Shown piece after piece: positions 1 to 64,000 of a stretch of 64,000 nt of DNA. Origin of the DNA: Anaerolineaceae bacterium (GTDB lineage: Bacteria; Chloroflexota; Anaerolineae; Anaerolineales; Anaerolineaceae); contig JAENYZ010000003.1 of assembly GCA_016841525.1 (NCBI GenBank), forward strand, positions 186,001 through 250,000, read 5' to 3'. How positions within the stretch are numbered: the stretch's first letter is position 1; every line of letters begins with the position of its first letter. The notes under the pieces were generated by a model that was not told the origin of the DNA, searched no databases, and was given only the letters and a program-made list of their open reading frames with translations. The position numbers and the translations under genes were made by a program.

Positions 1-286
1 AAACCAGTACCTCTGTTGTAGCGCCAATCAGGATAAACGGACGTCGGCGTCCAAAGCGCGAGGTGCTGTGATCCGAAACCATCCCGATAAATCCCTGCAT
101 CAAGACTGCGATCATCAGTGACCACAAACGGAGATTGCCATAAGCAGTACCTTTTACTTCTTCTCCCATAAAAGATTGCACCAATAAGGGCAATATCAAT
201 GGGGTTAAGGTTTGCGATCGCGCTGTCAGGGCAAAGTAATAAATATTAATAGTGATATAGTCGTACCAGCGAAGTTGTCTATCCAT
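1..286 (-). CDS. MFS-type transporter, N-terminal part only
   Basis: The reading frame runs from an ATG at 286 down to the window edge, giving the first 95 residues of a membrane transporter. It begins MDRQLRWYDYITINIYYFAL and then carries the cytoplasmic loop motif VSDHSTSRFGRRRPFILIG. This is the D-x3-(S/T)-R-x-G-RR-P loop between helices 2 and 3 of the major facilitator superfamily, most like the GPH/sugar-cation symporter branch. The substrate cannot be told. The C-terminal part lies outside the window. Confidence 0.75.
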   Translation of the reverse strand, partial: MDRQLRWYDYITINIYYFALTARSQTLTPLILPLLVQSFMGEEVKGTAYGNLRLWSLMIAVLMQGFIGMVSDHSTSRFGRRRPFILIGATTEVLV

Positions 287-300
287 GTAAGTGTACTCCC

Positions 301-807
301 TTAAAGATCCCGCAAGAGTGATCCTTTAATGTCCCGATCAATTTCCCAGGGATAAATAATAAATGCGTCTGTAATTGCCGCAAAATAATCCGGTCTATTG
401 GTCCCAAACAAATTTCGATAAGGATTAAAATGTAAAACGCAGGTGTACGGAAACCCGCCGGCAGCTGAAACCCGGTTTTTAACCGATGTGATCGTCCTTC
501 CCGACCCCCAAACATCATCCATGATCAATATCCTCTCGCCGCTCAACAATTCATCCTCTGGAAACATTAAAAAGTTCGGCCAGGCTAATAAACGCGGCCG
601 TTCCATTTCCGCCAGCTCAGAGGGAAAATCCACGGATGCAATCAATAATTTTTGAATATCCATGACTTCAGCCAGCAATCCCCCCGGTACGATGCCGCCG
701 CGTGAGACCATGATCATGCCGTCAAAGGTCAAATCAAATTGTGGAAGCAGATGATCGATCAACTTATCAACGTCATTCCATGTGAGAACTTCTTTTCTTT
801 TCTTCAT
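301..807 (-). CDS. Phosphoribosyltransferase, type I PRTase fold
   Basis: A 168-residue protein. The central PRPP-binding loop is clear: ILIMDDVWGSGRTITSV (hydrophobic strand, two acidic residues, then the G-x-G-x-T loop). It is preceded by MVSRGGIVPGGLLAE, the usual N-terminal PRTase loop. Such proteins transfer phosphoribosyl to purine bases (Gpt/Hpt class) or act in regulation; the base specificity is not readable. I chose the ATG at 807 (MKKRKEVLTW), which has AAGGAA about ten bases upstream. The frame is open to 939, but that extension overlaps the end of the next gene and looks non-coding. It is followed closely by the MFS gene. Confidence 0.8.
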   Translation of the reverse strand: MKKRKEVLTWNDVDKLIDHLLPQFDLTFDGMIMVSRGGIVPGGLLAEVMDIQKLLIASVDFPSELAEMERPRLLAWPNFLMFPEDELLSGERILIMDDVWGSGRTITSVKNRVSAAGGFPYTCVLHFNPYRNLFGTNRPDYFAAITDAFIIYPWEIDRDIKGSLLRDL

Positions 808-820
808 ATCGACGTTCCTT

Positions 821-1798
821 TTATTTCTTTCTGGTCGTTCCCATAGCTTTCCGCAAGATATCTGGGGGAACTGCTCTTTCAGGTTTGCCCGTTTCTCGAG
901 CTTTTTCCACATTCCTGACCCATTGGTAAAGGGCAGCATGATAGAAACTCCGGGAATAGGCGCTGAAGAGATTGCCAGATGTTATGAATAACCACACAAT
1001 TAACAAGCCAACCCCCAAACCAAGGATCAGCAGCCAGGGATCAGGTGCAATGGGGTCGGTGATCAGAATTGCCACGGTAAGACCAATCAAAATGCCAATA
1101 AAACTTAAACCCCACTGCACAAGGCTGCCAACCAGGTCGACTTTCACCAATCCTGGTTGAAAACGGAGCAGGTGATCATCGACCATCTGATTAATTCGCC
1201 GCACTGCATCCTTTATACCGAGGTTTTCCACGCTGATCACCGGTACCAACAATGTATGTGAAGGTAACCAGGCGTGTTTCGGTTCCATTTCAGGCTTCAA
1301 TAATTTTTGAAAATGATAAATCAACCGCTTCCCAGGCAGTGCAAGGGTCAGAACGAGGATATCTGACCAGTGCTTAAACAAGCCTTTCTCCTGGGGACCC
1401 TCCTCAACCTGGGGAATTTTTTCTAACACCAGTTCCTCATCCATCTCATATTCTTGTGCTGCTCCTAATGGGTCTTCATATTGGACCGTGCCGTCAACAA
1501 CAGGGCTTTTCCCCTCTTGAAATAATGCCACGATTCTTCGGCTGGCAGGTTCCCTGGTGATCTCGCTCCAGGCATAGAAACTGAACAGCATGAAAACACC
1601 AATCAACCCAATCAGCAGCATGCCAACTGGCTGGAGTCCAATTAAACCCAACAACAAACCCAGGGGTAAAAACCAGATGAATAATAAAATCAGATTACCA
1701 ACCGCAATGTACACCCACTGCTCTTGAAGTTGGATCGTTTTGAAGGCGATTGAAAAACTTTCTTTAATAAATCGAGATGCGTACCTGATGTTTTGCAC
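821..1798 (-). CDS. Membrane protein of unknown function
   Basis: 325 residues. Hydrophobic segments lie at roughly residues 29-76 (two or three helices) and 225-275 (two helices). Between them is an acidic, probably cytoplasmic, stretch of about 150 residues, and the C-terminus is basic and ends GTTRKK. The overall shape recalls DUF6159-like membrane proteins, but I cannot assign a family with confidence. It lies 13 bp upstream of the phosphoribosyltransferase on the same strand, so the two are probably co-transcribed. Confidence 0.65.
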   Translation of the reverse strand: MQNIRYASRFIKESFSIAFKTIQLQEQWVYIAVGNLILLFIWFLPLGLLLGLIGLQPVGMLLIGLIGVFMLFSFYAWSEITREPASRRIVALFQEGKSPVVDGTVQYEDPLGAAQEYEMDEELVLEKIPQVEEGPQEKGLFKHWSDILVLTLALPGKRLIYHFQKLLKPEMEPKHAWLPSHTLLVPVISVENLGIKDAVRRINQMVDDHLLRFQPGLVKVDLVGSLVQWGLSFIGILIGLTVAILITDPIAPDPWLLILGLGVGLLIVWLFITSGNLFSAYSRSFYHAALYQWVRNVEKARETGKPERAVPPDILRKAMGTTRKK

Positions 1799-1889
1799 TA
1801 ATTTAGTCCTGAATTTGAAGATCTTTCATTCCTATTATAACTTGAGCTGACTGATTATATAAACCATTTATGAGGAAATCCAGATTAGC

Positions 1890-4409
1890 TTACAACAAAC
1901 TGGAAGGATCAACTTCAACCATCCAATCTGGCAATTGCCGATCACGCAAAAAGCTGGCGGGGTCATTGCCCCGCAGTACAATTTGCCAGCGGTAACGTCC
2001 GTACAAACGTTGGAAGAAACAGGGTGCGGGGCCAATAATATCTACGGGGTGATTCTCCTGGCCGTTCCAGGTTTTGAGATGCTCTGCTAATTCAAAGGCA
2101 GCCTTTTCGGCTTTTTGCGAGTCATAATGTCGGTATTCCAATCGCACAAGACGTTTGAACGGTGGATATCCCAGATCTCTGCGGTAAGCCATCTCCTTTG
2201 CATAAAAGCCTGTAAAGTCATGATTTGCTGCCGCTTGAATGGCATAATTATCCGGTTCGTAGGTTTGGAGGATCACCTTTCCCCCAAGGGGACTGCGCCC
2301 TGCACGACCGGCAACCTGGGTCAATACCTGGAAGGTGCGCTCCGTGGCAAGGTAATCTGGCAAGTTCAAGCCCACCTCAGCCAGGATCACCCCGACCAAT
2401 GTCACCAAAGGCAGGTCGAGCCCCTTCGTCAACATCTGGGTGCCAACCAAAATATCAGCCTTGTGGTCGGAAAAAGCCTTAAGAATACGTTCATGGGCAC
2501 CCTTCGCACGTGTGGTTTCTGTGTCCCAGCGAAGTGTTCTAACCCCCGGGAAATTTTGATTAACCAATTGCTCAACCTTTTCAGTACCGGTTCCCAATTG
2601 CTTGATTTGTTTCCCACCGCAAACAGGACATGCCTTCGGCATTTTGCGTTGATAGCCGCAAGTATGACACACCAATCCTCCCCGAGAGTGATGGTAAGTA
2701 AGCGGTTTATCATCACGCGGGCACTTGATCACATGACCGCAATCGCGGCAAAAAACATAGGTCGCCGTGCCAAGCCGATTAAGAAAAAGTATTGCCTGCT
2801 GCCCTGTTTCCAACACCTTCTTAATACCTGACTGCAAATCCTTGCTGAAGATGCTGCGATTTCCCTTGCGCAGTTCCTGGCGCATGTCCACAATGGAAAC
2901 TTCGGGTAAACCCAGGTCCGCAGTTGAACCCTCTCCCGGATGAAGGGGGATCTCGATGCCCAATCGCCTGGCATGTTGAGCGATTGCCTCGCGATGGGCT
3001 AAAATGCGTTTGGGGAGTTCAAGATAGGTCCATCTGCCGCTGATCGCCCGATAATACTGGGTGACCTGCGGTGTGGCAGACCCAAGAAGAACCATCGCCC
3101 CTGAAAGGCGGGCGTAAGCCGTTGCAGTTTTAACGCCACGATAAAAAGGGGGTCGATCCGACTGATCATAAGATTCATGATGACATTCATCGACCACAAT
3201 TAATCCCAGGTCGTCCATGGGCATGAAAAAAGCACTGCGCGGACCAACAATGACGGAAAGTTCACCATTTCTTGCCCTGCGCCAGGTGTCATAACGCTCA
3301 CCTTCGGATAGTTGTGAATGCATGACGCCAACCTGGTCAGGAAAACGTGATAAAAACCTGTTAACCGTTTGAGGGGTCAATGAAATTTCAGGCACCAGAA
3401 CAATGGCTCGCTTGCCCATTGCCAGTGTTTCCTTTACGGCACGAAGATAAATTTCTGTTTTTCCAGAACCTGTCACACCATGCAGCAAATAGGGCTTGCC
3501 CGGGGGTTCATCATGCCTGACACTTTCCAAACCCTGTTGAATCGTCTCCCAAACCCTTTGTTGATCTCCTGTCAGGTCAGGCGGCACTGCCTGGATATAA
3601 CTGGCATCCTCAAGAGGGTCACGCCAAACCTGAACCTCAACAAACCTTATCAAATCTAATTCTTCTAAGGCTGTTAAGTCGTAATTCTTTGCGCCGGTTC
3701 GATCGTAAATCTGACCAGGCTCAACCAGGCCAGGTTCTTGCGCCAGTATCTTCAAAATATCCATGCGCCGATCGTGGACATCATGTACCCTGCTCAATGG
3801 GATATCCAGATCTTCCAATTTTGAAGGCTCGATAGCAAGACAAACCTTACGCACATGTTTCGCCCTGACACGCGGTTCCGGCAAAATTGAATGGGTATCC
3901 ACAATACCCTGCCGTGCCAGTTTACGCAGGATACCGCGCCATTCGACATGCCGCAGCGATGCCTCCATCTGGCGCCCGCGCAGATCACCACGCTTTTTCA
4001 ATAAATTAATAATCCGCTTTTCAAGGGGGGAAAGATCAAGTGAAGTAATATCGATATCATCATTGAGATGAACCAGGGTATCTGTATACTGGCTTAAGCC
4101 TGACGGGAGCATCAGGTTGATCATTTCTCCCAAAGAAGACAAGGTTTCGTGTGCCATCCATGCTGCCAGGGACATCAAACTGGGTGTCAGTGCCGGCTTT
4201 TCATCCACAACCTCTTCCACGGGACGGGTCTCAGCGACTTCCGGTGTCTCAATAAACCTTAAAACCAGACCCTGCACACGTTGTCTGCCGAAGGGAACGA
4301 TCACCAGGGTGCCAGGCTGAACCGTTCCCATCAATTCTGGCGGCAAGTGATAATGAAAACTATCAGAAATTTGGGGGAGGTTGATCGCAACTTCTACATA
4401 AACATGCAT
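1890..4409 (-). CDS. priA: Primosomal protein N' (replication restart helicase PriA)
   Basis: 839 residues, slightly longer than E. coli PriA (732). PriA recognises stalled forks and reloads the replicative helicase. The N-terminal 3'-end-binding domain begins YVEVAINLPQISDSFHY. Walker A is GVTGSGKTEIYL near residue 310, and motif II reads DECH near 405, where DEEH is usual. The zinc-binding region at about 551-598 has seven of the eight usual cysteines: the fourth, in the second CxxC, reads CPRDD. Later helicase motifs (LVGTQMLTKGLDLP, QVAGRAGR) are intact. It is divergent from the kinase gene across a 280-bp gap. Confidence 0.95.
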   Translation of the reverse strand: MHVYVEVAINLPQISDSFHYHLPPELMGTVQPGTLVIVPFGRQRVQGLVLRFIETPEVAETRPVEEVVDEKPALTPSLMSLAAWMAHETLSSLGEMINLMLPSGLSQYTDTLVHLNDDIDITSLDLSPLEKRIINLLKKRGDLRGRQMEASLRHVEWRGILRKLARQGIVDTHSILPEPRVRAKHVRKVCLAIEPSKLEDLDIPLSRVHDVHDRRMDILKILAQEPGLVEPGQIYDRTGAKNYDLTALEELDLIRFVEVQVWRDPLEDASYIQAVPPDLTGDQQRVWETIQQGLESVRHDEPPGKPYLLHGVTGSGKTEIYLRAVKETLAMGKRAIVLVPEISLTPQTVNRFLSRFPDQVGVMHSQLSEGERYDTWRRARNGELSVIVGPRSAFFMPMDDLGLIVVDECHHESYDQSDRPPFYRGVKTATAYARLSGAMVLLGSATPQVTQYYRAISGRWTYLELPKRILAHREAIAQHARRLGIEIPLHPGEGSTADLGLPEVSIVDMRQELRKGNRSIFSKDLQSGIKKVLETGQQAILFLNRLGTATYVFCRDCGHVIKCPRDDKPLTYHHSRGGLVCHTCGYQRKMPKACPVCGGKQIKQLGTGTEKVEQLVNQNFPGVRTLRWDTETTRAKGAHERILKAFSDHKADILVGTQMLTKGLDLPLVTLVGVILAEVGLNLPDYLATERTFQVLTQVAGRAGRSPLGGKVILQTYEPDNYAIQAAANHDFTGFYAKEMAYRRDLGYPPFKRLVRLEYRHYDSQKAEKAAFELAEHLKTWNGQENHPVDIIGPAPCFFQRLYGRYRWQIVLRGNDPASFLRDRQLPDWMVEVDPSSLL

Positions 4410-4691
4410 AAGATGATTTTACCTTGATTAGAACAATCGGTTATGTCGAAGGGTGTGAAAAGTAAGTGCTATCCTAATATGCTTTATAAGAAAAAGACAA
4501 TGTTTATTAAAGGATCAATTCTGGTAAAATACTCTTGCATAGAAAATGTCGGCGGAAATTTTGCACAAATAACAATTAGCAAGAATCTCCGTGCACATTG
4601 AAACCGGTCACACGCCGAAAATGAGACCGAAAAGAAATTTATATCTATGACCCTGCGTGGGTCAGAAAGTTGTTATTTGAGGTTTGATACA

Positions 4692-5678
4692 ATGCCAGTC
4701 CCAATTAAGACTGGTACGGTACTTCGCAGTCGGTATCAGGTCAGTAAGATCATCGGTCAGGGAGGTATGGGGTGCATCTACCTGGCTGAGGACCTGCGCC
4801 TTGAAGGTCGCCTTTGCGCTGTTAAAGAGGTGGAATATGATCGTGCGCTCCCGGAGGAAATGCTCCTTGAGGCACGCAATCAATTCCAGCGAGAGGCGAC
4901 AATATTAGCGCGCCTCGATCATCCCAACCTGCCAAAAGTTTCAGATTTCTTCTCCGTGCGTGATCGCGATTACCTGATTATGGATTTTGTTCCCGGGAAA
5001 GATTTGCGCCAGTTGATCATGGAAGCACGCCAGGATAAGACCTTCATCTCTGAAGAAAAAGTGCTTGATTGGGCAAAACAAATAGCAAATGCCCTCAAAT
5101 ATCTCCATTCACAGGAAAATCCCATCCTCCATCGCGATATAAAACCAGGCAATCTCAAATTGACCCCCAACGGCCTGGTAAAACTGGTAGATTTTGGATT
5201 GGTGAAGATGCTTGCGCCCGGCGAAGTGACCATTACCGTTTTGCAAGGCCAGGGGACAGCCTTATACACCCCTCTGGAACAATACGGCGGAGATTCAGGT
5301 CACACAGATGCACGCAGTGACATTTATGCTTTTGGTGGGACTCTCTACCATTTGTTGACCAACGAACCCCCGGTAAATGTGCGCGATCGTTTTTTGAACC
5401 CGGGCAGTTTACCCCGTATTCGAGAGATCAATCCAGATGTCAGCGGGCGAACAGAACGTGCCGTTCACTGGGCTTTACAACTCCACCCCGAAGACCGCCC
5501 AAAGGATATCGATGCCTTGTTGAAAGCGCTTTTTGTTGAAGATGCCCCCGTCACACAGCCTTTTCGATCAGACAGACTTCAGCCAAAAATAATTCAAAAA
5601 TCAGAGAAAATCCTTCTTTTCCTGGCAGGCGGGTTAATGATCATCAGTTTTCTGTTCACACTGCTCAGAAATTTTTAG
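4692..5678 (+). CDS. Serine/threonine protein kinase with C-terminal membrane anchor
   Basis: 328 residues from the ATG at 4692, which has TGAGGT about eight bases upstream; an in-frame ATG at 4647 lacks a ribosome site. It is a Hanks-type kinase: glycine loop GQGGMGCIYLAED, catalytic lysine in CAVKEVEY, catalytic loop HRDIKPGN and magnesium loop DFGLV. After the kinase domain (to about residue 285) comes a short linker and one C-terminal hydrophobic helix (ILLFLAGGLMIISFLFTLL). The kinase is therefore tail-anchored, with no extracellular PASTA or sensor domain. The substrate is unknown. Confidence 0.9.
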   Translation: MPVPIKTGTVLRSRYQVSKIIGQGGMGCIYLAEDLRLEGRLCAVKEVEYDRALPEEMLLEARNQFQREATILARLDHPNLPKVSDFFSVRDRDYLIMDFVPGKDLRQLIMEARQDKTFISEEKVLDWAKQIANALKYLHSQENPILHRDIKPGNLKLTPNGLVKLVDFGLVKMLAPGEVTITVLQGQGTALYTPLEQYGGDSGHTDARSDIYAFGGTLYHLLTNEPPVNVRDRFLNPGSLPRIREINPDVSGRTERAVHWALQLHPEDRPKDIDALLKALFVEDAPVTQPFRSDRLQPKIIQKSEKILLFLAGGLMIISFLFTLLRNF

Positions 5679-5737
5679 ATTGATACGATTGCTTTCAACT
5701 TTCGCTTTCCCCAACAAAAGAATTGGTCAACACAAAT

Positions 5738-8572
5738 TTATCCTCGTTTTTTGAGAGGGTAACGCCCGGCAGTTCGCATCCACCAAATTAATGCCCCTAT
5801 CCAACCAAACAACAAACCGACAACAATAACCTCAACAACAAAAACTGTTCCAGATTCCACCATCCAGAATTTCGTCCCGCTTGTACCAAGATTAAGAAGG
5901 GTATATGCCATTAAACCGCCAATCAGGGCGCATAATGCAGAACGCAATCCCCAACGAGCAGAGCCCCACCAATAATAACCAATCAAATATGTAAAGACAA
6001 AACCAAGTCCCATCACGATGATACCCATTGCCCATTCACCCAGGGTTGGGAACTTATTATGCTGTGGTTCCGGGATCGGGGTAGGGTTTTGAGTCGCTGT
6101 TGGCTCAGGGGTCGGAGAAGCTGTCGGCGTTGGAGAAGCCAGGGGGGTTGGTGATATTGAGAGGATCGATGTAATTCCTTCAGGAGAAATATTGATTTGG
6201 AGGGTTTCCGATCGCATTGCCGGCTCGCTGGTTGCGCTGATTTCAAGTCCGCCTGCAGCTTGAATTCGATAATTAAAATAAGCAACGCCGCCGGTTGTTG
6301 TGGTTTGAAATTGCTGTGTGATCCCGGGTTCACCAGAAATTTGGAAGTTAAACCGCACAACTGTGCCGTCCGGCACAATATTTCGATTGTGATCATGAAT
6401 ACGCCCGGTACGAATGGTCAGGGTATCCCCGACATTAAAACTGGGCAGCGGCGTAGGCGCCGGTGTTTGGGTTGCGCCAGGGGTTTGTGTTTGAGCAGGG
6501 ACTTCAGTAGGCGTCTCTTCGGGCAAGACCAATTCGAGGTCAATCACCTGCTCAGGATCTGGCGATGTAGCCGTGATCAGGTCATAACCCACGGCATTCA
6601 AAGATATCGGTAAGGCTCCGGACGGCACCAATTCTTGCATCAAGACCCGTGCTGCAACATCCAAAAAAGCTGGCGATCGGCTGTAAAGCGCATAATAAGC
6701 TGTTAATTTCGTGATATTGGTCGAATCCAGGTAAATGGGCGGTCCCATTGAAAAAACAACCACCTTTTTCCCGGATAAAAGATCCGGGCGATCAACCAAA
6801 AGCCGTTGAAGTGCGTTCGAACCGGGTTCATCGGGGTCAAGGTCAATGGTATTGAAGATCACCCAGTCTGCTGCCTGGAGGTTCTCAAGTAAAAATTCAG
6901 GCGCCCCAACTTCGGTATTATCCAGCACATTGACCAACTGCAAAAAAGTATAAGAAAACAGGTTTTGTTCTAAAATCTGACCCCCAGCCTGGGGCCCGTA
7001 CAGGTTCAGAAGGGCGTTCGCCATAGATTTTGTCGCAATCTGGTTGTATGGAGGGCAGGTGTCACATTGAGAAACTGTACGTACATCGGTGAAAATAACA
7101 ATATCCTCATACCAGGCTGGCGGTGATGGCAAAATTGTATCGAATTCCTGTGCCGGCGGGCTGATCATGGTGACTGCTTCCTGTGCGACATCAAAGGTAA
7201 TATCCTCAGATGTGCCAATTTCGCTCAAATCTTCACCCACCGGAAGCACATTCTGTATGTCAAATTCGCCGTATAATTTCTCTTTTGCTTTTAATACTCT
7301 CAGCACTGATGAATCAACGCGCTGGGCAAAAGCAGAATCTTCTTGATACTTTTGAACAAAGAATTCGATGATGGAAACCAGGGTTGTATATGCATCAGGA
7401 TCAGCCGAGGATCTCAAATCATTCACATACAAGACATCGTTCCCTGCAAGGAAAGCATTCCTGGCAACAGGAAGTGCGTCAAAATTTGTCCCATTGGGAT
7501 CGAAAAACCGTCTTAATGATTCGCTGCCCAAATTATCACTGAAGATAAGCCCGCCTTCATCCCGCCATGCTTGAAATTCCGGCAGGGACATAATTTCCTG
7601 AAAAGCATTGGAATCAAAGCTGATTGGGCGTGTCGTTTCGCGAATATTTCCCTGGAATCCCTGGTAACGAATGTGTGAGACCATGAGACCATCCACCCGA
7701 CCGGGGTCGCCATAGGCGGGTGTCGTCACGGAGAAATAAGGGGGTAATTCGATTTGTTTAAGCTGATCGAGCGACTTACGGACAGTGGCGACTTCAAATT
7801 CAGGGGATCGATCAGAATTACCTGTGCCAGGGAAATTCTGTGCCACGACCATCAAACGATCATCACTGGCTGTGTGAATGCCGCTAATCAGTGATTTCCC
7901 CATTTCCCCTACCCAGAAAGGATCACCGCCAAATGTATTCACACCGAGGGAATCTGCCGCTTCACTGCTGCCGGTTTCAATAACATCCAAATTTGGCCCA
8001 AGATAGAGGTTGATGCCAAGGCTGCTCAATTCAGACCCTAAAACCTGCCCAACCTGATTCGCCCGATCCAAATTCCAGCTCGCACCAATGGACATATGAG
8101 AAGGTAAGGGGGTTAGACCTGTCAGGATCTGGTCCCCAGGGAATCCATTGCCGATCTGCTGCATCCCAATCCACAAAGGAATATAGTTTGGGGGCCCCTG
8201 GTTACGGACGCCCACAATATTCGACTCGCTGGAAGCAGCGTCCCAGGCCAGGTTTTGGAGGGAAGCCACAAGTGTTTGTGTTTTAGAGATCGTATCTTCG
8301 GAAGCAAAATTATTATTATCAGATCTAAGAACCACGCCGGCGACATGATAATTGGTGATCAGATCATAGATTTGGGTTTCTTCATCAATAAGCATCCCGT
8401 CAAATGTCACCAGGAACAGTTGGCCTACTTTTTCTTCCGGGCTCATCGACTCTAAAAGCGCTTGTGGATCGCCCACATTTGCGGCTTGTGTTGGCACAGC
8501 ACTTAACAACAACGCGAAGAGAACAAAAAAAGCGACGATGGATCGACCGATGGGCTTAAACCCGAGCATCAT
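5738..8572 (-). CDS. Secreted membrane-anchored GH3-like protein, catalytic motif degenerate
   Basis: About 944 residues: signal peptide (about 10-32), a domain with the fold landmarks of glycoside hydrolase family 3 beta-N-acetylhexosaminidases (about 35-400), a C-terminal GH3-like half, a Thr/Pro linker, an Ig-like domain (about 720-800), a second Thr/Pro linker and four C-terminal hydrophobic helices. NagZ-type enzymes have KHFPGHG...DSH and a nucleophile in SD(D/A)L. Here the first reads QNFPGTGNSDRSP near residue 242, without the catalytic His, while SDNL near 341 keeps the Asp. It may bind wall or glycan without full hydrolysis. The ATG at 8572 shares its A with the stop of the GDPD gene (TGATG), indicating translational coupling. 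Confidence 0.8.
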   Translation of the reverse strand: MMLGFKPIGRSIVAFFVLFALLLSAVPTQAANVGDPQALLESMSPEEKVGQLFLVTFDGMLIDEETQIYDLITNYHVAGVVLRSDNNNFASEDTISKTQTLVASLQNLAWDAASSESNIVGVRNQGPPNYIPLWIGMQQIGNGFPGDQILTGLTPLPSHMSIGASWNLDRANQVGQVLGSELSSLGINLYLGPNLDVIETGSSEAADSLGVNTFGGDPFWVGEMGKSLISGIHTASDDRLMVVAQNFPGTGNSDRSPEFEVATVRKSLDQLKQIELPPYFSVTTPAYGDPGRVDGLMVSHIRYQGFQGNIRETTRPISFDSNAFQEIMSLPEFQAWRDEGGLIFSDNLGSESLRRFFDPNGTNFDALPVARNAFLAGNDVLYVNDLRSSADPDAYTTLVSIIEFFVQKYQEDSAFAQRVDSSVLRVLKAKEKLYGEFDIQNVLPVGEDLSEIGTSEDITFDVAQEAVTMISPPAQEFDTILPSPPAWYEDIVIFTDVRTVSQCDTCPPYNQIATKSMANALLNLYGPQAGGQILEQNLFSYTFLQLVNVLDNTEVGAPEFLLENLQAADWVIFNTIDLDPDEPGSNALQRLLVDRPDLLSGKKVVVFSMGPPIYLDSTNITKLTAYYALYSRSPAFLDVAARVLMQELVPSGALPISLNAVGYDLITATSPDPEQVIDLELVLPEETPTEVPAQTQTPGATQTPAPTPLPSFNVGDTLTIRTGRIHDHNRNIVPDGTVVRFNFQISGEPGITQQFQTTTTGGVAYFNYRIQAAGGLEISATSEPAMRSETLQINISPEGITSILSISPTPLASPTPTASPTPEPTATQNPTPIPEPQHNKFPTLGEWAMGIIVMGLGFVFTYLIGYYWWGSARWGLRSALCALIGGLMAYTLLNLGTSGTKFWMVESGTVFVVEVIVVGLLFGWIGALIWWMRTAGRYPLKKRG

Positions 8573-9267
8573 CAAGCCTCCAGAATTGCCCTGGTACGCT
8601 GGGGGTCATTTGTGATGATGCTGTCAACATTCAATGCTGCCAATCTCCTGATTTCCTCGTCGTCATCGACTGTCCAGACATTGACTTGCCGATTTCTTTC
8701 ATGCAAGGATGCCACCAGCACCTGGTCCACATCACTAAAATAGGGATGCAAGGCATCAAAATGGAATAACCGCCAGATCCACTTCTTTGCCTGGTTGGCC
8801 TGGGTGAGCAAGCCCAGACTGACATCGGGCAGCTGTGCGTGAAAACGGGGAAGATTAAAAGGATTAAATGAAGAGATTAAAATCGAGCCTTCAATTTGAA
8901 ATTTCTTTACCAGTTTTGCCACTTCAATTGGCAGGGCATCAAAAATTGACGCGTAATTCTTTAATTCAACGTTGATCAGAAAGCGTCCGCCAAAGGCATC
9001 AAAGACTTCTTCCAGGCTTGGGATTTTTTGTCCATCCCCTGCATCCAATGATTGGAGTTCTTTTAAAGTCATGTCATTAACAGAGCCGAAACCATTCGTT
9101 GTTCGGTCCACAGAGTCATCATGAATAACAACCAGTTGATGATCTTTTGAAAGCATGACATCCAGCTCAATACCATCTGCCCCTTGATCCAGGGCAAGCT
9201 GGAAGGCTGCCATTGTGTTTTCAGGTGCGTGGGCACTGGCGCCACGATGCGCAATAATTTTCGGCAT
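8572..9267 (-). CDS. ugpQ: Glycerophosphodiester phosphodiesterase
   Basis: 231 residues, the typical length of cytoplasmic GDPD (UgpQ type). It hydrolyses glycerophosphodiesters to glycerol 3-phosphate and an alcohol. Diagnostic motifs are IAHRGASAHAPENT at the N-terminus (catalytic His plus the metal ligand Glu), ELDVMLSKD with the metal-binding ExD, and VVIHDDSVDRTT with the second catalytic His. There is no signal peptide. It is the first gene of a two-gene unit with the GH3-like surface protein, overlapping it by one base. Confidence 0.93.
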   Translation of the reverse strand: MPKIIAHRGASAHAPENTMAAFQLALDQGADGIELDVMLSKDHQLVVIHDDSVDRTTNGFGSVNDMTLKELQSLDAGDGQKIPSLEEVFDAFGGRFLINVELKNYASIFDALPIEVAKLVKKFQIEGSILISSFNPFNLPRFHAQLPDVSLGLLTQANQAKKWIWRLFHFDALHPYFSDVDQVLVASLHERNRQVNVWTVDDDEEIRRLAALNVDSIITNDPQRTRAILEA

Positions 9268-9417
9268 TGTTTATCTTCTCCGTCTTGTGTGTAATTATAG
9301 CATGTCGAAGGGGTCATGGGCACCCTTTGCTGTCCTCGCTGTTCCTTGACAATAACCTGGATAAAGGGGGTGGATTATAATTAGGCACATACCCGCCAAA
9401 AGAAATGAGGAGATTCA

Positions 9418-10500
9418 ATGCCCGAAAGTAAAAGCTATCCTGTTGAAGCACTGAAAGATTTCACCATCCGTTATTTTAAGGGCATGGGTGTTCCAGAAAT
9501 CGATTCGAGAATTGCAGCAGATGTGTTGATATCTGCTGATTTGCGCGGGATTAATTCTCACGGCGTGATTCGGCTTCACAGTTATTACGGCGATCGACTG
9601 CAAAAAGGCTTGATTGATCCCGCTTCAACCATACGAACACTTTCGGAGAATCCTTCTACATTGGCTTTGGATGGAGGCAATGGCCTCGGGCAGGTTGTTG
9701 CATATCGTGCAATGTCACGCTGTATTGAAAAAGCAGATGAAACAGGCCTGGCTGTGACAACGGTCAGGAACAGCAACCATTTTGGCATTGCCGGTTATTA
9801 TGCGATGATGGCATTGCCAGAGGACATGATCGGCATCAGCCTTACCAATTCACAACCACTGATTGCCCCAACTTATGGCATGAAAAGGGTTTTAGGCACC
9901 AACCCGATTGCCGTTGCCGTCCCGGCGGGGGAAGAAAAGCCTTATGTTCTTGATATGGCAACAAGTATTGTGCCCCTTGGGCGGATCTCTTTGTATGAAA
10001 AAACCGGTCAGTCCATCCCGGAGGGTTGGGCAATTAATAAAAATGGCGAGTTAACACAAAACCCCTCTGATATGATCAACGGGGGTGCCCTATTGCCCCT
10101 TGGTGGTCCAGCATTGATGCGGGGATATAAAGGGTATGGACTGTCGCTACTTGTTGATTTGCTTTCGGGGGTTCTGGCGGGAGCAGCTTTTGGAGAGGAT
10201 GTTGGCCGCCCTTCAAATGAGAGAAATGCTGATGTGGGGCATTTCTTTGCATCCATCAAAATTGAGAACTTCCGTCCGATTGAGGAATTTAAGTCGGATA
10301 TGGATGCCTATATTCGAAGTCTGAAAGCTTCACCGAAGCTTCCCGGGCAGGATCGTATTTTCATTCACGGGGAAAAGGAAGAAGAGCTTACGGAAGCGCA
10401 TCTGCGTGATGGCATTCCGCTGCTGAATGAGGTCGTTGAAGCACTGGTGATGGCGGGTGAGATTGCCGGGGTGCCTTTTGACATCAAGCCGGTTCAGTGA
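9418..10500 (+). CDS. Malate/L-lactate dehydrogenase family oxidoreductase (Ldh2 type)
   Basis: 360 residues, full length for the MDH2/LDH2 superfamily of NAD(P)-dependent 2-hydroxyacid dehydrogenases (malate, L-lactate, ureidoglycolate or 2,3-diketogulonate substrates). Family motifs are DLRGINSHGVIRL (catalytic His), VRNSNHFGIAGYYA and GTNPIAVAVPAGE. The ATG at 9418 follows GAGGAG by six bases. It stands alone between divergent ugpQ and the lytic transglycosylase, so the substrate cannot be inferred from context. Confidence 0.92.
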   Translation: MPESKSYPVEALKDFTIRYFKGMGVPEIDSRIAADVLISADLRGINSHGVIRLHSYYGDRLQKGLIDPASTIRTLSENPSTLALDGGNGLGQVVAYRAMSRCIEKADETGLAVTTVRNSNHFGIAGYYAMMALPEDMIGISLTNSQPLIAPTYGMKRVLGTNPIAVAVPAGEEKPYVLDMATSIVPLGRISLYEKTGQSIPEGWAINKNGELTQNPSDMINGGALLPLGGPALMRGYKGYGLSLLVDLLSGVLAGAAFGEDVGRPSNERNADVGHFFASIKIENFRPIEEFKSDMDAYIRSLKASPKLPGQDRIFIHGEKEEELTEAHLRDGIPLLNEVVEALVMAGEIAGVPFDIKPVQ

Positions 10501-10675
10501 ACAAATTAGTTCGTTGGTTGTCGCGTTTTCAAGGTGACAAATGCCAAAGAATTTTCAGCTAAACTTTTTCGATAAAAATACCATTTGACCATAATTTTAA
10601 TTTGTCACGTAGTGATTGCAGGAATAAAGCCTTGTACTTCCCATAAAAAAACATCTCAATTTTTGCACTTGTATT

Positions 10676-10727
10676 TTAGAACAAATATGCTATACTATTA
10701 ATTATCAAATTAGAACATTTATTCTAT
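10676..10727 (+). promoter_or_regulatory. Two copies of an 18-bp dyad motif around the transglycosylase promoter
   Basis: TTAGAACAAATATGCTAT (10676-10693) and TTAGAACATTTATTCTAT (10710-10727) are near-identical copies starting 34 bp apart, about three helical turns. Each is roughly dyad-symmetric (AGAA...TTCT). A -10-like TATACT follows the first copy and a TTGCAC -35-like element lies at 10663. This arrangement suggests a dimeric repressor. LexA-like control is possible but unproven. Confidence 0.4.
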
Positions 10728-10744
10728 TTTCAAGCAGGTGCAAT

Positions 10745-11359
10745 ATGAAAAGAACCATCGTTATTCCCGCTGTTTTTATTGGCTGTTTGATCGTCATTTG
10801 GGTCGGTACTGTGGCCGCATCCCACATGCCATCGCAAGAGCTCCTGGCGCCTACCCAAACAGCCGTTGCCCAGGCTGCGCAATCCGTCTCCAATGGGGGT
10901 AACTCGCCAGAATCTTTGGGCGAATCCGTAAATCCCAAAACAGATTGCTCTCTTTCACATAGCTATCCGACTCAAATCCAGCAGTGGTGTCAGATGATCG
11001 AAGCAGCATCAACCATAACAGACCTGCCCACCGGCTTGATCGCAGCTGTCATGCTGCAAGAAAGCGGCGGTAACCCGCTGGCCTATTCAAGCAGCGGTGC
11101 TGTCGGTCTGATGCAGGTCATGCCCCGTGATGGATTGGCAGCTGAATTTATGTGCATCAACGGCCCCTGTTTTTCTTCCCGTCCTACTATCGAGGAGCTT
11201 GAGGACCCAGAATTTAATATCAACTACGGCAGCCGCATGCTGGCAGATCTTTACCGCACGCACGGATCATACCGGGAAGCGCTTTTTCGCTATGGTCCGA
11301 TGAACATCGGCTACCATTACGCAGACCTGGTCTTGAAGATTTGGGAATCTTATGGGTAA
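10745..11359 (+). CDS. Lytic transglycosylase (SLT domain), membrane-anchored or secreted
   Basis: 204 residues. There is an N-terminal signal anchor (about 5-25), a Ser/Gln-rich linker, and an SLT/goose-lysozyme-like domain from about residue 75 to the end. The catalytic glutamate is in MLQESGGNPLAYSSSGAVG near residue 106, followed by LMQVMP. Two extra cysteines (CINGPC) could form a disulphide. Such enzymes cleave the MurNAc-GlcNAc bond. The ATG at 10745 has CAGGTG upstream. Confidence 0.9.
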   Translation: MKRTIVIPAVFIGCLIVIWVGTVAASHMPSQELLAPTQTAVAQAAQSVSNGGNSPESLGESVNPKTDCSLSHSYPTQIQQWCQMIEAASTITDLPTGLIAAVMLQESGGNPLAYSSSGAVGLMQVMPRDGLAAEFMCINGPCFSSRPTIEELEDPEFNINYGSRMLADLYRTHGSYREALFRYGPMNIGYHYADLVLKIWESYG

Positions 11360-11370
11360 AAATCACTGAA

Positions 11371-11405
11371 TTTCTCTGTCTTTCCACAGAAAAGAATTTT
11401 TTAAT
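11371..11405 (+). terminator. Probable intrinsic terminator of the transglycosylase gene
   Basis: An imperfect stem, TTTCTCTGT pairing with ACAGAAAAGAA, is followed by a run of T residues, 12 bp after the stop codon. Confidence 0.5.
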
Positions 11406-11485
11406 CAAACCTCTGAAATCCAAAATTCTAGTACGATTTTGAATATAGACGAATATAATTTGATTAATGGTTATTTAAGGTCATA

Positions 11486-11560
11486 TGACTGATAAGTCAC
11501 ACAACATAATAAAGCCTTTCCTTGAAAATTTTAGCATCAGCAACTATGACTGACAGGTCA
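11486..11560. promoter_or_regulatory. Pair of TetR-type palindromes between convergent genes
   Basis: TGACTGATAAGTCA (11486-11499) and TGACTGACAGGTCA (11547-11560) are two 14-bp inverted repeats of the kind bound by many TetR-family repressors. They lie 61 bp apart. Both flanking genes end here (one on each strand), so neither has a promoter in this gap. The gene they once controlled may be missing, or they may serve a short transcript I cannot see. Confidence 0.4.
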
Positions 11561-11618
11561 CATTCGGATTATTAATGGGTCCCGATTTGAACTCTTTTTA
11601 ATTGATCATTTATTACTT

Positions 11619-12506
11619 TTATTCCACCCTGAAATCATAAATGCCATCGCGATATTCCCAGATCCTGCCGCATTCGTGACATACCTGATCCATCTCACCT
11701 CCAGGAAGCGGCGAACTGCAAACCGGACACTGGAAGGTGGTATCATCCTCAGCAGCAGCAGAATCGCCCACAGCAATACACTTCGAAAACACGCTTGGGC
11801 TGATCTGGATCAATGCACCAGTTGGCTGTAAAAGCGCATCTAAACTTGTCAGGATTTTTAGCGGAATGTGACGCTTTAAAAAACCAGCTCTGAAATGAGA
11901 CACGGTTAATTGTTTGGCAATCTCAAACCCCACCTGATCCAGGTAGTGTCTGACAGCTCGGGGATGAAAATCAAAATTTAAGTCCGCAAATTCAATTGGT
12001 GCTTCGGTAAATGGATCCCATTCTTGTCGCCCCAACAAATACCTGCCGATCGCCTTCAAATTGCGTTTGTTTGCAAATTCCAAAATGAAAACGCCGCCTG
12101 AAGCCATGACCCTTCTAACCTGGGAAAGCGCCAATACGGGATCCGCCATATGATGCAATGTGCGGATCATGGTTGCGCCATCAAATCGTCCGTCCTCAAA
12201 TGGCAATTTATAAATATCTGCTGCCACAAACACATAACGCTGGCTCAAGCCCAACCGGTCTCTCGCTTGTTCTAATTGTGTGCGTGAGTAATCCACCAGG
12301 GCAATCCGTTTATAATTCTTGTAGCGCGGCGTATTTCGCCCGGCTCCTGCACCCAACTCAAGTATAAAATTACCCCCAACAGGCAAAAGGCGCTTCAATG
12401 CAATTTCTTCTGCAGCATCCTCATAAGCGCGCCCGCCTTCTTCCCAGAAATCCTTCTGGTATTGAGAGCCTTCATAATTGCAAACTGGGGGTGTGTTTGA
12501 TGTCAT
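11619..12506 (-). CDS. SAM-dependent methyltransferase with C-terminal zinc ribbon
   Basis: 295 residues. The N-terminal class I methyltransferase domain (about 20-200) has the SAM motif FILELGAGAGRNT, the acidic ribose ligand in IALVDYS, and a post-motif TMIRTLHHMADP of the UbiE/Methyltransf_11 type. The last 40 residues form a Trm112-like zinc ribbon with CPVC...CHEC and the ending WEYRDGIYDF. Fusion of both parts suggests a self-contained version of a methyltransferase-Trm112 pair. The substrate is unknown. Confidence 0.85.
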   Translation of the reverse strand: MTSNTPPVCNYEGSQYQKDFWEEGGRAYEDAAEEIALKRLLPVGGNFILELGAGAGRNTPRYKNYKRIALVDYSRTQLEQARDRLGLSQRYVFVAADIYKLPFEDGRFDGATMIRTLHHMADPVLALSQVRRVMASGGVFILEFANKRNLKAIGRYLLGRQEWDPFTEAPIEFADLNFDFHPRAVRHYLDQVGFEIAKQLTVSHFRAGFLKRHIPLKILTSLDALLQPTGALIQISPSVFSKCIAVGDSAAAEDDTTFQCPVCSSPLPGGEMDQVCHECGRIWEYRDGIYDFRVE

Positions 12507-12564
12507 GTTATTATCGCTAAAGGAATTGATCTATCAAGTAATTTTCAATGATTTTTATAAAAAA

Positions 12565-12675
12565 TGCCCGGGTAGGATTCCCGGCGGCACCCGGAGATAC
12601 CTCCTTACCGCTGCTTCCTCTCGGACCTGACGGGGTTCGTAGGGCTCCGCCGCGCCGGTCCCACCCGGACGGCAT
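12565..12675 (-). ncRNA. ffs: Signal recognition particle RNA (small bacterial 4.5S type)
   Basis: On the minus strand the apical SRP domain is unmistakable: GUCAGGUCC, a GAGA tetraloop, then GGAAGCAGCGGUAAG, which is the Ffh-binding asymmetric and symmetric loop region. The ends pair (UGCC...CCGGGU with ACCCGGGCA), giving one long hairpin of about 111 nt without an Alu domain. A T-rich stretch follows at the 3' end. The RNA scaffolds Ffh and FtsY for co-translational targeting. Confidence 0.95.
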
Positions 12676-12677
12676 TA

Positions 12678-12706
12678 AGAATACTTCACGCCCCAAGGAC
12701 TGTCAA
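12678..12706 (-). promoter_or_regulatory. Sigma-70-type promoter of the SRP RNA
   Basis: Read on the minus strand, TTGACA (12706-12701) and TATTCT (12683-12678) are separated by 17 bases and lie immediately upstream of the SRP RNA 5' end. Confidence 0.8.
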
Positions 12707-12829
12707 ACAAATCAGTAGTTAGATAAAATCGACCAAAAACATCCCGATATAACTGGTAAAAAAACGCCCTTCATTGTATACTTTAATACGATTATAAATA
12801 AACCATAAGGACAGGAGAGGTCCCCCCCG

Positions 12830-13963
12830 ATGAAAGTAAACGTCAAACAACAACAGCTTGCACATTGCGTCAGCATGGTTTCCAGGGCAGTATCACCCCG
12901 GAGCACTTTGCCCGTTCTCTCAAATATCCTGGTTAAAACAGACAACGGACGTTTGCGCCTATCTGCGACCAACCTTGAACTTGGAATAACCTGCTGGATT
13001 GGTGCCCGCATTGAAGGAGAAGGCGCGATTACCGTGCCCGCTAGAACTTTCACAGATTTGGTCAGCAACCTGCCCAGTGACCAGGTGATATTTACACTGG
13101 ATAACAGCACCCAGACGCTGAATGTACGCTGCGGCACCTCTGAGACCAACATAAAGGGCATTGATGCGGAAGAATTTCCGCCCATTCCCGAACCAAACTT
13201 GGATGAAGGGGTTCCTCTCAATGTCGTAAACTTCAAGGAAATGGTTCAACAGGTGGCTTTTGCAGCCTCAACAGATGAAGCCCGTCCAGTATTAACAGGC
13301 GTGCTGTTAAAAATTGACGGCGATCGCATCACAATGGCTGCAACCGACGGTTTTCGCATTTCAATCCGTGAAGACGAAATCCCTAACGCTGTCTCCCGTC
13401 CAATTGAAGCCATCATCCCCGCCAGGGCGCTGGTTGAACTTGCCCGCATTATCGGCGGGGGCGATGAGACATTGATCATGACCTTCCCCCCCGACCGGGG
13501 ACAGGTCATCTTCCACATGGATGATATGGAATTAGCATCGCAATTGATTGACGGCAGCTTCCCGGATTTTCGAGCAATCATCCCGCAAAGCTTCAAAACC
13601 CACACGCTCCTCTCCACCAGCGGCTTATTGAAGGCATGCAAACAGGCGGAAATCATCGCACGCGATAGCACAAACGTCGCCCGTCTTAACATCATCCCTG
13701 AAACCGATGAAGCCAAACCTGGCACACTTGAAATTTCTGCACAATCAGAGCAAACAGGAACTTCCGAGGTCCTGGTAGACGCCTCTGTGGACGGCATCCC
13801 ATTGTTAGTAGCATTTAACGTTCGTTTCTTGCGAGAAGTGCTTGAAGTAATCAAATCGGACAACGTCTGGCTTGAGACCAATGCGGCAAATACGCCCGGA
13901 TTAATCCATCCACAGGGAGACGAGCATTTTAAACACATCATTATGCCCATGCACATTAGCTAA
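12830..13963 (+). CDS. dnaN: DNA polymerase III subunit beta (sliding clamp)
   Basis: 377 residues with the three-domain clamp length. The N-terminus MKVNVKQQQLAHCVSMVSRAV and the internal LSATNLELGI and TDGFRIS segments are typical, and it ends HIIMPMHIS, close to the family's (V/I)MP(M/V)R(L/I) ending. The ring-shaped dimer tethers polymerase III to DNA. AGGAGAGG lies eight bases upstream of the ATG. dnaN is usually beside dnaA and oriC; here dnaA is not in the window, but an oriC-like region lies 12 kb away. Confidence 0.97.
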   Translation: MKVNVKQQQLAHCVSMVSRAVSPRSTLPVLSNILVKTDNGRLRLSATNLELGITCWIGARIEGEGAITVPARTFTDLVSNLPSDQVIFTLDNSTQTLNVRCGTSETNIKGIDAEEFPPIPEPNLDEGVPLNVVNFKEMVQQVAFAASTDEARPVLTGVLLKIDGDRITMAATDGFRISIREDEIPNAVSRPIEAIIPARALVELARIIGGGDETLIMTFPPDRGQVIFHMDDMELASQLIDGSFPDFRAIIPQSFKTHTLLSTSGLLKACKQAEIIARDSTNVARLNIIPETDEAKPGTLEISAQSEQTGTSEVLVDASVDGIPLLVAFNVRFLREVLEVIKSDNVWLETNAANTPGLIHPQGDEHFKHIIMPMHIS

Positions 13964-13993
13964 GGCTAAAAGTATCGTATAATATTCAATTTG

Positions 13994-14018
13994 GCGCTTG
14001 CTTTGCAGGCGCTTTTTT
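13994..14018 (+). terminator. Intrinsic terminator of dnaN
   Basis: GCGCTTGC-TTT-GCAGGCGC forms an eight-bp stem (one G-U pair) followed by six T residues, 31 bp after the dnaN stop. Confidence 0.85.
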
Positions 14019-14088
14019 GTATCCCTGACACCAAATGGGATATTATCAATAAGAATAAATCCGTTCCTAAATTTTGAGGTGATAAATC

Positions 14089-16434
14089 ATGACCTTACCA
14101 CCCAGTGCTACCGATCGATTATTAAGCGTTTACCTTGTCCTTTCGCAATACCCCATCCTTTCCTCACGTGTTCGTGACTTGATGCGAAGGGAATTATTCC
14201 AGCGTGGGTTTTTGGATTACAAGGAATTCGAACAGGAAGTCATTCGCAAAGCCATCCAATCCCAGGAACGGGAAGGCTTGCAGCACCCGGAAATCGAAGA
14301 GCCGGCAGAAGTTTGGGAACGTCGGAAAGCGCTTGTCCGCGATCAATTAACCGATTTTCACTTCAGCAACCACCTCAGTTTTGAATTAATTGAAGACCTG
14401 ATTGCTGAAGTTCTCAATGAACGCGGTGTCACCTCCCTTGAATCCCTTTATGAATTCAACCCTGAAGTTGCTCCCGAGGAATTATTGTTCAACCAGGGCA
14501 TGATGATTGAAAAAATGCCCCCTGAAAAAAGAAAACATCTTGAACCACGGCTAAGAGAGATCAAAGTGGTGTTGATTCGCAACATGATCAGCGATCAACT
14601 ACGCTATATCAATATTGCGCGGGATTGGTTCACAATTGCAGACCTGGCTGAAGTCCGCCGGCATAAAATTGGGCACGGCCGAATTGGCGGTAAGGCAGCC
14701 GGCATGCTCCTCGCTGCTCGCATCCTGAAAGGCAGTCCGAATGTTGATCTGCGTCAAAATTTGCGTACCCCCGAATCCTATTACATGGGGTCCGACCTGC
14801 TGTATACCTTTATTTCAATCAACAACCTTCATCATTGGAACGATCAAAAATACAAATCTGAGGATGAAATGCGCCGCGACTACCCAAAGATTGTGGAAGA
14901 CTTCGTTGCCAGTGATTTCACCCCCAATATTGTTCAACGTCTCGAAACATTGCTGACCTCGGTCGGAAAACAGCCCCTGATTGTTCGTTCCTCCAGTTTA
15001 CTTGAAGACAATTTCGGCACTGCCTTTGCGGGAAAATACGAAAGTATCTTTCTTCCAAACCAGGGAACCATCGATGAAAATATGACCGCCCTTACCCAGG
15101 CAATTGCCCGGATTTATGCCTCCACCCTCAACCCAACCGCACTCTTATACCGTCGAAGCCGCGGCTTACAGGACTATGATGAACGCATGGCTGTTCTGAT
15201 TCAAACAGTTGAAGGAAACCGTTACGGCCAGTATTATATGCCCGACCTTTCTGGTGTAGCATTCAGCCATAACCAGTACCGCTGGTCGCCCCAGATTCGG
15301 GCAGAGGAAGGTTTTATCAGGCTGGTATGGGGACTGGGCACACGCGCTGTTGATCGCGTTGGAAATGACTATCCCAGGCTGGTTGCGCTCAGCCACCCCA
15401 CACTGAGACCCTCCAACACAACCAAATCTATTCGCCGCTATTCACAACAATATGTTGACCTGATTGATTTAAAAGATAATGCTATGAAGACACTCCCGAT
15501 CCATGAGGTGCTTGACGGAGATTACCCACCATTGCGCTATCTTGCCCAGGTTGACCAGGAAGGTTACTTCCGCTCAATCCGATCACGGTTGGTAGATGCA
15601 GATCCCCAACAATTGATATTGACCTTTGAGGAATTACTGCGGCGAACCCCCTTCGCTGAAAGGATGCGGTACTTGCTGAACTTCCTTGAAGACGAATACC
15701 AATCCCCTGTGGACGTTGAATTTATTGCTGATGTTTTTGATGACAATGGAAAACCCGAAATCAAATTATCTCTGATTCAATGCCGACCATTGAGCTACAT
15801 GAGAGAAGAAACCCAGGCTGACTTACCGCAGAATCTCAACCCGGAGCAAGTTATCTTTTCTTCAAGCATCATGGTTGCAGGCGGCTGGTTGGAAGAGATC
15901 AATTATGTCTTATTTGTTCCACCTGAAACTTACTTCAGCCTGCCCTCGCAGTCTGCACGCAACAAACTGGAACGAGCTATTGGAAAGCTCAATACCGCAC
16001 TTGGAAACGAAGACTTCATCTGCGTCGGTCCTGGAAGGTGGGGAACATCTAACCCCGATTTAGGCGTTCACGTTGACTATGCGGACATCTTCAACACCAA
16101 AGCCCTGGTTGAACTCTCAGGGGAAGGTATTGGCCCGGCACCCGAACCCTCTTTGGGAACGCATTTCTTTCAGGACCTGCTTGAGGGGCAAATTTTCCCG
16201 CTTGCGACTTATATCGGCGAAGATGATTTCAATCGCGATTTCTTCTACGAGACTCCCAACCGCCTGGCAGAGTGGATTAACGTGGAGCCGTCATTATTTG
16301 AACGTTTAAGGCTGATCAAAGTCAGCGATTATATGCCAGATCATCACCTCGAATTAATTATGAACGGTATTGACGGACGGGCGGTGGCTTTTCTCTCTAA
16401 ATCACCGCGCGGAAGAGACGGACGATTACAATAA
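14089..16434 (+). CDS. PEP/pyruvate-binding (PPDK N-terminal, ATP-grasp) domain protein
   Basis: 781 residues. Residues about 190-560 match the nucleotide-binding half of PEP synthase and pyruvate phosphate dikinase: IGGKAAGMLLAARIL, PLIVRSSSLLEDNFGTAFAG near residue 300, and VDVEFIADVF with SLIQCRPLS as the metal and ATP-site ending. The swivelling phospho-histidine domain and the PEP TIM-barrel are absent. An N-terminal helical region (1-180) and a C-terminal region (about 580-781) have no domain I recognise. It could phosphorylate or pyrophosphorylate an unknown partner. No partner gene adjoins it. Confidence 0.8.
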   Translation: MTLPPSATDRLLSVYLVLSQYPILSSRVRDLMRRELFQRGFLDYKEFEQEVIRKAIQSQEREGLQHPEIEEPAEVWERRKALVRDQLTDFHFSNHLSFELIEDLIAEVLNERGVTSLESLYEFNPEVAPEELLFNQGMMIEKMPPEKRKHLEPRLREIKVVLIRNMISDQLRYINIARDWFTIADLAEVRRHKIGHGRIGGKAAGMLLAARILKGSPNVDLRQNLRTPESYYMGSDLLYTFISINNLHHWNDQKYKSEDEMRRDYPKIVEDFVASDFTPNIVQRLETLLTSVGKQPLIVRSSSLLEDNFGTAFAGKYESIFLPNQGTIDENMTALTQAIARIYASTLNPTALLYRRSRGLQDYDERMAVLIQTVEGNRYGQYYMPDLSGVAFSHNQYRWSPQIRAEEGFIRLVWGLGTRAVDRVGNDYPRLVALSHPTLRPSNTTKSIRRYSQQYVDLIDLKDNAMKTLPIHEVLDGDYPPLRYLAQVDQEGYFRSIRSRLVDADPQQLILTFEELLRRTPFAERMRYLLNFLEDEYQSPVDVEFIADVFDDNGKPEIKLSLIQCRPLSYMREETQADLPQNLNPEQVIFSSSIMVAGGWLEEINYVLFVPPETYFSLPSQSARNKLERAIGKLNTALGNEDFICVGPGRWGTSNPDLGVHVDYADIFNTKALVELSGEGIGPAPEPSLGTHFFQDLLEGQIFPLATYIGEDDFNRDFFYETPNRLAEWINVEPSLFERLRLIKVSDYMPDHHLELIMNGIDGRAVAFLSKSPRGRDGRLQ

Positions 16435-16464
16435 ACTCATAAATTTCTATTATATTGTAATATT

Positions 16465-16980
16465 CTATTCTAATGGCAAAATAGCTCGGTGTTGATTCAG
16501 GCGATACCAGGTTCGATCCAGCCCGAAGATGATCCCGCCACCTTTAAATGCAGTCCAGCGAGCCGCTTCGTAAGCTAAAAGTAACCCCATATTTGATAAT
16601 TGATGCTCCATCAACTCAATTTCTATAAGGAAATTCGTGCTGTTCAAATGGAGCTTGATATCTGCTGACAGATCCGCTATAAGAAATTCATTGTGGATGT
16701 GATGTTCCCTCTCTGACTTGAAATCCGATTCATAAACGATTACTGGACTGCCATTTTCATCCCCGTAATTAATTAAGAAAAATGGCGACTTGTGAGCCTT
16801 TGAGACCGCGACGTCAAGATTTGTCCTGGCAGACCCGATCAATGAAGGATTCAATCCATATTGATCGCAAAGCGTGTCAAAATGCACTTCCATTAAATAA
16901 GATCTCAGTCGATTGGAATCAATAACGCCTAAAGACTGTTTGTTAAAAACCAGGATATTGTAATTCAAACATGCCTCCAC
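16465..16980 (-). CDS. Hypothetical protein, 171 residues
   Basis: No family recognised. The protein is soluble, without signal peptide or membrane helix. It has an acidic, mixed alpha/beta look, and its most distinctive segment is near the C-terminus (RWTAFKGGGIIFGLDRTWYRL). It is convergent with the PPDK-like gene and its start lies 50 bp from the first parS site. Its function is unknown. Confidence 0.55.
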   Translation of the reverse strand: MEACLNYNILVFNKQSLGVIDSNRLRSYLMEVHFDTLCDQYGLNPSLIGSARTNLDVAVSKAHKSPFFLINYGDENGSPVIVYESDFKSEREHHIHNEFLIADLSADIKLHLNSTNFLIEIELMEHQLSNMGLLLAYEAARWTAFKGGGIIFGLDRTWYRLNQHRAILPLE

Positions 16981-17029
16981 CCAATAAACGCCTATAATGA
17001 AAGTTTATGTATCATAAGCGTTGGCTAAT

Positions 17030-17045
17030 TGTTTCACGTGAAACA
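17030..17045. other. parS: parS chromosome-partition site 1
   Basis: TGTTTCACGTGAAACA is a perfect 16-bp palindrome identical to the consensus parS bound by ParB/Spo0J in Bacillus and many other phyla. It lies in the gap between the 171-residue gene and rtcA. Confidence 0.93.
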
Positions 17046-17144
17046 TTAAACGTCGTTCCAATGCCAATAGTATATCTTATGATTGGTATTTGTAAGTATT
17101 AATATTCGTTTATATATCCCTGAAAACAAATAATGCTTCCAAAA

Positions 17145-17160
17145 TGTTTCACGTGAAACA
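17145..17160. other. parS: parS chromosome-partition site 2
   Basis: A second identical TGTTTCACGTGAAACA, starting 115 bp from the first. Two perfect copies in one short intergenic region make chance occurrence implausible. ParB bound here would spread and load SMC near the origin. parA and parB are not in the window. Confidence 0.93.
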
Positions 17161-17202
17161 TCCATGGTAAGATTCAATCAAACCCTGTATAGGAAAATTT
17201 AT

Positions 17203-18240
17203 ATGATTAAAATAAATGGTGCTTATGGTGAAGGTGGTGGCCAGGTTTTACGGAGCAGCCTGACACTTTCTACTCTGACGAGGAAACCAGTGATCGTCCG
17301 AAATATTCGTGCGAACCGCATTAAGCCAGGATTGCGGCCTCAGCACTTGGCGGCAGTGAACGCCATCGCAAAAATTACACGGGCACAGGTAGAGGGGAAT
17401 GAACTTAACAGCGATGTGGTTCAGATTGCTCCAAATAAAGCAACTGCAGGTAATTACAGTTTTGATATCCCCACGGCAGGGGCATTAAGCCTGGTGCTGC
17501 AAACAATTTTTCTTCCTTTGAGTTACGTTTCAGGGAAATCACGCGTGACGCTAACGGGTGGGACGCATGTGCCATGGAGCCCCATCTGGCACTATTTACA
17601 GGCATGTTGGCTGCCAATGATGACAAGCTTAGGCTTTCACGGCGATATCCAATTGGAGAACGCAGGGTTTTATCCTCGCGGCGGAGGAAAATCTCGTGCA
17701 GTAATTATGCCTGCTGAGTCACTCAAGCCCTTTGTTTGCCTGGAGCGCGGCGATTTATTGAGGATCGAAGGTTGGTCTGGCGCTTCAAATCTTGATCTTT
17801 CGATTGCAAAGCGTCAGAAACATCAGGCGCTCAGACGACTATATGATATTTGTCGAAACTCAAAAATAAAAACGGTGCAAGTCCCATCAGATGGAAAGGG
17901 GACTTTTATTTTGCTTAAGGCAGTCTTCTCTAATGGCAGCTTTGCCTGTTATTCTGCGCTGGGTGCACCAGGAAAAAGAGCAGAGAAGGTTGCGGATGAG
18001 GCGGTGGACCAACTATTATCGTTTTTAGGAACCGCTGGTTGTGTCGATCATTACATGGCGGACCAAATAATACTTCCGCTGTCGGTTATTCCTGGGAAAT
18101 CAATTTATCCAACCAACCGCATATCTCAGCATTTAATTACGAATGTTCATGTCATTCAAAAATTCTTACCTGTAAAAATTAATATTACTGGCAGTCTTAA
18201 TGAACCGGGGACAGTTGAAGTTGAAGGTGTAAGTCTATAA
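17203..18240 (+). CDS. rtcA: RNA 3'-terminal phosphate cyclase
   Basis: 345 residues, close to E. coli RtcA (338). The enzyme adenylylates RNA 3'-phosphate and converts it to a 2',3'-cyclic phosphate. Family signatures are INGAYGEGGGQVLRSSL at the N-terminus, NRIKPGLRPQHL, FYPRGGGK, and the histidine nucleophile in DHYMADQIILPL near the C-terminus. The ATG at 17203 has AGGAAA upstream; an earlier in-frame ATG at 17164 abuts the parS site. No rtcB adjoins it. The coding strand seems richer in G than that of dnaN and the PPDK-like gene. Confidence 0.93.
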   Translation: MIKINGAYGEGGGQVLRSSLTLSTLTRKPVIVRNIRANRIKPGLRPQHLAAVNAIAKITRAQVEGNELNSDVVQIAPNKATAGNYSFDIPTAGALSLVLQTIFLPLSYVSGKSRVTLTGGTHVPWSPIWHYLQACWLPMMTSLGFHGDIQLENAGFYPRGGGKSRAVIMPAESLKPFVCLERGDLLRIEGWSGASNLDLSIAKRQKHQALRRLYDICRNSKIKTVQVPSDGKGTFILLKAVFSNGSFACYSALGAPGKRAEKVADEAVDQLLSFLGTAGCVDHYMADQIILPLSVIPGKSIYPTNRISQHLITNVHVIQKFLPVKINITGSLNEPGTVEVEGVSL

Positions 18241-18652
18241 AAACAAGAAAACCATTCGTTTTTGTAGAATCGCTCCTTTTAGCAAAAATTATCTGTTAAT
18301 CAAAAATATTGGCAGATAATTTAACAGAAGGGATTTCAGCGAAGGGAAAAATTTTTTAAAATGTATGTGTTTAAATTTTATGGACCAGGTAATGTAAATA
18401 AGAGGGATTGATCCCCAGGTATACGCAATGGTCACAAGGGAGAATTAATCCTTGAAAGACTCCCCGAACTGCTTAACATGCTAAAGAGTGTCGGCTGTAT
18501 CTTGGGTAGATTCGGAAATATTTAATATTTATATTATAAATTTATAATTATTTATTCTGAAGGGAAAAGCTCTTCAGAATATTCGATGCAGTCGAGCTCA
18601 GACTGGTTCATTTCTTCTGATACTGTTCCTTCATGATCGGTTTCACTGTACC
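18241..18652. other. Gene-free stretch with a possible decayed coding fragment
   Basis: No intact gene. A frame at 18412-18525 reads GHKGELILERLPELLNMLKS and then stops; it resembles the C-terminal helix of polysaccharide deacetylases (LEALPxIIxxLKxxGY). The similarity is weak, so a gene remnant is only possible. An AT-rich tract follows at 18520-18560. Confidence 0.35.
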
Positions 18653-19399
18653 TCAGGAATTATTCGGACGAGCAATCAATTCCCTGGTTTCCTGAATCGA
18701 TTTCCCATCAAGGATGTCGATATGGTAGTTGTGGCTCTGCAAAAATTCAAGCGTCTTCTGATGTGCTTCCCGTTGATGAGTGTCTAAAAACAAAATTGGT
18801 CGGGTATTTTCGATTAAATTCTCTGCCCCATGCAATACATCATGTTCTGCCCCTTCCACATCAATTTTCATCACATCTGGTGCAGTCAAATCCCCGTTTG
18901 CAATCATTTGATCCAGTGACACCATTTGTACGTAAAGACCACCCGTTTCTGACAGGTGTCCCATTGCTGTGCTTGCACCAAGATCAAATAATGCCTGTCC
19001 CATGTGGTCTGACACGGCCGCTTCGATCACTTTGATGTTTGGCAGCTTATTCAGTGAGATGTGCTTCCTAAGAAAATCAATATTCCTTGGCAAGGGCTCA
19101 AAGGCGTATACTTTCCCCTTTTCACCAGCCAGAACAGCCGCTAAAAGTGTGAAATATCCTACATTTGCACCAATATCATAAACAATAGACCCTGGTTTGA
19201 CTGTATTTTCAAAAGCTAGACGTTTGTTCATTTCATAGCTTCCCAACCAGTAACCATGTTCACCAGAGCCAACAACCCACTTTTTGCCGCGTAAAGACCC
19301 TTGAAGAATTGGCATGACCGTATTTTTTGGGATCAATCGCAAAGGTAAACGCAATAAACGCCCTATAAAGCTTTGATAATTTATTTTCGAAAAATTCAT
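18653..19399 (-). CDS. FkbM-family methyltransferase
   Basis: 248 residues from the ATG at 19399, which has AGGTG upstream. The SAM site is SIVYDIGANVGYFTLLAA, followed by VYAFEPLPRNIDFLRKHI and the FkbM motif VMKIDVEGAEHDVLHGA, then ILFLDTHQ. Family members O-methylate sugars or polyketides; here the acceptor is unknown. It is monocistronic. Confidence 0.9.
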   Translation of the reverse strand: MNFSKINYQSFIGRLLRLPLRLIPKNTVMPILQGSLRGKKWVVGSGEHGYWLGSYEMNKRLAFENTVKPGSIVYDIGANVGYFTLLAAVLAGEKGKVYAFEPLPRNIDFLRKHISLNKLPNIKVIEAAVSDHMGQALFDLGASTAMGHLSETGGLYVQMVSLDQMIANGDLTAPDVMKIDVEGAEHDVLHGAENLIENTRPILFLDTHQREAHQKTLEFLQSHNYHIDILDGKSIQETRELIARPNNS

Positions 19400-19638
19400 A
19401 GCGACACCTGTTAATAATTGCAAGATGAATAATCTGGAAGTATGAGCACCCTGATTATACTTGGCTTTTATCCTGGCAAACTTGAACCATTTGCAAATGC
19501 TTAATGGTATTATCAGCGGGAATGCAGCTGTGCTTTGTGAATTAAAATAATTTCAGATGCAATCCAACTTAACAAACAGCTTCTTATTAACTTGTTTTGA
19601 TCAAAAAAGCTTTGATCAATCACTATTTGGGTGCGTTT

Positions 19639-20754
19639 ATGAACAATAATGATTACAGCATAAAATACCCCCGAAGGGTATTCGTACGAAAAGGAATGAC
19701 AGGCTTAGGGAAAATTCTGCTGTCCCTCATGGCAGATGTGCAGATCAATGGAAAAGAACGTTTGCCAAAAAAAGGGCCTGTTATCCTGGCGGGAAACCAT
19801 GTTGCTGTGATGGAAGCGGTCATGATGGCTGTATTTAATCCGGGACTGGTTGAGTTTATCGGCAATGGCGATATCCCATTTGACCCCAATTATGCCTTCA
19901 TTGCCAATGCTTATGATCTGGTTCCGGTAAACCGCGGCAATTTAGACCTCAAAGGCCTGGGCATGGGATTGGATATCCTTGCCCAGGAGGGCATTTTGGG
20001 GATCTTCCCTGAAGGCGGCACATGGAACCCGGCGCAGATGCAAGCACAGCTGGGCGTCGCCTGGCTAAGTTACAAAGCACAAGCGCCTGTCTTACCGGTT
20101 GGTTTTGGCGGCATCAAGAATGCCCTCAGGAATATCCTACGTTTCAAACATCCCAAACTGATCATGAATGTTGGTGAAATGCGCCAGCCAGTTCAACTAA
20201 TTGATTCAATGTTGTCGATGAAAGAAAATTTGCAAATGTCAGCGAACCAGATCATGGAAGATATTAATGCCCTGGTTCCGGAAGCGGACTTAGCAGACTT
20301 TCAAAAGCGTATTGACGAGAACTACGACCTTGAAATTGATATCTTTCCGCCCACTGACATACTTTCCTTACCTGAGGATCTCCAGGTAAAAAATCGGCGT
20401 GCTTATGCTCACTTTTTGTTCAACCCAACCATGATCGACGTTCTTTATCGCAATCTGAGCTTGCCGATCAAACCCATCAAACATCTCGATTATCATTCAG
20501 ACCTTAATCCCCTTTTAAATGCCTGGCATGCCATTCTTGACTATTTGGCGGTCAATCCCGGGTTTTTTACTTACCGTTTTGGCATTAAAGAAGGTTTGGC
20601 TGTAAAGGAATCGCTTAAAGAATTATGTCGGCTGGGGGAATGGGCACAAGAATCCGGGTATGAAATTGCAATCAACCCGGTTTGCGAGTATAAAAATGCC
20701 AATACGGGTGCCAGGGTTGTCGAACGCGGGGGCTGTTTCCCGGAAAGTATGTGA
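19639..20754 (+). CDS. Lysophospholipid acyltransferase-like protein (PlsC family)
   Basis: 371 residues from the ATG at 19639; an in-frame TTG at 19597 is less likely. The acyltransferase domain (about 35-210) has AGNHVAVMEA near residue 54, PVNRGNLDLKGL and the glycerol-phosphate motif GIFPEGGTWN. The usual NHx4D reads HVAVME, so the catalytic-pair Asp is replaced by Glu. The C-terminal 160 residues go beyond a standard PlsC and are unassigned. Phosphatidic-acid or related lipid acylation is likely. Confidence 0.8.
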   Translation: MNNNDYSIKYPRRVFVRKGMTGLGKILLSLMADVQINGKERLPKKGPVILAGNHVAVMEAVMMAVFNPGLVEFIGNGDIPFDPNYAFIANAYDLVPVNRGNLDLKGLGMGLDILAQEGILGIFPEGGTWNPAQMQAQLGVAWLSYKAQAPVLPVGFGGIKNALRNILRFKHPKLIMNVGEMRQPVQLIDSMLSMKENLQMSANQIMEDINALVPEADLADFQKRIDENYDLEIDIFPPTDILSLPEDLQVKNRRAYAHFLFNPTMIDVLYRNLSLPIKPIKHLDYHSDLNPLLNAWHAILDYLAVNPGFFTYRFGIKEGLAVKESLKELCRLGEWAQESGYEIAINPVCEYKNANTGARVVERGGCFPESM

Positions 20755-20797
20755 CTCAATTCTTTTTTATGCTTCAATCTACAAGAAAAGCCTATTA

Positions 20798-22162
20798 TTA
20801 GCCATTTGAATAATCCAAAATTCGACCCCAGTTTGGTGAAAGTTTTAAGTTCACACGCTTATTCTCGATTGTAAAGACCTCATTGTTGTTAAGCACGTCC
20901 CTTAGTCTGCCTGTTTGCCAGGGGAGATCAAGGCTTAAATCAATATCTTCATTACTGCTGTTGAGTGCGACCAGAACTTCCCCGCCTGCCAAGGATCGTA
21001 AAAATACAAATTGTTCCTTGTCCACAAATATTTGGCGATAATTTCCATGAATCAAGGGTGCGTGGTCCTGCCTGATCTGTGATAATGTTGCAATCGTCCC
21101 GTCCAAATCCGGATTCGGCGCCTGGCGCTTCATCCTTTCCAGGTCTAACTCTGGACGGAGCGCTGCATCGCTCCTTTGCCCCTTGACTCCTCTGATCCCC
21201 CACTCGCTGCCGTAATAAATCGAAGGGATTCCGGGCATGGTAAAAAGCAGCAAGTACAAAGGGAAAAGATGTGCAGGATTCTTAAGTTTACTGGCGACAC
21301 GATCAACATCGTGATTGTCCACAAAATTATACAAAAACTTATCCTGGTAAACCCCATGGTCTCCAAACTGGCGGTTGAGAGCATAAGCGATTTCAAAGTA
21401 GTTCGCATCATTAAGGCTGCTGTATACTCCTTTATACGCTTCATAATTCGTCACCGAATCCAGCGTTTCAGGGTTAACCCATTGCCGATAATCCCCATGC
21501 ACAACTTCGCCCATTAGCCAAAATTGCGGATTTAGAGATTTTGTAAAACGATTCAATTCTCTGAGGAAATCCAGATCAATACAATCAGCGGCATCCAGCC
21601 TGAGACCATCAATGCCAAATTGATCATTCCACATCCTCACCGCATCAAAAAGATGCGCTCGGACATCAGGGTGAGAGAGATTCAATTTGACCAGATCATA
21701 ATGCCCCTGCCATCCTTCGTATGAGAATGGATCTCCCTTGGGACTGTGCTGGTCAAACCTGAGATTATGAAACCAATCTCTGTAAGCAGAATTTGCTCCA
21801 TTTTTTTGAAGGTCTTTGAACGCCCAAAAATCCCTGCCCACATGGTTAAAGACTGCGTCCAGAATCAACAGCATCCCACGCTGATGTACCAGTTCAGTAA
21901 AGTGAGTCAGGCTTTCATTGTCTCCCAAACGTTTGTCAACCCGGTAATAATCAACGGTATCATAGCCGTGACTTGATGATTGAAAAACAGGACCTAAGTA
22001 AATTGCATTGACGCCCAGTTCCTGTATATGGTCCAACCAGGGGGTTAGTGATGTGATTCGATGCACAATGGGCTCTCCAAATTCATTACGCTCTGGTGCA
22101 CCGCATAAGCCCAGTGGATAAATATGATAAAAAACAGCATCCTTAATTCTGTGTGTTTCCAT
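20798..22162 (-). CDS. Alpha-amylase family glycosidase (GH13)
   Basis: 454 residues, cytoplasmic (no signal peptide). The (beta/alpha)8 barrel motifs are complete: DAVFNHV (region I), GLRLDAAD with the nucleophile Asp (II), LMGEVVHG with the acid/base Glu (III) and FVDNHDVDR with the transition-state Asp (IV). A small C-terminal beta domain follows. It lacks the N-terminal CBM34 of neopullulanases, so a small oligosaccharide hydrolase (maltodextrin type) is likely. The TetR gene upstream and a shared operator motif suggest control by that regulator. Confidence 0.9.
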   Translation of the reverse strand: METHRIKDAVFYHIYPLGLCGAPERNEFGEPIVHRITSLTPWLDHIQELGVNAIYLGPVFQSSSHGYDTVDYYRVDKRLGDNESLTHFTELVHQRGMLLILDAVFNHVGRDFWAFKDLQKNGANSAYRDWFHNLRFDQHSPKGDPFSYEGWQGHYDLVKLNLSHPDVRAHLFDAVRMWNDQFGIDGLRLDAADCIDLDFLRELNRFTKSLNPQFWLMGEVVHGDYRQWVNPETLDSVTNYEAYKGVYSSLNDANYFEIAYALNRQFGDHGVYQDKFLYNFVDNHDVDRVASKLKNPAHLFPLYLLLFTMPGIPSIYYGSEWGIRGVKGQRSDAALRPELDLERMKRQAPNPDLDGTIATLSQIRQDHAPLIHGNYRQIFVDKEQFVFLRSLAGGEVLVALNSSNEDIDLSLDLPWQTGRLRDVLNNNEVFTIENKRVNLKLSPNWGRILDYSNG

Positions 22163-22182
22163 AAAATTTCCTCAACTTATTA

Positions 22183-22202
22183 TATGTACCGGTAGGTATA
22201 TA
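22183..22202. promoter_or_regulatory. Operator-like dyad upstream of the GH13 gene
   Basis: TATGTACC-GGTA-GGTATATA is an inverted repeat with a four-base centre, 20 bp upstream of the GH13 start. The same architecture occurs upstream of the adjacent TetR gene, so I read it as the TetR protein's operator. Confidence 0.6.
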
Positions 22203-22228
22203 TGCTTCAAAAAAAATATCACGATGCT

Positions 22229-22795
22229 TTAGCTAAAAATGCCATGCAAGAATTGATGCACCGTCAGATAGACAAGTTCTTTAGTCAAATCCAGTTCCCC
22301 TTCAAGGCTGAGCCCAATCATGGCATTGATCGTACCCAGGAATCCGGATGCATACCGCTTATGCCGTCCTCGTAAATTGCCGTGATCTTGCACTGCCTGG
22401 ATAAAAACTTCTTCTATGATCTCATACTGCTGACTGACAAAGGGCAGTATCGCCAGGTGAGAATCACTTTCTGGAGGGGCAAAGAGCATTGCAATCTGCA
22501 TCCGATAAAAATCCGGATGGCTTTTCGAGGCATCAAAATAAGCCCGAACAATATTTTCAAGCGTATATACGATATCCCGTTTATAGACCGATGCCTGCAG
22601 CACACTGGATAACAAACGCCCTTCTTCCCGTTTTAACAGGGTATCCAGCAAGCCGCGTTTGCTGTCATAATAATGGTATAGCGTGGGTTTAGTAACGCCC
22701 GCTGTCTCAACAATTTCCTGGACACCCACCCCTTCATAGCCGCGTTGACTGAAAAGAGAAAGTGCTATATCCAGAAGGTTTTCACGATTATCCAT
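22229..22795 (-). CDS. TetR/AcrR-family transcriptional regulator
   Basis: 188 residues. The N-terminal helix-turn-helix is clear: LLDIALSLFSQRGYEGVGVQ, then EIVETAGVTKPTLYHYYDSK. The C-terminal ligand domain is generic. It lies 66 bp upstream of the GH13 gene on the same strand. Matching dyads precede both genes, which indicates autoregulation and control of the glycosidase. The inducer is unknown. Confidence 0.92.
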   Translation of the reverse strand: MDNRENLLDIALSLFSQRGYEGVGVQEIVETAGVTKPTLYHYYDSKRGLLDTLLKREEGRLLSSVLQASVYKRDIVYTLENIVRAYFDASKSHPDFYRMQIAMLFAPPESDSHLAILPFVSQQYEIIEEVFIQAVQDHGNLRGRHKRYASGFLGTINAMIGLSLEGELDLTKELVYLTVHQFLHGIFS

Positions 22796-22803
22796 GATAT
22801 AAG

Positions 22804-22823
22804 AATATACCGATCAGTATATA
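22804..22823. promoter_or_regulatory. Operator-like dyad upstream of the TetR gene
   Basis: AATATACC-GATC-AGTATATA, nine bases upstream of the tetR start codon, has the same half-site (TATACC/T) and four-base spacer as the dyad at 22183. Confidence 0.6.
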
Positions 22824-22886
22824 AAGTCAAGATGTTGCGCCATACGTTCGACATTGCTTGATCATCGTTACCCTAATCCTGAGTGA

Positions 22887-23471
22887 TTAAGGCTGTCCTA
22901 GAAATTCTGTCACTGTCTCAACAGGTTTTCTTGGTCTCGCTGAGGGTGATACGTCAGGATAGCCTACGGAAACAGCAGCGATCATTTGCCCCTTTTCACC
23001 AAGCCACTCGCAAAGTTCTTCGTAACCAAAAAATACATCACATATCCATAATGTGCCCAACCTCAAATCGAATGCTTTTAGCAGCATATTTTGAATAGCA
23101 GCACCAATGGATTGAATATCAACGATATCAGAGTAGACTTCTAAGGTATCCCTTTTTAGGAGAGGGTGCTTGCTGGTGGGGTTAAATACAAAGATCGTCG
23201 CTGGCGCAGTTTCCATCACTCGCAGAGTAAGCTTAGCACTGCCAGTTTTAATCCCCATTTTACTGAGCCGATTCATCCCCCTTTCCATAGCCTGGATCAT
23301 TTCAGATCGCTTTTCACCCTGGATGATATAAAACTTCCAGGGCTGCTTGTTTTTCCCAGAAGGCGCTAAGGTTGCCGCTTCTAAAATGTCAATTAATTTT
23401 TCTTTTGGAACAGGGTCTTCTTTGAATTTCCTTATGCTTCGGCGCTCTTCTATAGCTTCTGATACATCCAC
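22887..23471 (-). CDS. Nitroreductase-family flavoprotein
   Basis: 194 residues. It begins with the family's FMN-phosphate-binding segment (EAIEERRSIRKFKEDPVP), followed by EAATLAPSGKNKQPWKFYII, and ends with the GYPD segment (VSVGYPDVSP) typical of the fold. Members are FMN-dependent NAD(P)H oxidoreductases acting on nitro compounds, quinones or flavins. It lies 37 bp downstream of the Gfo/Idh gene on the same strand and may be co-transcribed. Confidence 0.9.
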   Translation of the reverse strand: MDVSEAIEERRSIRKFKEDPVPKEKLIDILEAATLAPSGKNKQPWKFYIIQGEKRSEMIQAMERGMNRLSKMGIKTGSAKLTLRVMETAPATIFVFNPTSKHPLLKRDTLEVYSDIVDIQSIGAAIQNMLLKAFDLRLGTLWICDVFFGYEELCEWLGEKGQMIAAVSVGYPDVSPSARPRKPVETVTEFLGQP

Positions 23472-23508
23472 CGGTCTTCACTCCTTCCTGATACTGAAAA
23501 TCCCTTTC

Positions 23509-24435
23509 CTATACCATTTTATCAATGATCGCTTCTGACAATTCCTGCGTCTTGACAGAATCCCAGGCTGTTGTTTGGGGCTGTTCCCTGCTTTCAACAC
23601 AATCAAAGAAATGTTTGATCTGAGGCTCAAAACCTCGTCCTGCCAGGGTGGACTGCCACGCAGAAGCATAAGGCTCTACCCATCCTTTTTGCACAGGACC
23701 CTGCGTAATAGAAAGCTTAAAAAAGGCTTCAATTTCCACTGTTGTCTGATGTCCATAAAGGGAATAATATTCCCGCCAGGCACCTGCCTGCAGATTGGTT
23801 TCAATGATACCGATGCCGCCTGACGCCAATCGAATTGCTGCAGCAGCAGATAGAAGTTTTCCGCCCTTTGACTCGTGAACGAAGGACTCCACACTGCCTT
23901 CACCGCAGTAAAACCGAAGCAAGTCGATTTGGTGAATAGTATCCTCATATAATTGTCGTCTGCGGTCTTCGAAGGATGGGTGTTGCCTGAATTTTCTAAA
24001 AATCCCCATACTCACTGGTTTTTCGCCCCAAAGCGTTTTTGCCCGGATGTGAAGCGGTGCATAGCGTCGGTTAAAACCAACCATCAATATTCGTTTATGC
24101 TTGTCTGCCAGTTCAGCCAATATTCTTGTCTCATCAACATTCATGGTGGCAGGTTTTTCGACAAAAACATCCACACCATTTTGAAGCAGCAGCTTAACAA
24201 TCTCAAAATGGCTGTCGGATGAAGTTAGTACAAAGGCTGCCTGGGGTTGATCATCAATTAGCTGTTCAAAACTATTTGTTCCATAATCAATGCGGTACTT
24301 TTTCTGCGTATCAGCTAAAGGCTCGGGTGACCGATTGTAGAGCATCAGTTCAAGGTCTAATTGTGCGCCTAAAATCGGCATATAGGCTTTCTGACAAATG
24401 CTTCCCAAACCGATCACAGCGATTTTCCTTTTCAT
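23509..24435 (-). CDS. Gfo/Idh/MocA-family oxidoreductase
   Basis: 308 residues. The N-terminal Rossmann fold starts KRKIAVIGLGSICQKAYMP, with the NAD-site proline in VEKPATMNVDE. The C-terminal alpha/beta domain includes the catalytic-region motif DTIHQIDLLRFY. Members oxidise or reduce sugars and related compounds; the substrate is not readable. Confidence 0.88.
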   Translation of the reverse strand: MKRKIAVIGLGSICQKAYMPILGAQLDLELMLYNRSPEPLADTQKKYRIDYGTNSFEQLIDDQPQAAFVLTSSDSHFEIVKLLLQNGVDVFVEKPATMNVDETRILAELADKHKRILMVGFNRRYAPLHIRAKTLWGEKPVSMGIFRKFRQHPSFEDRRRQLYEDTIHQIDLLRFYCGEGSVESFVHESKGGKLLSAAAAIRLASGGIGIIETNLQAGAWREYYSLYGHQTTVEIEAFFKLSITQGPVQKGWVEPYASAWQSTLAGRGFEPQIKHFFDCVESREQPQTTAWDSVKTQELSEAIIDKMV

Positions 24436-24542
24436 AAAAACTCGACCTTTCTATTTTGTAATAATTTTTCCCCCTTTTTAATGATACTCAAATCAAGGCA
24501 GGATCTGCCCTTGACACCTTGCCATATTTTCTTCTTAGCAAA

Positions 24543-25082
24543 TTAAGACACGCTGTCAAATTCCTGACGATAGTAAACAACACCTTCTACGTCTGTCATT
24601 ATTTTGGGCTTGAGTATCTTAATCATAAAAGCCTCATCTGGAACATCTTCATAGGCACATCGAATACCAAAAGTGCTGGCTTTTTTGAAACCAAAACGGG
24701 GATAATAAGCAGAGTCCCCTAACACAACCACAAAGGGGAATTCTGACAATGCTGCCCGGGTTAAACCTTCAACGCATAAACCAGTGCCAACGCCTTGTTT
24801 CTGATATTCCGGCAAAACAGCCAGGGGTGCAAGCCCCAGCCCCTCTATCGACCAGCCTTGATTTTGGATCAATCGAGCGGGTGTAAAAAGAACATGGCCA
24901 ATAACTTTATCGCCGATTTTTGCAACCAGTGAAATAAAAACCGGACAGTTCTCACGTAATCTATCAACCACTTCTGCTTCATCATCACGTTGAAATGCCA
25001 GGCGATGAACCAACCGGATGCCCTGCAGATTCTGTTCAGTTTCTTCCTGAATAGTAAATTTCAAATGCTTATCAAAGTTCAT
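24543..25082 (-). CDS. GNAT-family N-acetyltransferase
   Basis: 179 residues. The acetyl-CoA-binding motif A is LAVLPEYQKQGVGTGLCVEGL. The segment VVLGDSAYYPRFGFKKAS matches the YhbS-type subfamily. The acceptor is unknown. Confidence 0.88.
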   Translation of the reverse strand: MNFDKHLKFTIQEETEQNLQGIRLVHRLAFQRDDEAEVVDRLRENCPVFISLVAKIGDKVIGHVLFTPARLIQNQGWSIEGLGLAPLAVLPEYQKQGVGTGLCVEGLTRAALSEFPFVVVLGDSAYYPRFGFKKASTFGIRCAYEDVPDEAFMIKILKPKIMTDVEGVVYYRQEFDSVS

Positions 25083-25144
25083 ATAAGCAATTATAGCCCG
25101 ATAAAAGAAATTTTATCGGCAACCTCACACAATAAACTTTATGC

Positions 25145-25552
25145 TTAATTCGCTGATACTAAGGCTTCGGTTGAAATTTCAAATTCCGGCGGGTTTTCCA
25201 GATGTTTCTTAACCGCACAAAGCTGTGCAGACCGAATAAGAGATTCTCTGTATCTTTCAGGGAATGTTGGCGGCACCTGGATGATAAGCTCAACCTTGTC
25301 AATCATATGTGTGAAGGGAGAACTGTGAACTCTCTGAATAATTTGGATATTATCCGTTGGCAGCCCTCGCTGTTTGCAGAAACCTAAAATATAGATGCCA
25401 GCACAGGTCCCCATTGATGCCAGGAATAATGAAAATGGCGTAGGCGCTTCCCCCTTCCCTCCGCCAGCAGGTGGTTGATCTGTCTTTATTGTATAGGGTC
25501 CGAAATGTGCGTCAACACGTGCGCCACCGGGAAAATCAATCAGCATATCCAT
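25145..25552 (-). CDS. OsmC-family protein
   Basis: 135 residues. It contains the OsmC fold landmarks GGKGEAPTPFSLFLASMGTCAG with the peroxidatic cysteine region, and a second cysteine in RSAQLCAVKKHLENPP. Members are thiol peroxidases acting on organic hydroperoxides, or uncharacterised relatives. It is the left neighbour of the oriC-like region. Confidence 0.85.
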   Translation of the reverse strand: MDMLIDFPGGARVDAHFGPYTIKTDQPPAGGGKGEAPTPFSLFLASMGTCAGIYILGFCKQRGLPTDNIQIIQRVHSSPFTHMIDKVELIIQVPPTFPERYRESLIRSAQLCAVKKHLENPPEFEISTEALVSAN

Positions 25553-25559
25553 AAATAAA

Positions 25560-26050
25560 ATCCTCTTTCCTATTTTGAATGACTATTTATTGATGCAAAA
25601 AGCGGCTTTCAGGTTACAATTTGCAGGAAAGAGAGAGTATTAATAAATTTATTCACATGTATTAATTAAAGAATCTTTAATTAGTCGTAGTCGTAGGGGT
25701 TGTGGAAAAGTGGATAAAGGGGGAAATTGCACAAGGGCTAACTATATTTACTGGAATGTACTGGGAAACATTGGTCAGCATTGCTAAAATTTTGTGTAAA
25801 TCAAACGGTTTTTTATCAACAAAGGATTGTTGATATCCTGATGAATAAGGGTCACTTTTTTTGAACAAGTTTTGTGAATGGGAAAATGTATTGTTTTTTA
25901 TCCAGAAATTCTCCAGAATCGTGCGTCATTTTCACACAAAAATTGGGTAAGTTATCCACATTTCGTATAAGTTATCCACAGTTTTTGATGTTTTATCCAC
26001 AGTTTTGTTGATAAAAGCAGTATATTTGGAGAAACAGAAGGGTTGAGGGA
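25560..26050. other. oriC: Putative chromosomal replication origin (oriC)
   Basis: A gene-free stretch of about 500 bp. Three perfect DnaA boxes TTATCCACA lie at 25952-25960, 25972-25980 and 25993-26001, at 20-21-bp phasing on the same strand. One-mismatch boxes are TTATCCAGA (25898), TTATCAACA (25813), TTATCAACA on the minus strand (26006-26014) and TTATCCACT on the minus strand (25709-25717). An AT-rich tract with TTAATAAATT and ATTAATTAAA (about 25638-25690) could be the unwinding element. Two parS sites 8.8 kb away and dnaN 12 kb away support an origin-proximal position. dnaA itself is not present. Confidence 0.88.
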
Positions 26051-26060
26051 AATTCAGGAA

Positions 26061-27068
26061 TTAGATCCCGTAAGCATTTTCCCAGGATTCGATCACAATT
26101 TCGAGGCTGTCTAAATAAGCATCTAAAGCCGCACATTTTTCAGCGGCGCGATCCTGTGTCAGTTCAAGGGCTTCAAGACATTTTTCCCAAGTTTCTTTAT
26201 TAGGTGTGTCCCCACCCAAAGTCAATTGAATGTCCAGCCATGTTCGCAGCAGCGGCCAGAGCGCTTGACCGGGTGAATCGCTGTCCAGCAATGCCTGAAT
26301 CCCAGAGACGTAATAGCTGTGTCTACTGGGCTTTAGGTGAACAGGTACATCCGCCTTTTTTGAGATATAGCTCAAATCTTCTTCGAATGCTTTTGCCCAG
26401 TCCTTCAGATTCTCATTTTGTTCTTCGTTGTAACCTAATAAACCGTAAAAACCGGCCAGTACCTTTGGAACGCCGAGGGTTTCTACACGATCTTTCAGGG
26501 TCATTAAAAACCGGCGTGTGGTCAGCGGGGGTCCGATTAAGCCTGCGACACTGTTTGCCCCCAGGGATAAAATATCAAGGCAATGAGCCATCCACACTTC
26601 GTGCGATTCGGGAGGGGCCTGCAATAAAGAAAACCAGTTTTCCCGTGCAGCAGTGGAAAATTTCCTGACTCTTGCCAGCACATTGTCCGAACGATGAAAT
26701 TCAGCGTTAACACTTGATTGGATAAATTCGAGCCAATGTTCATTGTCATGCAAGATGATATTGTAATGGGTGAGCGGGTAACCCATCAATGGATCCTGGC
26801 GGAAGGCACGGTGGTCGGTATATGCTTCACGGACCTTATGATAAATATCCAGGGAGATATCCGGCGTTATGGCGGCGCATTCACGTTTTGTTGACGCCTG
26901 GTATTTGTGAACCAGCACCAAATCGATATCCGTCGTTCCTCCCAGCAGCGGATCTTCTTCGACTAATGACCCGACCAGGTAAGCAGCGTGGATATCAGGC
27001 TCGCTTCGCAGACGGGCAGTGACGGTCTGCCAGGCAAACTTATGGAGTAAATCTCGTGTGATTCGCAT
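26061..27068 (-). CDS. Nucleotidyltransferase-domain protein
   Basis: 335 residues. The N-terminal region has a Pol-beta nucleotidyltransferase signature: LVGS, then thirteen residues to TDIDLVLV (the GS and DxD metal-binding motifs). The remaining 230 residues are helical and unassigned, somewhat like the C-terminal halves of aminoglycoside nucleotidyltransferases. The substrate is unknown. It lies 15 bp downstream of the deoxynucleoside kinase and abuts the oriC region. Confidence 0.75.
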   Translation of the reverse strand: MRITRDLLHKFAWQTVTARLRSEPDIHAAYLVGSLVEEDPLLGGTTDIDLVLVHKYQASTKRECAAITPDISLDIYHKVREAYTDHRAFRQDPLMGYPLTHYNIILHDNEHWLEFIQSSVNAEFHRSDNVLARVRKFSTAARENWFSLLQAPPESHEVWMAHCLDILSLGANSVAGLIGPPLTTRRFLMTLKDRVETLGVPKVLAGFYGLLGYNEEQNENLKDWAKAFEEDLSYISKKADVPVHLKPSRHSYYVSGIQALLDSDSPGQALWPLLRTWLDIQLTLGGDTPNKETWEKCLEALELTQDRAAEKCAALDAYLDSLEIVIESWENAYGI

Positions 27069-27083
27069 GATCTTTCCCTTTAT

Positions 27084-27719
27084 CTATAGATCAATGGGCA
27101 AGCTTTCCTGGAAAGGTGACAATTTCAGCGTTTGTCGGATTCGTTGTTCAATTTGTTCCAGGTGTTCGGGATAGCGGATGTAGTCCAGGTTGTTGGTATT
27201 GATCGTTAACACAGTCTGCCCCGGATAGCTTTTGAATCGTGTCTCATAGGTTTGATTGAGGGCATCGATGTAATTGACGTCCATCTTTCGCTCGTAGGGG
27301 CGGTCGCGATGGGCAATTCTTTGCATCAGGACGTTAGTATCCGCCTGAAGGTAAACGATCAGGTTGGGTTTGATGATTTTCTCAGCCAAAGCCTCATGCA
27401 CCTGGAAATAGGTTTCCAGTTCATCCCCGGAAAGGTTTGCTTCAGCGAAAAGGCGGTCTTTTTCAAAGGTGTAATCAGAAATTAACCAGGGGTTGTTCTT
27501 GAGGGATTCCGGTACGCCTCTGCGTTGTTGATGGTATCGGCTGAGCAAGAAAAAGATCTGGGTTTGAAAGGCAAAACGCTCACGATCCCCATAAAAATCA
27601 CTGAGAAATGGATTTTCTTCAAAGATTTCCAACAGCAGTTCAGCGTTGAAGGATGTTTGTAAGAGACGAGCCAGGGTGGTTTTCCCCACACCAATCACGC
27701 CCTCAATGGCAATGTACAT
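27084..27719 (-). CDS. Deoxynucleoside kinase (deoxyadenosine/deoxyguanosine type)
   Basis: 211 residues. It salvages deoxynucleosides by ATP-dependent 5'-phosphorylation. The P-loop GVIGVGKTTLARLL, the substrate-site segment EENPFLSDFYGDRERFAFQTQ, SDYTFEKDRLFA (the DR motif region) and LIVYLQADTNVLMQRI match the dNK family. ATG at 27719. It is co-directional with the nucleotidyltransferase gene. Confidence 0.92.
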   Translation of the reverse strand: MYIAIEGVIGVGKTTLARLLQTSFNAELLLEIFEENPFLSDFYGDRERFAFQTQIFFLLSRYHQQRRGVPESLKNNPWLISDYTFEKDRLFAEANLSGDELETYFQVHEALAEKIIKPNLIVYLQADTNVLMQRIAHRDRPYERKMDVNYIDALNQTYETRFKSYPGQTVLTINTNNLDYIRYPEHLEQIEQRIRQTLKLSPFQESLPIDL

Positions 27720-27944
27720 GGGTGCTCCTGTAGATTTTTAGAATGGTTAAAATATACCATAGGTAAGACCTGCAGTGGAATCCAAATCAGTGATTCAGCT
27801 AGAGCAGCAGCTGCTATGTGAAAAACAACGACATCTTAATTGGGATAAAAATTGTCTTTATTGTAGCTAAAGAAGGGTCAATCCGTTATAATGATACAAT
27901 CGACTGAACAGGCATTTATTGGTACCTGTAATAAGGTGTTTGAT

Positions 27945-28451
27945 ATGACAGATGAGAACAAAAAAGGCATGAGCTCAAACCAGCTCAAATTCATCATCAG
28001 CGGTGGTTTGTTTCTGGTTGCAGTGGTCATTCTAATTATCAGTGCAACGCGGGGAACAGCTGAGTTTTTTATGACCGTTGAGGAATTACAGCAATCTGAA
28101 AATGAACTGCAGGGACAAAATTTACGTGTTTCCGGCGCTGTTTTAGGGGAGAGCATCTATTTCGACACCGATACTGGGCTTCTTCATTTTACAATAGCAC
28201 ATATCCCGGCGGATGAGGAACTGGCGACAGAAGAGGGTGAGTTGAGCAAGGTCTTACAACAGGCTGTTAACGATCCGGATAATTCCCGGTTAGAAGTGAT
28301 CTATGAAGGGGCTAAACCGGACATGCTCCGGGATGAAAGCCAGGCGATTTTGACCGGGCAATTAAATTCGGAAGGTGTTTTTGTTGCCAAGGAATTATTG
28401 CTGAAATGCCCTTCAAAATATGAGGAAGCTTTACCTGGACAGGCGGAGTAG
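27945..28451 (+). CDS. ccmE: Cytochrome c maturation protein CcmE, cysteine-type heme chaperone
   Basis: 168 residues from the ATG at 27945, chosen because AAGGTG precedes it and a TATAAT lies at 27887-27892, over the earlier in-frame ATG. It has one N-terminal membrane anchor (about 15-35) and a periplasmic beta-barrel. The usual heme-linking His (HxxxY) is replaced: KCPSKY puts Cys155 and a Tyr in CxxxY spacing. Cys-type CcmE variants are known in Desulfovibrio and archaea. ccmF follows six bases later. Confidence 0.88.
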   Translation: MTDENKKGMSSNQLKFIISGGLFLVAVVILIISATRGTAEFFMTVEELQQSENELQGQNLRVSGAVLGESIYFDTDTGLLHFTIAHIPADEELATEEGELSKVLQQAVNDPDNSRLEVIYEGAKPDMLRDESQAILTGQLNSEGVFVAKELLLKCPSKYEEALPGQAE

Positions 28452-28457
28452 AACATT

Positions 28458-30473
28458 GTGATATCTTCATTTGGTTATATGACCCTTGCCCTGGCATTTT
28501 TATTGTCACTCTATGGATTGGTCATCCTAATTTTTGGGCTGATCCAAAAATCACAGGCTTTTATTGAGTCTGCCCGCCGGGCATTGGTATTGATTTTCCC
28601 ATTGTCGACAGCTGGCATCCTTGTGCTGGTGTTTTTGTTATTAACAGACCGCTTTGATGTCGCTTATGTCTACAGCGTCAGCAGCAAGGAAATGCCGGCT
28701 TATCTGAAGTTAACAGCACTTTGGGGTGGGCAGGAAGGCTCACTTCTCTTTTGGAGCTGGTTATTGAGCGGGTTTTCTTTGGTCTTTTCCAGCAGAAAAA
28801 TCCGGAAGGAAAGCGACCTGTTCCCCTGGGCGATGCTAATAGCTTTTCTTTTTCTGATTTTCTTCCTGGGGCTGAACGTGTTTTTAGCCACCCCCTTTGA
28901 ACGATTCTGGCATTTTACCGACGGCGGCAGGGTCTTATCTGTTTTCCAACCTCTAAACGCCTGGCCGTTGACCCCAAAAGATGGACAGGGCTTAAATCCG
29001 CTCTTGCGCCATCCTGGCATGATCTGGCATCCCCCTGCGCTCTACCTGGGTTTTGTGGGCTTCCTTATTCCATTTGGCCTAGCAGCAGCGACCCTGATCA
29101 CAAAGCGTCGGGATGGACGATGGATTGAACTTTCACGCACATGGATCCTAATTGCCTGGGTATTTCTATCCCTGGGGCTGGTACTGGGTATGCGCTGGGC
29201 TTATGATGTTCTGGGTTGGGGCGGCTATTGGGGCTGGGATCCTGTTGAAATTGCAGCACTGATGCCCTGGTTGAGCGCAACAGCATTGATTCACACCGCA
29301 TTACTCCAGAAAAAAGCGAATGGTTTTCAGCGTTGGAATTTAAGCCTGATCATCCTCACGTTCGGTCTGGTCATTTTTGGCACCTTCATCACCCGCTCAG
29401 GGGTTCTATCCTCCGTGCATACCTTTGCTGGCAGCAATATTGGTCCGGCGATGTTCGTTATTATGGGGATCACAAGCATCAGCGGCTTAGGCTTGCTGAT
29501 CTACCGCTGGCGTGACTTTGGTCCTGCCCAGGAAATTGAATTTGGCTTTTCACGAGAAGTTTTGACCCTGTTTTCAAACCTGGTCTTATTGAGCATTTTG
29601 ATGGTCTGTTTTCTAGGTGTTGTTTACCCGATTTTTTCGGATCTGCTCACCGGCACCCAGGTCACAGTAGGGCCCGCCTGGTATGAAAGTATTACCGGTC
29701 CTTTATTCCTATTATTGTTGTCGCTGATGGGGCTTTGTCCGCTTGCCGCATGGGGTTTAACTCGAGTCAGTAAGATTCGCCAGGGACTTACAATTTTGCT
29801 ACCAATGTCACTTTTGGTCCCATTATTAATCTGGCTGTTGGGTGATGTAAACGATTTTTACGCACTGACTGCCTTATGGCTGGCCGGATTGGCGGTCATT
29901 GTCATTTCCTGGGAATATATCACTGCTGTCCGAAAGGCTTTATCAAGGCCAGATGTAAAATTGCCCGGGGTTTTATGGTCGCCTTTGCAGCGAAATCATC
30001 GGCGGTACGGCGGATTGCTGGTTCATCTGGGGATTGTCCTGATGAGCCTGGGGATCATTGGATTGGAAGGATTGCAGCAAGAAACACAGCTCAGGCTTGA
30101 ACAAGGCGAATCAGCATCCATCGGTGCTTACCAGTACACCTTTGAGGGCATTGAACGCTTCACAGAGGCAGAAACTACCACAACCCAGGCTGTTTTGACG
30201 ATCCTTGATCAGGGGCAGTCGGAGGGGGCGCTGTATCCCAGCCGTGAGGTTTATCCGAATTTGGGTATGGCTGTTACCATACCCGGTGTAAAGAGCAAGC
30301 TTTCTTTGGATCATTATGCGATCCTGGTGGACTGGCAGCCCGAGTTGCCAGACGAGGCAACTTTCAGAATTTTTGTTAATCCCCTGGTGAACTGGTTGTG
30401 GATAGGCTCTGGTGTGTTGACCTTAGGAACCGTCGTCGCAGTGTTGCCAAAGTCAGGGAAGGGTAAACTTTAG
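28458..30473 (+). CDS. ccmF: Cytochrome c heme lyase subunit CcmF
   Basis: 671 residues with about fourteen hydrophobic helices. The WWD heme-handling motif is WGGYWGWDPVEIAALMPWL near residue 255. The conserved start MISSFGYMTLALAF supports the GTG at 28458, seven codons before the first ATG. The soluble C-terminal loop ends with the usual NPLVNWLWIG helix. CcmF transfers heme from CcmE to apocytochrome c. ccmA-D are not in the window. Confidence 0.95.
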   Translation: MISSFGYMTLALAFLLSLYGLVILIFGLIQKSQAFIESARRALVLIFPLSTAGILVLVFLLLTDRFDVAYVYSVSSKEMPAYLKLTALWGGQEGSLLFWSWLLSGFSLVFSSRKIRKESDLFPWAMLIAFLFLIFFLGLNVFLATPFERFWHFTDGGRVLSVFQPLNAWPLTPKDGQGLNPLLRHPGMIWHPPALYLGFVGFLIPFGLAAATLITKRRDGRWIELSRTWILIAWVFLSLGLVLGMRWAYDVLGWGGYWGWDPVEIAALMPWLSATALIHTALLQKKANGFQRWNLSLIILTFGLVIFGTFITRSGVLSSVHTFAGSNIGPAMFVIMGITSISGLGLLIYRWRDFGPAQEIEFGFSREVLTLFSNLVLLSILMVCFLGVVYPIFSDLLTGTQVTVGPAWYESITGPLFLLLLSLMGLCPLAAWGLTRVSKIRQGLTILLPMSLLVPLLIWLLGDVNDFYALTALWLAGLAVIVISWEYITAVRKALSRPDVKLPGVLWSPLQRNHRRYGGLLVHLGIVLMSLGIIGLEGLQQETQLRLEQGESASIGAYQYTFEGIERFTEAETTTTQAVLTILDQGQSEGALYPSREVYPNLGMAVTIPGVKSKLSLDHYAILVDWQPELPDEATFRIFVNPLVNWLWIGSGVLTLGTVVAVLPKSGKGKL

Positions 30474-30505
30474 TTCGTCGCTATTATCCGATTGAATTTC
30501 AGTCA

Positions 30506-30550
30506 GCCTAACCCTCACGTCGTGCCTCCTGAGGGCAGGGGCCTCGCTCC
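30506..30550 (+). repeat. 45-bp dispersed repeat, copy A
   Basis: Starts GCCTAACCCTCACGTCGTGC and ends GGGGCCTCGCTCC. Copy B at 43647-43691 differs at one position (GAGGG versus CAGGG). Both copies lie just downstream of genes, in non-coding DNA. Confidence 0.85.
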
Positions 30551-30611
30551 ATTTAATAAACACGCTAATTTAATCGCTTTCATAAATTCGTTCAATTAAT
30601 CAGCTGCCGGC

Positions 30612-31706
30612 TTAATCAAGCTGACATGCTTTCCCAGGGAAAGTTACGTCTATTGTCCCCGTCAACTTTGGTGGGAGCGGTTGGGCTAAATGTGCGACTG
30701 TAGCGATCCCAGCTTGTAAAATTGAAAATCCTGTAGCGCTGTTGATGTAGCTTATGGTATCCGAAGTTCTATGATAGTTGTAATTCCGATCTGATTTTTC
30801 GCAAGTTTCGCCTGGGTTGTAGAAGGAATTTTCCATTATTAAAACCCCCGGCACCCCTTTTCTCCAAAAGGGATCGTGATCTGAGAAAGGGTAAGCATTT
30901 TCGTCATCGAGAAAATCATAGGTCAGCCCTAAATCGTAAGCCTCGATCACCGAACCGATCAGATAGCCAATTTCCTGTGATTCTGACATTGTCCCTGCGT
31001 GCACCTCAAAACAAGCATCGCCATCACCATCGAAGGCAAACATATCCATGTTCACCACACCAACAATGTTTGGGAGCCAATCGGCATAATCCTCAACAAA
31101 AGATGAACTGCCGACACGGGATTTTTCCTCACCGCTGAACCAAATTAAATCGATTGTTCGTCCAAACCGATAATGCTGAAGAATTGATGCGGCTTCTAAT
31201 AATCCGGCTGTACCGCTGGCATTGTCATCGGCACCCGGTGCGATTAAATACTCGTTGTCAGATGTGCTGTCCATGTGGGCAACGAACAAAACGCGTTCTT
31301 TTTTCAGCTTGGGGTCATCACCTTGAAAGCTTAAAATGATATTTTTCCAATTTCTTTGGGGATAGCGGTCGCCATACGGGAAGTCATAATTGTGGATTTG
31401 GAAATCCTGCCCTTCAACGAAACCCAATCGAAGGAGCTCTTCAATAAGATAATCGAAGGCGCTTGGCTTTGCATCCGGTTCAAACATCACCAGGCTGCTG
31501 CGAGTCATTATCTTTTCCAATCCGTCCGCAGTTTGAATGGGATCCGCTCCAGACAAAGCCCTGATCCACCCCATCCAACGGTGCGGATTGGCTTCCGAGA
31601 GCATTTCAGCAACCTGGGGATTATAAACACTGCTGTTGGCAAAAGGAGGTAAGAATATTTGGAAAAGGATCAGGCTGAGCGCCATGAAGGATTTCAGGTA
31701 ATTCAT
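30612..31706 (-). CDS. Secreted M28-family zinc aminopeptidase
   Basis: 364 residues with an N-terminal signal peptide (ATG at 31706; an in-frame TTG lies 18 bp upstream). The dinuclear zinc site is visible: VAHMDSTSD (His, Asp), GADDNASGTA (bridging Asp), WFSGEEKSRVGS (catalytic Glu pair), VVNMDMFAFDGD (Asp) and the final SDHDPFWRKG (His). Two C-terminal cysteines could form a disulphide. It interrupts the ccm gene set on the opposite strand. Confidence 0.92.
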   Translation of the reverse strand: MNYLKSFMALSLILFQIFLPPFANSSVYNPQVAEMLSEANPHRWMGWIRALSGADPIQTADGLEKIMTRSSLVMFEPDAKPSAFDYLIEELLRLGFVEGQDFQIHNYDFPYGDRYPQRNWKNIILSFQGDDPKLKKERVLFVAHMDSTSDNEYLIAPGADDNASGTAGLLEAASILQHYRFGRTIDLIWFSGEEKSRVGSSSFVEDYADWLPNIVGVVNMDMFAFDGDGDACFEVHAGTMSESQEIGYLIGSVIEAYDLGLTYDFLDDENAYPFSDHDPFWRKGVPGVLIMENSFYNPGETCEKSDRNYNYHRTSDTISYINSATGFSILQAGIATVAHLAQPLPPKLTGTIDVTFPGKACQLD

Positions 31707-31854
31707 AGATATTAAGAAAAACAAAAAGGGTTTTCAGAGATCATGTTAATTTGATTATACTCCTGTGAAATGATCACCTGGTTTTCTAGAAATCAGCTTG
31801 CATATGGTATGCTTATTTTGAATATTTTTACCATGGTGATAAGGGTGATCTTTT

Positions 31855-32325
31855 ATGAAACAGCATAAACCAATCCAGGTGTTCTTATTAAGTTTATTTG
31901 TTTGCCTGTCCTTGCTCTTGCCGGCGGAGTCAACCTGGGCCCAATCAGACATCCCTTCGGATGATGATGTCAACCGGATAGCAAAGCAGCTGTATTGCCC
32001 GGTGTGTGAAAATGTTCCTCTGGATGAGTGTACAACGGATGCCTGTCAGCAGTGGCGAGATCTGATCCGGCAGCAATTGTCTGATGGATGGACGGAAGAT
32101 GAAATTTTAGCCTATTTTGTTGCCCAATATGGCGATAAAGTTTTGGGGGAACCGCTCAGGCGTGGACTGAACTGGGTTTTGTATCTCATTCCACCCCTTG
32201 TTATACTGACCGGTTTAATCTTGTTGATTAATCGGCTCAGGCATCCAAAAATAGATTTTGCCAATGTTAAAGAGGAAGACCCCTATCTTTTACAGGTTGA
32301 GCGAGATTTAGATGAACGTGAGTGA
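31855..32325 (+). CDS. ccmH: Cytochrome c maturation protein CcmH
   Basis: 156 residues: signal peptide, a small domain with the redox motif LYCPVCENVPLDEC (CxxC), then YFVAQYGDKVLGEPL and one C-terminal membrane helix (about 112-132). CcmH keeps apocytochrome c cysteines reduced and docks the apoprotein to CcmF. Its stop overlaps the next gene's GTG (GTGA). Confidence 0.92.
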   Translation: MKQHKPIQVFLLSLFVCLSLLLPAESTWAQSDIPSDDDVNRIAKQLYCPVCENVPLDECTTDACQQWRDLIRQQLSDGWTEDEILAYFVAQYGDKVLGEPLRRGLNWVLYLIPPLVILTGLILLINRLRHPKIDFANVKEEDPYLLQVERDLDERE

Positions 32326-32909
32326 TCATGCATGAAGAAATGCCGGATAATAATTCCGAAAATCCAAAAAGCAAGAAAATTTGGATCCTTATAAGTATTC
32401 TTAGCCTGGCTATTTTTTTAGTTGTCCTTGGTTTGCGCCTTTTTTCAGACAATAAGTCAATGCTTAAAATTGGGGAAGCGCCTGAAGATTTCAGCTTAAC
32501 AACATTCTCAGGTGAAAAAATCCAATCAAATGATTTACGAGGAAAAATTATCCTGGTCAATTTCTGGGCATCCTGGTGTGTGACGTGTGATGAGGAAGCA
32601 GTCGTGCTTGATCAAGCCTGGCAGGAGCTTCAAAAGAAAGCCAATGGTGAAACCCTTTTCCTGGGCGTCGCGTATATGGATACCGAACCAGCCGCGCGAG
32701 ATTTTCTTGAGGAATACGGTGTGAGCTATCCCAATGGACCGGACCTGCGCGGAGAGGTTTCAGATTTATACCAGGTTCAGGGGGTACCGGAGACTTTTAT
32801 TTTGGACCAGGATGGAATTTTACGCAGTATCAAATATGGCCCCTTTCTTTCGGTTGAAGAGATATTAAGCCTGATCAACCCCTTGCTTGCAGGGCAGGGA
32901 TCGGAATAA
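32322..32909 (+). CDS. Membrane-anchored thioredoxin-like protein (CcmG/ResA/TlpA type)
   Basis: 195 residues. An N-terminal anchor (about 18-40) is followed by a thioredoxin fold with the active site FWASWCVTCDEEAVVLDQA and the cis-proline segment VQGVPETFILDQDG. It probably reduces CcmH or apocytochrome disulphides. The GTG at 32322 overlaps the ccmH stop; an ATG two codons later is an alternative. Context strongly supports a role in cytochrome c maturation. Confidence 0.88.
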   Translation: MIMHEEMPDNNSENPKSKKIWILISILSLAIFLVVLGLRLFSDNKSMLKIGEAPEDFSLTTFSGEKIQSNDLRGKIILVNFWASWCVTCDEEAVVLDQAWQELQKKANGETLFLGVAYMDTEPAARDFLEEYGVSYPNGPDLRGEVSDLYQVQGVPETFILDQDGILRSIKYGPFLSVEEILSLINPLLAGQGSE

Positions 32910-32935
32910 CTTGATGAATATTTGTGGAGGCGAAT

Positions 32936-33643
32936 TTGGAAAGGGATGAAATAAAGTCCCCTGTTTTTTTAAGGGCTGAAGGTTTGGGCTACCAGGTGGA
33001 TGGACAGGTTTTGCTTTCAGATATTAATTTTGAGATCTCAGCCGGCGAACGAATTGCGATTTTTGGCCCTTCCGGTGCCGGGAAAAGCACATTGATCCGA
33101 TTGCTGAATCGTTTGGATGAACCTGTCTCCGGGACCGCTTACCTGGATGGGCAGGATTACAGGGAGATCCCATCGCGGGTGCTCAGGCGGCGGTTAGGTA
33201 TGGTGATGCAGCAGCCAAACCTCTTTCCCGGCAGCGTGGCTGAAAACATCCGTTTTGGGCCGACAACTCAGGGTGAAAACCTGGATGATGCAAGGCTTAA
33301 GGCCTTATTGTCCGGGGTGGATCTGGCTGGCTTTGCTGATCGGGACGTGGCGAAGTTGTCTGGCGGGGAAGCACAGCGTGTGAACCTGGCGCGGACTTTA
33401 GCCAATAAGCCCGAAGTGCTGCTCCTGGATGAGCCAACCTCTTCACTGGATCAGGCAGCCAGGCGAGATGTGGAAGAAACAATCCTGTCTGTGCTGGACT
33501 CTGGAGAAGTTACCTGTATTTTAGTCAGCCATGACAGGGCGCAGGTGCTGCGCTTGGCTGACCGCGTGCTTATGCTTGAGGGTGGCAAACTGATCGCAGA
33601 CGGCCCGGTGGAGGAGGTTTTGGATGCTCAGTCGATGGATTGA
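32936..33643 (+). CDS. fetA: ABC transporter ATP-binding protein FetA-like (iron export)
   Basis: 235 residues. Walker A is GPSGAGKSTLI, the signature LSGGEAQRVNLAR, Walker B LLLDEPTSSLD and the switch His is in VSHDRAQ. The TTG at 32936 is chosen because GGAGG ends five bases upstream; an in-frame GTG at 32924 has no such site. It overlaps fetB by 20 bp, and the pairing with UPF0014 identifies it as FetA. Confidence 0.88.
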   Translation: MERDEIKSPVFLRAEGLGYQVDGQVLLSDINFEISAGERIAIFGPSGAGKSTLIRLLNRLDEPVSGTAYLDGQDYREIPSRVLRRRLGMVMQQPNLFPGSVAENIRFGPTTQGENLDDARLKALLSGVDLAGFADRDVAKLSGGEAQRVNLARTLANKPEVLLLDEPTSSLDQAARRDVEETILSVLDSGEVTCILVSHDRAQVLRLADRVLMLEGGKLIADGPVEEVLDAQSMD

Positions 33644-34415
33644 TAATCAAATCTTGCTGGGGGCAGCACAGGCAGGTGTGACAATGGCTGCAGCTTTGCT
33701 GGTGGTGGCTGTAACAATGCGTTTAAAACTGGGATTAAAAAAGGATATCCTGGTTGGCCTGGGACGAGGACTGGTGCAGATCGTGGCGGTGGGCTTCCTG
33801 CTGACCTTGATCTTTAGCGCAGACCTGTGGATATCGATACCGATTATTCTGGTGATGATCGTCACTGCCGGCTTTATAACGGTGCAGCGCATTAAATCTA
33901 TCCCCAATGCATTATGGATTTCACTGGCAGGGATCAGCGCTGGTGCCGGGTTGGTGATCCTCGTTATGACAATTCTGGGTGAGATAAAGCAGGATCTCAC
34001 TTCAATTATTCCTATCGGCAGCATGATGGTTTATGGTGCCATGAACGCCAATGCATTAATGCTTGAACGTTTCCATTCAGAACTGGCATCCCATGCAGGG
34101 CAGGTAGAGGCAGGGCTGGCATTGGGAGCACCCCCGGAGCAGGTGGTTGCCCCTTACGCTCGTCGAGCGGTCACGGCGGCCATGATTCCACGGATCAATG
34201 GCTTGCAATCTTTAGGGATTGTGTGGATCCCAGGGGCGATGTCTGGCATGCTCCTGTCCGGGGAAAACCCAGCGTATGCAGGGTTTTATCAATTTGTTGT
34301 TTCGGGGTCAATCTTCGTGACCGTTGGCATTACGGTTCTTATATCGATTGTCCTGGTTCGCAAGCAGGTTTTTTCAAAAGCAGAACAATTATTGATCCGG
34401 GCTGAGGAGAACTGA
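33624..34415 (+). CDS. fetB: UPF0014 permease FetB-like (iron export)
   Basis: 263 residues with about seven hydrophobic helices. Family landmarks are LGRGLVQIVAVGFLL, PIGSMMVYGAMNANAL and AMIPRINGLQSLGIVWIPGAMSGMLLSG. E. coli FetAB exports iron and protects against oxidative stress. Its position directly after heme-handling genes fits iron homeostasis around cytochrome assembly. Confidence 0.9.
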   Translation: MLSRWIDNQILLGAAQAGVTMAAALLVVAVTMRLKLGLKKDILVGLGRGLVQIVAVGFLLTLIFSADLWISIPIILVMIVTAGFITVQRIKSIPNALWISLAGISAGAGLVILVMTILGEIKQDLTSIIPIGSMMVYGAMNANALMLERFHSELASHAGQVEAGLALGAPPEQVVAPYARRAVTAAMIPRINGLQSLGIVWIPGAMSGMLLSGENPAYAGFYQFVVSGSIFVTVGITVLISIVLVRKQVFSKAEQLLIRAEEN

Positions 34416-34440
34416 TTAATTTTTAAAATGAGAAGAGAAA

Positions 34441-36207
34441 TTAGAGGGGCCATAACCAGGGAACCATGAAGATGGCGATCAGGAATATCAATACTGTCAA
34501 AATGGAACCGACTTTGATGAAATCGAAGAACCGATAGTTTCCTGCACCGTAGACGATCAATGCTGCGGGTTCCAGTGGGGTGATGAAGGAACAGCTGGCG
34601 CCGACAGCAATCATAACGGCAAATGTGCGGGGGTTTAAGCCCAACTGCGAGGCTGTTTGAAGCGCAATGGGGATAATTACAACCGCTGCTGCCTGGTTGG
34701 ACATGGGTTGGGTTAATGCCAGGGATAAGAAAAAGAATGCTGATAAGAGCCACATTGGATGAGCTGCACCAACCAGCATGACAATTTGATCTGCCAATAA
34801 GGCTGCCAGACCTGAAATCTCCATCGCCTGTCCCAGGGCTAACATACTGGCGATTAGAAACCACACATTCCAGTTGACCTGTTGATACGCTCCGACGGGT
34901 GAGATACAGCGAGTGAGAAAGGCTATCAGGACACCCAGCATGACAGCAACTGGCAGAGAAAGCACATTGAAAGATACCAGCAAAACAACGCCTAAAAATA
35001 TTGCCAGTGCAATCGGCGCCCTCTTTGTTTCAGGCATGATGTCAAGTTTAGCAGAGACAACTCTGAAATTATTGTTGTTGCTCAATCCCTGTATTGTCAC
35101 GGGGTCGCCCTGAATTAACAATTGGTCGCCAACTTTTAGCCGTGTTCGGCTGATACGTTGGTGAATCGTTTCGCCTTTTCGATTGATTCCCAATACTTGC
35201 AAGCCGTAACGCTGTCGAAAGCTCAGCCCCCATAAAGTGCGCCCGATCAAGGGCGATCCTGGCAGCACGATGACCTCTGCCAGGGATAATTCTTGTGAAA
35301 CATCCTTTTTATCTTTGAATTCACCGGTGAATTTGATGGTGTCTTGTTCTTGCATGGCAACCAGGTCGTCCCGATCGCCTTCGACTAATACTTTGTCGCC
35401 CTTTTGTAGAACTGTATTTCCTCTTGGGGTTACATTATAACCAGGTTCCTTTAAAATTCGCAGGACAGTCAAATCATATTCATGACCAAGGCCGATTTCG
35501 CTCAGAGTCTTGCCTTTCCAGGCGGAGTCTTCTGTGATTTTAAATTCAGAACAATAAGGGAGGATTTTCTCTGTCAGGCCAACTTCATCCTCGTCCCTGG
35601 CTGGGACAAGATGACGCCCAAGAAAAAACATATACAAAAGCCCAACAATGACAATTGGGATGCCAACAGGGGTTAATTCAAACATCCCAAGAGGTTTCAA
35701 GCCGTAATCGGTCAGTAAGCCGCTGACAACCACGTTGGTTGAAGTGCCGACCAGGGTTAACGAACTGGCTAAAATGGTTGCAAAAGCCAGGGACATCAAT
35801 AATTTTGAAGGATGGATTTTGTAGCGTCGTGCCAGGCCGATGGTCATTGGGGTGAAGAAAGCCGATGTGGCAGTATTAGAGATAAAACCGCTTAACAGGG
35901 CGGCGGTCCCCATGATGACCCAATAAAGCTGGTTTTTGTTATCGCCGACACGGTGCAATATTTGCCGCGAAATGATTTGAACGACCCCTGTGCGTACCAG
36001 GGCACCGGTCAGGATCAATAAACCCAAAATCATGATGGCGGTATCGCTGCCAAAACCTGAGAAGGCGATGTCAGCAGGGACAATGCCCGTCAGGATTAAA
36101 GCCATCATAACCCCTAATGCCACAACATCTGCCTGGATGATGTCAATTGAAAACATGACCAGGGCGACTAGGATTAAAATCAGCAGCAAAATCATATGCA
36201 GGGTCAT
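34441..36207 (-). CDS. SLC13-type permease with two TrkA-C domains
   Basis: 588 residues. Helices at about 1-190 and 400-588 form an ArsB/NhaD/SLC13 (DASS) transporter. The central hydrophilic region (about 205-370) holds two TrkA-C/RCK-C domains (for example KGDKVLVEGDRDDL and VGDQLLIQGDPVTIQGL), which bind small ligands. The hairpin VGTSTNVVVSGLL and the C-terminal QPMSNQAAAVVIIP are DASS motifs. The likely substrate is a dicarboxylate, sulfate or another anion. Confidence 0.88.
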   Translation of the reverse strand: MTLHMILLLILILVALVMFSIDIIQADVVALGVMMALILTGIVPADIAFSGFGSDTAIMILGLLILTGALVRTGVVQIISRQILHRVGDNKNQLYWVIMGTAALLSGFISNTATSAFFTPMTIGLARRYKIHPSKLLMSLAFATILASSLTLVGTSTNVVVSGLLTDYGLKPLGMFELTPVGIPIVIVGLLYMFFLGRHLVPARDEDEVGLTEKILPYCSEFKITEDSAWKGKTLSEIGLGHEYDLTVLRILKEPGYNVTPRGNTVLQKGDKVLVEGDRDDLVAMQEQDTIKFTGEFKDKKDVSQELSLAEVIVLPGSPLIGRTLWGLSFRQRYGLQVLGINRKGETIHQRISRTRLKVGDQLLIQGDPVTIQGLSNNNNFRVVSAKLDIMPETKRAPIALAIFLGVVLLVSFNVLSLPVAVMLGVLIAFLTRCISPVGAYQQVNWNVWFLIASMLALGQAMEISGLAALLADQIVMLVGAAHPMWLLSAFFFLSLALTQPMSNQAAAVVIIPIALQTASQLGLNPRTFAVMIAVGASCSFITPLEPAALIVYGAGNYRFFDFIKVGSILTVLIFLIAIFMVPWLWPL

Positions 36208-36361
36208 TAAGGCACCTTTGTTTGGAGGTTTTTAACATTATCAATTATACGATATTAATTATCTGGCAATTTGTTCTTGCAATACCAGTTTGCATATCAG
36301 TTCATTGATAGGGGAAAACGAGTTCAGCTTCCTGATTCAGGATTTTTTAACATCCTTGAAG

Positions 36362-36367
36362 TATAAT
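36362..36367 (+). promoter_or_regulatory. -10 element suggesting a near-leaderless vanW-type mRNA
   Basis: A perfect TATAAT ends nine bases before the ATG at 36377. Initiation about seven bases downstream would leave only two or three untranslated bases. No clear -35 or ribosome site is seen. Confidence 0.45.
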
Positions 36368-36376
36368 CGGGTCACG

Positions 36377-38236
36377 ATGACAGAAGAAGTGAAAACTGAA
36401 ACAAAAAAGAGTATTCCCCTCCAATTAATCTTAGCATTGCCATTGAGCCTGCTCATTTTTTTGATAGTGTTATTTGCAGCGCTAGTTGGTTTTGAGATTA
36501 AATATGCAGAGCGAATTTTCCCTGGTGTGTATGTGCACCAGCAGGATTTATCCGGAATGACCCTTGAAGAAGCCACCGAACACCTGGCAGCGGCGTTCCC
36601 TTATACCTACCAGGGTGAATTACGCTTAACTTACGAAGACCAGGTTTGGGAAGCCCAGCCGATTGATCTTGGTTATTTGATTGACCCCAATGCCAGCGCT
36701 CAGCAAGCTTATGATGTTGGACGAGGAAAATGGTTGACCCAGGACTGGATTGACCGCGGTAAGGCCTGGTTTACCGGTGTACACCTTTCGCCTATCGCCT
36801 TTTTTGACCAGAGAGCGGCGTTATCTTACTTGCAAAATATTTCACAGGCCATTGATCTGCCCGTTCGTGAAGCATCCCTGGACTTGCAAAACTCAGAGGT
36901 GATTGTTGAGCCAGGGCAGGTCGGCTTGACGCTGGATATTTTGACCACCCTTGCTGCCGTCACGCCAAAGCTAACAAACATGGAAAGCGGTGAGGCATCC
37001 CTCATCGTAGATTCCTTTGAACCTGAAATATTGGATGTTGGTCCCCAGGCTGAGCTGGCAAGAGAAATGCTCAGTGAACCCTTGATACTGGTGGCTCCAA
37101 TGAATGCAGAACGGGAAGAAACCTGGGAAATTGCACCGGATGCGCTGGCAGATATGCTGATCATTGACCGTGTAAAAGATGGTGGGGACGGCGCTGCTGA
37201 ATTTCAAATTGCACTCAATGAAAACATGTTCCGAATTTATCTTGACAGTTTGAAACCAGGTCTGCACATCGACCCTGTGAATGCCCGTTTTATCTTTAAT
37301 GACGAGACACGGATTTTAGAGGTGATTGAACCTGCCGTTATTGGACGTGATCTTGATGTCGATGCGAGCATTGCCAGCATTACTCAGACCTTGATTTCAG
37401 GGCAACACGAAACTGCTTTGCAATTTGAGGCACTAGACCCCGAAGTAACGGATGAAACACCGGGCGAAGAGCTGGGAATTATCGAGCTGGTTGAAGAACG
37501 AACGACCTATTTTTATGGGTCAGATGCTGCCAGGATACAAAACATCAAGACAGCTGCTGCAGAATTTCATGGACTGCTGGTAGCACCTGGTGCAACATTT
37601 TCAATGGCGAATGCCCTCGGTAATATCAGCCTGGAGAATGGTTATGCAGAAGCTCTGATCATATACGGTGGGCAAACAATCCAGGGGGTGGGCGGCGGCG
37701 TATGCCAGGTGAGCACAACCCTTTTTAGGACGGCGTTTTTTGCAGGCTTCCCTATTGTCGAACGTCATCCTCATGCCTATCGGGTTGGATATTACGAGAT
37801 GGAATATGGCGGTCGCAGGGATTCTAACTGGGCAGGTTTTGACGCCACAGTTTATGTCCCTATTGTGGACTTTAAGTTTACCAACGACACTGATCAATGG
37901 CTGTTGATGGAAACCTATGTGACCGGTAATAATGCATTGACCTGGAAATTTTATTCGACAGACGATGGGCGTAGTGTGGATTGGCGCACCACAGGCCCGA
38001 CGAATATTGTTGAGGCACCTGAGCCGCTTTATCGCGAAAACCCTGATCTTGAAAAGGGTGAAATCAAGCAGGTGGATTACGAAGCAGATGGTGCAGATAT
38101 CAATATCAACCGGACAGTTTATAAAGATGATAAGGTGCATTTTGCCGACTCTTTCTTCACTCGTTTTCGTCCCTGGCAGGCCATTTATGAATATGGACCC
38201 GGGACGGAAGGCATTCCTGAGCAGGAAAATGATTAA
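36377..38236 (+). CDS. VanW-family cell-wall-associated protein
   Basis: 619 residues. A cytoplasmic N-tail, one membrane helix (about 18-40), two peptidoglycan-binding-4-like repeats (about 50-340, starting FPGVYVHQQDLSGMTLEEA) and a C-terminal VanW domain with FSMANALGNISLENGYAEA and VGGGVCQVSTTLFRTAFFAG. Common in Chloroflexota and Firmicutes, it probably acts at the wall, with unknown chemistry. The frame is open to 36290, but the TATAAT favours 36377. Confidence 0.88.
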   Translation: MTEEVKTETKKSIPLQLILALPLSLLIFLIVLFAALVGFEIKYAERIFPGVYVHQQDLSGMTLEEATEHLAAAFPYTYQGELRLTYEDQVWEAQPIDLGYLIDPNASAQQAYDVGRGKWLTQDWIDRGKAWFTGVHLSPIAFFDQRAALSYLQNISQAIDLPVREASLDLQNSEVIVEPGQVGLTLDILTTLAAVTPKLTNMESGEASLIVDSFEPEILDVGPQAELAREMLSEPLILVAPMNAEREETWEIAPDALADMLIIDRVKDGGDGAAEFQIALNENMFRIYLDSLKPGLHIDPVNARFIFNDETRILEVIEPAVIGRDLDVDASIASITQTLISGQHETALQFEALDPEVTDETPGEELGIIELVEERTTYFYGSDAARIQNIKTAAAEFHGLLVAPGATFSMANALGNISLENGYAEALIIYGGQTIQGVGGGVCQVSTTLFRTAFFAGFPIVERHPHAYRVGYYEMEYGGRRDSNWAGFDATVYVPIVDFKFTNDTDQWLLMETYVTGNNALTWKFYSTDDGRSVDWRTTGPTNIVEAPEPLYRENPDLEKGEIKQVDYEADGADININRTVYKDDKVHFADSFFTRFRPWQAIYEYGPGTEGIPEQEND

Positions 38237-38350
38237 ACTTGTCGTTTTATGTTCGACGCGCTAAAATCCTAAAATAATGAAAACTGTAAAGTTTGGAATA
38301 AAGGTTCTATCACTGCTAAAAAGACTTTTGTAAGAATAACTGGAGGATCG

Positions 38351-38572
38351 ATGGTGGACAGAGAATTATTGGATATGCTTCGTTGCCCGAACTGCGTTCA
38401 GGAAAAAGAAGGCTTATTAGAAGAATACAAAGAAACCTGGCTGATTTGCCAGGATTGCAATCGAAAATACCCGATTGTTGAGGATATCCCGGTTATGTTA
38501 ATCGATGAAGGCGATAAGTGGATTGACACCGCCAAAGAAGATCTACCTGTACCGCCGCCCCCGTTGACCTGA
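38351..38572 (+). CDS. Trm112-family zinc-ribbon protein
   Basis: 73 residues. It begins MVDRELLDMLRCPNC and has a second pair CQDCNRKYPIVEDIPVML, the Trm112/UPF0434 signature. In eukaryotes Trm112 activates methyltransferases; bacterial homologues are little studied. TGGAGG lies four bases upstream of the ATG. Confidence 0.9.
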   Translation: MVDRELLDMLRCPNCVQEKEGLLEEYKETWLICQDCNRKYPIVEDIPVMLIDEGDKWIDTAKEDLPVPPPPLT

Positions 38573-38829
38573 TTTTTTCATTACTAAATAAAAGCTGCAG
38601 TCCTGTCATTAATCAATTGCAGATCATTTAGAAGGTCTGTTGGATTTTTTGTAACAACAAGATGTTAGTCTGTTATTGGCTATTAAAATTTAAATTACTT
38701 AACCCGAGGTTTTGAAGTTTGCGCCTGGGGTTTTGTTATTTAAAATTGCTGTCATTAAAACAAATTCCAATGAGGCTCGTCAACATCATATACTTGATCT
38801 TTTCATATTGACTTTGAATCTGAAATTCG
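38573..38829. other. Gap with no recognisable gene
   Basis: AT-rich non-coding DNA between the Trm112-like gene and the ABC remnant. I see no intact reading frame. Part may be decayed sequence of the former transporter. Confidence 0.4.
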
Positions 38830-39072
38830 GTGATCGCTACTCTGCTGTGGTTTGGCGGAAAAATAACCTTTGCTGGTACGATCACTATCGGTCTAATTGT
38901 AGCTTTCTGTAATTATCTCTTTTTAACCATGTTACCTAATGCTGACCAAATATTGGTGATCAATGAAGGGGAATTGATTGAAAGCGGCAAACATGAGGCA
39001 TTGCTGGAGGAAAAAGGCTTCAATTACAAGCTTTACACAAGCCAATTTAAAGGCCTATCAATTGATGTTTAA
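38830..39072 (+). pseudogene. Remnant of an ABC exporter with an internal deletion
   Basis: The 80-codon frame joins two distant parts of a fused ABC exporter. The first 28 residues (LLWFGGKITFAGTITIGLIVAF) match the penultimate transmembrane region. The next part (ADQILVINEGELIESGKHEAL) is the C-terminal end of the ATPase domain, normally some 250 residues further on. Walker A, signature and Walker B are all lost. The frame is intact across the junction, so a short membrane peptide could still be made, but it cannot be an ATPase. Confidence 0.8.
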
Positions 39073-39096
39073 AGAAGGGTAATAAAACTGATCAAA

Positions 39097-39128
39097 TAAA
39101 AAAGCCCGGGATTCCCAGGCTTTTTTTG
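39097..39128. terminator. Bidirectional intrinsic terminator
   Basis: AGCCCGGGATTCCCAGGCT forms a G/C-rich stem with A residues on the left and T residues on the right, so it can serve both the remnant (plus) and degV (minus). Confidence 0.85.
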
Positions 39129-39141
39129 TTAAAAATTATTA

Positions 39142-40014
39142 TCAGGGTAATTCAGGCATTTGATCAAGTGGCGTAAATACAACCCCGACCAATCCCTGCC
39201 CGGTGTGAGCGCCTAAAACAGGCGATATTGAGCAATCATCCAGCCATTCGCAGGAGAAAAGTTTTTCCATTTCCTGACGAAGCTGCTCTGCCCCCTCAGG
39301 ATTGTGTGCATGACCGATTTGAGCCCGTATTGGTGTGCCAGGTGGGATCCGATTTGCAATATATGATGGAATTGCCTGTATTGCCCGTTTAAAGGTTCTT
39401 GCCTTACCGCGATCGTAGTATTTGCCGTCAGTTTTGTCTACACCGATTAAGGGTTTGATCCCTAAAAGGGATGCGAGCAAACCTTTGAGGTGGCTGATGC
39501 GTCCGCCATGGATCAAGTAGGCTAAATCTGGCAATGTGAAAACGACCTCGGAGGCTTCTCTGACTTTTGTTATAAGGGCAAGGATTTTATCAGTAGGCCA
39601 GCCTGCTTGTACAGCTTTGATTGCTGCTTCCAGCTGCCATCCCATTTCAACAGACAGCGAACGGGTATCAACCAGTGTGATATTCGCGCCTTTGAATTGT
39701 TCTGCTGCCGTCCTGGCGGAATTATAGGTGCCGCTTAAGCCAGAAGAGATGTGAACAGAGAGGATTTCAGGATCTTCTTCCGCAACTTTCTCGTAAATTT
39801 CGAGAAATTCACCAGGCGAAGGTGTTGAAGTAATTGGCATATCACTGGTTTTCTCAAGCAGTTTGTAAAATTCATCCGACTGGATGTCAATGCCGCTGCG
39901 GTAACTAACGCCGCTCAATGTAATTTTCAAGGGGAGGGCATGAAACTTAAAATCACCTTTTTGCTGCGGGGAAAGGTCAAAACCGCTGTCTGTCACAATT
40001 TGCATTTGAAACAC
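39142..40014 (-). CDS. DegV-family fatty-acid-binding protein
   Basis: 290 residues, usual length. It opens MQIVTDSGFDLSPQQ and has TSTPSPGEFLEIYEKVAEE, HISSGLSGTYNSARTAAEQF and LIHGGRISHL, all DegV signatures. Members (FakB) bind acyl chains and present them to the fatty acid kinase FakA. No fakA adjoins it. Confidence 0.93.
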   Translation of the reverse strand: MFQMQIVTDSGFDLSPQQKGDFKFHALPLKITLSGVSYRSGIDIQSDEFYKLLEKTSDMPITSTPSPGEFLEIYEKVAEEDPEILSVHISSGLSGTYNSARTAAEQFKGANITLVDTRSLSVEMGWQLEAAIKAVQAGWPTDKILALITKVREASEVVFTLPDLAYLIHGGRISHLKGLLASLLGIKPLIGVDKTDGKYYDRGKARTFKRAIQAIPSYIANRIPPGTPIRAQIGHAHNPEGAEQLRQEMEKLFSCEWLDDCSISPVLGAHTGQGLVGVVFTPLDQMPELP

Positions 40015-40136
40015 TCCTTATCCGAAAAAATAATGACATCCTTCTGCAAAAGAGGATAATAAAATTATACTTGAGAAGGATACAAAGTATACCCAATTGG
40101 GGTAAATTTGTGTCAAGCTTGATTAATTAAATATAA

Positions 40137-40172
40137 AAACCCGTTGGGAACTGCCACACCAACGGGTTTTTA
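40137..40172 (-). terminator. Hairpin terminator after the SIMPL lipoprotein pair
   Basis: AAACCCGTTGG and CCAACGGGTTT form an 11-bp stem with a 10-11-base loop, about 25 bp beyond the stop of the second SIMPL gene. A/T runs on both sides would let it work in either direction. Confidence 0.8.
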
Positions 40173-40196
40173 GTTAAGTATTCGGTTATTTGCTTG

Positions 40197-40922
40197 TCAA
40201 TCAATATCATAGGTGAAGTTTGCTGTTACCTGTATGGTTAAAGTGCCGCTTGAAACGGGCACCTCACCAGCGCCCATTGCAGCTTCTTCGACAGCAAAAT
40301 CATAACGGGGCATCATGCCGCCATTCTGATTGATGCCAATGCTGCGGACTTTTCCTAATTTGACGCCAGCGGCATCAGTAATGGCTTCTGCCTGTGATTT
40401 TACATCCTCAATTGCCAGTTTTCGGGCTTCCTCAACGGCTGCTTCTCGATCTTCAATGTCGAAGCTGATCCCGTGAATGGTGTTTGCACCCTCAGCGACC
40501 ATGGCCGAGAGCACTTCACCCAGGGAGTCCAGGTCTCTTACGACGACTGCGACCGTGTTTTCAACAACAAAGCTCATTGTCGGTTCTTCCTCTCCCTCAA
40601 AAGGTCGAGGTTCTTGCTGCTGATAAATGTTAAAGTTTCGGGTTTGGATATCCTTTTGCTCAACGCCCATCTCAATCAGCTTTTGGATAATATTCTCAGC
40701 GGTTTCAGAATTCTCACGAAATGCTTCGATAATTTCCGGGGATTGAGAGCGAACGCCAATGTTAATATGGGCGATATCCGGTTTGATTTTGACCTTTCCA
40801 GTGCCCGTGGCGTTGATGGTTCGCAATGTATCATTACTTGCAGTGTTGAATGTGCCTGCGCAACCGGTAATAAAAGCGGCAATTGTAACAAAAAGTGAAA
40901 GTGTTAAAAGTGTTTTCTTCAT
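40197..40922 (-). CDS. SIMPL-domain (DUF541) lipoprotein, copy 2
   Basis: 241 residues with a lipobox (AFITGCAG). The SIMPL domain begins INATGTGKVKIKPDIAHINIGV and includes EQKDIQTRNFNIYQQ and the helix VEEARKLAIEDVKSQAEAI. Members, such as E. coli YggE, are envelope proteins linked to stress. It is about 45-50% similar by eye to the neighbouring gene, indicating tandem duplication. GGAGGA precedes the ATG. Confidence 0.9.
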   Translation of the reverse strand: MKKTLLTLSLFVTIAAFITGCAGTFNTASNDTLRTINATGTGKVKIKPDIAHINIGVRSQSPEIIEAFRENSETAENIIQKLIEMGVEQKDIQTRNFNIYQQQEPRPFEGEEEPTMSFVVENTVAVVVRDLDSLGEVLSAMVAEGANTIHGISFDIEDREAAVEEARKLAIEDVKSQAEAITDAAGVKLGKVRSIGINQNGGMMPRYDFAVEEAAMGAGEVPVSSGTLTIQVTANFTYDID

Positions 40923-40963
40923 AAATATCCTCCTTACAAATATTTATTAATCGTTTGGTTTTT

Positions 40964-40991
40964 GCGAGAGGCTGATCACTCAGCCTCTCGC
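40964..40991 (-). other. Perfect 12-bp-stem hairpin between the SIMPL genes
   Basis: GCGAGAGGCTGA-TCAC-TCAGCCTCTCGC lies in the 94-bp gap within the operon. On the transcribed strand it is followed by A residues, not T, so it is more likely an mRNA-stability or processing element than a terminator. Confidence 0.6.
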
Positions 40992-41016
40992 GTTGTCAGG
41001 AGTGGGGGATAATTTT

Positions 41017-41733
41017 CTATTTGATCGAGTAGGTCAGGCTGGCTTCCATGGTGATGGACAGGGTGCCAGCGGCTATCGGGACAGCAGCTTCTGAATAGGC
41101 GCCGCCTTTAGCATCGTAATACATGGTGGGGGTGCTGCCGCTGTAAACGCTGATGCTGATTATTTCACCAAGCTCGACGCCTGATTCTTCAGCGATAGCC
41201 TGGGCTTTTGCCTTGGCATCTTCAATCGCCAGTTTGCGAGCTTCCGCTACAGCTGCTTCACGATCTTCAACATTGAAGTTGATGCCGTAAATATTGTTTG
41301 CGCCTGCTTCAACCACAGCTGTGAGCACTGCACCCAGGCTGGTCAGATCTCGAACGGTTACATTGACGGTGTTTTCTACCACAAAATAACGTCCTTCAAC
41401 CTGCCCCGTCATGGGGTCATAACGATCTGAGGGATAAACATTGAAGTTCGATGTTTGGATATCGTCTTCTTCAATGCCCAATTCTTGCAAAGCCCGTGAA
41501 ATCCTGTTTGCCTGGGCTGTATTTGTGTCCAGCGCATCCGTCACGTTTTCTGCTTCTGATCGCACACCGATATTGATAGCAGCGATGTCCGGCACAACAG
41601 TCACCCTGCCGGTGCCACTGACGCCCATTATTCGTTCTTTTTCCGGGGCAGCGGGTGCAGCAGTGGGGCTGCAAGCAGCCAGCAGTCCGATGACAATTAT
41701 GCTAATCATGATAAGGCTAAATTTTTTATTCAT
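41017..41733 (-). CDS. SIMPL-domain (DUF541) lipoprotein, copy 1
   Basis: 238 residues from the ATG at 41733, with GGAGG nine bases upstream; an in-frame TTG at 41748 overlaps that site. The lipobox is GLLAACSP. The SIMPL domain starts MGVSGTGRVTVVPDIAAINI and contains VAEARKLAIEDAKAKAQAI. First gene of the tandem pair. Confidence 0.9.
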   Translation of the reverse strand: MNKKFSLIMISIIVIGLLAACSPTAAPAAPEKERIMGVSGTGRVTVVPDIAAINIGVRSEAENVTDALDTNTAQANRISRALQELGIEEDDIQTSNFNVYPSDRYDPMTGQVEGRYFVVENTVNVTVRDLTSLGAVLTAVVEAGANNIYGINFNVEDREAAVAEARKLAIEDAKAKAQAIAEESGVELGEIISISVYSGSTPTMYYDAKGGAYSEAAVPIAAGTLSITMEASLTYSIK

Positions 41734-41748
41734 TTTGTGATCCTCCAA

Positions 41749-42146
41749 TAATAAGGTTTCTTAATGTTTTTTTTGCTTTCACTCAATAGACGCATTGATC
41801 GGGTAAAAAGTTCCAAAAACTCGAATTTATTTCAGATTGCTGTGGATATTTGGTTATTCAGCCAAAGATAGCACAAAAGTATAGAATAGAGTGTCAGCAT
41901 GTGATGAATGTCACACGAGAAGGCACCAACATTCTATTGACGAGTTTCAGATTCTCAATTATTGTTAAGGTATCAAGACAATTGTGGAGCGGGCATGTTC
42001 TTCATTCAGGGACAACTGAGCGAGAACAGATGCGGGGATTGGACCGAGATGCCCGCTTATTTTTATTTAATCCTGCAATCCACAGAATTGAGTATAACTT
42101 GAAAATGTTTTATTAACCTCACCAAACCATATTAATAGGAGAGACT
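41749..42146. other. 400-bp gap upstream of gdhA
   Basis: No gene seen. It holds the divergent promoters of the SIMPL operon and gdhA, and the structured element described at 41988-42069. Confidence 0.5.
41988..42069 (+). ncRNA. Structured RNA candidate (leader or sRNA) upstream of gdhA
   Basis: A perfect 9-bp outer helix (AGCGGGCAT at 41988, ATGCCCGCT at 42049) encloses a second helix (GTTCT/AGAAC with an inner TCAG/CTGA) and a weak third (CGG/CCG). The 3' strand of the outer helix runs into TTATTTTTATTTAA. This is the shape of a three-way-junction RNA whose closing helix can act as a terminator, 78 bp upstream of gdhA. It matches no riboswitch class I know. Confidence 0.45.
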
Positions 42147-43433
42147 ATGTCAGAAACAACAAATGCATTTGCAATGGCTCAACAGCAATTCGATCATGTT
42201 GCGGATCTGTTGGGCCTTGATCAACAGGTACGCGAGATGCTGCGGTGGCCGATGCGAGAATTCCATCTGCGAATCCCGGTCCGTATGGATGACGGCAGCA
42301 TCCGTGTTTTCCAGGGTTTTCGTGTACAGCATAACGATGCTCGTGGACCGAATAAAGGTGGCTTGCGTTTTCACCCAGCGGAAACCATTGATACGGTACG
42401 CGCCCTGGCGATGTGGATGACCTGGAAATGCGCTGTCGCGGATATCCCCCTGGGCGGAGGCAAGGGCGGTGTCGTCCTTGACCCGGCAACACTGTCAGTA
42501 GACGAAAAAGAACGCTTGTGCCGAGCCTTTGTCCGCAATCTCTGGCGTGAAGTTGGCCCGCGGCAGGATGTCCCCGCGCCTGATGTTGGCACGACCCCTC
42601 AGATGATGGGATGGATGATGGATGAATATTCCCGAATTACAGGGCAATATACACCTGGTGTGATCACAGGCAAACCTGTTGGCGGCGGCGGTTCTCTTGG
42701 GCGAACGGAAGCAACTGGCTTTGGTGTCATTTACACTGTCAGAGAAGCCATGAAGCGCATGAACATTGACTCAAGCAAGGCAACGGCAGCCATTCAAGGC
42801 TTTGGCAATGTGGCGCAGTATGCAGCCAAGGGTTTCATTGAGCACCTGGGCGGTAAGGTGATTTGTGTCAGCTACTGGGATCGCGATGATCGCAAGGCTT
42901 ATACCGTCAGCAAGGCTGATGGGATCGACCCGGACTTTTTAATGAGTATCACGGACCAGTACGGCTCAATCAATAAGGAAGCAGCCGTTAAAGCTGGCTA
43001 TGCTATTGAATCAGGGGATGCCTGGATAAGCAAAGAAGTGGATGTGTTGATCCCGGCTGCCCTTGAGGGACAGATCAATGGTGAAAGCGTCCATCAAATC
43101 AACAAGCGTGTAAAGATTTTAGCAGAAGGTGCTAACGGCCCAACCACACCCGAAGCAGATGAAGTTCTCAAGGAACGGGGCATCTTTGTGATCCCTGACT
43201 TCTTGTGCAATGCTGGTGGTGTGACGACCTCTTACTTTGAGGGTGTTCAAAATGATATGAACTTCTATTGGACCAAGAAAGAGGTCCTTGAGAAGCTGGA
43301 TGACAAGATGACGCAGGCTTTTGACGGCGTTTATGAAATGGCACAATCTCAGAATGTGTACATGCGCGATGCTGCCTATATGGTGGCAATTGATCGCGTT
43401 GTAAAGGCGATGGAATTGCGCGGCTGGCTGTAA
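42147..43433 (+). CDS. gdhA: Glutamate dehydrogenase (Glu/Leu/Phe/Val family)
   Basis: 428 residues, hexameric GDH length. It interconverts glutamate and 2-oxoglutarate plus ammonia. The catalytic lysine region is GGLRFHPAETIDTVRALAMW, then MTWKCAVADIPLGGGKGGV; the catalytic Asp is in DVPAPDVGTTPQMMGWM; the NAD(P) fold shows AAIQGFGNVAQYAA. AGGAGAG lies just upstream of the ATG. A structured element and a terminator bracket the gene. Confidence 0.95.
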   Translation: MSETTNAFAMAQQQFDHVADLLGLDQQVREMLRWPMREFHLRIPVRMDDGSIRVFQGFRVQHNDARGPNKGGLRFHPAETIDTVRALAMWMTWKCAVADIPLGGGKGGVVLDPATLSVDEKERLCRAFVRNLWREVGPRQDVPAPDVGTTPQMMGWMMDEYSRITGQYTPGVITGKPVGGGGSLGRTEATGFGVIYTVREAMKRMNIDSSKATAAIQGFGNVAQYAAKGFIEHLGGKVICVSYWDRDDRKAYTVSKADGIDPDFLMSITDQYGSINKEAAVKAGYAIESGDAWISKEVDVLIPAALEGQINGESVHQINKRVKILAEGANGPTTPEADEVLKERGIFVIPDFLCNAGGVTTSYFEGVQNDMNFYWTKKEVLEKLDDKMTQAFDGVYEMAQSQNVYMRDAAYMVAIDRVVKAMELRGWL

Positions 43434-43454
43434 AAGTTTGCTTTTCGGAAGGAA

Positions 43455-43490
43455 AACCCCCGACAATCGCCGGGGGTTTTTGTTTTTTTT
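43455..43490 (+). terminator. Intrinsic terminator of gdhA
   Basis: AAAACCCCCGA and CGGGGGTTTTT form a strong stem followed by a long T run, about 20 bp after the stop. Confidence 0.92.
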
Positions 43491-43497
43491 AAAATCT

Positions 43498-43528
43498 TTG
43501 ACAAAATTTTAAAAAAACATGCTATAAT
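43498..43528 (+). promoter_or_regulatory. Promoter-like sequence of a candidate small RNA
   Basis: Consensus TTGACA (43498-43503) and TATAAT (43523-43528) with a 19-bp spacer, directly after the gdhA terminator. No protein-coding gene starts downstream. Confidence 0.55.
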
Positions 43529-43534
43529 AGGCGT

Positions 43535-43582
43535 GGAGACAGCGTCAGCAGGATGCCCCCCTCATCCTCGGCGCTGTTTCCA
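43535..43582 (+). ncRNA. Candidate small RNA: long hairpin with a C-rich loop
   Basis: Starting at the expected +1, GGAGACAGCG pairs with CGCTGTTTCC (one G-T), and AGGATG pairs with CATCCT, presenting a loop of six C and one T. The flanking gene on the other strand ends at 43719, so this is an autonomous transcription unit. Its 3' end is not clear. The C-rich loop could base-pair with ribosome-binding sites, but this is speculation. Confidence 0.45.
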
Positions 43583-43646
43583 TTTAAGCAAAAGGGTCAT
43601 GCTAATAAGTCCGATTAAGTTTCTTGATACTTTATGTATAAAGTCG

Positions 43647-43691
43647 GCCTAACCCTCACGTCGTGCCTCCTCAGGGCAGGGGCCTCGCTCC
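43647..43691 (+). repeat. 45-bp dispersed repeat, copy B
   Basis: 44 of 45 positions match copy A at 30506-30550. It lies between the candidate small RNA and the end of the Thr/Pro lipoprotein gene. Confidence 0.85.
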
Positions 43692-43718
43692 GAATATTAT
43701 GAATGATAAATTCAATTT

Positions 43719-44723
43719 CTACTCTTCGTTTGTGATGATGATCAGCGTATTGCTTGAAAAGGCATAATAATTTTCCGGGATATCACGGTTGTACATCAGG
43801 TGATCCCTTAGTGCGTAAGCAAAGGGGCTCTGGTCCACCAGGCGATCAAAATCATCCAGTTCGAAGAAAGGCTGGTATCGTGCAGCAAGGTAAGCTGCTC
43901 TGCTCATATCCAATTTGATTTGCGGCCAATCATCTTTGGGGAACAGGATTGGGTGGTCCGCCAGAAGGATTGATTCATCGGGAAGATCCGGTAATAATAC
44001 CTGCAAGTCTTTCAAGAACAGCAATGGGTAATCCGATTGTCGTACATCATAATCCCGGTTGGCATCACGATGTGTAATATAGGGGTCAAAGGGCTGTGAA
44101 GATTCTCGCAGCTGCATTTGTATGTAAGCTGTGCCGCCTGCTGGGATATCTTCAATCGGGATGTTTTCCCCGGGGGTTCCGCCAAGGACCAGCTGCATTG
44201 GATAAAGCACCCCATTGAATTCATGGGTGACATTCATGTAATAAACGGTAATCGTTTGGTCCAAAAAGTCAAAATTGCGTTGATGGATCGCCCTGTCAAG
44301 GAATTGAAATGCCATAAAAGCCCACAGGTCGTTGATCTCGTTCAGGCGGTTGAAGCCAATGCGAGTGATATGGGCGTAGGACCAATCCACAGTTTTCCCA
44401 TTCACGTCTCTGTAAGGGAATAAGACTGACGGGCGTGCCTCTACCGGGGTGGGTGTTGGGGTGAATGTCAGACTAGGGTAAGGTGTGGGGGTAATGGTTG
44501 GCGTGTTGGATGGACGGGGCGTAATTGTATTTGCCGGCGTTTTTGTGTGGGTCGGTGTGGGCGTTGGGGTGATGGTTGGTGTTCGTGTCTCGGTTGGGCT
44601 TGGGGACAGCGTCACTGTCATTGTGGGTGTTGGTGAGGCATGAGAACCACATCCCAGCAAAATTAACAGCGTTAACAGGCTAGTGATCAATAAGATGGCT
44701 TTTCTTGCAGTCTGTGCAGGCAT
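43719..44723 (-). CDS. Lipoprotein with Thr/Pro-rich linker, unknown function
   Basis: 334 residues: signal peptide with lipobox (LILLGCGS), a linker at about 30-92 made of repeated TPTPTxT units, then a soluble domain of 240 residues with no recognised family (segments such as VDWSYAHITRIGFNRLNEIN). The linker probably carries the domain across the wall and may be O-glycosylated. It follows the MEMO1-family gene by 21 bp and is likely co-transcribed. Confidence 0.75.
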   Translation of the reverse strand: MPAQTARKAILLITSLLTLLILLGCGSHASPTPTMTVTLSPSPTETRTPTITPTPTPTHTKTPANTITPRPSNTPTITPTPYPSLTFTPTPTPVEARPSVLFPYRDVNGKTVDWSYAHITRIGFNRLNEINDLWAFMAFQFLDRAIHQRNFDFLDQTITVYYMNVTHEFNGVLYPMQLVLGGTPGENIPIEDIPAGGTAYIQMQLRESSQPFDPYITHRDANRDYDVRQSDYPLLFLKDLQVLLPDLPDESILLADHPILFPKDDWPQIKLDMSRAAYLAARYQPFFELDDFDRLVDQSPFAYALRDHLMYNRDIPENYYAFSSNTLIIITNEE

Positions 44724-44744
44724 CGTTTTTTGGGTGATCTGCCT

Positions 44745-45593
44745 TTAGATCGGACGGGTTATTGCTGCAGCACCATAGCCAACCACTGATGAGCGGTCAC
44801 CGGTTGTAGTCGCTGAAGTGTCATAGCTTAGCAGCGTTACTTTATCTGCTCCAAGCGCCCGGGAAGCCCATAAGACCGTCGCAATCGGCGCCAGGCCGCA
44901 AGCCTGACCGAGTCCTTTTTCTTTGAGGTCAAATAAAACATCGGGGGAGAAATCCGTCACTGCTTGAAGTACCAGCTGGTCAAGTTTATTAGCAGTGGAT
45001 TCGGGATGGAAATGCGAAAGATCACTGCTGGCGACCATCAAGCAGGAGCTGTCTTTTATTGTTTCTGCGATCAGTTCCCCGAGGGTTTTTGAAAAAGAAC
45101 GTGATTGGTCTCGCAGCATCAGGGGAATCAGGTCGAACTCGCCGTCGATTACCCTTTGCAAGAAGGGCAGTTCGATCTCAAGTGCGTGTTCCTGGTCGTT
45201 ACGAATTTGCGCTAACCCGACGCCGGTTTTTTCTTTAAGATTTGCATGGATGCGGTCAAGAACATTCCTGGCAATTGGGATTTTACCCAGGGGTGTTTGG
45301 TAAGCGGTATGGGCGCTGGTCAATATCGGTTGTGAGTGGTATTGGTGCAAAGGAGAAATCACCAAAACAGTATCGTATGCCTGTCCCTTTATGGCTTTAA
45401 ATGCATGCCCGGCGACTTGCCCTGAATAGCGGTAGCCGGCGTGCGGTGCAACCACAGCCACAACTTCACCGGGCAGGGCAGGGTTCGATGCGTTTTCAAT
45501 GTACCTGTCCACAGTTTTCCTCAATTGACCCGGGTCACCGCTGTACCAGGTACCTGCAATTGGGGAGGGTCGAATATCTGTTTGCTTATCCAT
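44745..45593 (-). CDS. MEMO1-family protein (AmmeMemoRadiSam system protein B type)
   Basis: 282 residues. It begins RPSPIAGTWYSGDPGQLRK and has VAPHAGYRYSGQVAGHAF, VLVISPLHQYHS, DQEHALEIELPFLQ and MVASSDLSHFHP, which are the MEMO metal-site motifs related to LigB dioxygenases. In many genomes it accompanies AMMECR1 and a radical SAM protein; neither is adjacent here. Confidence 0.92.
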   Translation of the reverse strand: MDKQTDIRPSPIAGTWYSGDPGQLRKTVDRYIENASNPALPGEVVAVVAPHAGYRYSGQVAGHAFKAIKGQAYDTVLVISPLHQYHSQPILTSAHTAYQTPLGKIPIARNVLDRIHANLKEKTGVGLAQIRNDQEHALEIELPFLQRVIDGEFDLIPLMLRDQSRSFSKTLGELIAETIKDSSCLMVASSDLSHFHPESTANKLDQLVLQAVTDFSPDVLFDLKEKGLGQACGLAPIATVLWASRALGADKVTLLSYDTSATTTGDRSSVVGYGAAAITRPI

Positions 45594-45787
45594 GGTGTTA
45601 AAATTTTAGCATATCCCTGATTTGATTACCATATTGACCTTGGGAGTTGATATTGCTGGGAAGGTAGGGTTTGTGTTGATAAATATTCAGACATCATTTA
45701 TTATTGGATTGCGAATGTTCTCATATCTAATATTTCAACAATTACTTAATAAGAAATAATCAGGTTTTCTGTTTGATGGAGGGAATG

Positions 45788-48226
45788 ATGCAATTTGGAT
45801 ATTTTGATGATTCTAATCGTGAGTATGTGATCAGCCAGCCTGATACGCCGCTGCCGTGGATCAATTACCTGGGTGCTGAGGATTATTTTGGCTTGATCTC
45901 AAATACCGGGGGCGGTTACTCCTTCTACCAGGATGCTCGATTACGCCGTCTTACGAGGTATCGCTATAACAATGTCCCAACGGATTTGGGAGGACGCTAT
46001 CTTTATTTGCGCGATAATGCAAATGGCCAGTTCTGGTCACCAACCTGGATGCCCACGCAAAACCAATTAGAGGATTACTCCTGCCGGCACGGTATGGGTT
46101 ATACCAAAATTGGGTCGACTTTCAATGGCATCCGTGCTGACCTGCGTTATTTTGTTCCTCCTGGTGAAACCCTCGAAATTTGGGATGTGACGATTAAAAA
46201 CCTGACAGATGAGGTCAGGCAGCTTTCGGCGTTTTCAAGTATTGAATTCTGCCTTTGGGATGCCAATGACGATGCCACGAACTTCCAGCGCAATTTGAAC
46301 ATCGGAGAACTTGAGGTGCAGGGTTCGGTCATCTATCATAAAACCGAATACCGGGAGAGGCGGAATCATTTCGCATATTTTGCCTGTTCAGAGCCCCTGG
46401 CTGGTTTTGAAACGCAGCGGGAAACTTTTTTGGGACCCTATCGGGGATACCAGAATCCACAAGCGGTTGAGAGGGATCAAACCATTAACTCGCTGACGGT
46501 AGGCTGGGCGCCAGTTGGTGTTCATCACTTGCGTTTTTCCCTGGCACCAGGCGAAACCAGGCGGGTAATATTTCTTTTAGGGTATTTCGAAAACCCGATC
46601 GACCAAAAATTCTCACCTCCCGGATCGCAAAAGATCAACAAAGCTGGGGTTGAACCCATCATTGAGAAATATCTGGATCCGCAAGCAGTTGACCAGGCTT
46701 TTGAGGATTTGAAGCAATACTGGCAGGCAAATTTAAATGTGCTGCAGGTAGCGACGCCTGATCAACATGTCAATCGGATGGTCAATATTTGGAATGCCTA
46801 TCAATGTATGGTGACCTTCAACCTGTCTCGATCTGCATCGTATTTTGAATCCGGCATTGGGCGCGGCATGGGATTCCGAGATTCAAACCAGGACTTGCTT
46901 GGATTTGTGCAGATGGTGCCTGAAAGAGCACGGCAGCGGATTTTAGATCTGGCGGCGACCCAACTTGAAAGCGGCGGTGCTTATCATCAATATCAACCCC
47001 TCACAAAGCGCGGTAATGATGCGGTCGGGGGGAACTTCAATGACGATCCAGCCTGGCTGGTTTTGGGCACAGCCGCTTACCTGAAAGAAACTGCGGATTG
47101 GCGTATTTTAGAGGAAGCGGTGCAATTTGATAACAAACCCGGGTCGGAAGCCAGTTTATTTGAGCATCTTGAGCGAAGTATTCAATACACCCTGGATAAT
47201 ATCGGTCCGCATGGTTTGCCCTTGATCGGTCGAGCGGATTGGAATGATTGTTTGAACCTGAATACATTCTCTGAAAAGCCGGGCGAATCCTTCCAGACCA
47301 CAACCTCTCGTGATGGAAAGGTGGCAGAATCGGTTGTGGTTGCAGCCCTATTCATTATGGCTGCCAATGAAATGCGGGCGATAAGTGAACATTTGGGAAT
47401 GGGGGATAAATCCGCATATTATCAAGACATCGCAAATGACATGGCGGCTGTGACTCGAGAATACGGTTGGGATGGGGATTGGTTCCTGCGAGCCTACGAC
47501 CATTTTGGTGACGTGATTGGCTCAAAGCAATGTGAAGATGGCAAAATCTTTATTGAGCCCCAGGGTCTGTGTGCCATGGCAGGGATCGGGCTGAAGGAAG
47601 GCATGGTGGAAAAAGCGCTTGAAGCCGTCGAAACCCATCTGGCAACCGCGCACGGTATCGTGCTTTTAGATCCGCCCTATCACGAGTATCATCTGCATTT
47701 GGGTGAGATTTCTTCCTATCCTCCAGGCTATAAGGAAAATGGCAGTGTGTTTTGTCACACCAACCCATGGATCATGATTGCGGAAGCAATTGTGGGGAAT
47801 GGGGATCGTGCAATGGATTATTATTTGCGGATCAATCCTTCCAATCGTAAGGCGATCAGCGATGTTCATCGCTCCGAGCCCTATGTTTATGCCCAAACCA
47901 TTGCGGGTAAAGCGGCTGACCGTTTTGGTGAAGCGAAAAACTCATGGCTGACGGGGACAGCAGCCTGGAATTTTGTTGCCATCACACAATGGATTTTAGG
48001 AATTCGACCGGATTATGATGGTTTGAGGATCGAACCGGTTGTGCCCAAAGATTGGAATGGGTTCAAAGTCAGGCGGCAATTCCAAGGCACCCTTTACGAC
48101 ATCGAAGTTGTTCGTGAGGGAACCGGGAATAATATTAGCTTGTTTGTCAACGGGAAAAAGATTGAAGGAACCCTTGTAGAGGCATTGGAAGCGCCCCAGG
48201 TTTCGGTTAAGGTTGTTATTGCTTAA
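45788..48226 (+). CDS. GH94 glycoside phosphorylase, cellobiose phosphorylase-like
   Basis: 812 residues, the size of cellobiose phosphorylase (about 811). The enzyme splits a beta-glucoside with phosphate to give glucose 1-phosphate. The start at 45788 aligns MQFGYFDDSNREYVI with its paralogue's N-terminus, and GGAGGG precedes it. The catalytic Asp is in LIGRADWNDCLNL. The Arg, Cys and Leu around it, and GIGRGMGFRDSNQD, are as in true cellobiose phosphorylases. No signal peptide, so it acts on imported disaccharide. Confidence 0.92.
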   Translation: MQFGYFDDSNREYVISQPDTPLPWINYLGAEDYFGLISNTGGGYSFYQDARLRRLTRYRYNNVPTDLGGRYLYLRDNANGQFWSPTWMPTQNQLEDYSCRHGMGYTKIGSTFNGIRADLRYFVPPGETLEIWDVTIKNLTDEVRQLSAFSSIEFCLWDANDDATNFQRNLNIGELEVQGSVIYHKTEYRERRNHFAYFACSEPLAGFETQRETFLGPYRGYQNPQAVERDQTINSLTVGWAPVGVHHLRFSLAPGETRRVIFLLGYFENPIDQKFSPPGSQKINKAGVEPIIEKYLDPQAVDQAFEDLKQYWQANLNVLQVATPDQHVNRMVNIWNAYQCMVTFNLSRSASYFESGIGRGMGFRDSNQDLLGFVQMVPERARQRILDLAATQLESGGAYHQYQPLTKRGNDAVGGNFNDDPAWLVLGTAAYLKETADWRILEEAVQFDNKPGSEASLFEHLERSIQYTLDNIGPHGLPLIGRADWNDCLNLNTFSEKPGESFQTTTSRDGKVAESVVVAALFIMAANEMRAISEHLGMGDKSAYYQDIANDMAAVTREYGWDGDWFLRAYDHFGDVIGSKQCEDGKIFIEPQGLCAMAGIGLKEGMVEKALEAVETHLATAHGIVLLDPPYHEYHLHLGEISSYPPGYKENGSVFCHTNPWIMIAEAIVGNGDRAMDYYLRINPSNRKAISDVHRSEPYVYAQTIAGKAADRFGEAKNSWLTGTAAWNFVAITQWILGIRPDYDGLRIEPVVPKDWNGFKVRRQFQGTLYDIEVVREGTGNNISLFVNGKKIEGTLVEALEAPQVSVKVVIA

Positions 48227-48315
48227 CGAATAAAAACCTCTGCCTTGATGGCTTTGACAACTATAAAAATAAAACCGGGTGTTTGTCTGTATGCATAGCC
48301 CCGTTCTTATGTAAA

Positions 48316-49002
48316 CTATAGACTGCCTTTTTTGCCTTCCATTTCAAATCCCGGAATGCGTGCTTTACGTTCCAACCATTTTAACAGGGCATTTAATGCG
48401 AAAACCATCACAAGGTAGACAACAGCGACTGCCAGGTAACTGCCGATTGGATTGTAGGTGGTGGTGGCGGCACGTTTCGCCTTTGCCATCAGGTCCTGCA
48501 CGGCGATCAGGAATACAACAGCAGTGGATTTAAGCAGTAAGATGGGTTCGTTAGACCAGGATGGGATTGCCAGCCGCAGTGCCTGGGGGAGTATGATGTG
48601 CAGGATGGTTTGCCAGCGAGAAAGACCAATTGCCCTGCCGGCAGTCATCTGCGTGTTCCCAATGGCGAGGATAGCCCCGCGCAGGTATTCAGCCTGGTAA
48701 GCGGCACTGTTTAAGCCCAATGCCAGGTAGGCAGATAGGGTTTGTGAAAGTGTAATCCCCAAGGAGGGAAGACCGTAGTAAATAAGAAAAAGTTGAACAA
48801 GCAGGGGTGTGCCGCGGAACAACTCGATGTAAGCCGTAGAGAACCAGCACAGGGGTTTGTTGCCGTACACCTTGCCGAGTGCCAATCCCAATCCTAATAA
48901 AAAGCCCATGACTAAACCGATGGCTGTTAGCTCTAAGGTAACCCCTGCACCAACCAGGAAATCATCAAAAAACCGAATTAAAAGATTGAGCCAATCGCTC
49001 AT
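48316..49002 (-). CDS. Polar amino-acid ABC transporter permease 2 (HisM/GlnP family)
   Basis: 228 residues, five or six helices. The permease EAA motif is in AGRAIGLSRWQTILHIILPQ, preceded by YLRGAILAIGNTQ. Last gene of the four-gene transporter operon; its start abuts the ATPase stop. Confidence 0.92.
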   Translation of the reverse strand: MSDWLNLLIRFFDDFLVGAGVTLELTAIGLVMGFLLGLGLALGKVYGNKPLCWFSTAYIELFRGTPLLVQLFLIYYGLPSLGITLSQTLSAYLALGLNSAAYQAEYLRGAILAIGNTQMTAGRAIGLSRWQTILHIILPQALRLAIPSWSNEPILLLKSTAVVFLIAVQDLMAKAKRAATTTYNPIGSYLAVAVVYLVMVFALNALLKWLERKARIPGFEMEGKKGSL

Positions 49003-49767
49003 TTATTCTTCCTGTTCCTTTTTCCCATAAAGCTCGGTGATTTTCCAGAGGAATTCCCTTGTTCGCTGGAACTTTGGGCGGTTAAAGAGGTCTTCAGGTG
49101 AGCCTTCTTCAACAATGCTGCCCTTTTCCATGAACACAATTCGGTCTGCCACTTCACGAGCAAAGCCCATCTCGTGGGTAACTACAAGCATGGTCATGCC
49201 TGCTAGGGAAAGCTTGCGCATCACCTCAAGCACCTCGCCGATCAATTCCGGGTCCAATGCAGAGGTCGGTTCGTCAAAAAGCATGATCCGGGGGTCCATC
49301 GCCAGGGCTCTTGCGATGGCAACGCGCTGCTGCTGCCCACCGGAAAGTTGTCCAGGGAAGTGGTGCGCCCTGTCAACCAGCCCGACCCTTTCCAATTCTT
49401 GAAAGGCTTTTGCTTCAGCAGCCGTTTTATCCAATTTCTTTACTTTAATCAGCCCAAGCTTAACATTTTCCAGGGCGGTCAGGTGGTTGAAGAGAAGGAA
49501 ATTTTGAAAAACCATCCCAATATGCTGCCTGACATTATCTTCATTGACTTCCTTTGAGGTTATTTCCTCATCGTCCAGCCAAATTTGCCCACCATTTGGT
49601 TTTGTGAGCAGGTTGATGCATCGCAGTAATGTGCTTTTGCCGGTTCCGCTGGGTCCAATTATAACGACGGTGTCACCTTCATTGATCGAAAGGTCGATAT
49701 TTTGAAAAACGATGTTATCCCCGTAAATTTTTGTGAGATTTTTTATCGTCAGGATCTTGTTTGTCAT
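49003..49767 (-). CDS. Polar amino-acid ABC transporter ATP-binding protein (GlnQ type)
   Basis: 254 residues from the ATG at 49767, preceded by GGAG; an upstream GTG overlaps the previous stop region. Walker A is [11 protein letters not shown], the signature [15 protein letters not shown], Walker [16 protein letters not shown] and the switch His is in VTHEMGFA. It couples ATP hydrolysis to amino-acid import with the two permeases. Confidence 0.95.
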
Positions 49768-49782
49768 TAATAACTCCACGAT

Positions 49783-50427
49783 TTATGGGTTCGCCGGGAT
49801 GCGCAGACGGTTTTCAAGGCGCCTGAGCAGGGTATTGGTAAATAAAACCAGCCCAAAATAGATAAGTGCAGCCGTGGTATAAGCCAGGAAGGGCTGCTGC
49901 GTACTGGCGCTGATTAGCTGGGCTCGGCGCAGGATTTCTGGTACACCCAAAGCATAAACCAGTGATGAATCTTTGATCACAATTGCAGCTTCATTTGACC
50001 ATGGCGGGATTGCCAGCCGTAAAGTTTGGGGAAGAACAATATAGCGGATTGCCTGCAGTCGGCTCATGCCTATGGCAAGGGCGGCGATCATTTGTCCGCC
50101 GCTGACGGATAGAATTGCCCCCCGGATGATCTCCATCTGGTATGCACTGCTGATAACGCCAAGGGAGATCGATCCTGCCCAAAAAGGTGACAGGTTGATC
50201 GTCCCCGACATGATGAAGTATAGAATGAACAAGAGGACAATGGGAGGGATGCCGCGCATGATCGTGCTGTAAACACTCAAGGTCCTGGCAGCGATTTTCC
50301 CACCGTAAACGTAGATAATTGCTAAAATAAGTCCGAGAATGAGACCGGATGGGAGCGCAACGAATGTGACCCCCAAAGTATAGGCTGTGCCCGATGCGAT
50401 GTATTGGATAAACCTGATAATATCCAA
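49783..50427 (-). CDS. Polar amino-acid ABC transporter permease 1
   Basis: 214 residues with the HisMQ-type motif AALAIGMSRLQAIRYIVLPQ and EIIRGAILSVSGGQ. It differs clearly from permease 2, so the transporter is probably a heterodimer. It follows the binding protein across a 108-bp gap that contains a strong hairpin. Confidence 0.92.
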   Translation of the reverse strand: MDIIRFIQYIASGTAYTLGVTFVALPSGLILGLILAIIYVYGGKIAARTLSVYSTIMRGIPPIVLLFILYFIMSGTINLSPFWAGSISLGVISSAYQMEIIRGAILSVSGGQMIAALAIGMSRLQAIRYIVLPQTLRLAIPPWSNEAAIVIKDSSLVYALGVPEILRRAQLISASTQQPFLAYTTAALIYFGLVLFTNTLLRRLENRLRIPANP

Positions 50428-50483
50428 GCCGGATCCTTTTCAATTCGTGAGAAGGCAATAATTAATCGATTAAGTGGATTCGG

Positions 50484-50518
50484 TGATGAGCGATCCGAAT
50501 TTTTCCGGATCGCTCATC
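50484..50518 (-). other. Strong hairpin between binding-protein and permease genes
   Basis: GATGAGCGATCCG and CGGATCGCTCATC pair over 13 bp around an 8-9-base loop. No T run follows on the coding strand, so it probably stabilises the binding-protein mRNA and lowers expression of the distal genes, as in other ABC importer operons. Confidence 0.6.
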
Positions 50519-50535
50519 TTTATTAAGCGCTTGTT

Positions 50536-51330
50536 TTAATCGCTGAAATACTTTACAGCGAGATCATCAATGAAGCCTTCGCTTTGAAGCTCGGCGATGA
50601 TGCTGTTGACTCTCTCCTGGAGCTCAGAATCGCCTTCTGGCAAAACAATGTTAATTGGTCCGGTATAGAGCATGTCCTCAAAGACAATTTTGAAACCACC
50701 AAATTGTCCCATCAGTGCCTGGGCGGGGACGGAGTCTGCCACGATGACTTCGATACGACCTGCCTGAAGGTCCATCGCAGCCTGGTCCACACGTTCATAG
50801 CGAGAAAGATTGGATTCTTCCATTAAACCAGCATCAATCAACTCGGTTGTAACCCATTCGTCCTGCACAGTACCGGATTGCACACCAATTTTGAAGTTTG
50901 CGACATCCTCAGCATTGGTGATTGTCCCGGCGAAATCCTCGGCAACGAGGAATGCATCTTCGGATGTATAGTAGGCATCTGAAAAGTCGACTTTTTCATC
51001 TCGTTCTTCACTGTAGTTAAAACAGGAAATCGACATGTCAATTTTGCCTTCCTGGACTGCAGCAATCAAACTGTCAAAAGGCATGTCCGTCCATTCCAGT
51101 TCGACATCCATACGTTTGGCAATCTCTGTCATCAGCTCAATATCAAAGCCGGCGAAATTGCCCGATTCATCCACGTATTCATAGGGTGGGTAATCTGCAG
51201 ACGTGCCGACAACGACAGTGCCAGCCTCTTGAATTTTATCAAGGACTGAGTCTGCTTCCGGGCTGGCACATGCAACCAACGCGCTTGCCACCAAGAACAT
51301 CAACATCAATGCAACACTTACCTTCTTCAT
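50536..51330 (-). CDS. Amino-acid-binding lipoprotein (SBP family 3)
   Basis: 264 residues with lipobox (ALVACAS). The family-3 signature is GTVVVGTSADYPPYEYVDE followed by GFDIELMTEIAKRM, and DFSDAYYTSEDAFLV. The aromatic and Arg/Asp pattern (ADYPPYE, SCFNYSEERDEKVDF) fits a polar amino acid; the exact one is uncertain. First gene of the transporter operon. Confidence 0.93.
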   Translation of the reverse strand: MKKVSVALMLMFLVASALVACASPEADSVLDKIQEAGTVVVGTSADYPPYEYVDESGNFAGFDIELMTEIAKRMDVELEWTDMPFDSLIAAVQEGKIDMSISCFNYSEERDEKVDFSDAYYTSEDAFLVAEDFAGTITNAEDVANFKIGVQSGTVQDEWVTTELIDAGLMEESNLSRYERVDQAAMDLQAGRIEVIVADSVPAQALMGQFGGFKIVFEDMLYTGPINIVLPEGDSELQERVNSIIAELQSEGFIDDLAVKYFSD

Positions 51331-51671
51331 AAAAAAATCTCCTTCTCAATATGTTAGATAGAATTTTTCATCTAGGTTTATTATATATTAAAACATTGAA
51401 ATTAATGATTGTCTTCAGAAAGATTGTTTTTGTGGGAAGCTCACAAGGGATTGTTAATGTCGATGATGAAGCGAGCCTTTATCTGAACAAATTTCTTCAG
51501 GTAGGTTTTATAATTAGGTACAGCAAGGGACCAAAAAGATATCGAGTTCTTGTTTTCTTACGAGTTCATGCTGGTAAGCATTAAAGACAAAATAAAAAAC
51601 CAACTCTTAAATGCAGTTATCCTGCTGTATTGGAGTGCCATTTTAGAAAAATATAAGAGAGAGAGGATATT
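51331..51671. other. Divergent intergenic region upstream of the second GH94 gene
   Basis: Carries the promoters of the amino-acid transporter operon (minus) and the GH94 gene (plus). A 77-codon plus frame at 51351-51584 is present, but I find no family or ribosome site for it and do not call it. Confidence 0.4.
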
Positions 51672-54095
51672 ATGACATCCTACGGTTATTTTGACGATGC
51701 GCACCGAGAATATGTGATCACAAATCCAAAGACGCCCGTCAAATGGATCAATTATATTGGCACATTGGCTTTTGGCGGTTTTGTCGATCAGACCGGCGGC
51801 ATGTTGATTTGTAAGCAGGACCCGGCGTTGAATCGTATAACGAAGTATCTCACGCAGGGCCTCCCGTCTGAATTCAGGGGGACGACGCTTTATGTGCGAA
51901 CATCCGGGGATCAGGGTGGGTATGATGTTTTCTCGCCTTTTCCAGTGCCCACAGGGGAATCCCCTGACAGGTATGAATGTCGTGTAGGCTTGGGGTATTC
52001 AGATTTTATTTCGGAAGCGAAAAATTTACGAATGCATGTGCGTGTATTTGTCCCCATTAATGAAAGTTTGGTGATCCAGGAAATTACAATTACCAACCTC
52101 AGCAAAGTGGAACAATCGGTGGATTTGATCCCTGTTGTTGAATATACACACCCTGATGCCCTCAAGCAGTTGACCAACGCTGATTGGGTGCCCCAGACCA
52201 TGCAATCCTATTTGCACCAGGGCGATGACGGCATGGTGGTGCTCAGCCAGTGCCCCTTCATGAATAAAGAGCGTCAGCGCAATTATTTTACAGCCAATTT
52301 GCCAGTTTCTTCCTTTGAAACGGATCGGGCTCGCTTTTTGGGAGAAAATGGATACGGCAGCTGGGCTTCCCCGGACAGCTTACAGCACGATGAGCTCAGC
52401 AACACCCTTGCATTGAGGGGAGATAATATTGCTGCCTTGATGCTCCACCTTGGTCCGATCCCGGCTGGAGGGAGTCAGAAGGCAATTGTCCTGTTAGGTC
52501 AGGCTTCGGACATTGACAAAGCGATGCCATCTATCCAGCATTTTAGGGATCCAGACAATGTGGAACGGGCGTTTGATTCTCTAAATGCATTTTGGGAGTC
52601 AGCTTTGGGCGTTTCGCAGGTGCAAACACCGGATATAAATCTCGACCGTATGGTGAACATCCATAACCCACGCCAGTGCATCATCACCATGAATTGGTCT
52701 CGCTACCTTTCCCTGTACCAGCTTGGGTTTGGCGCACGGGGAATGGGTTTTCGTGACAGCTCGCAGGATGTGATGGGGGCGGTATCCCTGTTACCTGAGC
52801 CTGGTAAATCATTGCTGGTCAAACTGCTTCACGTCCAAAAGATGGATGGGTCCGCCATGCACCAATTCAATCCGCTCAGCATGGTTGCAAATATGGGCGA
52901 CTCTGCGGCGGAGGAAGACCGACCGAAGTTTTACAGCGATGACCATTTATGGGGTGTGCTGGCTGCTGCGGAATACCTTAAAGAAACCGGTGATTTCGCC
53001 TTCCTGGAACAGGACATCCCATTTTATGAAAAAGATCGTAATGAGAAACCCCTTGAGAGTGGGACGGTCTGGGAGCATTTAACCAGGGCAATCCAATTCA
53101 CACATGATCACACAGGTCAACATGGCTTGCCGCTGCTGGGTTTCGCTGATTGGAATGACACCGTGAATTTGCCTGCGGGGGCTGAATCTTTGTTCACAGC
53201 GCACCTTTATGGATGGGCGCTGCAAGAGATGATTGCTTTGGGAGAGATGCTTGGGCAAGCTGACCATGTTGAGACATTCAATGCTTATTATCAAGAGATG
53301 TCTGATGTGGTTAACGATGCAGCCTGGGATGGGGACTGGTATGTGCGTTATTATGATCATCATGGTCAGCCGTTGGGATCACGGTCTAATGAACAGGGTC
53401 AGATCTATACCAATGCGCAATCCTGGGCGGTGCTTTCAGGCTTTGCACCCCAAGAGCGTGCCCTTGCTGCATTGGATGCTGTCTATGAGCGCCTGAACAC
53501 CAGCAGGGGGATAAAACTCAGCACCCCTGGGTATAACGGCTTTGACCCTGAAAAAGGTGGCGTCACCACCTATCCTCCCGGGGCAAAGGAGAACGGCGGT
53601 ATCTTCTTGCATGCTAACCCCTGGGTAATGATCGCAGAGACGAAATTGGGGCGTGGTGATCGGGCATACCAGTATTACCACCAGATCAACCCGGCAGGAA
53701 TGAATGACCGGGTTGATGAATTTGAATGTGAGCCCTATGTTTACCCGCAAAATATTTTGGGTGATGAACATCCGCAGTTTGGATTGGCGCGTAATTCCTG
53801 GCTGACGGGTACGGCGTCGTGGACATACCAGGCAGGGCTGAAGTATATTCTGGGGATTCGCCCGGAATATGATGGCCTGAAGGTTGATCCTTGCATTCCT
53901 GCAAGCTGGGAGGGGTTTGAAGTCTCACGAAAATTTAGAGGCGCAACCTATCACATCAGGGTCGGCAACCCGGATGGGGTTTGCAAAGAAGTGAGGTCAG
54001 TTCTTGTGGATGGCCAGCCCTACGCAGGGACCTTGTTACCCGTTTTTGGTGATGGCAAGGTTCACGAAGTTGAAGTTGTCCTGGGTAAAAAATAA
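51672..54095 (+). CDS. GH94 glycoside phosphorylase, second paralogue
   Basis: 807 residues, no signal peptide. The N-terminus MTSYGYFDDAHREYVI and the order of motifs match the first GH94 gene. The active-site segment differs, LLGFADWNDTVNLPAG in place of RADWNDCLNL, and the region LGFGARGMGFRDSSQD keeps the general-acid motif. The acceptor specificity is therefore probably different (another beta-linked gluco-disaccharide or modified sugar). AGAGAGAGGA precedes the ATG. Confidence 0.9.
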   Translation: MTSYGYFDDAHREYVITNPKTPVKWINYIGTLAFGGFVDQTGGMLICKQDPALNRITKYLTQGLPSEFRGTTLYVRTSGDQGGYDVFSPFPVPTGESPDRYECRVGLGYSDFISEAKNLRMHVRVFVPINESLVIQEITITNLSKVEQSVDLIPVVEYTHPDALKQLTNADWVPQTMQSYLHQGDDGMVVLSQCPFMNKERQRNYFTANLPVSSFETDRARFLGENGYGSWASPDSLQHDELSNTLALRGDNIAALMLHLGPIPAGGSQKAIVLLGQASDIDKAMPSIQHFRDPDNVERAFDSLNAFWESALGVSQVQTPDINLDRMVNIHNPRQCIITMNWSRYLSLYQLGFGARGMGFRDSSQDVMGAVSLLPEPGKSLLVKLLHVQKMDGSAMHQFNPLSMVANMGDSAAEEDRPKFYSDDHLWGVLAAAEYLKETGDFAFLEQDIPFYEKDRNEKPLESGTVWEHLTRAIQFTHDHTGQHGLPLLGFADWNDTVNLPAGAESLFTAHLYGWALQEMIALGEMLGQADHVETFNAYYQEMSDVVNDAAWDGDWYVRYYDHHGQPLGSRSNEQGQIYTNAQSWAVLSGFAPQERALAALDAVYERLNTSRGIKLSTPGYNGFDPEKGGVTTYPPGAKENGGIFLHANPWVMIAETKLGRGDRAYQYYHQINPAGMNDRVDEFECEPYVYPQNILGDEHPQFGLARNSWLTGTASWTYQAGLKYILGIRPEYDGLKVDPCIPASWEGFEVSRKFRGATYHIRVGNPDGVCKEVRSVLVDGQPYAGTLLPVFGDGKVHEVEVVLGKK

Positions 54096-54107
54096 ACTCG
54101 ATCAATT

Positions 54108-54142
54108 TGTAGGGCGGGATGCGGTTTCATCCCGCCGAATTT
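54108..54142 (+). repeat. Palindromic dispersed repeat (GGCGGGATG type), copy 1
   Basis: GGGCGGGATG and CATCCCGCC form a hairpin. The same unit recurs at 60291-60325 with one substitution, and a shorter variant at 54441-54464. Confidence 0.75.
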
Positions 54143-54297
54143 AGGCATTTAATTACATCGAATTTGGTCAGATAGGTTTGATTTTGAACTCATGCCGATT
54201 ATGGTGCGTGCGAAAGATCCACGAACCCTACAAAAAGCTTTTTGATTGTAATTTTATTTCCATCATTGCACTCTAAAAGCAACATGTTTCTTTTATG

Positions 54298-54434
54298 TCA
54301 TTGCGAACGAAGTGAAGCAATCTCGGAGTGACATATGTAGAATGGTCAATTGTTTGCCTAACAGATGCTTAGATTTTAATACTTGAACCACATCGAAGAT
54401 CGCCACGTCGGCCTGACGATCTCCTCGCGATGAC
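54298..54434. repeat. Degenerate inverted-repeat element (MITE-like)
   Basis: Begins TCATTGCGAACGAAGTGAAG and ends CTCCTCGCGATGAC, so the ends are imperfect inverted repeats (TCATTGCGA/TCGCGATGA). Similar elements (CATTGCGAGCGAAGCGAAGC...) are scattered in many bacterial genomes. No coding content. Confidence 0.6.
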
Positions 54435-54440
54435 AAAAAA

Positions 54441-54464
54441 ACGGGATGAAAAAATCATCCCGCC
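54441..54464. repeat. Palindromic repeat variant next to the M23 gene end
   Basis: ACGGGATGA and TCATCCCG form a short hairpin ending CCCGCCAATTT, a variant of the repeat at 54108. It lies 32 bp beyond the M23 stop and could act as its transcript end. Confidence 0.55.
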
Positions 54465-54495
54465 AATTTAATTATTCTTATTGGAGAACCACTGA

Positions 54496-55713
54496 TTAAT
54501 TCAAGAAATTCCATGGGTTGACCCGACCGAATTCATCACTGCGCATTTCGAAATGCAGGTGGGGCCCGGTTGATTTGCCGGTGCTGCCCATCAAACCAAT
54601 CGTTTCCCCCTTCATCACTTCCTGTCCGCAGCTGACATTGATCTGACTCAAGTGCGCATACAGGGTCTGCCAGCCTGCGCCGTGGTCGATCACAATCATC
54701 TCGCCATAGCCGTAATCATTCCAGCCTGCGTACACAACCACACCGTGATCGGCAGCGAAAATGGGGTTGCCTTGCTGACCGGCAATGTCAATAGCAAAGT
54801 GGTTTGTCTCAGGGCTGTAATCAAATCCCGAAAGGTAGCGCTCTGTGCTGGGCCACATGAAGACGAGACTGCCTGTGATGCCGTCATAACTAGCGGTGCA
54901 AGCACCCGGGCCAAGGTGCTGGGCTGTGGCAGGTTCTTCTCGGCTGATGCGCGGTGTGCGCCAATCGGTGTAGGTTCCCTGACCGCCAGGGATCACGAGC
55001 ATGGTATCCGGTGGGATTTTGGGGTTGGCATAATCACCAATCTCATCCGGGTCCAAACCATTTCCCGGCCAATTTACGATGTCTTCAGGTGAAACACCAT
55101 AAAAAGATGCGACACCATTCAAGCCTTCACCTGCGCTCCACATATGATAAACGCCGTCCACGGGCAAAATATTCAGGGTTTGCCCGGGAAGAATGAAGTG
55201 GGGGTCATCGCCAAGCGTATAGCGGTTCCCCCAGAGAATGGTTTCAGGATTGAGATTAAATTTATCGGCAATAGAGAAAATCGAATCCCCCGATTCAACG
55301 GTGTATTCAATGACCTCATAGCGTGTATTCCGAAGGGGTAATACTGTATACAGGTCTGCTTTGCGTGAAACCCCGACAGCGTCACTGCCGCCAGCATTAA
55401 ATAGGGGAACTTGAGGTGGGGTTGTCGGATTCGGCAGGTTTGCAGCAATGACAGCACTCAAGGATTCATTTTCAGACTGCGCAATATCCAGGTAAAACGC
55501 GTCCATCACCCAAACAACCAGGAGGATCAGCAAGACGGTCGTGGCCAAAGTGGCAAAGCGCAATGCAGAATCCCCCAAGCCAATACGCCGCAAAGCCTCC
55601 CATGTGCGTTTGATCATGGGCTCGGGCGTTTGTTCTGGTTCAATTGTTTGGGAAACGGTTTCTTCAGGGCTTATTTGCTCCTGTCGAAACCAGGGATTTT
55701 TTATATCCTGCAT
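54496..55713 (-). CDS. M23-family peptidase with LysM domain, membrane-anchored
   Basis: 405 residues. A cytoplasmic N-tail, one helix (about 56-76), a LysM domain (YTVESGDSIFSIADKFNLN), a second LysM-like repeat, and a C-terminal LytM/M23 domain with the zinc ligands in NHFAIDIAG and PHLHFEMR and the HLS of YAHLSQINV. It probably cleaves peptidoglycan cross-bridges or activates wall hydrolases. Confidence 0.93.
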   Translation of the reverse strand: MQDIKNPWFRQEQISPEETVSQTIEPEQTPEPMIKRTWEALRRIGLGDSALRFATLATTVLLILLVVWVMDAFYLDIAQSENESLSAVIAANLPNPTTPPQVPLFNAGGSDAVGVSRKADLYTVLPLRNTRYEVIEYTVESGDSIFSIADKFNLNPETILWGNRYTLGDDPHFILPGQTLNILPVDGVYHMWSAGEGLNGVASFYGVSPEDIVNWPGNGLDPDEIGDYANPKIPPDTMLVIPGGQGTYTDWRTPRISREEPATAQHLGPGACTASYDGITGSLVFMWPSTERYLSGFDYSPETNHFAIDIAGQQGNPIFAADHGVVVYAGWNDYGYGEMIVIDHGAGWQTLYAHLSQINVSCGQEVMKGETIGLMGSTGKSTGPHLHFEMRSDEFGRVNPWNFLN

Positions 55714-55922
55714 AAATTCACTCCGCTAATGAGTCTAACACCTTTGATATTGAAAAGCGAGTCTTTTTCTTCTTCCAATGCTCAAAATTCTATAATGTTG
55801 AAATAATTGCAATGTCAATAAATGAAAATTCCCTTTAGCGGGTGGTCCTGGGAGTAATTTGCCGGACGTGCTCATGGCGTTAAGCACATCCGGCACAAGC
55901 GAAATTAATATAATTGTGATTT

Positions 55923-56591
55923 TTAATCGTCTTTTTGGTTCTGATTTTCCGAATCAAATTGTGATAATTGTTCTGATAGGCTGGTGATGCGTTTTTCGAG
56001 TTCTTGCTGTCGATAGCTGATGGTCACATCTGCCTGGGTGCGTTCGATGATGCTGCGAGCAATATCTGTCCGCCGCCGCAATCCGTATGTCAGGGCGTCC
56101 GGGAAGTCCATGGTGACCAATTGTGCATAGATATCATCCATCACGTCCAGCAGGCGTTCCACTTCTTGTGAATGACCTTCACGCATGATGTCCATAATGC
56201 GGCGGCGAAGTTCGCCAACCACCTCTGACATGCCGTTGAGATAAGTGGCAAATTCTACCTTCAGGTCTTCTGGTGAAGGCCAATCCTTGTTCAGGATCGT
56301 TGCAACCGTGAGGTGGGCTTCGCAGTATTCTTTCAGTGCATCCTGTGCGTAACCGGAAAAATAGAGGTCCGGATCCTCAGACAGACCTTCTCGTAAAGCC
56401 GTTGCAAGGGCGTCTGCCTGTTTGAGGTTTTCGTAAGCCAGGTCTGCATCTTCCCTGTGGATGGCGCGTATGGCGCGAGCGGCATGCCGGATCAGGTTCC
56501 GGCTCTGGGCTAATGCCTCGTCCCTGATTTGATTTTGTCTTTCAAAGGATTCCCTGATGCGGTCCGATAGGGCTTCAAGGTCGATTGGCAT
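55923..56591 (-). CDS. Translin-family protein
   Basis: 222 residues. The translin/TRAX fold is recognised from RNLIRHAARAIRAIHR, the block LKEYCEAHL, MSEVVGELRRRIMDIM, and the C-terminal signature DFPDALTYGLRRRTDIARS followed by IIERTQADV. Acidic residues at the positions needed for TRAX nuclease activity are kept (E88 and E91 in EYCE; E123 and E127 in EVVGE), as judged from memory of human TRAX. It could be an RNA or DNA nuclease. The gene overlaps the DUF3467 stop and lies in an ssb operon. Confidence 0.85.
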   Translation of the reverse strand: MPIDLEALSDRIRESFERQNQIRDEALAQSRNLIRHAARAIRAIHREDADLAYENLKQADALATALREGLSEDPDLYFSGYAQDALKEYCEAHLTVATILNKDWPSPEDLKVEFATYLNGMSEVVGELRRRIMDIMREGHSQEVERLLDVMDDIYAQLVTMDFPDALTYGLRRRTDIARSIIERTQADVTISYRQQELEKRITSLSEQLSQFDSENQNQKDD

Positions 56592-56899
56592 CATTCCTCC
56601 TCAGGTGAGGTGTTTGGTCGGAACAGGTCATCGGCAAGCGTATGCTTTACTGGCAGGCTGATTTCACCGAATTTACTTTCGTAGCGTTTGATGTTTTCAG
56701 ACATGGCATGCAGAAAAAGTTTCATCGCCGTAGGGGACATCACCAGGCGTGATTCAACCTCAGGCTTTACGACCCCCGGTAAAAGCAGGGAAAAATCCAT
56801 TACGAATTCCGAGGCAGTATGAGAGATCCTGACGAAATTGACATACTGTGAAACCAGGTCTTCCGGCAGGTTCAGGTCAGGTATGGGTGGTTTTTGCAT
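56591..56899 (-). CDS. DUF3467-family protein
   Basis: 102 residues. YVNFVRISHTASEFVMDFSLLLPG and VVKPEVESRLVMSPTAMKLFLHAM are the DUF3467 pattern (small, Trypanosoma-to-bacteria conserved domain of unknown role). It starts 12 bp after the ssb stop and its own stop overlaps the translin start. Confidence 0.88.
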   Translation of the reverse strand: MQKPPIPDLNLPEDLVSQYVNFVRISHTASEFVMDFSLLLPGVVKPEVESRLVMSPTAMKLFLHAMSENIKRYESKFGEISLPVKHTLADDLFRPNTSPEEE

Positions 56900-56911
56900 A
56901 AACGCTCCAGT

Positions 56912-57334
56912 CTAGAAGGGTATTTCGTCGTCCTCGGGGCCTCCCACGTCGTCACCCATGTCTTCCTGGTACCCGCCCGATTCGCCGCGTCCGCCCGGAA
57001 GGAATTTAACCTGCAAGGCATTGATTTCATAGGAGGCACCGGGAGTCCCATCGTTACGGGTGAAAACACGTGGATTACCTGTTTCGGGGTCTGGTCTCAG
57101 TCGACCTACCACTAAGACCGGACGTCCCTTGCTGAGGTATTGGTTGCAAGCTTCTGCCTGGCTGCCCCAGACTGAAATTCGGAACCAGGTGGTTTCATCG
57201 ACTTTTTGTCCGGCATTGGTGGTGTAGGAGCGAGAGGTCGCAACCGAAAAACTGGTGACAGCCTGACCGCTGGGGGTGAACCGCATTTCAGGATCTCGCC
57301 CCAGGTAACCGACAATTGTAATTTGTTGATACAT
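56912..57334 (-). CDS. ssb: Single-stranded DNA-binding protein
   Basis: 140 residues with an OB fold: QQITIVGYLGRDPEMRFTPSG, then VTSFSVATSRSY, TTWFRISVWGSQAEACNQYL and KGRPVLVVGRLRPDP. The C-terminal tail is acidic and ends DDEIPF, the partner-recruiting tip. It is the first gene of the ssb-DUF3467-translin unit. Confidence 0.95.
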   Translation of the reverse strand: MYQQITIVGYLGRDPEMRFTPSGQAVTSFSVATSRSYTTNAGQKVDETTWFRISVWGSQAEACNQYLSKGRPVLVVGRLRPDPETGNPRVFTRNDGTPGASYEINALQVKFLPGGRGESGGYQEDMGDDVGGPEDDEIPF

Positions 57335-57398
57335 TTTTACTCCCTTTTCGTTGATGGTTTGGACAATTTCTATTGTACATCAATATGACGAAATTTTC

Positions 57399-58328
57399 TT
57401 ACCAATCTCCGGCATACCATCGAAGATATTGCGCCAGATGAGCTGACCAGTAAGATTCTGAATGTCCGCCATTGAATAGGTACCATTCGTGGGGGATAGC
57501 ATTTTGATCCAGTTGATTTGCAAATTCCAGTGCCGTTTGCCAATCCGGATCGTTACGACCAATGTCAAGATAAAACAAGGGTAAATCTTCCTTCGGGATT
57601 TCGGTAAGCCATGTCTGAACCCGGTTTACGTCGGATTTGAACAAGGGCAGACTGTGCCCGCCGACTTTGTTGAAGTGGTCATAATGCTCAAAGCCGAGCC
57701 TAACAGCCCAGGCGGCTCCCCGTGAGAGTCCGCCGATCGCCCGGTATTCTTTCACATCCAGCGTACGGAAATTTGAATCGACATGGGGGAAAAGTTCCTG
57801 CATGACTGCATCACCAAAAAGGGATGACTCCGGCGGGGCGAAGCGCGCTTCCAGGGGCAGGACGACAATAAAAGGTGAAACCTCGCTATGTTGGATCATT
57901 GCATCCATCTCCCTTGCCAGTCCCAGACGAACCCACTGCTGATTGTCATACGACAGCCCGTGCAGAAGGACCAGGACCGGGTAGTGTTGATCCGGGTCTG
58001 CGTCATAACAGGGCGGTAAATAGATTTTATAGGAGAAATCCGCAGCCAGGATCTCGCTTGAAAAAGTCATTTCTTCGACAGCGCCGCCCTCTACCATGCA
58101 GTCCGGGGTGGGCGTGGGCTCTTGCTCCTTGGGTTGGGAGGTACTCACAAGGGGCGAGGTCGGCGAAGCTGTGATAATTGGTCCAGGGGAATCTTCCGTT
58201 GTTTGCCCTGGGGTTTGGGTAATCGTCCGGGTGCCGCATCCCATCAGGAACAGGAGACAAACAAGGGCTGCTGCAAGTTTGTTGAAAGAGGGTGCCAAAG
58301 TTGGTGGGAAGGCTTGACGTTTGGACAT
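57399..58328 (-). CDS. Lipoprotein esterase (alpha/beta-hydrolase, esterase D/FrsA-like)
   Basis: 309 residues from the ATG at 58328, with lipobox (LFLMGCGT) and a Thr/Pro linker. The hydrolase domain has the nucleophile elbow GGLSRGAAWAVRLG, the oxyanion loop YPVLVLLHGLSYDNQQW, and a C-terminal His in NGGHSESYW. This is the putative-esterase (PF00756) family, which hydrolyses feruloyl, acyl or phosphonate esters. The open frame continues upstream through the tRNA gene, but that part is an artefact. It ends 64 bp before ssb. Confidence 0.9.
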   Translation of the reverse strand: MSKRQAFPPTLAPSFNKLAAALVCLLFLMGCGTRTITQTPGQTTEDSPGPIITASPTSPLVSTSQPKEQEPTPTPDCMVEGGAVEEMTFSSEILAADFSYKIYLPPCYDADPDQHYPVLVLLHGLSYDNQQWVRLGLAREMDAMIQHSEVSPFIVVLPLEARFAPPESSLFGDAVMQELFPHVDSNFRTLDVKEYRAIGGLSRGAAWAVRLGFEHYDHFNKVGGHSLPLFKSDVNRVQTWLTEIPKEDLPLFYLDIGRNDPDWQTALEFANQLDQNAIPHEWYLFNGGHSESYWSAHLAQYLRWYAGDW

Positions 58329-58352
58329 ACTTCGGATTATACTCTTATCTGC

Positions 58353-58426
58353 CGGGGTGTAGCGCAGTCGGCCAGCGCGCCGCGTTTGGGACGCGGAGGT
58401 CGGCGGTTCAAGTCCGCCCACCCCGA
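58353..58426 (+). tRNA. tRNA-Pro (anticodon TGG)
   Basis: Acceptor stem CGGGGTG/CACCCCG, D-loop with AGCGCAGTCGGCCAGCGC, anticodon loop TTTGGGA giving TGG, and T-arm GGCGGTTCAAGTCCGCC. The 3' CCA is not encoded. It is divergent from the esterase gene and upstream of GT2. Confidence 0.97.
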
Positions 58427-58499
58427 CCTTAAAAAATGGGAAGACGAACGGAGGGCTTAACCAACGTTCTCCTTCCCATTTTTTAGTCTTATTGGCTTA

Positions 58500-59249
58500 T
58501 TGAAAAAGGCTCAAATCTTGCTAAAACCTTACCTTTCGATCATTATCCCGGCTCATAATGAAGCGCAACGACTCCCGCCGTCCCTGGAAAAGATTGATTT
58601 ATTCTTGCAGGGTCAAGCCTATTCTGCTGAGGTCATCGTAGTGGAGAACGGCAGCAGTGACGGCACGCTTGCCATTGCGCGGGATATTGCCCGAGTGATG
58701 CCAAACTTACGGGTGTATCAAGAAGAAGCGCGCGGCAAAGGTTTGGCGATCAAACGTGGGATGATGGAGGCTTTGGGGGAATATCGCTTTTTATGCGATG
58801 CGGATTTATCCATGCCGATTGAACAGGTAAATCGCTTTCTACCGCCCACCCTGGAATCCGTGGATGTTGCGATAGGGTCCCGTGAGGTCCCGGGTGCGCA
58901 GCGTTTTGACGAACCCCCATACCGCCACTTTATTGGTCGCATTTTCAACACGATGGTCCGGTGGTTGGTATTGCCTGGCTTGCAGGATACGCAATGCGGT
59001 TTTAAGTGCTTCAGGGATGAAGTTGCTAAGGCTGTCTTCCCACTGCAGACACTGGACGGCATGTCCTTTGATGCCGAGGTGTTGTTCATCGCCCGTAAAA
59101 AGGGCTTTAAGGTTGTGGAAGTCCCCATTGATTGGTATCACGACCCTGACAGCCGGGTGCGCCTGGTGGAGGATTCCCTGCGCATGGGACTGGATTTATT
59201 AAAGATTCGCTGGCGTGACTTTAAGGGCGGCTATGACACCCAGGTATAA
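58500..59249 (+). CDS. Family 2 glycosyltransferase (dolichyl-phosphate-type)
   Basis: 249 residues with no helix. The GT-A fold begins LSIIIPAHNEAQRLPPSL; the nucleotide-sugar DxD is FLCDADLSMP. VVENGSSDGTLA and EARGKGLAIKRGMMEA are typical of polyprenyl-phosphate mannosyl/glucosyl transferases (DPM1-like). QDTQCGFKCFRDEVAK is also characteristic of this branch. The TTG at 58500 is the only start that retains the fold's first strand. It overlaps rnhB by 17 bp. Confidence 0.88.
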   Translation: MKKAQILLKPYLSIIIPAHNEAQRLPPSLEKIDLFLQGQAYSAEVIVVENGSSDGTLAIARDIARVMPNLRVYQEEARGKGLAIKRGMMEALGEYRFLCDADLSMPIEQVNRFLPPTLESVDVAIGSREVPGAQRFDEPPYRHFIGRIFNTMVRWLVLPGLQDTQCGFKCFRDEVAKAVFPLQTLDGMSFDAEVLFIARKKGFKVVEVPIDWYHDPDSRVRLVEDSLRMGLDLLKIRWRDFKGGYDTQV

Positions 59250-59916
59250 GTTTGACCTTTCGAGTTTGCCTGACCATCCGGATTTATCCTTTGAAAACAA
59301 ATTATGGGGGGAGGGACTGCGCTTTATCGCTGGTGTGGATGAGGCTGGCCGCGGCGCGCTGGCAGGGCCGGTTGCAGCAGGGGCTGTTGTATTACCAGGC
59401 GATGCGCCCGATCTAGCTAATCTGCTTGAGGGCGTGAATGATTCCAAGGTGATGCGCCCTGCAGAGCGAGAAGTGAAGGCTGAAATAATCCGGGCTGCTG
59501 CGCTTGGATGGGCCGTGAGCTTTGCCACTTCGGCTGAAATCGACCGGATTGGTATTTTGCCGGCAACCTGCCTGGCAGTCAGCAGGGCGCTGTCGGAATT
59601 GAAAATGGAATTAGAGCATGTTTTAGTGGATTACCTGCGGTTGCCTGGTTTGGATGTCCCCCAGACGCCGCTTGTTAAAGGCGATGCACGCTGCCTGTCG
59701 ATTGCGGCCGCGTCGATCCTGGCAAAAACGGCGCGGGATGCTGTCTTGGTGGAAATGGATGGCGTCTACCCCGGGTATCATTTTGCCAGCAATAAGGGCT
59801 ACGGCACCCGGGCACACAGGCAGGCGATAGCAATGTTGGGACCCTGTGGCCAACACCGAAGGACCTTCTCACCGGTGAAGGATTATTATTCCCTCTTCCC
59901 ACCGCGTTCAAATTAA
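59233..59916 (+). CDS. rnhB: Ribonuclease HII
   Basis: 227 residues from the ATG at 59233, which lies inside the end of the GT2 gene with AAGGGCGG upstream. It removes RNA primers and misincorporated ribonucleotides. The first catalytic Asp-Glu is in IAGVDEAGRGALAGPVAAGA. The third (Asp) is in VLVDYLRLPG, and KGDARCLSIAAASILAKTARD is the conserved substrate segment. Confidence 0.95.
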   Translation: MTPRYKFDLSSLPDHPDLSFENKLWGEGLRFIAGVDEAGRGALAGPVAAGAVVLPGDAPDLANLLEGVNDSKVMRPAEREVKAEIIRAAALGWAVSFATSAEIDRIGILPATCLAVSRALSELKMELEHVLVDYLRLPGLDVPQTPLVKGDARCLSIAAASILAKTARDAVLVEMDGVYPGYHFASNKGYGTRAHRQAIAMLGPCGQHRRTFSPVKDYYSLFPPRSN

Positions 59917-60203
59917 TAGGTTTAGGATAATCAGAATTAGTGTGTGATATTGCTATCGGCATTCTTTCTATTGAGATCTTAAATCCCTCAAGAAAACAGG
60001 GCATTTTGTAAGTAGCAGTTGGAATTCAAAAGCGGACTGACCCTCACGCCCTTCGAGCTCTGCACCTAAAGTTGTTTCGCTACACTTCAGGCAGGATCCG
60101 CACTCCGGGAGTTGCTAAATCATTTGAGTATAGATCATCTCGGATTGCAAACCCTGTCCTGTTTAGGCTTAGCCTGCAAAAAATTCTATCCAATTGACAA
60201 ATG

Positions 60204-60231
60204 TAGGGGCTCAGCATGCTGAGCCCCTACG
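60204..60231. repeat. Perfect 28-bp palindrome
   Basis: GTAGGGGCTCAGCA followed by its exact complement TGCTGAGCCCCTAC. In RNA it would form a 12-14-bp stem. It is intergenic and possibly a REP-type element. Confidence 0.8.
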
Positions 60232-60290
60232 GGTGTCTCAAATTGATAAATTTTCGTTGTTATTTGGTTTTTGAAAGAGAGAATTATCTT

Positions 60291-60325
60291 TGTAGGGCGG
60301 GATGCGATTTCATCCCGCCGATTTT
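60291..60325 (+). repeat. Palindromic dispersed repeat (GGCGGGATG type), copy 2
   Basis: GGGCGGGATGCGATTTCATC, matching copy 1 at 54108 (one changed base in the loop). Confidence 0.75.
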
Positions 60326-60500
60326 ATGCATTCCATAACAAGCAAATCATATCAGACAAGATTGATATTGGAGACATGCCTGTGAGGGTGCGGTAAATGC
60401 ACATTTTTCATAAAACGTGCATGCGCATGATGCACCCTGCTCGAAGAGCACTCTTTGAGTGAAGGTGCTTCACGCCACCACTGCACCCTACAACTACGAC

Positions 60501-61322
60501 TTACGTTCCCCAATCGCGCGGGTACAGGAAGTCGTAGCCAATCGTACGCTGGGAGAGCTTGGCAATCGGCGGCATGACCCGCTTGAAGTGATTCCTGCGC
60601 ATCAGACCCATTACCCGCTCGACAAAAGCCTTGTCAAATCCCTCTTCCACACAGGCTTCCGGACGGTAACGCTGGTCGACCAGCAAATACAGTAATTTGT
60701 CCACCTCCGCATAGGTGAAACCCAGCTCGCCCTCATCGGTTTGCCCTGCCCATAAATCTGCGGAGGGTGCTTTTTGTATTACATTATCCGGCACGCCCAG
60801 CGCTTTGGCCAGCTGGCGCACCTGGGTTTTATACAGATCGCCAATCGGCTGAAGCGCAGCGGCGGAATCCCCAAAGATGGTGGAATAGCCCAGAAGCATC
60901 TCGGTCTTATTGCTGGTGCCCATCACCAGTCCTTTGAAAGGCACCGACTGGTCATACAGAACGATCATCCGCATGCGCGCCATGATGTTGCCTGCCCGCA
61001 GTTTTGTCATGTCTTCATAGAGATCGATCAAGGGGTCAACCATCTCGGTTATCTCCACCGTCAGGGACTGCACGCCCAGGTCATCGATCATGGTTTGGGC
61101 GTCTTCCAATGTGTCCGGTGGGGAGGCTTTGTATGGCATGCGCACCGCCAGCACGTTTTCGTGACCTAAAGCCCTGACGGACAGGTACAAACTGACGGCG
61201 GAGTCGATCCCGCCAGATAAGCCCATTAATGTCTTGTTGAAACCAACCCGGTTGAGTTCTGTTTTGATGAAACCGGTCAGGATTTTTATTGTCAGGTCTG
61301 TGTTGATGCTCAGATCGATCAT
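60501..61322 (-). CDS. nadE: NAD(+) synthetase, synthase subunit
   Basis: 273 residues. The ATP-pyrophosphatase loop is GLSGGIDSAVSLYL, and the C-terminal nucleotide site has KAPSADLWAGQTDEGELGFT. It amidates deamido-NAD with ammonia. No glutaminase domain is present in this protein; it overlaps (ATGA) a nitrilase gene that would supply the ammonia. Confidence 0.95.
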   Translation of the reverse strand: MIDLSINTDLTIKILTGFIKTELNRVGFNKTLMGLSGGIDSAVSLYLSVRALGHENVLAVRMPYKASPPDTLEDAQTMIDDLGVQSLTVEITEMVDPLIDLYEDMTKLRAGNIMARMRMIVLYDQSVPFKGLVMGTSNKTEMLLGYSTIFGDSAAALQPIGDLYKTQVRQLAKALGVPDNVIQKAPSADLWAGQTDEGELGFTYAEVDKLLYLLVDQRYRPEACVEEGFDKAFVERVMGLMRRNHFKRVMPPIAKLSQRTIGYDFLYPRDWGT

Positions 61323-62170
61323 TTTACACCCAGTATTCTTTCCAGTTCACGCAAGACCACGTTTGTGCGTTCATCCCGCAGCAGCGGGAGCCTGGCGCGT
61401 GAACGATGCAGTTGGTTTAAATCTATTTCAGCGATGGCTAATGTGCTTTCAAAGTCTGGCGCACGGATCACCAGCTCGCCATTTGGATTAAAAATCGTGG
61501 AGCCGCCCCAAAAATTCAAGCCGTCTTCATAGCCCACCTTATTGGCATGGACCACAAAATTTGTAAACAAGCCGGCATATGCGCGGTTGGTATGTTCAAC
61601 CCATATGGAACTGCTTAACCGGGGACTCTCTCCAAGGCCGCGTCCCGGTGAAGCTGAGGAGAACAAAAGGATATCCGCACCATCCAGCCATAAAAGATAC
61701 GGCAGTGAGGCATGCCAGAAGTCTTCACAGATCAGCATTCCCACCCTGCCGAATTTGGTATCAAAAGCCCTCACAGAATCCCCCTCAGCGAAAAAGCGAC
61801 CTTCATCAAACATGCCGTATGTCGGCAGGTAAACCTTGTTGTGGATGTGACTGGTTTTACCTTCAGAAAGGTAAGCCGCCGCGATGTAGAATCGGTGCCG
61901 GCGGTCTTCGTGAACAAACCCAACCACCAGGTCAATGTCTTTACTGGCTTTAAACAGCTCGTTAAAGACAGGGTCTTCCTGGTGCGGACGCAGGGCGACG
62001 TTGTAGGCGAGGTCCTGTAAGACATAACCGGTTAAGGAGAGCTCAGGAAAGATGATCAGGTCGGCATTTTGCTTGTGAGCTTCCTCAATTAATTCAAGGT
62101 GCTTTTCAAGGTTGGCTTTTACATCACCGAGTTTGCTGTTGAATTGTGCCAGTGCGATTTTTATCTTCAT
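61319..62170 (-). CDS. Carbon-nitrogen hydrolase, probable glutaminase partner of NadE
   Basis: 283 residues from the ATG at 62170 (in-frame ATGs at 62173 and 62185 are possible). The nitrilase triad is visible: Glu in LIIFPELSLTGY, Lys in HNKVYLPTYGMFDEGR and Cys in VGMLICEDFWHAS. In fused NAD synthetases this domain hydrolyses glutamine and channels ammonia. The overlap with nadE supports a split version of that enzyme. Confidence 0.85.
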   Translation of the reverse strand: MKIKIALAQFNSKLGDVKANLEKHLELIEEAHKQNADLIIFPELSLTGYVLQDLAYNVALRPHQEDPVFNELFKASKDIDLVVGFVHEDRRHRFYIAAAYLSEGKTSHIHNKVYLPTYGMFDEGRFFAEGDSVRAFDTKFGRVGMLICEDFWHASLPYLLWLDGADILLFSSASPGRGLGESPRLSSSIWVEHTNRAYAGLFTNFVVHANKVGYEDGLNFWGGSTIFNPNGELVIRAPDFESTLAIAEIDLNQLHRSRARLPLLRDERTNVVLRELERILGVK

Positions 62171-62185
62171 CATTACGCCAATCAT

Positions 62186-62559
62186 TCATAAATAAGGTGT
62201 TTACACTTCTATTTTACTTGTTTTTATTTGCAGAACGGTGTGGATTGTGGGCAGGGCACATTCAATAAAACTGCTCAGAGAAAAATTATCATAAATTGCG
62301 TTGAATATTAGCAATATAACTGGATAAATATGTAAAATAGGTCTCTGTTTACCTAACCCTAAATCCCTTCCTTAAAAGGAAGGGACTTTGAACTTTTTCC
62401 TCTTCCCTTCAGGGAGGGGGCAGGGGGTAGGTCTGTATTAATGTTAATTACCAAATTTGATTAACCTGATGATCCAGTTCACTAAAGAGTCTCAAACCCG
62501 CTTGCGAGTATAATGCTTAAGCATTTTGGATTTACCTGACAAACGACTTCAGGACGATT
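62186..62559. other. Gap containing a repeat, no gene
   Basis: AT-rich DNA around the inverted-repeat element at 62352-62431. A promoter for the GNAT gene must lie in the right part. I see no other feature. Confidence 0.5.
62352..62431. repeat. 80-bp inverted-repeat element
   Basis: Starts CCTAACCCTAAATCCCTTCC and ends GGGGGCAGGGGGTAGG, with an internal TCCCTTCCTTAAAAGGAAGG palindrome. Similar C/G-tract elements are common in bacterial intergenic DNA. Confidence 0.6.
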
Positions 62560-63036
62560 ATGAAAAATTCTGACAGCAATCAAGCCTCGAAACCTGCGAA
62601 TTGGTCCATCGAGACTGCAGAATGGCGAGATTTTTCACAGCTAAAGCACCTTGAAAGACTATGCTTCAAGTCGGAAGATATCTGGCCTTTCTGGGATTTA
62701 ATTGGCATCCTGACTTTGCCGGGTATGGTTCGTTTGAAGGCGGTCCTGGATGATCGCATGGTGGGTTTTATCGGCGGAGAAATTCGGGCATCCCGAGAGC
62801 AGGGCTGGGTGACCACCCTGGCGGTGATGCCCGCCTATCGCCGGCGCGGTATTGCTAAGGCCTTGCTGCAGGAATGTGAAATTGCCCTTGGTACGGAGAC
62901 CGTTCGGCTGTCTGTCCGGGCTTCCAACCATACGGCGATCCGTCTTTACGAGACCGCAGGTTATCGAACCGTTGATCGCTGGGAGCGATACTACACAGGG
63001 GGAGAAGATGCGCTGGTTTTAGAGAAACGTCGTTGA
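62560..63036 (+). CDS. GNAT-family acetyltransferase (RimI-like)
   Basis: 158 residues. The acetyl-CoA motif is LAVMPAYRRRGIAKALLQECE, followed by LSVRASNHTAIRLYETAGYR and a C-terminal RYYTGGEDALVLEK, as in ribosomal-protein or peptide N-terminal acetyltransferases. The substrate is unproven. Confidence 0.88.
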   Translation: MKNSDSNQASKPANWSIETAEWRDFSQLKHLERLCFKSEDIWPFWDLIGILTLPGMVRLKAVLDDRMVGFIGGEIRASREQGWVTTLAVMPAYRRRGIAKALLQECEIALGTETVRLSVRASNHTAIRLYETAGYRTVDRWERYYTGGEDALVLEKRR

Positions 63037-63094
63037 CTTTGTGCGTGACTCCGTTTATACTGAGGTTAAATAAATTGTTTGGAAAAAGGTGTTC

Positions 63095-63178
63095 ATGCAA
63101 AGAGTGAGACCAAAATATATCGGATTCAAGCACGCCGGCAAAGGCCGCGCGTGCTCTTTTTTATATCCCCTTCTATAG
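63095..63178 (+). CDS. Possible 27-codon leader ORF upstream of the SWIM gene
   Basis: ATG with AAAGGTG five bases upstream, reading MQRVRPKYIGFKHAGKGRAC and seven further residues to TAG. Its second half is a hairpin with a T run (63127-63159), so a terminator lies inside the coding part. It could be a leader peptide or simply chance; low confidence. Confidence 0.3.
   Translation: MQRVRPKYIGFKHAGKGRACSFLYPLL
63127..63159 (+). terminator. Hairpin with T run upstream of the SWIM gene
   Basis: AAGCACGC and GCGTGCTC pair around a GCCGGCAAAGGCCGC-type inner stem, followed by six T. It may end the GNAT transcript or attenuate the SWIM gene. Confidence 0.7.
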
Positions 63179-63194
63179 AAAGGAAAAGTGCATT

Positions 63195-63437
63195 ATGGAC
63201 TACGGATTGATCGGCAAGATCGAAAAAGCCAAAAGATATGCAGAGGAACGTGAACGGATTACATTCAAGTCATTTACGGTGACATTTGAAGGTGAGAACA
63301 ATGACCATACAGTAACTTATGATGAAGGAAAATGGCATTGCACCTGTGATTTTTTCCAAACCCGAGGCCGCTGCAGTCACACCATGGCACTCGAGACGAT
63401 TCTTGAGGACATGGTCGACCTTGCTCAAGTTGGCTGA
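63195..63437 (+). CDS. Small SWIM zinc-finger protein
   Basis: 80 residues. The SWIM motif is CTCDFFQTRGRCSH (CxC then CxH), preceded by an amphipathic N-terminal half. SWIM modules bind DNA or protein; no partner domain is fused here. GAAAGGAAA precedes the ATG. A terminator follows. Confidence 0.85.
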   Translation: MDYGLIGKIEKAKRYAEERERITFKSFTVTFEGENNDHTVTYDEGKWHCTCDFFQTRGRCSHTMALETILEDMVDLAQVG

Positions 63438-63472
63438 TGTAAGATCCTCCCGATCAGAATAAGTTCGTATTC

Positions 63473-63499
63473 AGGCCGTGTTCAGTCACGGCCTTTTTT
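63473..63499 (+). terminator. Intrinsic terminator of the SWIM gene
   Basis: AGGCCGTG-TTCAGT-CACGGCCT, eight-bp stem plus six T, about 35 bp after the stop. Confidence 0.9.
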
Positions 63500-63584
63500 G
63501 TTTAGGTGGGAATAATCATGCCTGAAAAGGGTCAAAACCCCTGTTCCAGGTATTGAATGGTGCATCAGACAGCTTCAGCAAGCT

Positions 63585-64000
63585 TTACCAATCCGGTGCC
63601 CAGGGGCCGTCCACCAGCCGGACCCTTTTATCAAGGTTGTCCAGCGCTTGCATATCCTCATCGTCCAGTTTGAAGAAAATATCCGCATTTTCCAGGATCC
63701 GTCCCTCATGGGTTGACTTTGGAATGACGACAAGATCATGATTGATTCCCCAGGCTAACATTACCTGAGCCGGGGTTTTATCATGCTTTTCTGCTACCCG
63801 TTGAATTTCTTTATTATCAAAAAACTTTGCCCTTGCGATGGGGCTGTAAGCCTCGATCAGGATGTCTTTATTCCGGCAGTATTCGAGCAATTCCTTTTGA
63901 TAGAGGAAGGTATGGAATTCAACCTGGTTAACTGCAGGGACAACATCGGTTTCTTCCAAGAGTTTGTCTAGCAAGGGAATTGTAAAATTGCTCACGCCGA
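63585..64000 (-). CDS. Aldo/keto reductase, C-terminal part
   Basis: The frame runs from the window edge (GVSNFTIPLLDKLL) to a stop at 63585. AKR landmarks are VPAVNQVEFHTFLYQKELL, CRNKDILIEAYSPIAR and the NADP-binding VIPKSTHEGRILENADIF. The N-terminal half with the catalytic Asp-Tyr-Lys-His lies beyond the window. Reductase of carbonyl compounds. Confidence 0.9.
   Translation of the reverse strand, partial: GVSNFTIPLLDKLLEETDVVPAVNQVEFHTFLYQKELLEYCRNKDILIEAYSPIARAKFFDNKEIQRVAEKHDKTPAQVMLAWGINHDLVVIPKSTHEGRILENADIFFKLDDEDMQALDNLDKRVRLVDGPWAPDW

Follow-up and report, generated by a model that had tools for sequence, protein, structure and literature searches.

A candidate chromosomal origin of Anaerolineaceae, apart from dnaA and with putative DnaA-trios centred on A or C

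Introduction

Two described systems come closest to the locus treated here. The oriC of Escherichia coli combines phased high-affinity DnaA boxes with an unwinding element, as does the present locus, and it stands apart from dnaA; an origin separated from dnaA is already a known situation. The E. coli origin is not known to have a tandem-box/trio module of the form described below. For such a module, the reference is the basal unwinding system (BUS) of Bacillus subtilis; the accessible text of PMC8287927 gives a BUS search rule with the motif (.A.) repeated at least three times. In the cryo-EM work of PMC10721633 (accessible portions), the B. subtilis protein takes hold of two bases in every trio, the first and the second, and its Asn187 touches the amine of the central one. 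According to the same portions, a central cytosine supports strand separation in vitro at much the same rate as adenine and outperforms G or T in vivo in B. subtilis, and the sequences that DnaA homologs recognise are suggested to span a range. In the available sections of a 2026 review (PMC13220808), the motif is still NAN, and trio-like KAK boxes of unknown role are mentioned for E. coli.

Here, we describe an intergenic gap in an Anaerolineaceae bacterium. The window, i. e. the whole stretch of DNA that was analysed, comprises 64,000 nucleotides and corresponds to C9:186001-250000 of the source genome (3.2 Mb in nine contigs). With high probability, the gap at 25553-26060 is the chromosomal oriC and works via DnaA and a BUS-like module in the way proposed below.

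A dense DnaA-box cluster between two genes

The gap, its flanking genes and the boxes outside the unwinding module are as follows.

25145-25552, minus strand: OsmC-family gene, on one flank of the gap
25553-26060, no strand: candidate oriC, an intergenic gap of 508 bp between the OsmC-family gene and a gene for a 335-aa protein
25649-25657, plus strand: box TTATTCACA inside the AT-rich tract; a box with at most one mismatch stands there in 11 of 15 loci of the genus
25813-25836, both strands: inverted pair of weak boxes in mid-gap, TTATCAACA on plus and ATATCAACA on minus
25898-25917, plus strand: two weak boxes, TTATCCAGA and TTCTCCAGA
25952-26001, plus strand: triad of DnaA boxes, three times TTATCCACA, starting at 25952, 25972 and 25993 (steps of 20 and 21 bp)
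25961-25971, plus strand: conserved spacer TTTCGTATAAG between triad boxes 1 and 2, identical in 11 of 15 loci of the genus
26061-27068, minus strand: gene for the 335-aa protein, whose 3' end adjoins the box array

The initial annotation had proposed a replication origin in a gap of about 500 bp filled with boxes, with three perfect boxes at a spacing of 20-21 bp, four one-mismatch boxes on both strands and an AT-rich tract. All of this was recovered apart from the second count: the 491-bp segment 25560-26050 holds six one-mismatch boxes on both strands (25649+, 25701-, 25709-, 25813+, 25898+ and 26006-), which together with the three perfect ones gives nine boxes at no more than one mismatch, a dense intergenic cluster as expected of an oriC. 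In 2000 dinucleotide shuffles of this segment, the mean was 0.2 boxes and the maximum three, so that none reached nine. The remaining window was scanned in steps of 25 bp, with starts at 25000-26100 excluded, and its 491-bp stretches contained two boxes at most. The window as a whole has 24 such boxes against 17.2 expected by chance, a number reached by 5 of 100 shuffles. Since this total barely exceeds chance, the clustering is the unusual feature. Genome-wide, there are 52 perfect boxes, among which the triad is the sole triple within 50 bp.

The triad would represent the DnaA-oligomerisation side of the candidate oriC. It faces right and the boxes of the putative unwinding module face left, i. 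e. the box directions diverge. Triad spacing is maintained in the genus loci; the second spacer, between boxes 2 and 3, varies among them, unlike TTTCGTATAAG. The latter was found nowhere else in the window or in 39 sampled stretches of contigs C1, C5, C8 and C9.

A pair resembling a sigma70 promoter, TTGGGT (25943-25948) and, 17 bp further, TATAAG, was noted by eye at 25943-25971, where it overlaps box 1 of the triad. Conceivably, this arrangement of promoter-like elements over the triad boxes is a transcription–replication switch. It is also what speaks for an array of boxes that merely regulates a promoter of the neighbouring genes. Yet, the pair faces the 3' end of the 335-aa gene, and a regulatory array leaves the skew, the AT-rich element and the trios described below unexplained, which makes this alternative extremely improbable.

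The 335-aa protein had no Pfam or NCBIfam match at E ≤ 0.001, and a motif recognised by eye, GSLL..LLGGTTDIDLV, suggests a putative nucleotidyltransferase. At the other end of the gap, positions 25592-25617 (GATGC...GGTTAC; GTAACC...GCATC on the minus strand), 5' of the OsmC gene, resemble an ECF-sigma promoter facing away from oriC, whose GATG and GTTAC parts recur in 13 of 15 loci of the genus as judged by eye.

GC skew and the surroundings of the gap

Summed over the 120 kb of C9:150001-270000, cumulative GC skew has its minimum at window position 25570, that is, on the gap. A minimum far from this place, which had been named as an argument against the origin call, was not seen in these 120 kb. 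Beyond the window, the skew of sampled C9 stretches is not uniform, being negative in six of eight stretches to the left and positive in 10 of 12 to the right. Chromosome-wide, the skew of the nine-contig source assembly is represented by sampled stretches only, with nine of 11 negative on C1, seven of seven positive on C8 and a single stretch on C5. A genome of the same genus (G010), with a main contig of 2.72 Mb, was sampled at 20 stretches. Here, all nine stretches between 0.9 and 2.11 Mb have negative skew and all four from 2.13 Mb onwards have positive skew; the sign flips from negative to positive once (2.11-2.13 Mb) and from positive to negative once (0.75-0.9 Mb), about half a contig apart. 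The local minimum at 2121780 lies 0.6-0.9 kb from the box array (2120894-2120943) and the trio tract (2121180-2121212) of this genome.

A second, smaller box cluster is found at C9:182739-182787 (L012:12739-12787), outside the window and 29 kb to the left of oriC. It consists of the one-mismatch box TTTTCCACA and two perfect boxes in steps of about 20 bp, and stands at the 3' end of a gene of 558 aa, by eye ABC-F ATPase-like. Boxes beside this gene also occur in G010 and G011, and there are none in G013. The cluster may serve DnaA titration or control; as a second origin it was rejected, for no trio tract appears in the sequence read and the skew is still falling past it.

That box clusters without an unwinding module occur in this region lends some weight to the idea that the gap itself serves, in the manner of datA or DARS, to titrate or reload DnaA near the start point of replication but not at it. 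However, it is the gap and not the other cluster that coincides with the skew minimum, carries the unwinding module and shows the highest density of boxes, and the skew of G010 agrees. A titration or reload locus is therefore very improbable, and the gap is treated as the origin in the following.

Two further markers had been placed within 13 kb of the gap, and both are there.

12830-13963, plus strand: dnaN (TIGR00663, 289.6 bits with the cut-off at 137.65), 11.6 kb from the gap
17030-17045 and 17145-17160, no strand: two perfect parS sites, 8.4-8.5 kb from the gap and the only perfect ones in the assembled genome

The dnaN gene is flanked by methyltransferase-like and PEP-synthase-like genes, not by dnaA; it points towards oriC and would run against the leftward fork. 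The least stable DNA of the window (18495-18575) lies between genes, behind that for an RNA 3'-phosphate cyclase and some 1.3 kb away from the two parS sites.

A probable BUS-like unwinding module

Read along the minus strand from 25717, TTATCCACT, TTTTCCACA, the bases ACCC, the trios and then AT-rich DNA follow each other in the layout of a BUS.

25701-25717, minus strand: tandem pair of BUS boxes, TTATCCACT at 25717-25709 and TTTTCCACA at 25709-25701, with one base shared
25697-25700: C-rich spacer, ACCC on the minus strand
25682-25696: five putative DnaA-trios, CTA CGA CTA CGA CTA on the box strand (minus), the trio strand being plus
25627-25686: putative DNA unwinding element, AT-rich, the least stable 60-mer of the gap and rank 49 of 63940 positions in the window

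This module was overlooked in the initial annotation, whose origin call stands; it is the more unusual part of the locus. Within the window, five consecutive C[TG]A units occur at the trio tract alone. The 4-bp spacer is well inside the distance of at most 16 bp between boxes and trios that is expected of a BUS, in which the boxes often form a tandem pair, and the AT-rich, unstable element expected of an oriC is present at 25627-25686. The published requirement for at least three trios 3'-NAN-5' is a different matter: A and C centres alternate, and neither tandem box is followed by a run of three. Among 35 tracts of the family (see below), 13 contain such a run. Instead, all five centres of the tract are bases with an exocyclic amine, A or C. 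This amine rule was drawn from the accessible portions of PMC10721633 and is not a published definition.

Conversely, the NAN rule lets through less conserved decoys, for instance the sequence that follows box 25993. This bears on a further possibility, namely a genuine origin whose CTACGACTACGACTA tract is not made of DnaA-trios and binds another protein, with opening taking place beside the triad at the decoy trios 26002-26013, where the rule passes while it fails at the tract. Against this, the bases after box 25993 vary within the genus, and the tract lies next to the DNA of lowest stability in the gap. Furthermore, the 3-bp period, the tandem boxes and the C-rich spacer are kept while CTA and CGA reshuffle between species, and a repeated trinucleotide fits such reshuffling within a constant period better than one fixed site does. 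Overall, a binding site for another protein is unlikely, and the tract is taken as a series of DnaA-trios in what follows.

Conservation among relatives

All 24 Anaerolineaceae loci examined contain 4 to 15 boxes at no more than one mismatch beside the 335-aa gene, on its 3' side, and five of six loci from other families contain 0 to 2 scattered ones, the sixth having insufficient flank. A pair of perfect boxes at a similar step was detected in 51 of 61 relatives, with no match for the reversed-pattern control. Together with the box cluster and the skew minimum, this conservation in the family loci supports the initial proposal of an oriC.

The 335-aa gene often adjoins oriC across the family. 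Eleven further family genomes possess it, and their flanks were read by coordinates, except for G031, which was read directly. A perfect pair stands at the 3' end of the gene in six of these (G025-G028, G030 and G032), and in G034 a pair and a trio tract are located 0.9-1.2 kb from its 5' end. Neither an array nor a pair was seen beside the gene in G020, G021, G023 and G031, that is, in four of 35 family genomes carrying it. The DnaA of G031 (L172, L173; representative of genus g17) is 49% identical, and the genome has no match to the box-pair pattern; a search for an altered DnaA box gave nothing clear, and its origin may use other sites. A search of genome contigs with the 335-aa protein returned only two close relatives, Anaerolineaceae bacterium 46_22 and Brevefilum sp. 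(92 and 94% identity), whose loci duplicate the arrays of G006 and G008 and were excluded from the counts.

Separation from dnaA

The source genome encodes one DnaA (448 aa, C1:375922-377268), and the window is without dnaA, as originally noted. By contig ends, the distance between dnaA and oriC is about 250 kb or more if the contigs are correct. In G010, dnaA (2440181) and the box array are 319 kb apart on one contig. The neighbours of dnaA in five other members of the genus (G006, G010, G011, G012 and G013) are those of the source genome, with a DNA polymerase I gene, read from N-terminal sequence, two genes away. A denser cluster beside dnaA had been raised as a possible objection; the 3.5-kb dnaA locus of the source genome contains no box at one mismatch or less, and the 25 best-scoring 500-bp stretches in the sampled genome parts are all off the contig of dnaA. 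Judged from sequence, it is highly probable that the locus is a true oriC standing apart from dnaA. Accordingly, the uncoupling claimed at the outset holds in terms of separate contigs and the 319 kb in G010, but the separation is not unusual for bacteria in general.

In the same order outside the family, eight of 24 genomes (G037, G038, G039, G045, G046, G050, G051 and G052) have a box pair within 0.6 kb of dnaA, so the separation may be lineage-specific. Of the other 16, four lack a pair (G040, G047, G048 and G059) and 12 have one away from dnaA or on another contig. The simplest inference from these box and dnaA positions, taken from assemblies many of which are fragmented, would be that dnaA was lost from the side of oriC in some lineages, Anaerolineaceae included. 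A box pair beside dnaA could instead be a control site of dnaA.

Base usage of the trios

Of the 24 family loci, 23 fitted the extraction pattern, in which the third base of trio 2 was fixed as A or G and trios 3-5 were free; the tract of the remaining locus (L063) was found in the phylum-wide search. On the box strand, the middle base of trios 2-5 in these 23 loci is T in 48, G in 42, A in two and C in none of 92 cases, and the third base is A in 85 of 92, corresponding to T on the trio strand. A family-wide pattern of tandem boxes and trios that fixes trio 1 and every third base, leaving the middle free, matched 35 of 147 family genomes and none in the reversed control. The other 112 genomes fall outside this strict pattern through divergent boxes, gaps or missing regions, counted together. 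In the 35 genomes, the box-strand middle of trios 2-5 is T in 86, G in 49, C in three and A in two of 140 trios; the trio-strand centre is thus A or C in 135 of 140, G in three and T in two. Counting the 24 distinct tracts once each gives T 59, G 32, C 3 and A 2 of 96. A middle G occurs at least once in 30 of 35 tracts and, by eye, in at least one tract for 10 of 13 matching genera, and T stands throughout trios 1-3 in 12 of 35.

Outside Anaerolineaceae, the trio pattern separates far less well from controls. The phylum-wide search gave 19 matches in 19 of 301 genomes versus seven control matches. Four of these belong to Anaerolineaceae, eight to family f12 (middle T 26 and G 6 of 32) and seven, equal to the control level, to others. 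Class-wide, there were 22 matches in 19 of 120 genomes versus seven control matches. Ten tracts from nine genomes were chosen by eye as box-like and 12 dropped, including those of the source genome, G060 and G169, which belong to other tallies; the chosen ones (middle T 28, G 7, A 4 and C 1 of 40) are illustrative only.

The DnaA side of the trio contact was surveyed in 30 proteins (27 from the family, three from other families) out of 61 genomes with a match, with numbering via chain 8btg_A, to which the alignment spans 435 residues. This chain was taken as B. subtilis DnaA because its residues fit the numbering in the accessible portions of PMC10721633. E183, N187, I193, R202, K222 and E228 are invariant in all 30 proteins, and position 190 has I 28 times and V twice. 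Position 196, the third-base contact and Asn in B. subtilis, is H in 26, R in three and Q in one.

Both A and C carry the amine that Asn187 reads, which may be why either is tolerated at the captured centre. We consider it somewhat more probable than not that Anaerolineaceae, and perhaps other Anaerolineae, use a relaxed trio code, 3'-G(A/C)T-5', that would admit any centre bearing an amine and whose nearly fixed third base T (85 of 92) is perhaps read by the His at the Asn196 position. Natural A/C trios appear to be new: no description of a natural C-centred trio was found in the DnaA-trio literature within reach. They look like the natural counterpart of the range of sequences suggested for DnaA homologs.

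Proposed working and implications

Boxes, skew, conservation, period and base usage of the trios, the position of dnaA and the DnaA residues are features of the sequences themselves; DnaA binding, base capture and opening are carried over from the B. subtilis work. On this basis, DnaA, encoded far off and acting in trans, would bind the high-affinity triad at 25952-26001 and the intervening weak boxes to form an orisome. Anchored on the tandem boxes 25717-25701, a DnaA pair may then pass ATP-DnaA to the trio strand (plus, 25682-25696), where two bases would be captured per trinucleotide, followed by opening of the AT-rich tract 25627-25686 and helicase loading.

If the relaxed code is true, a search rule fixed on NAN has hidden a class of origins. 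Moreover, a replication start can be placed for an uncultured lineage, in which the origin stayed recognisable though apart from dnaA. If DnaA selects a single strand via the amine of the central base, cytosine should work as well; the A/C trios lend natural comparative support to this proposal, which comes from one species, and the specificity for trio bases is now testable with natural DnaA/origin pairs.

Comparison with known systems

Within the order Anaerolineales, the origin beside dnaA in G045 (L132) resembles that of the source genome in that a box and trio tract lie on the minus strand (1749) and perfect boxes on the plus strand (2021, 2031 and 2052), with the next gene on the minus strand and its 3' end adjoining the boxes. 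Unlike here, where this gene encodes the 335-aa protein, it is dnaA in G045 (2180-3556), and the steps between perfect boxes are 10 and 21 bp. With the oriC and BUS of B. subtilis, as far as described in the accessible text of PMC8287927 and PMC10721633, the present locus shares tandem co-oriented boxes, a GC-rich spacer, a trinucleotide tract starting from 3'-GAT-5' and an AT-rich element, and the base-capturing residues of DnaA are conserved as well. In contrast to B. subtilis, the origin is not beside dnaA, Asn196 is replaced by His in 26 of the 30 DnaA proteins examined, and the central trio base, which is A in B. subtilis, is A or C.
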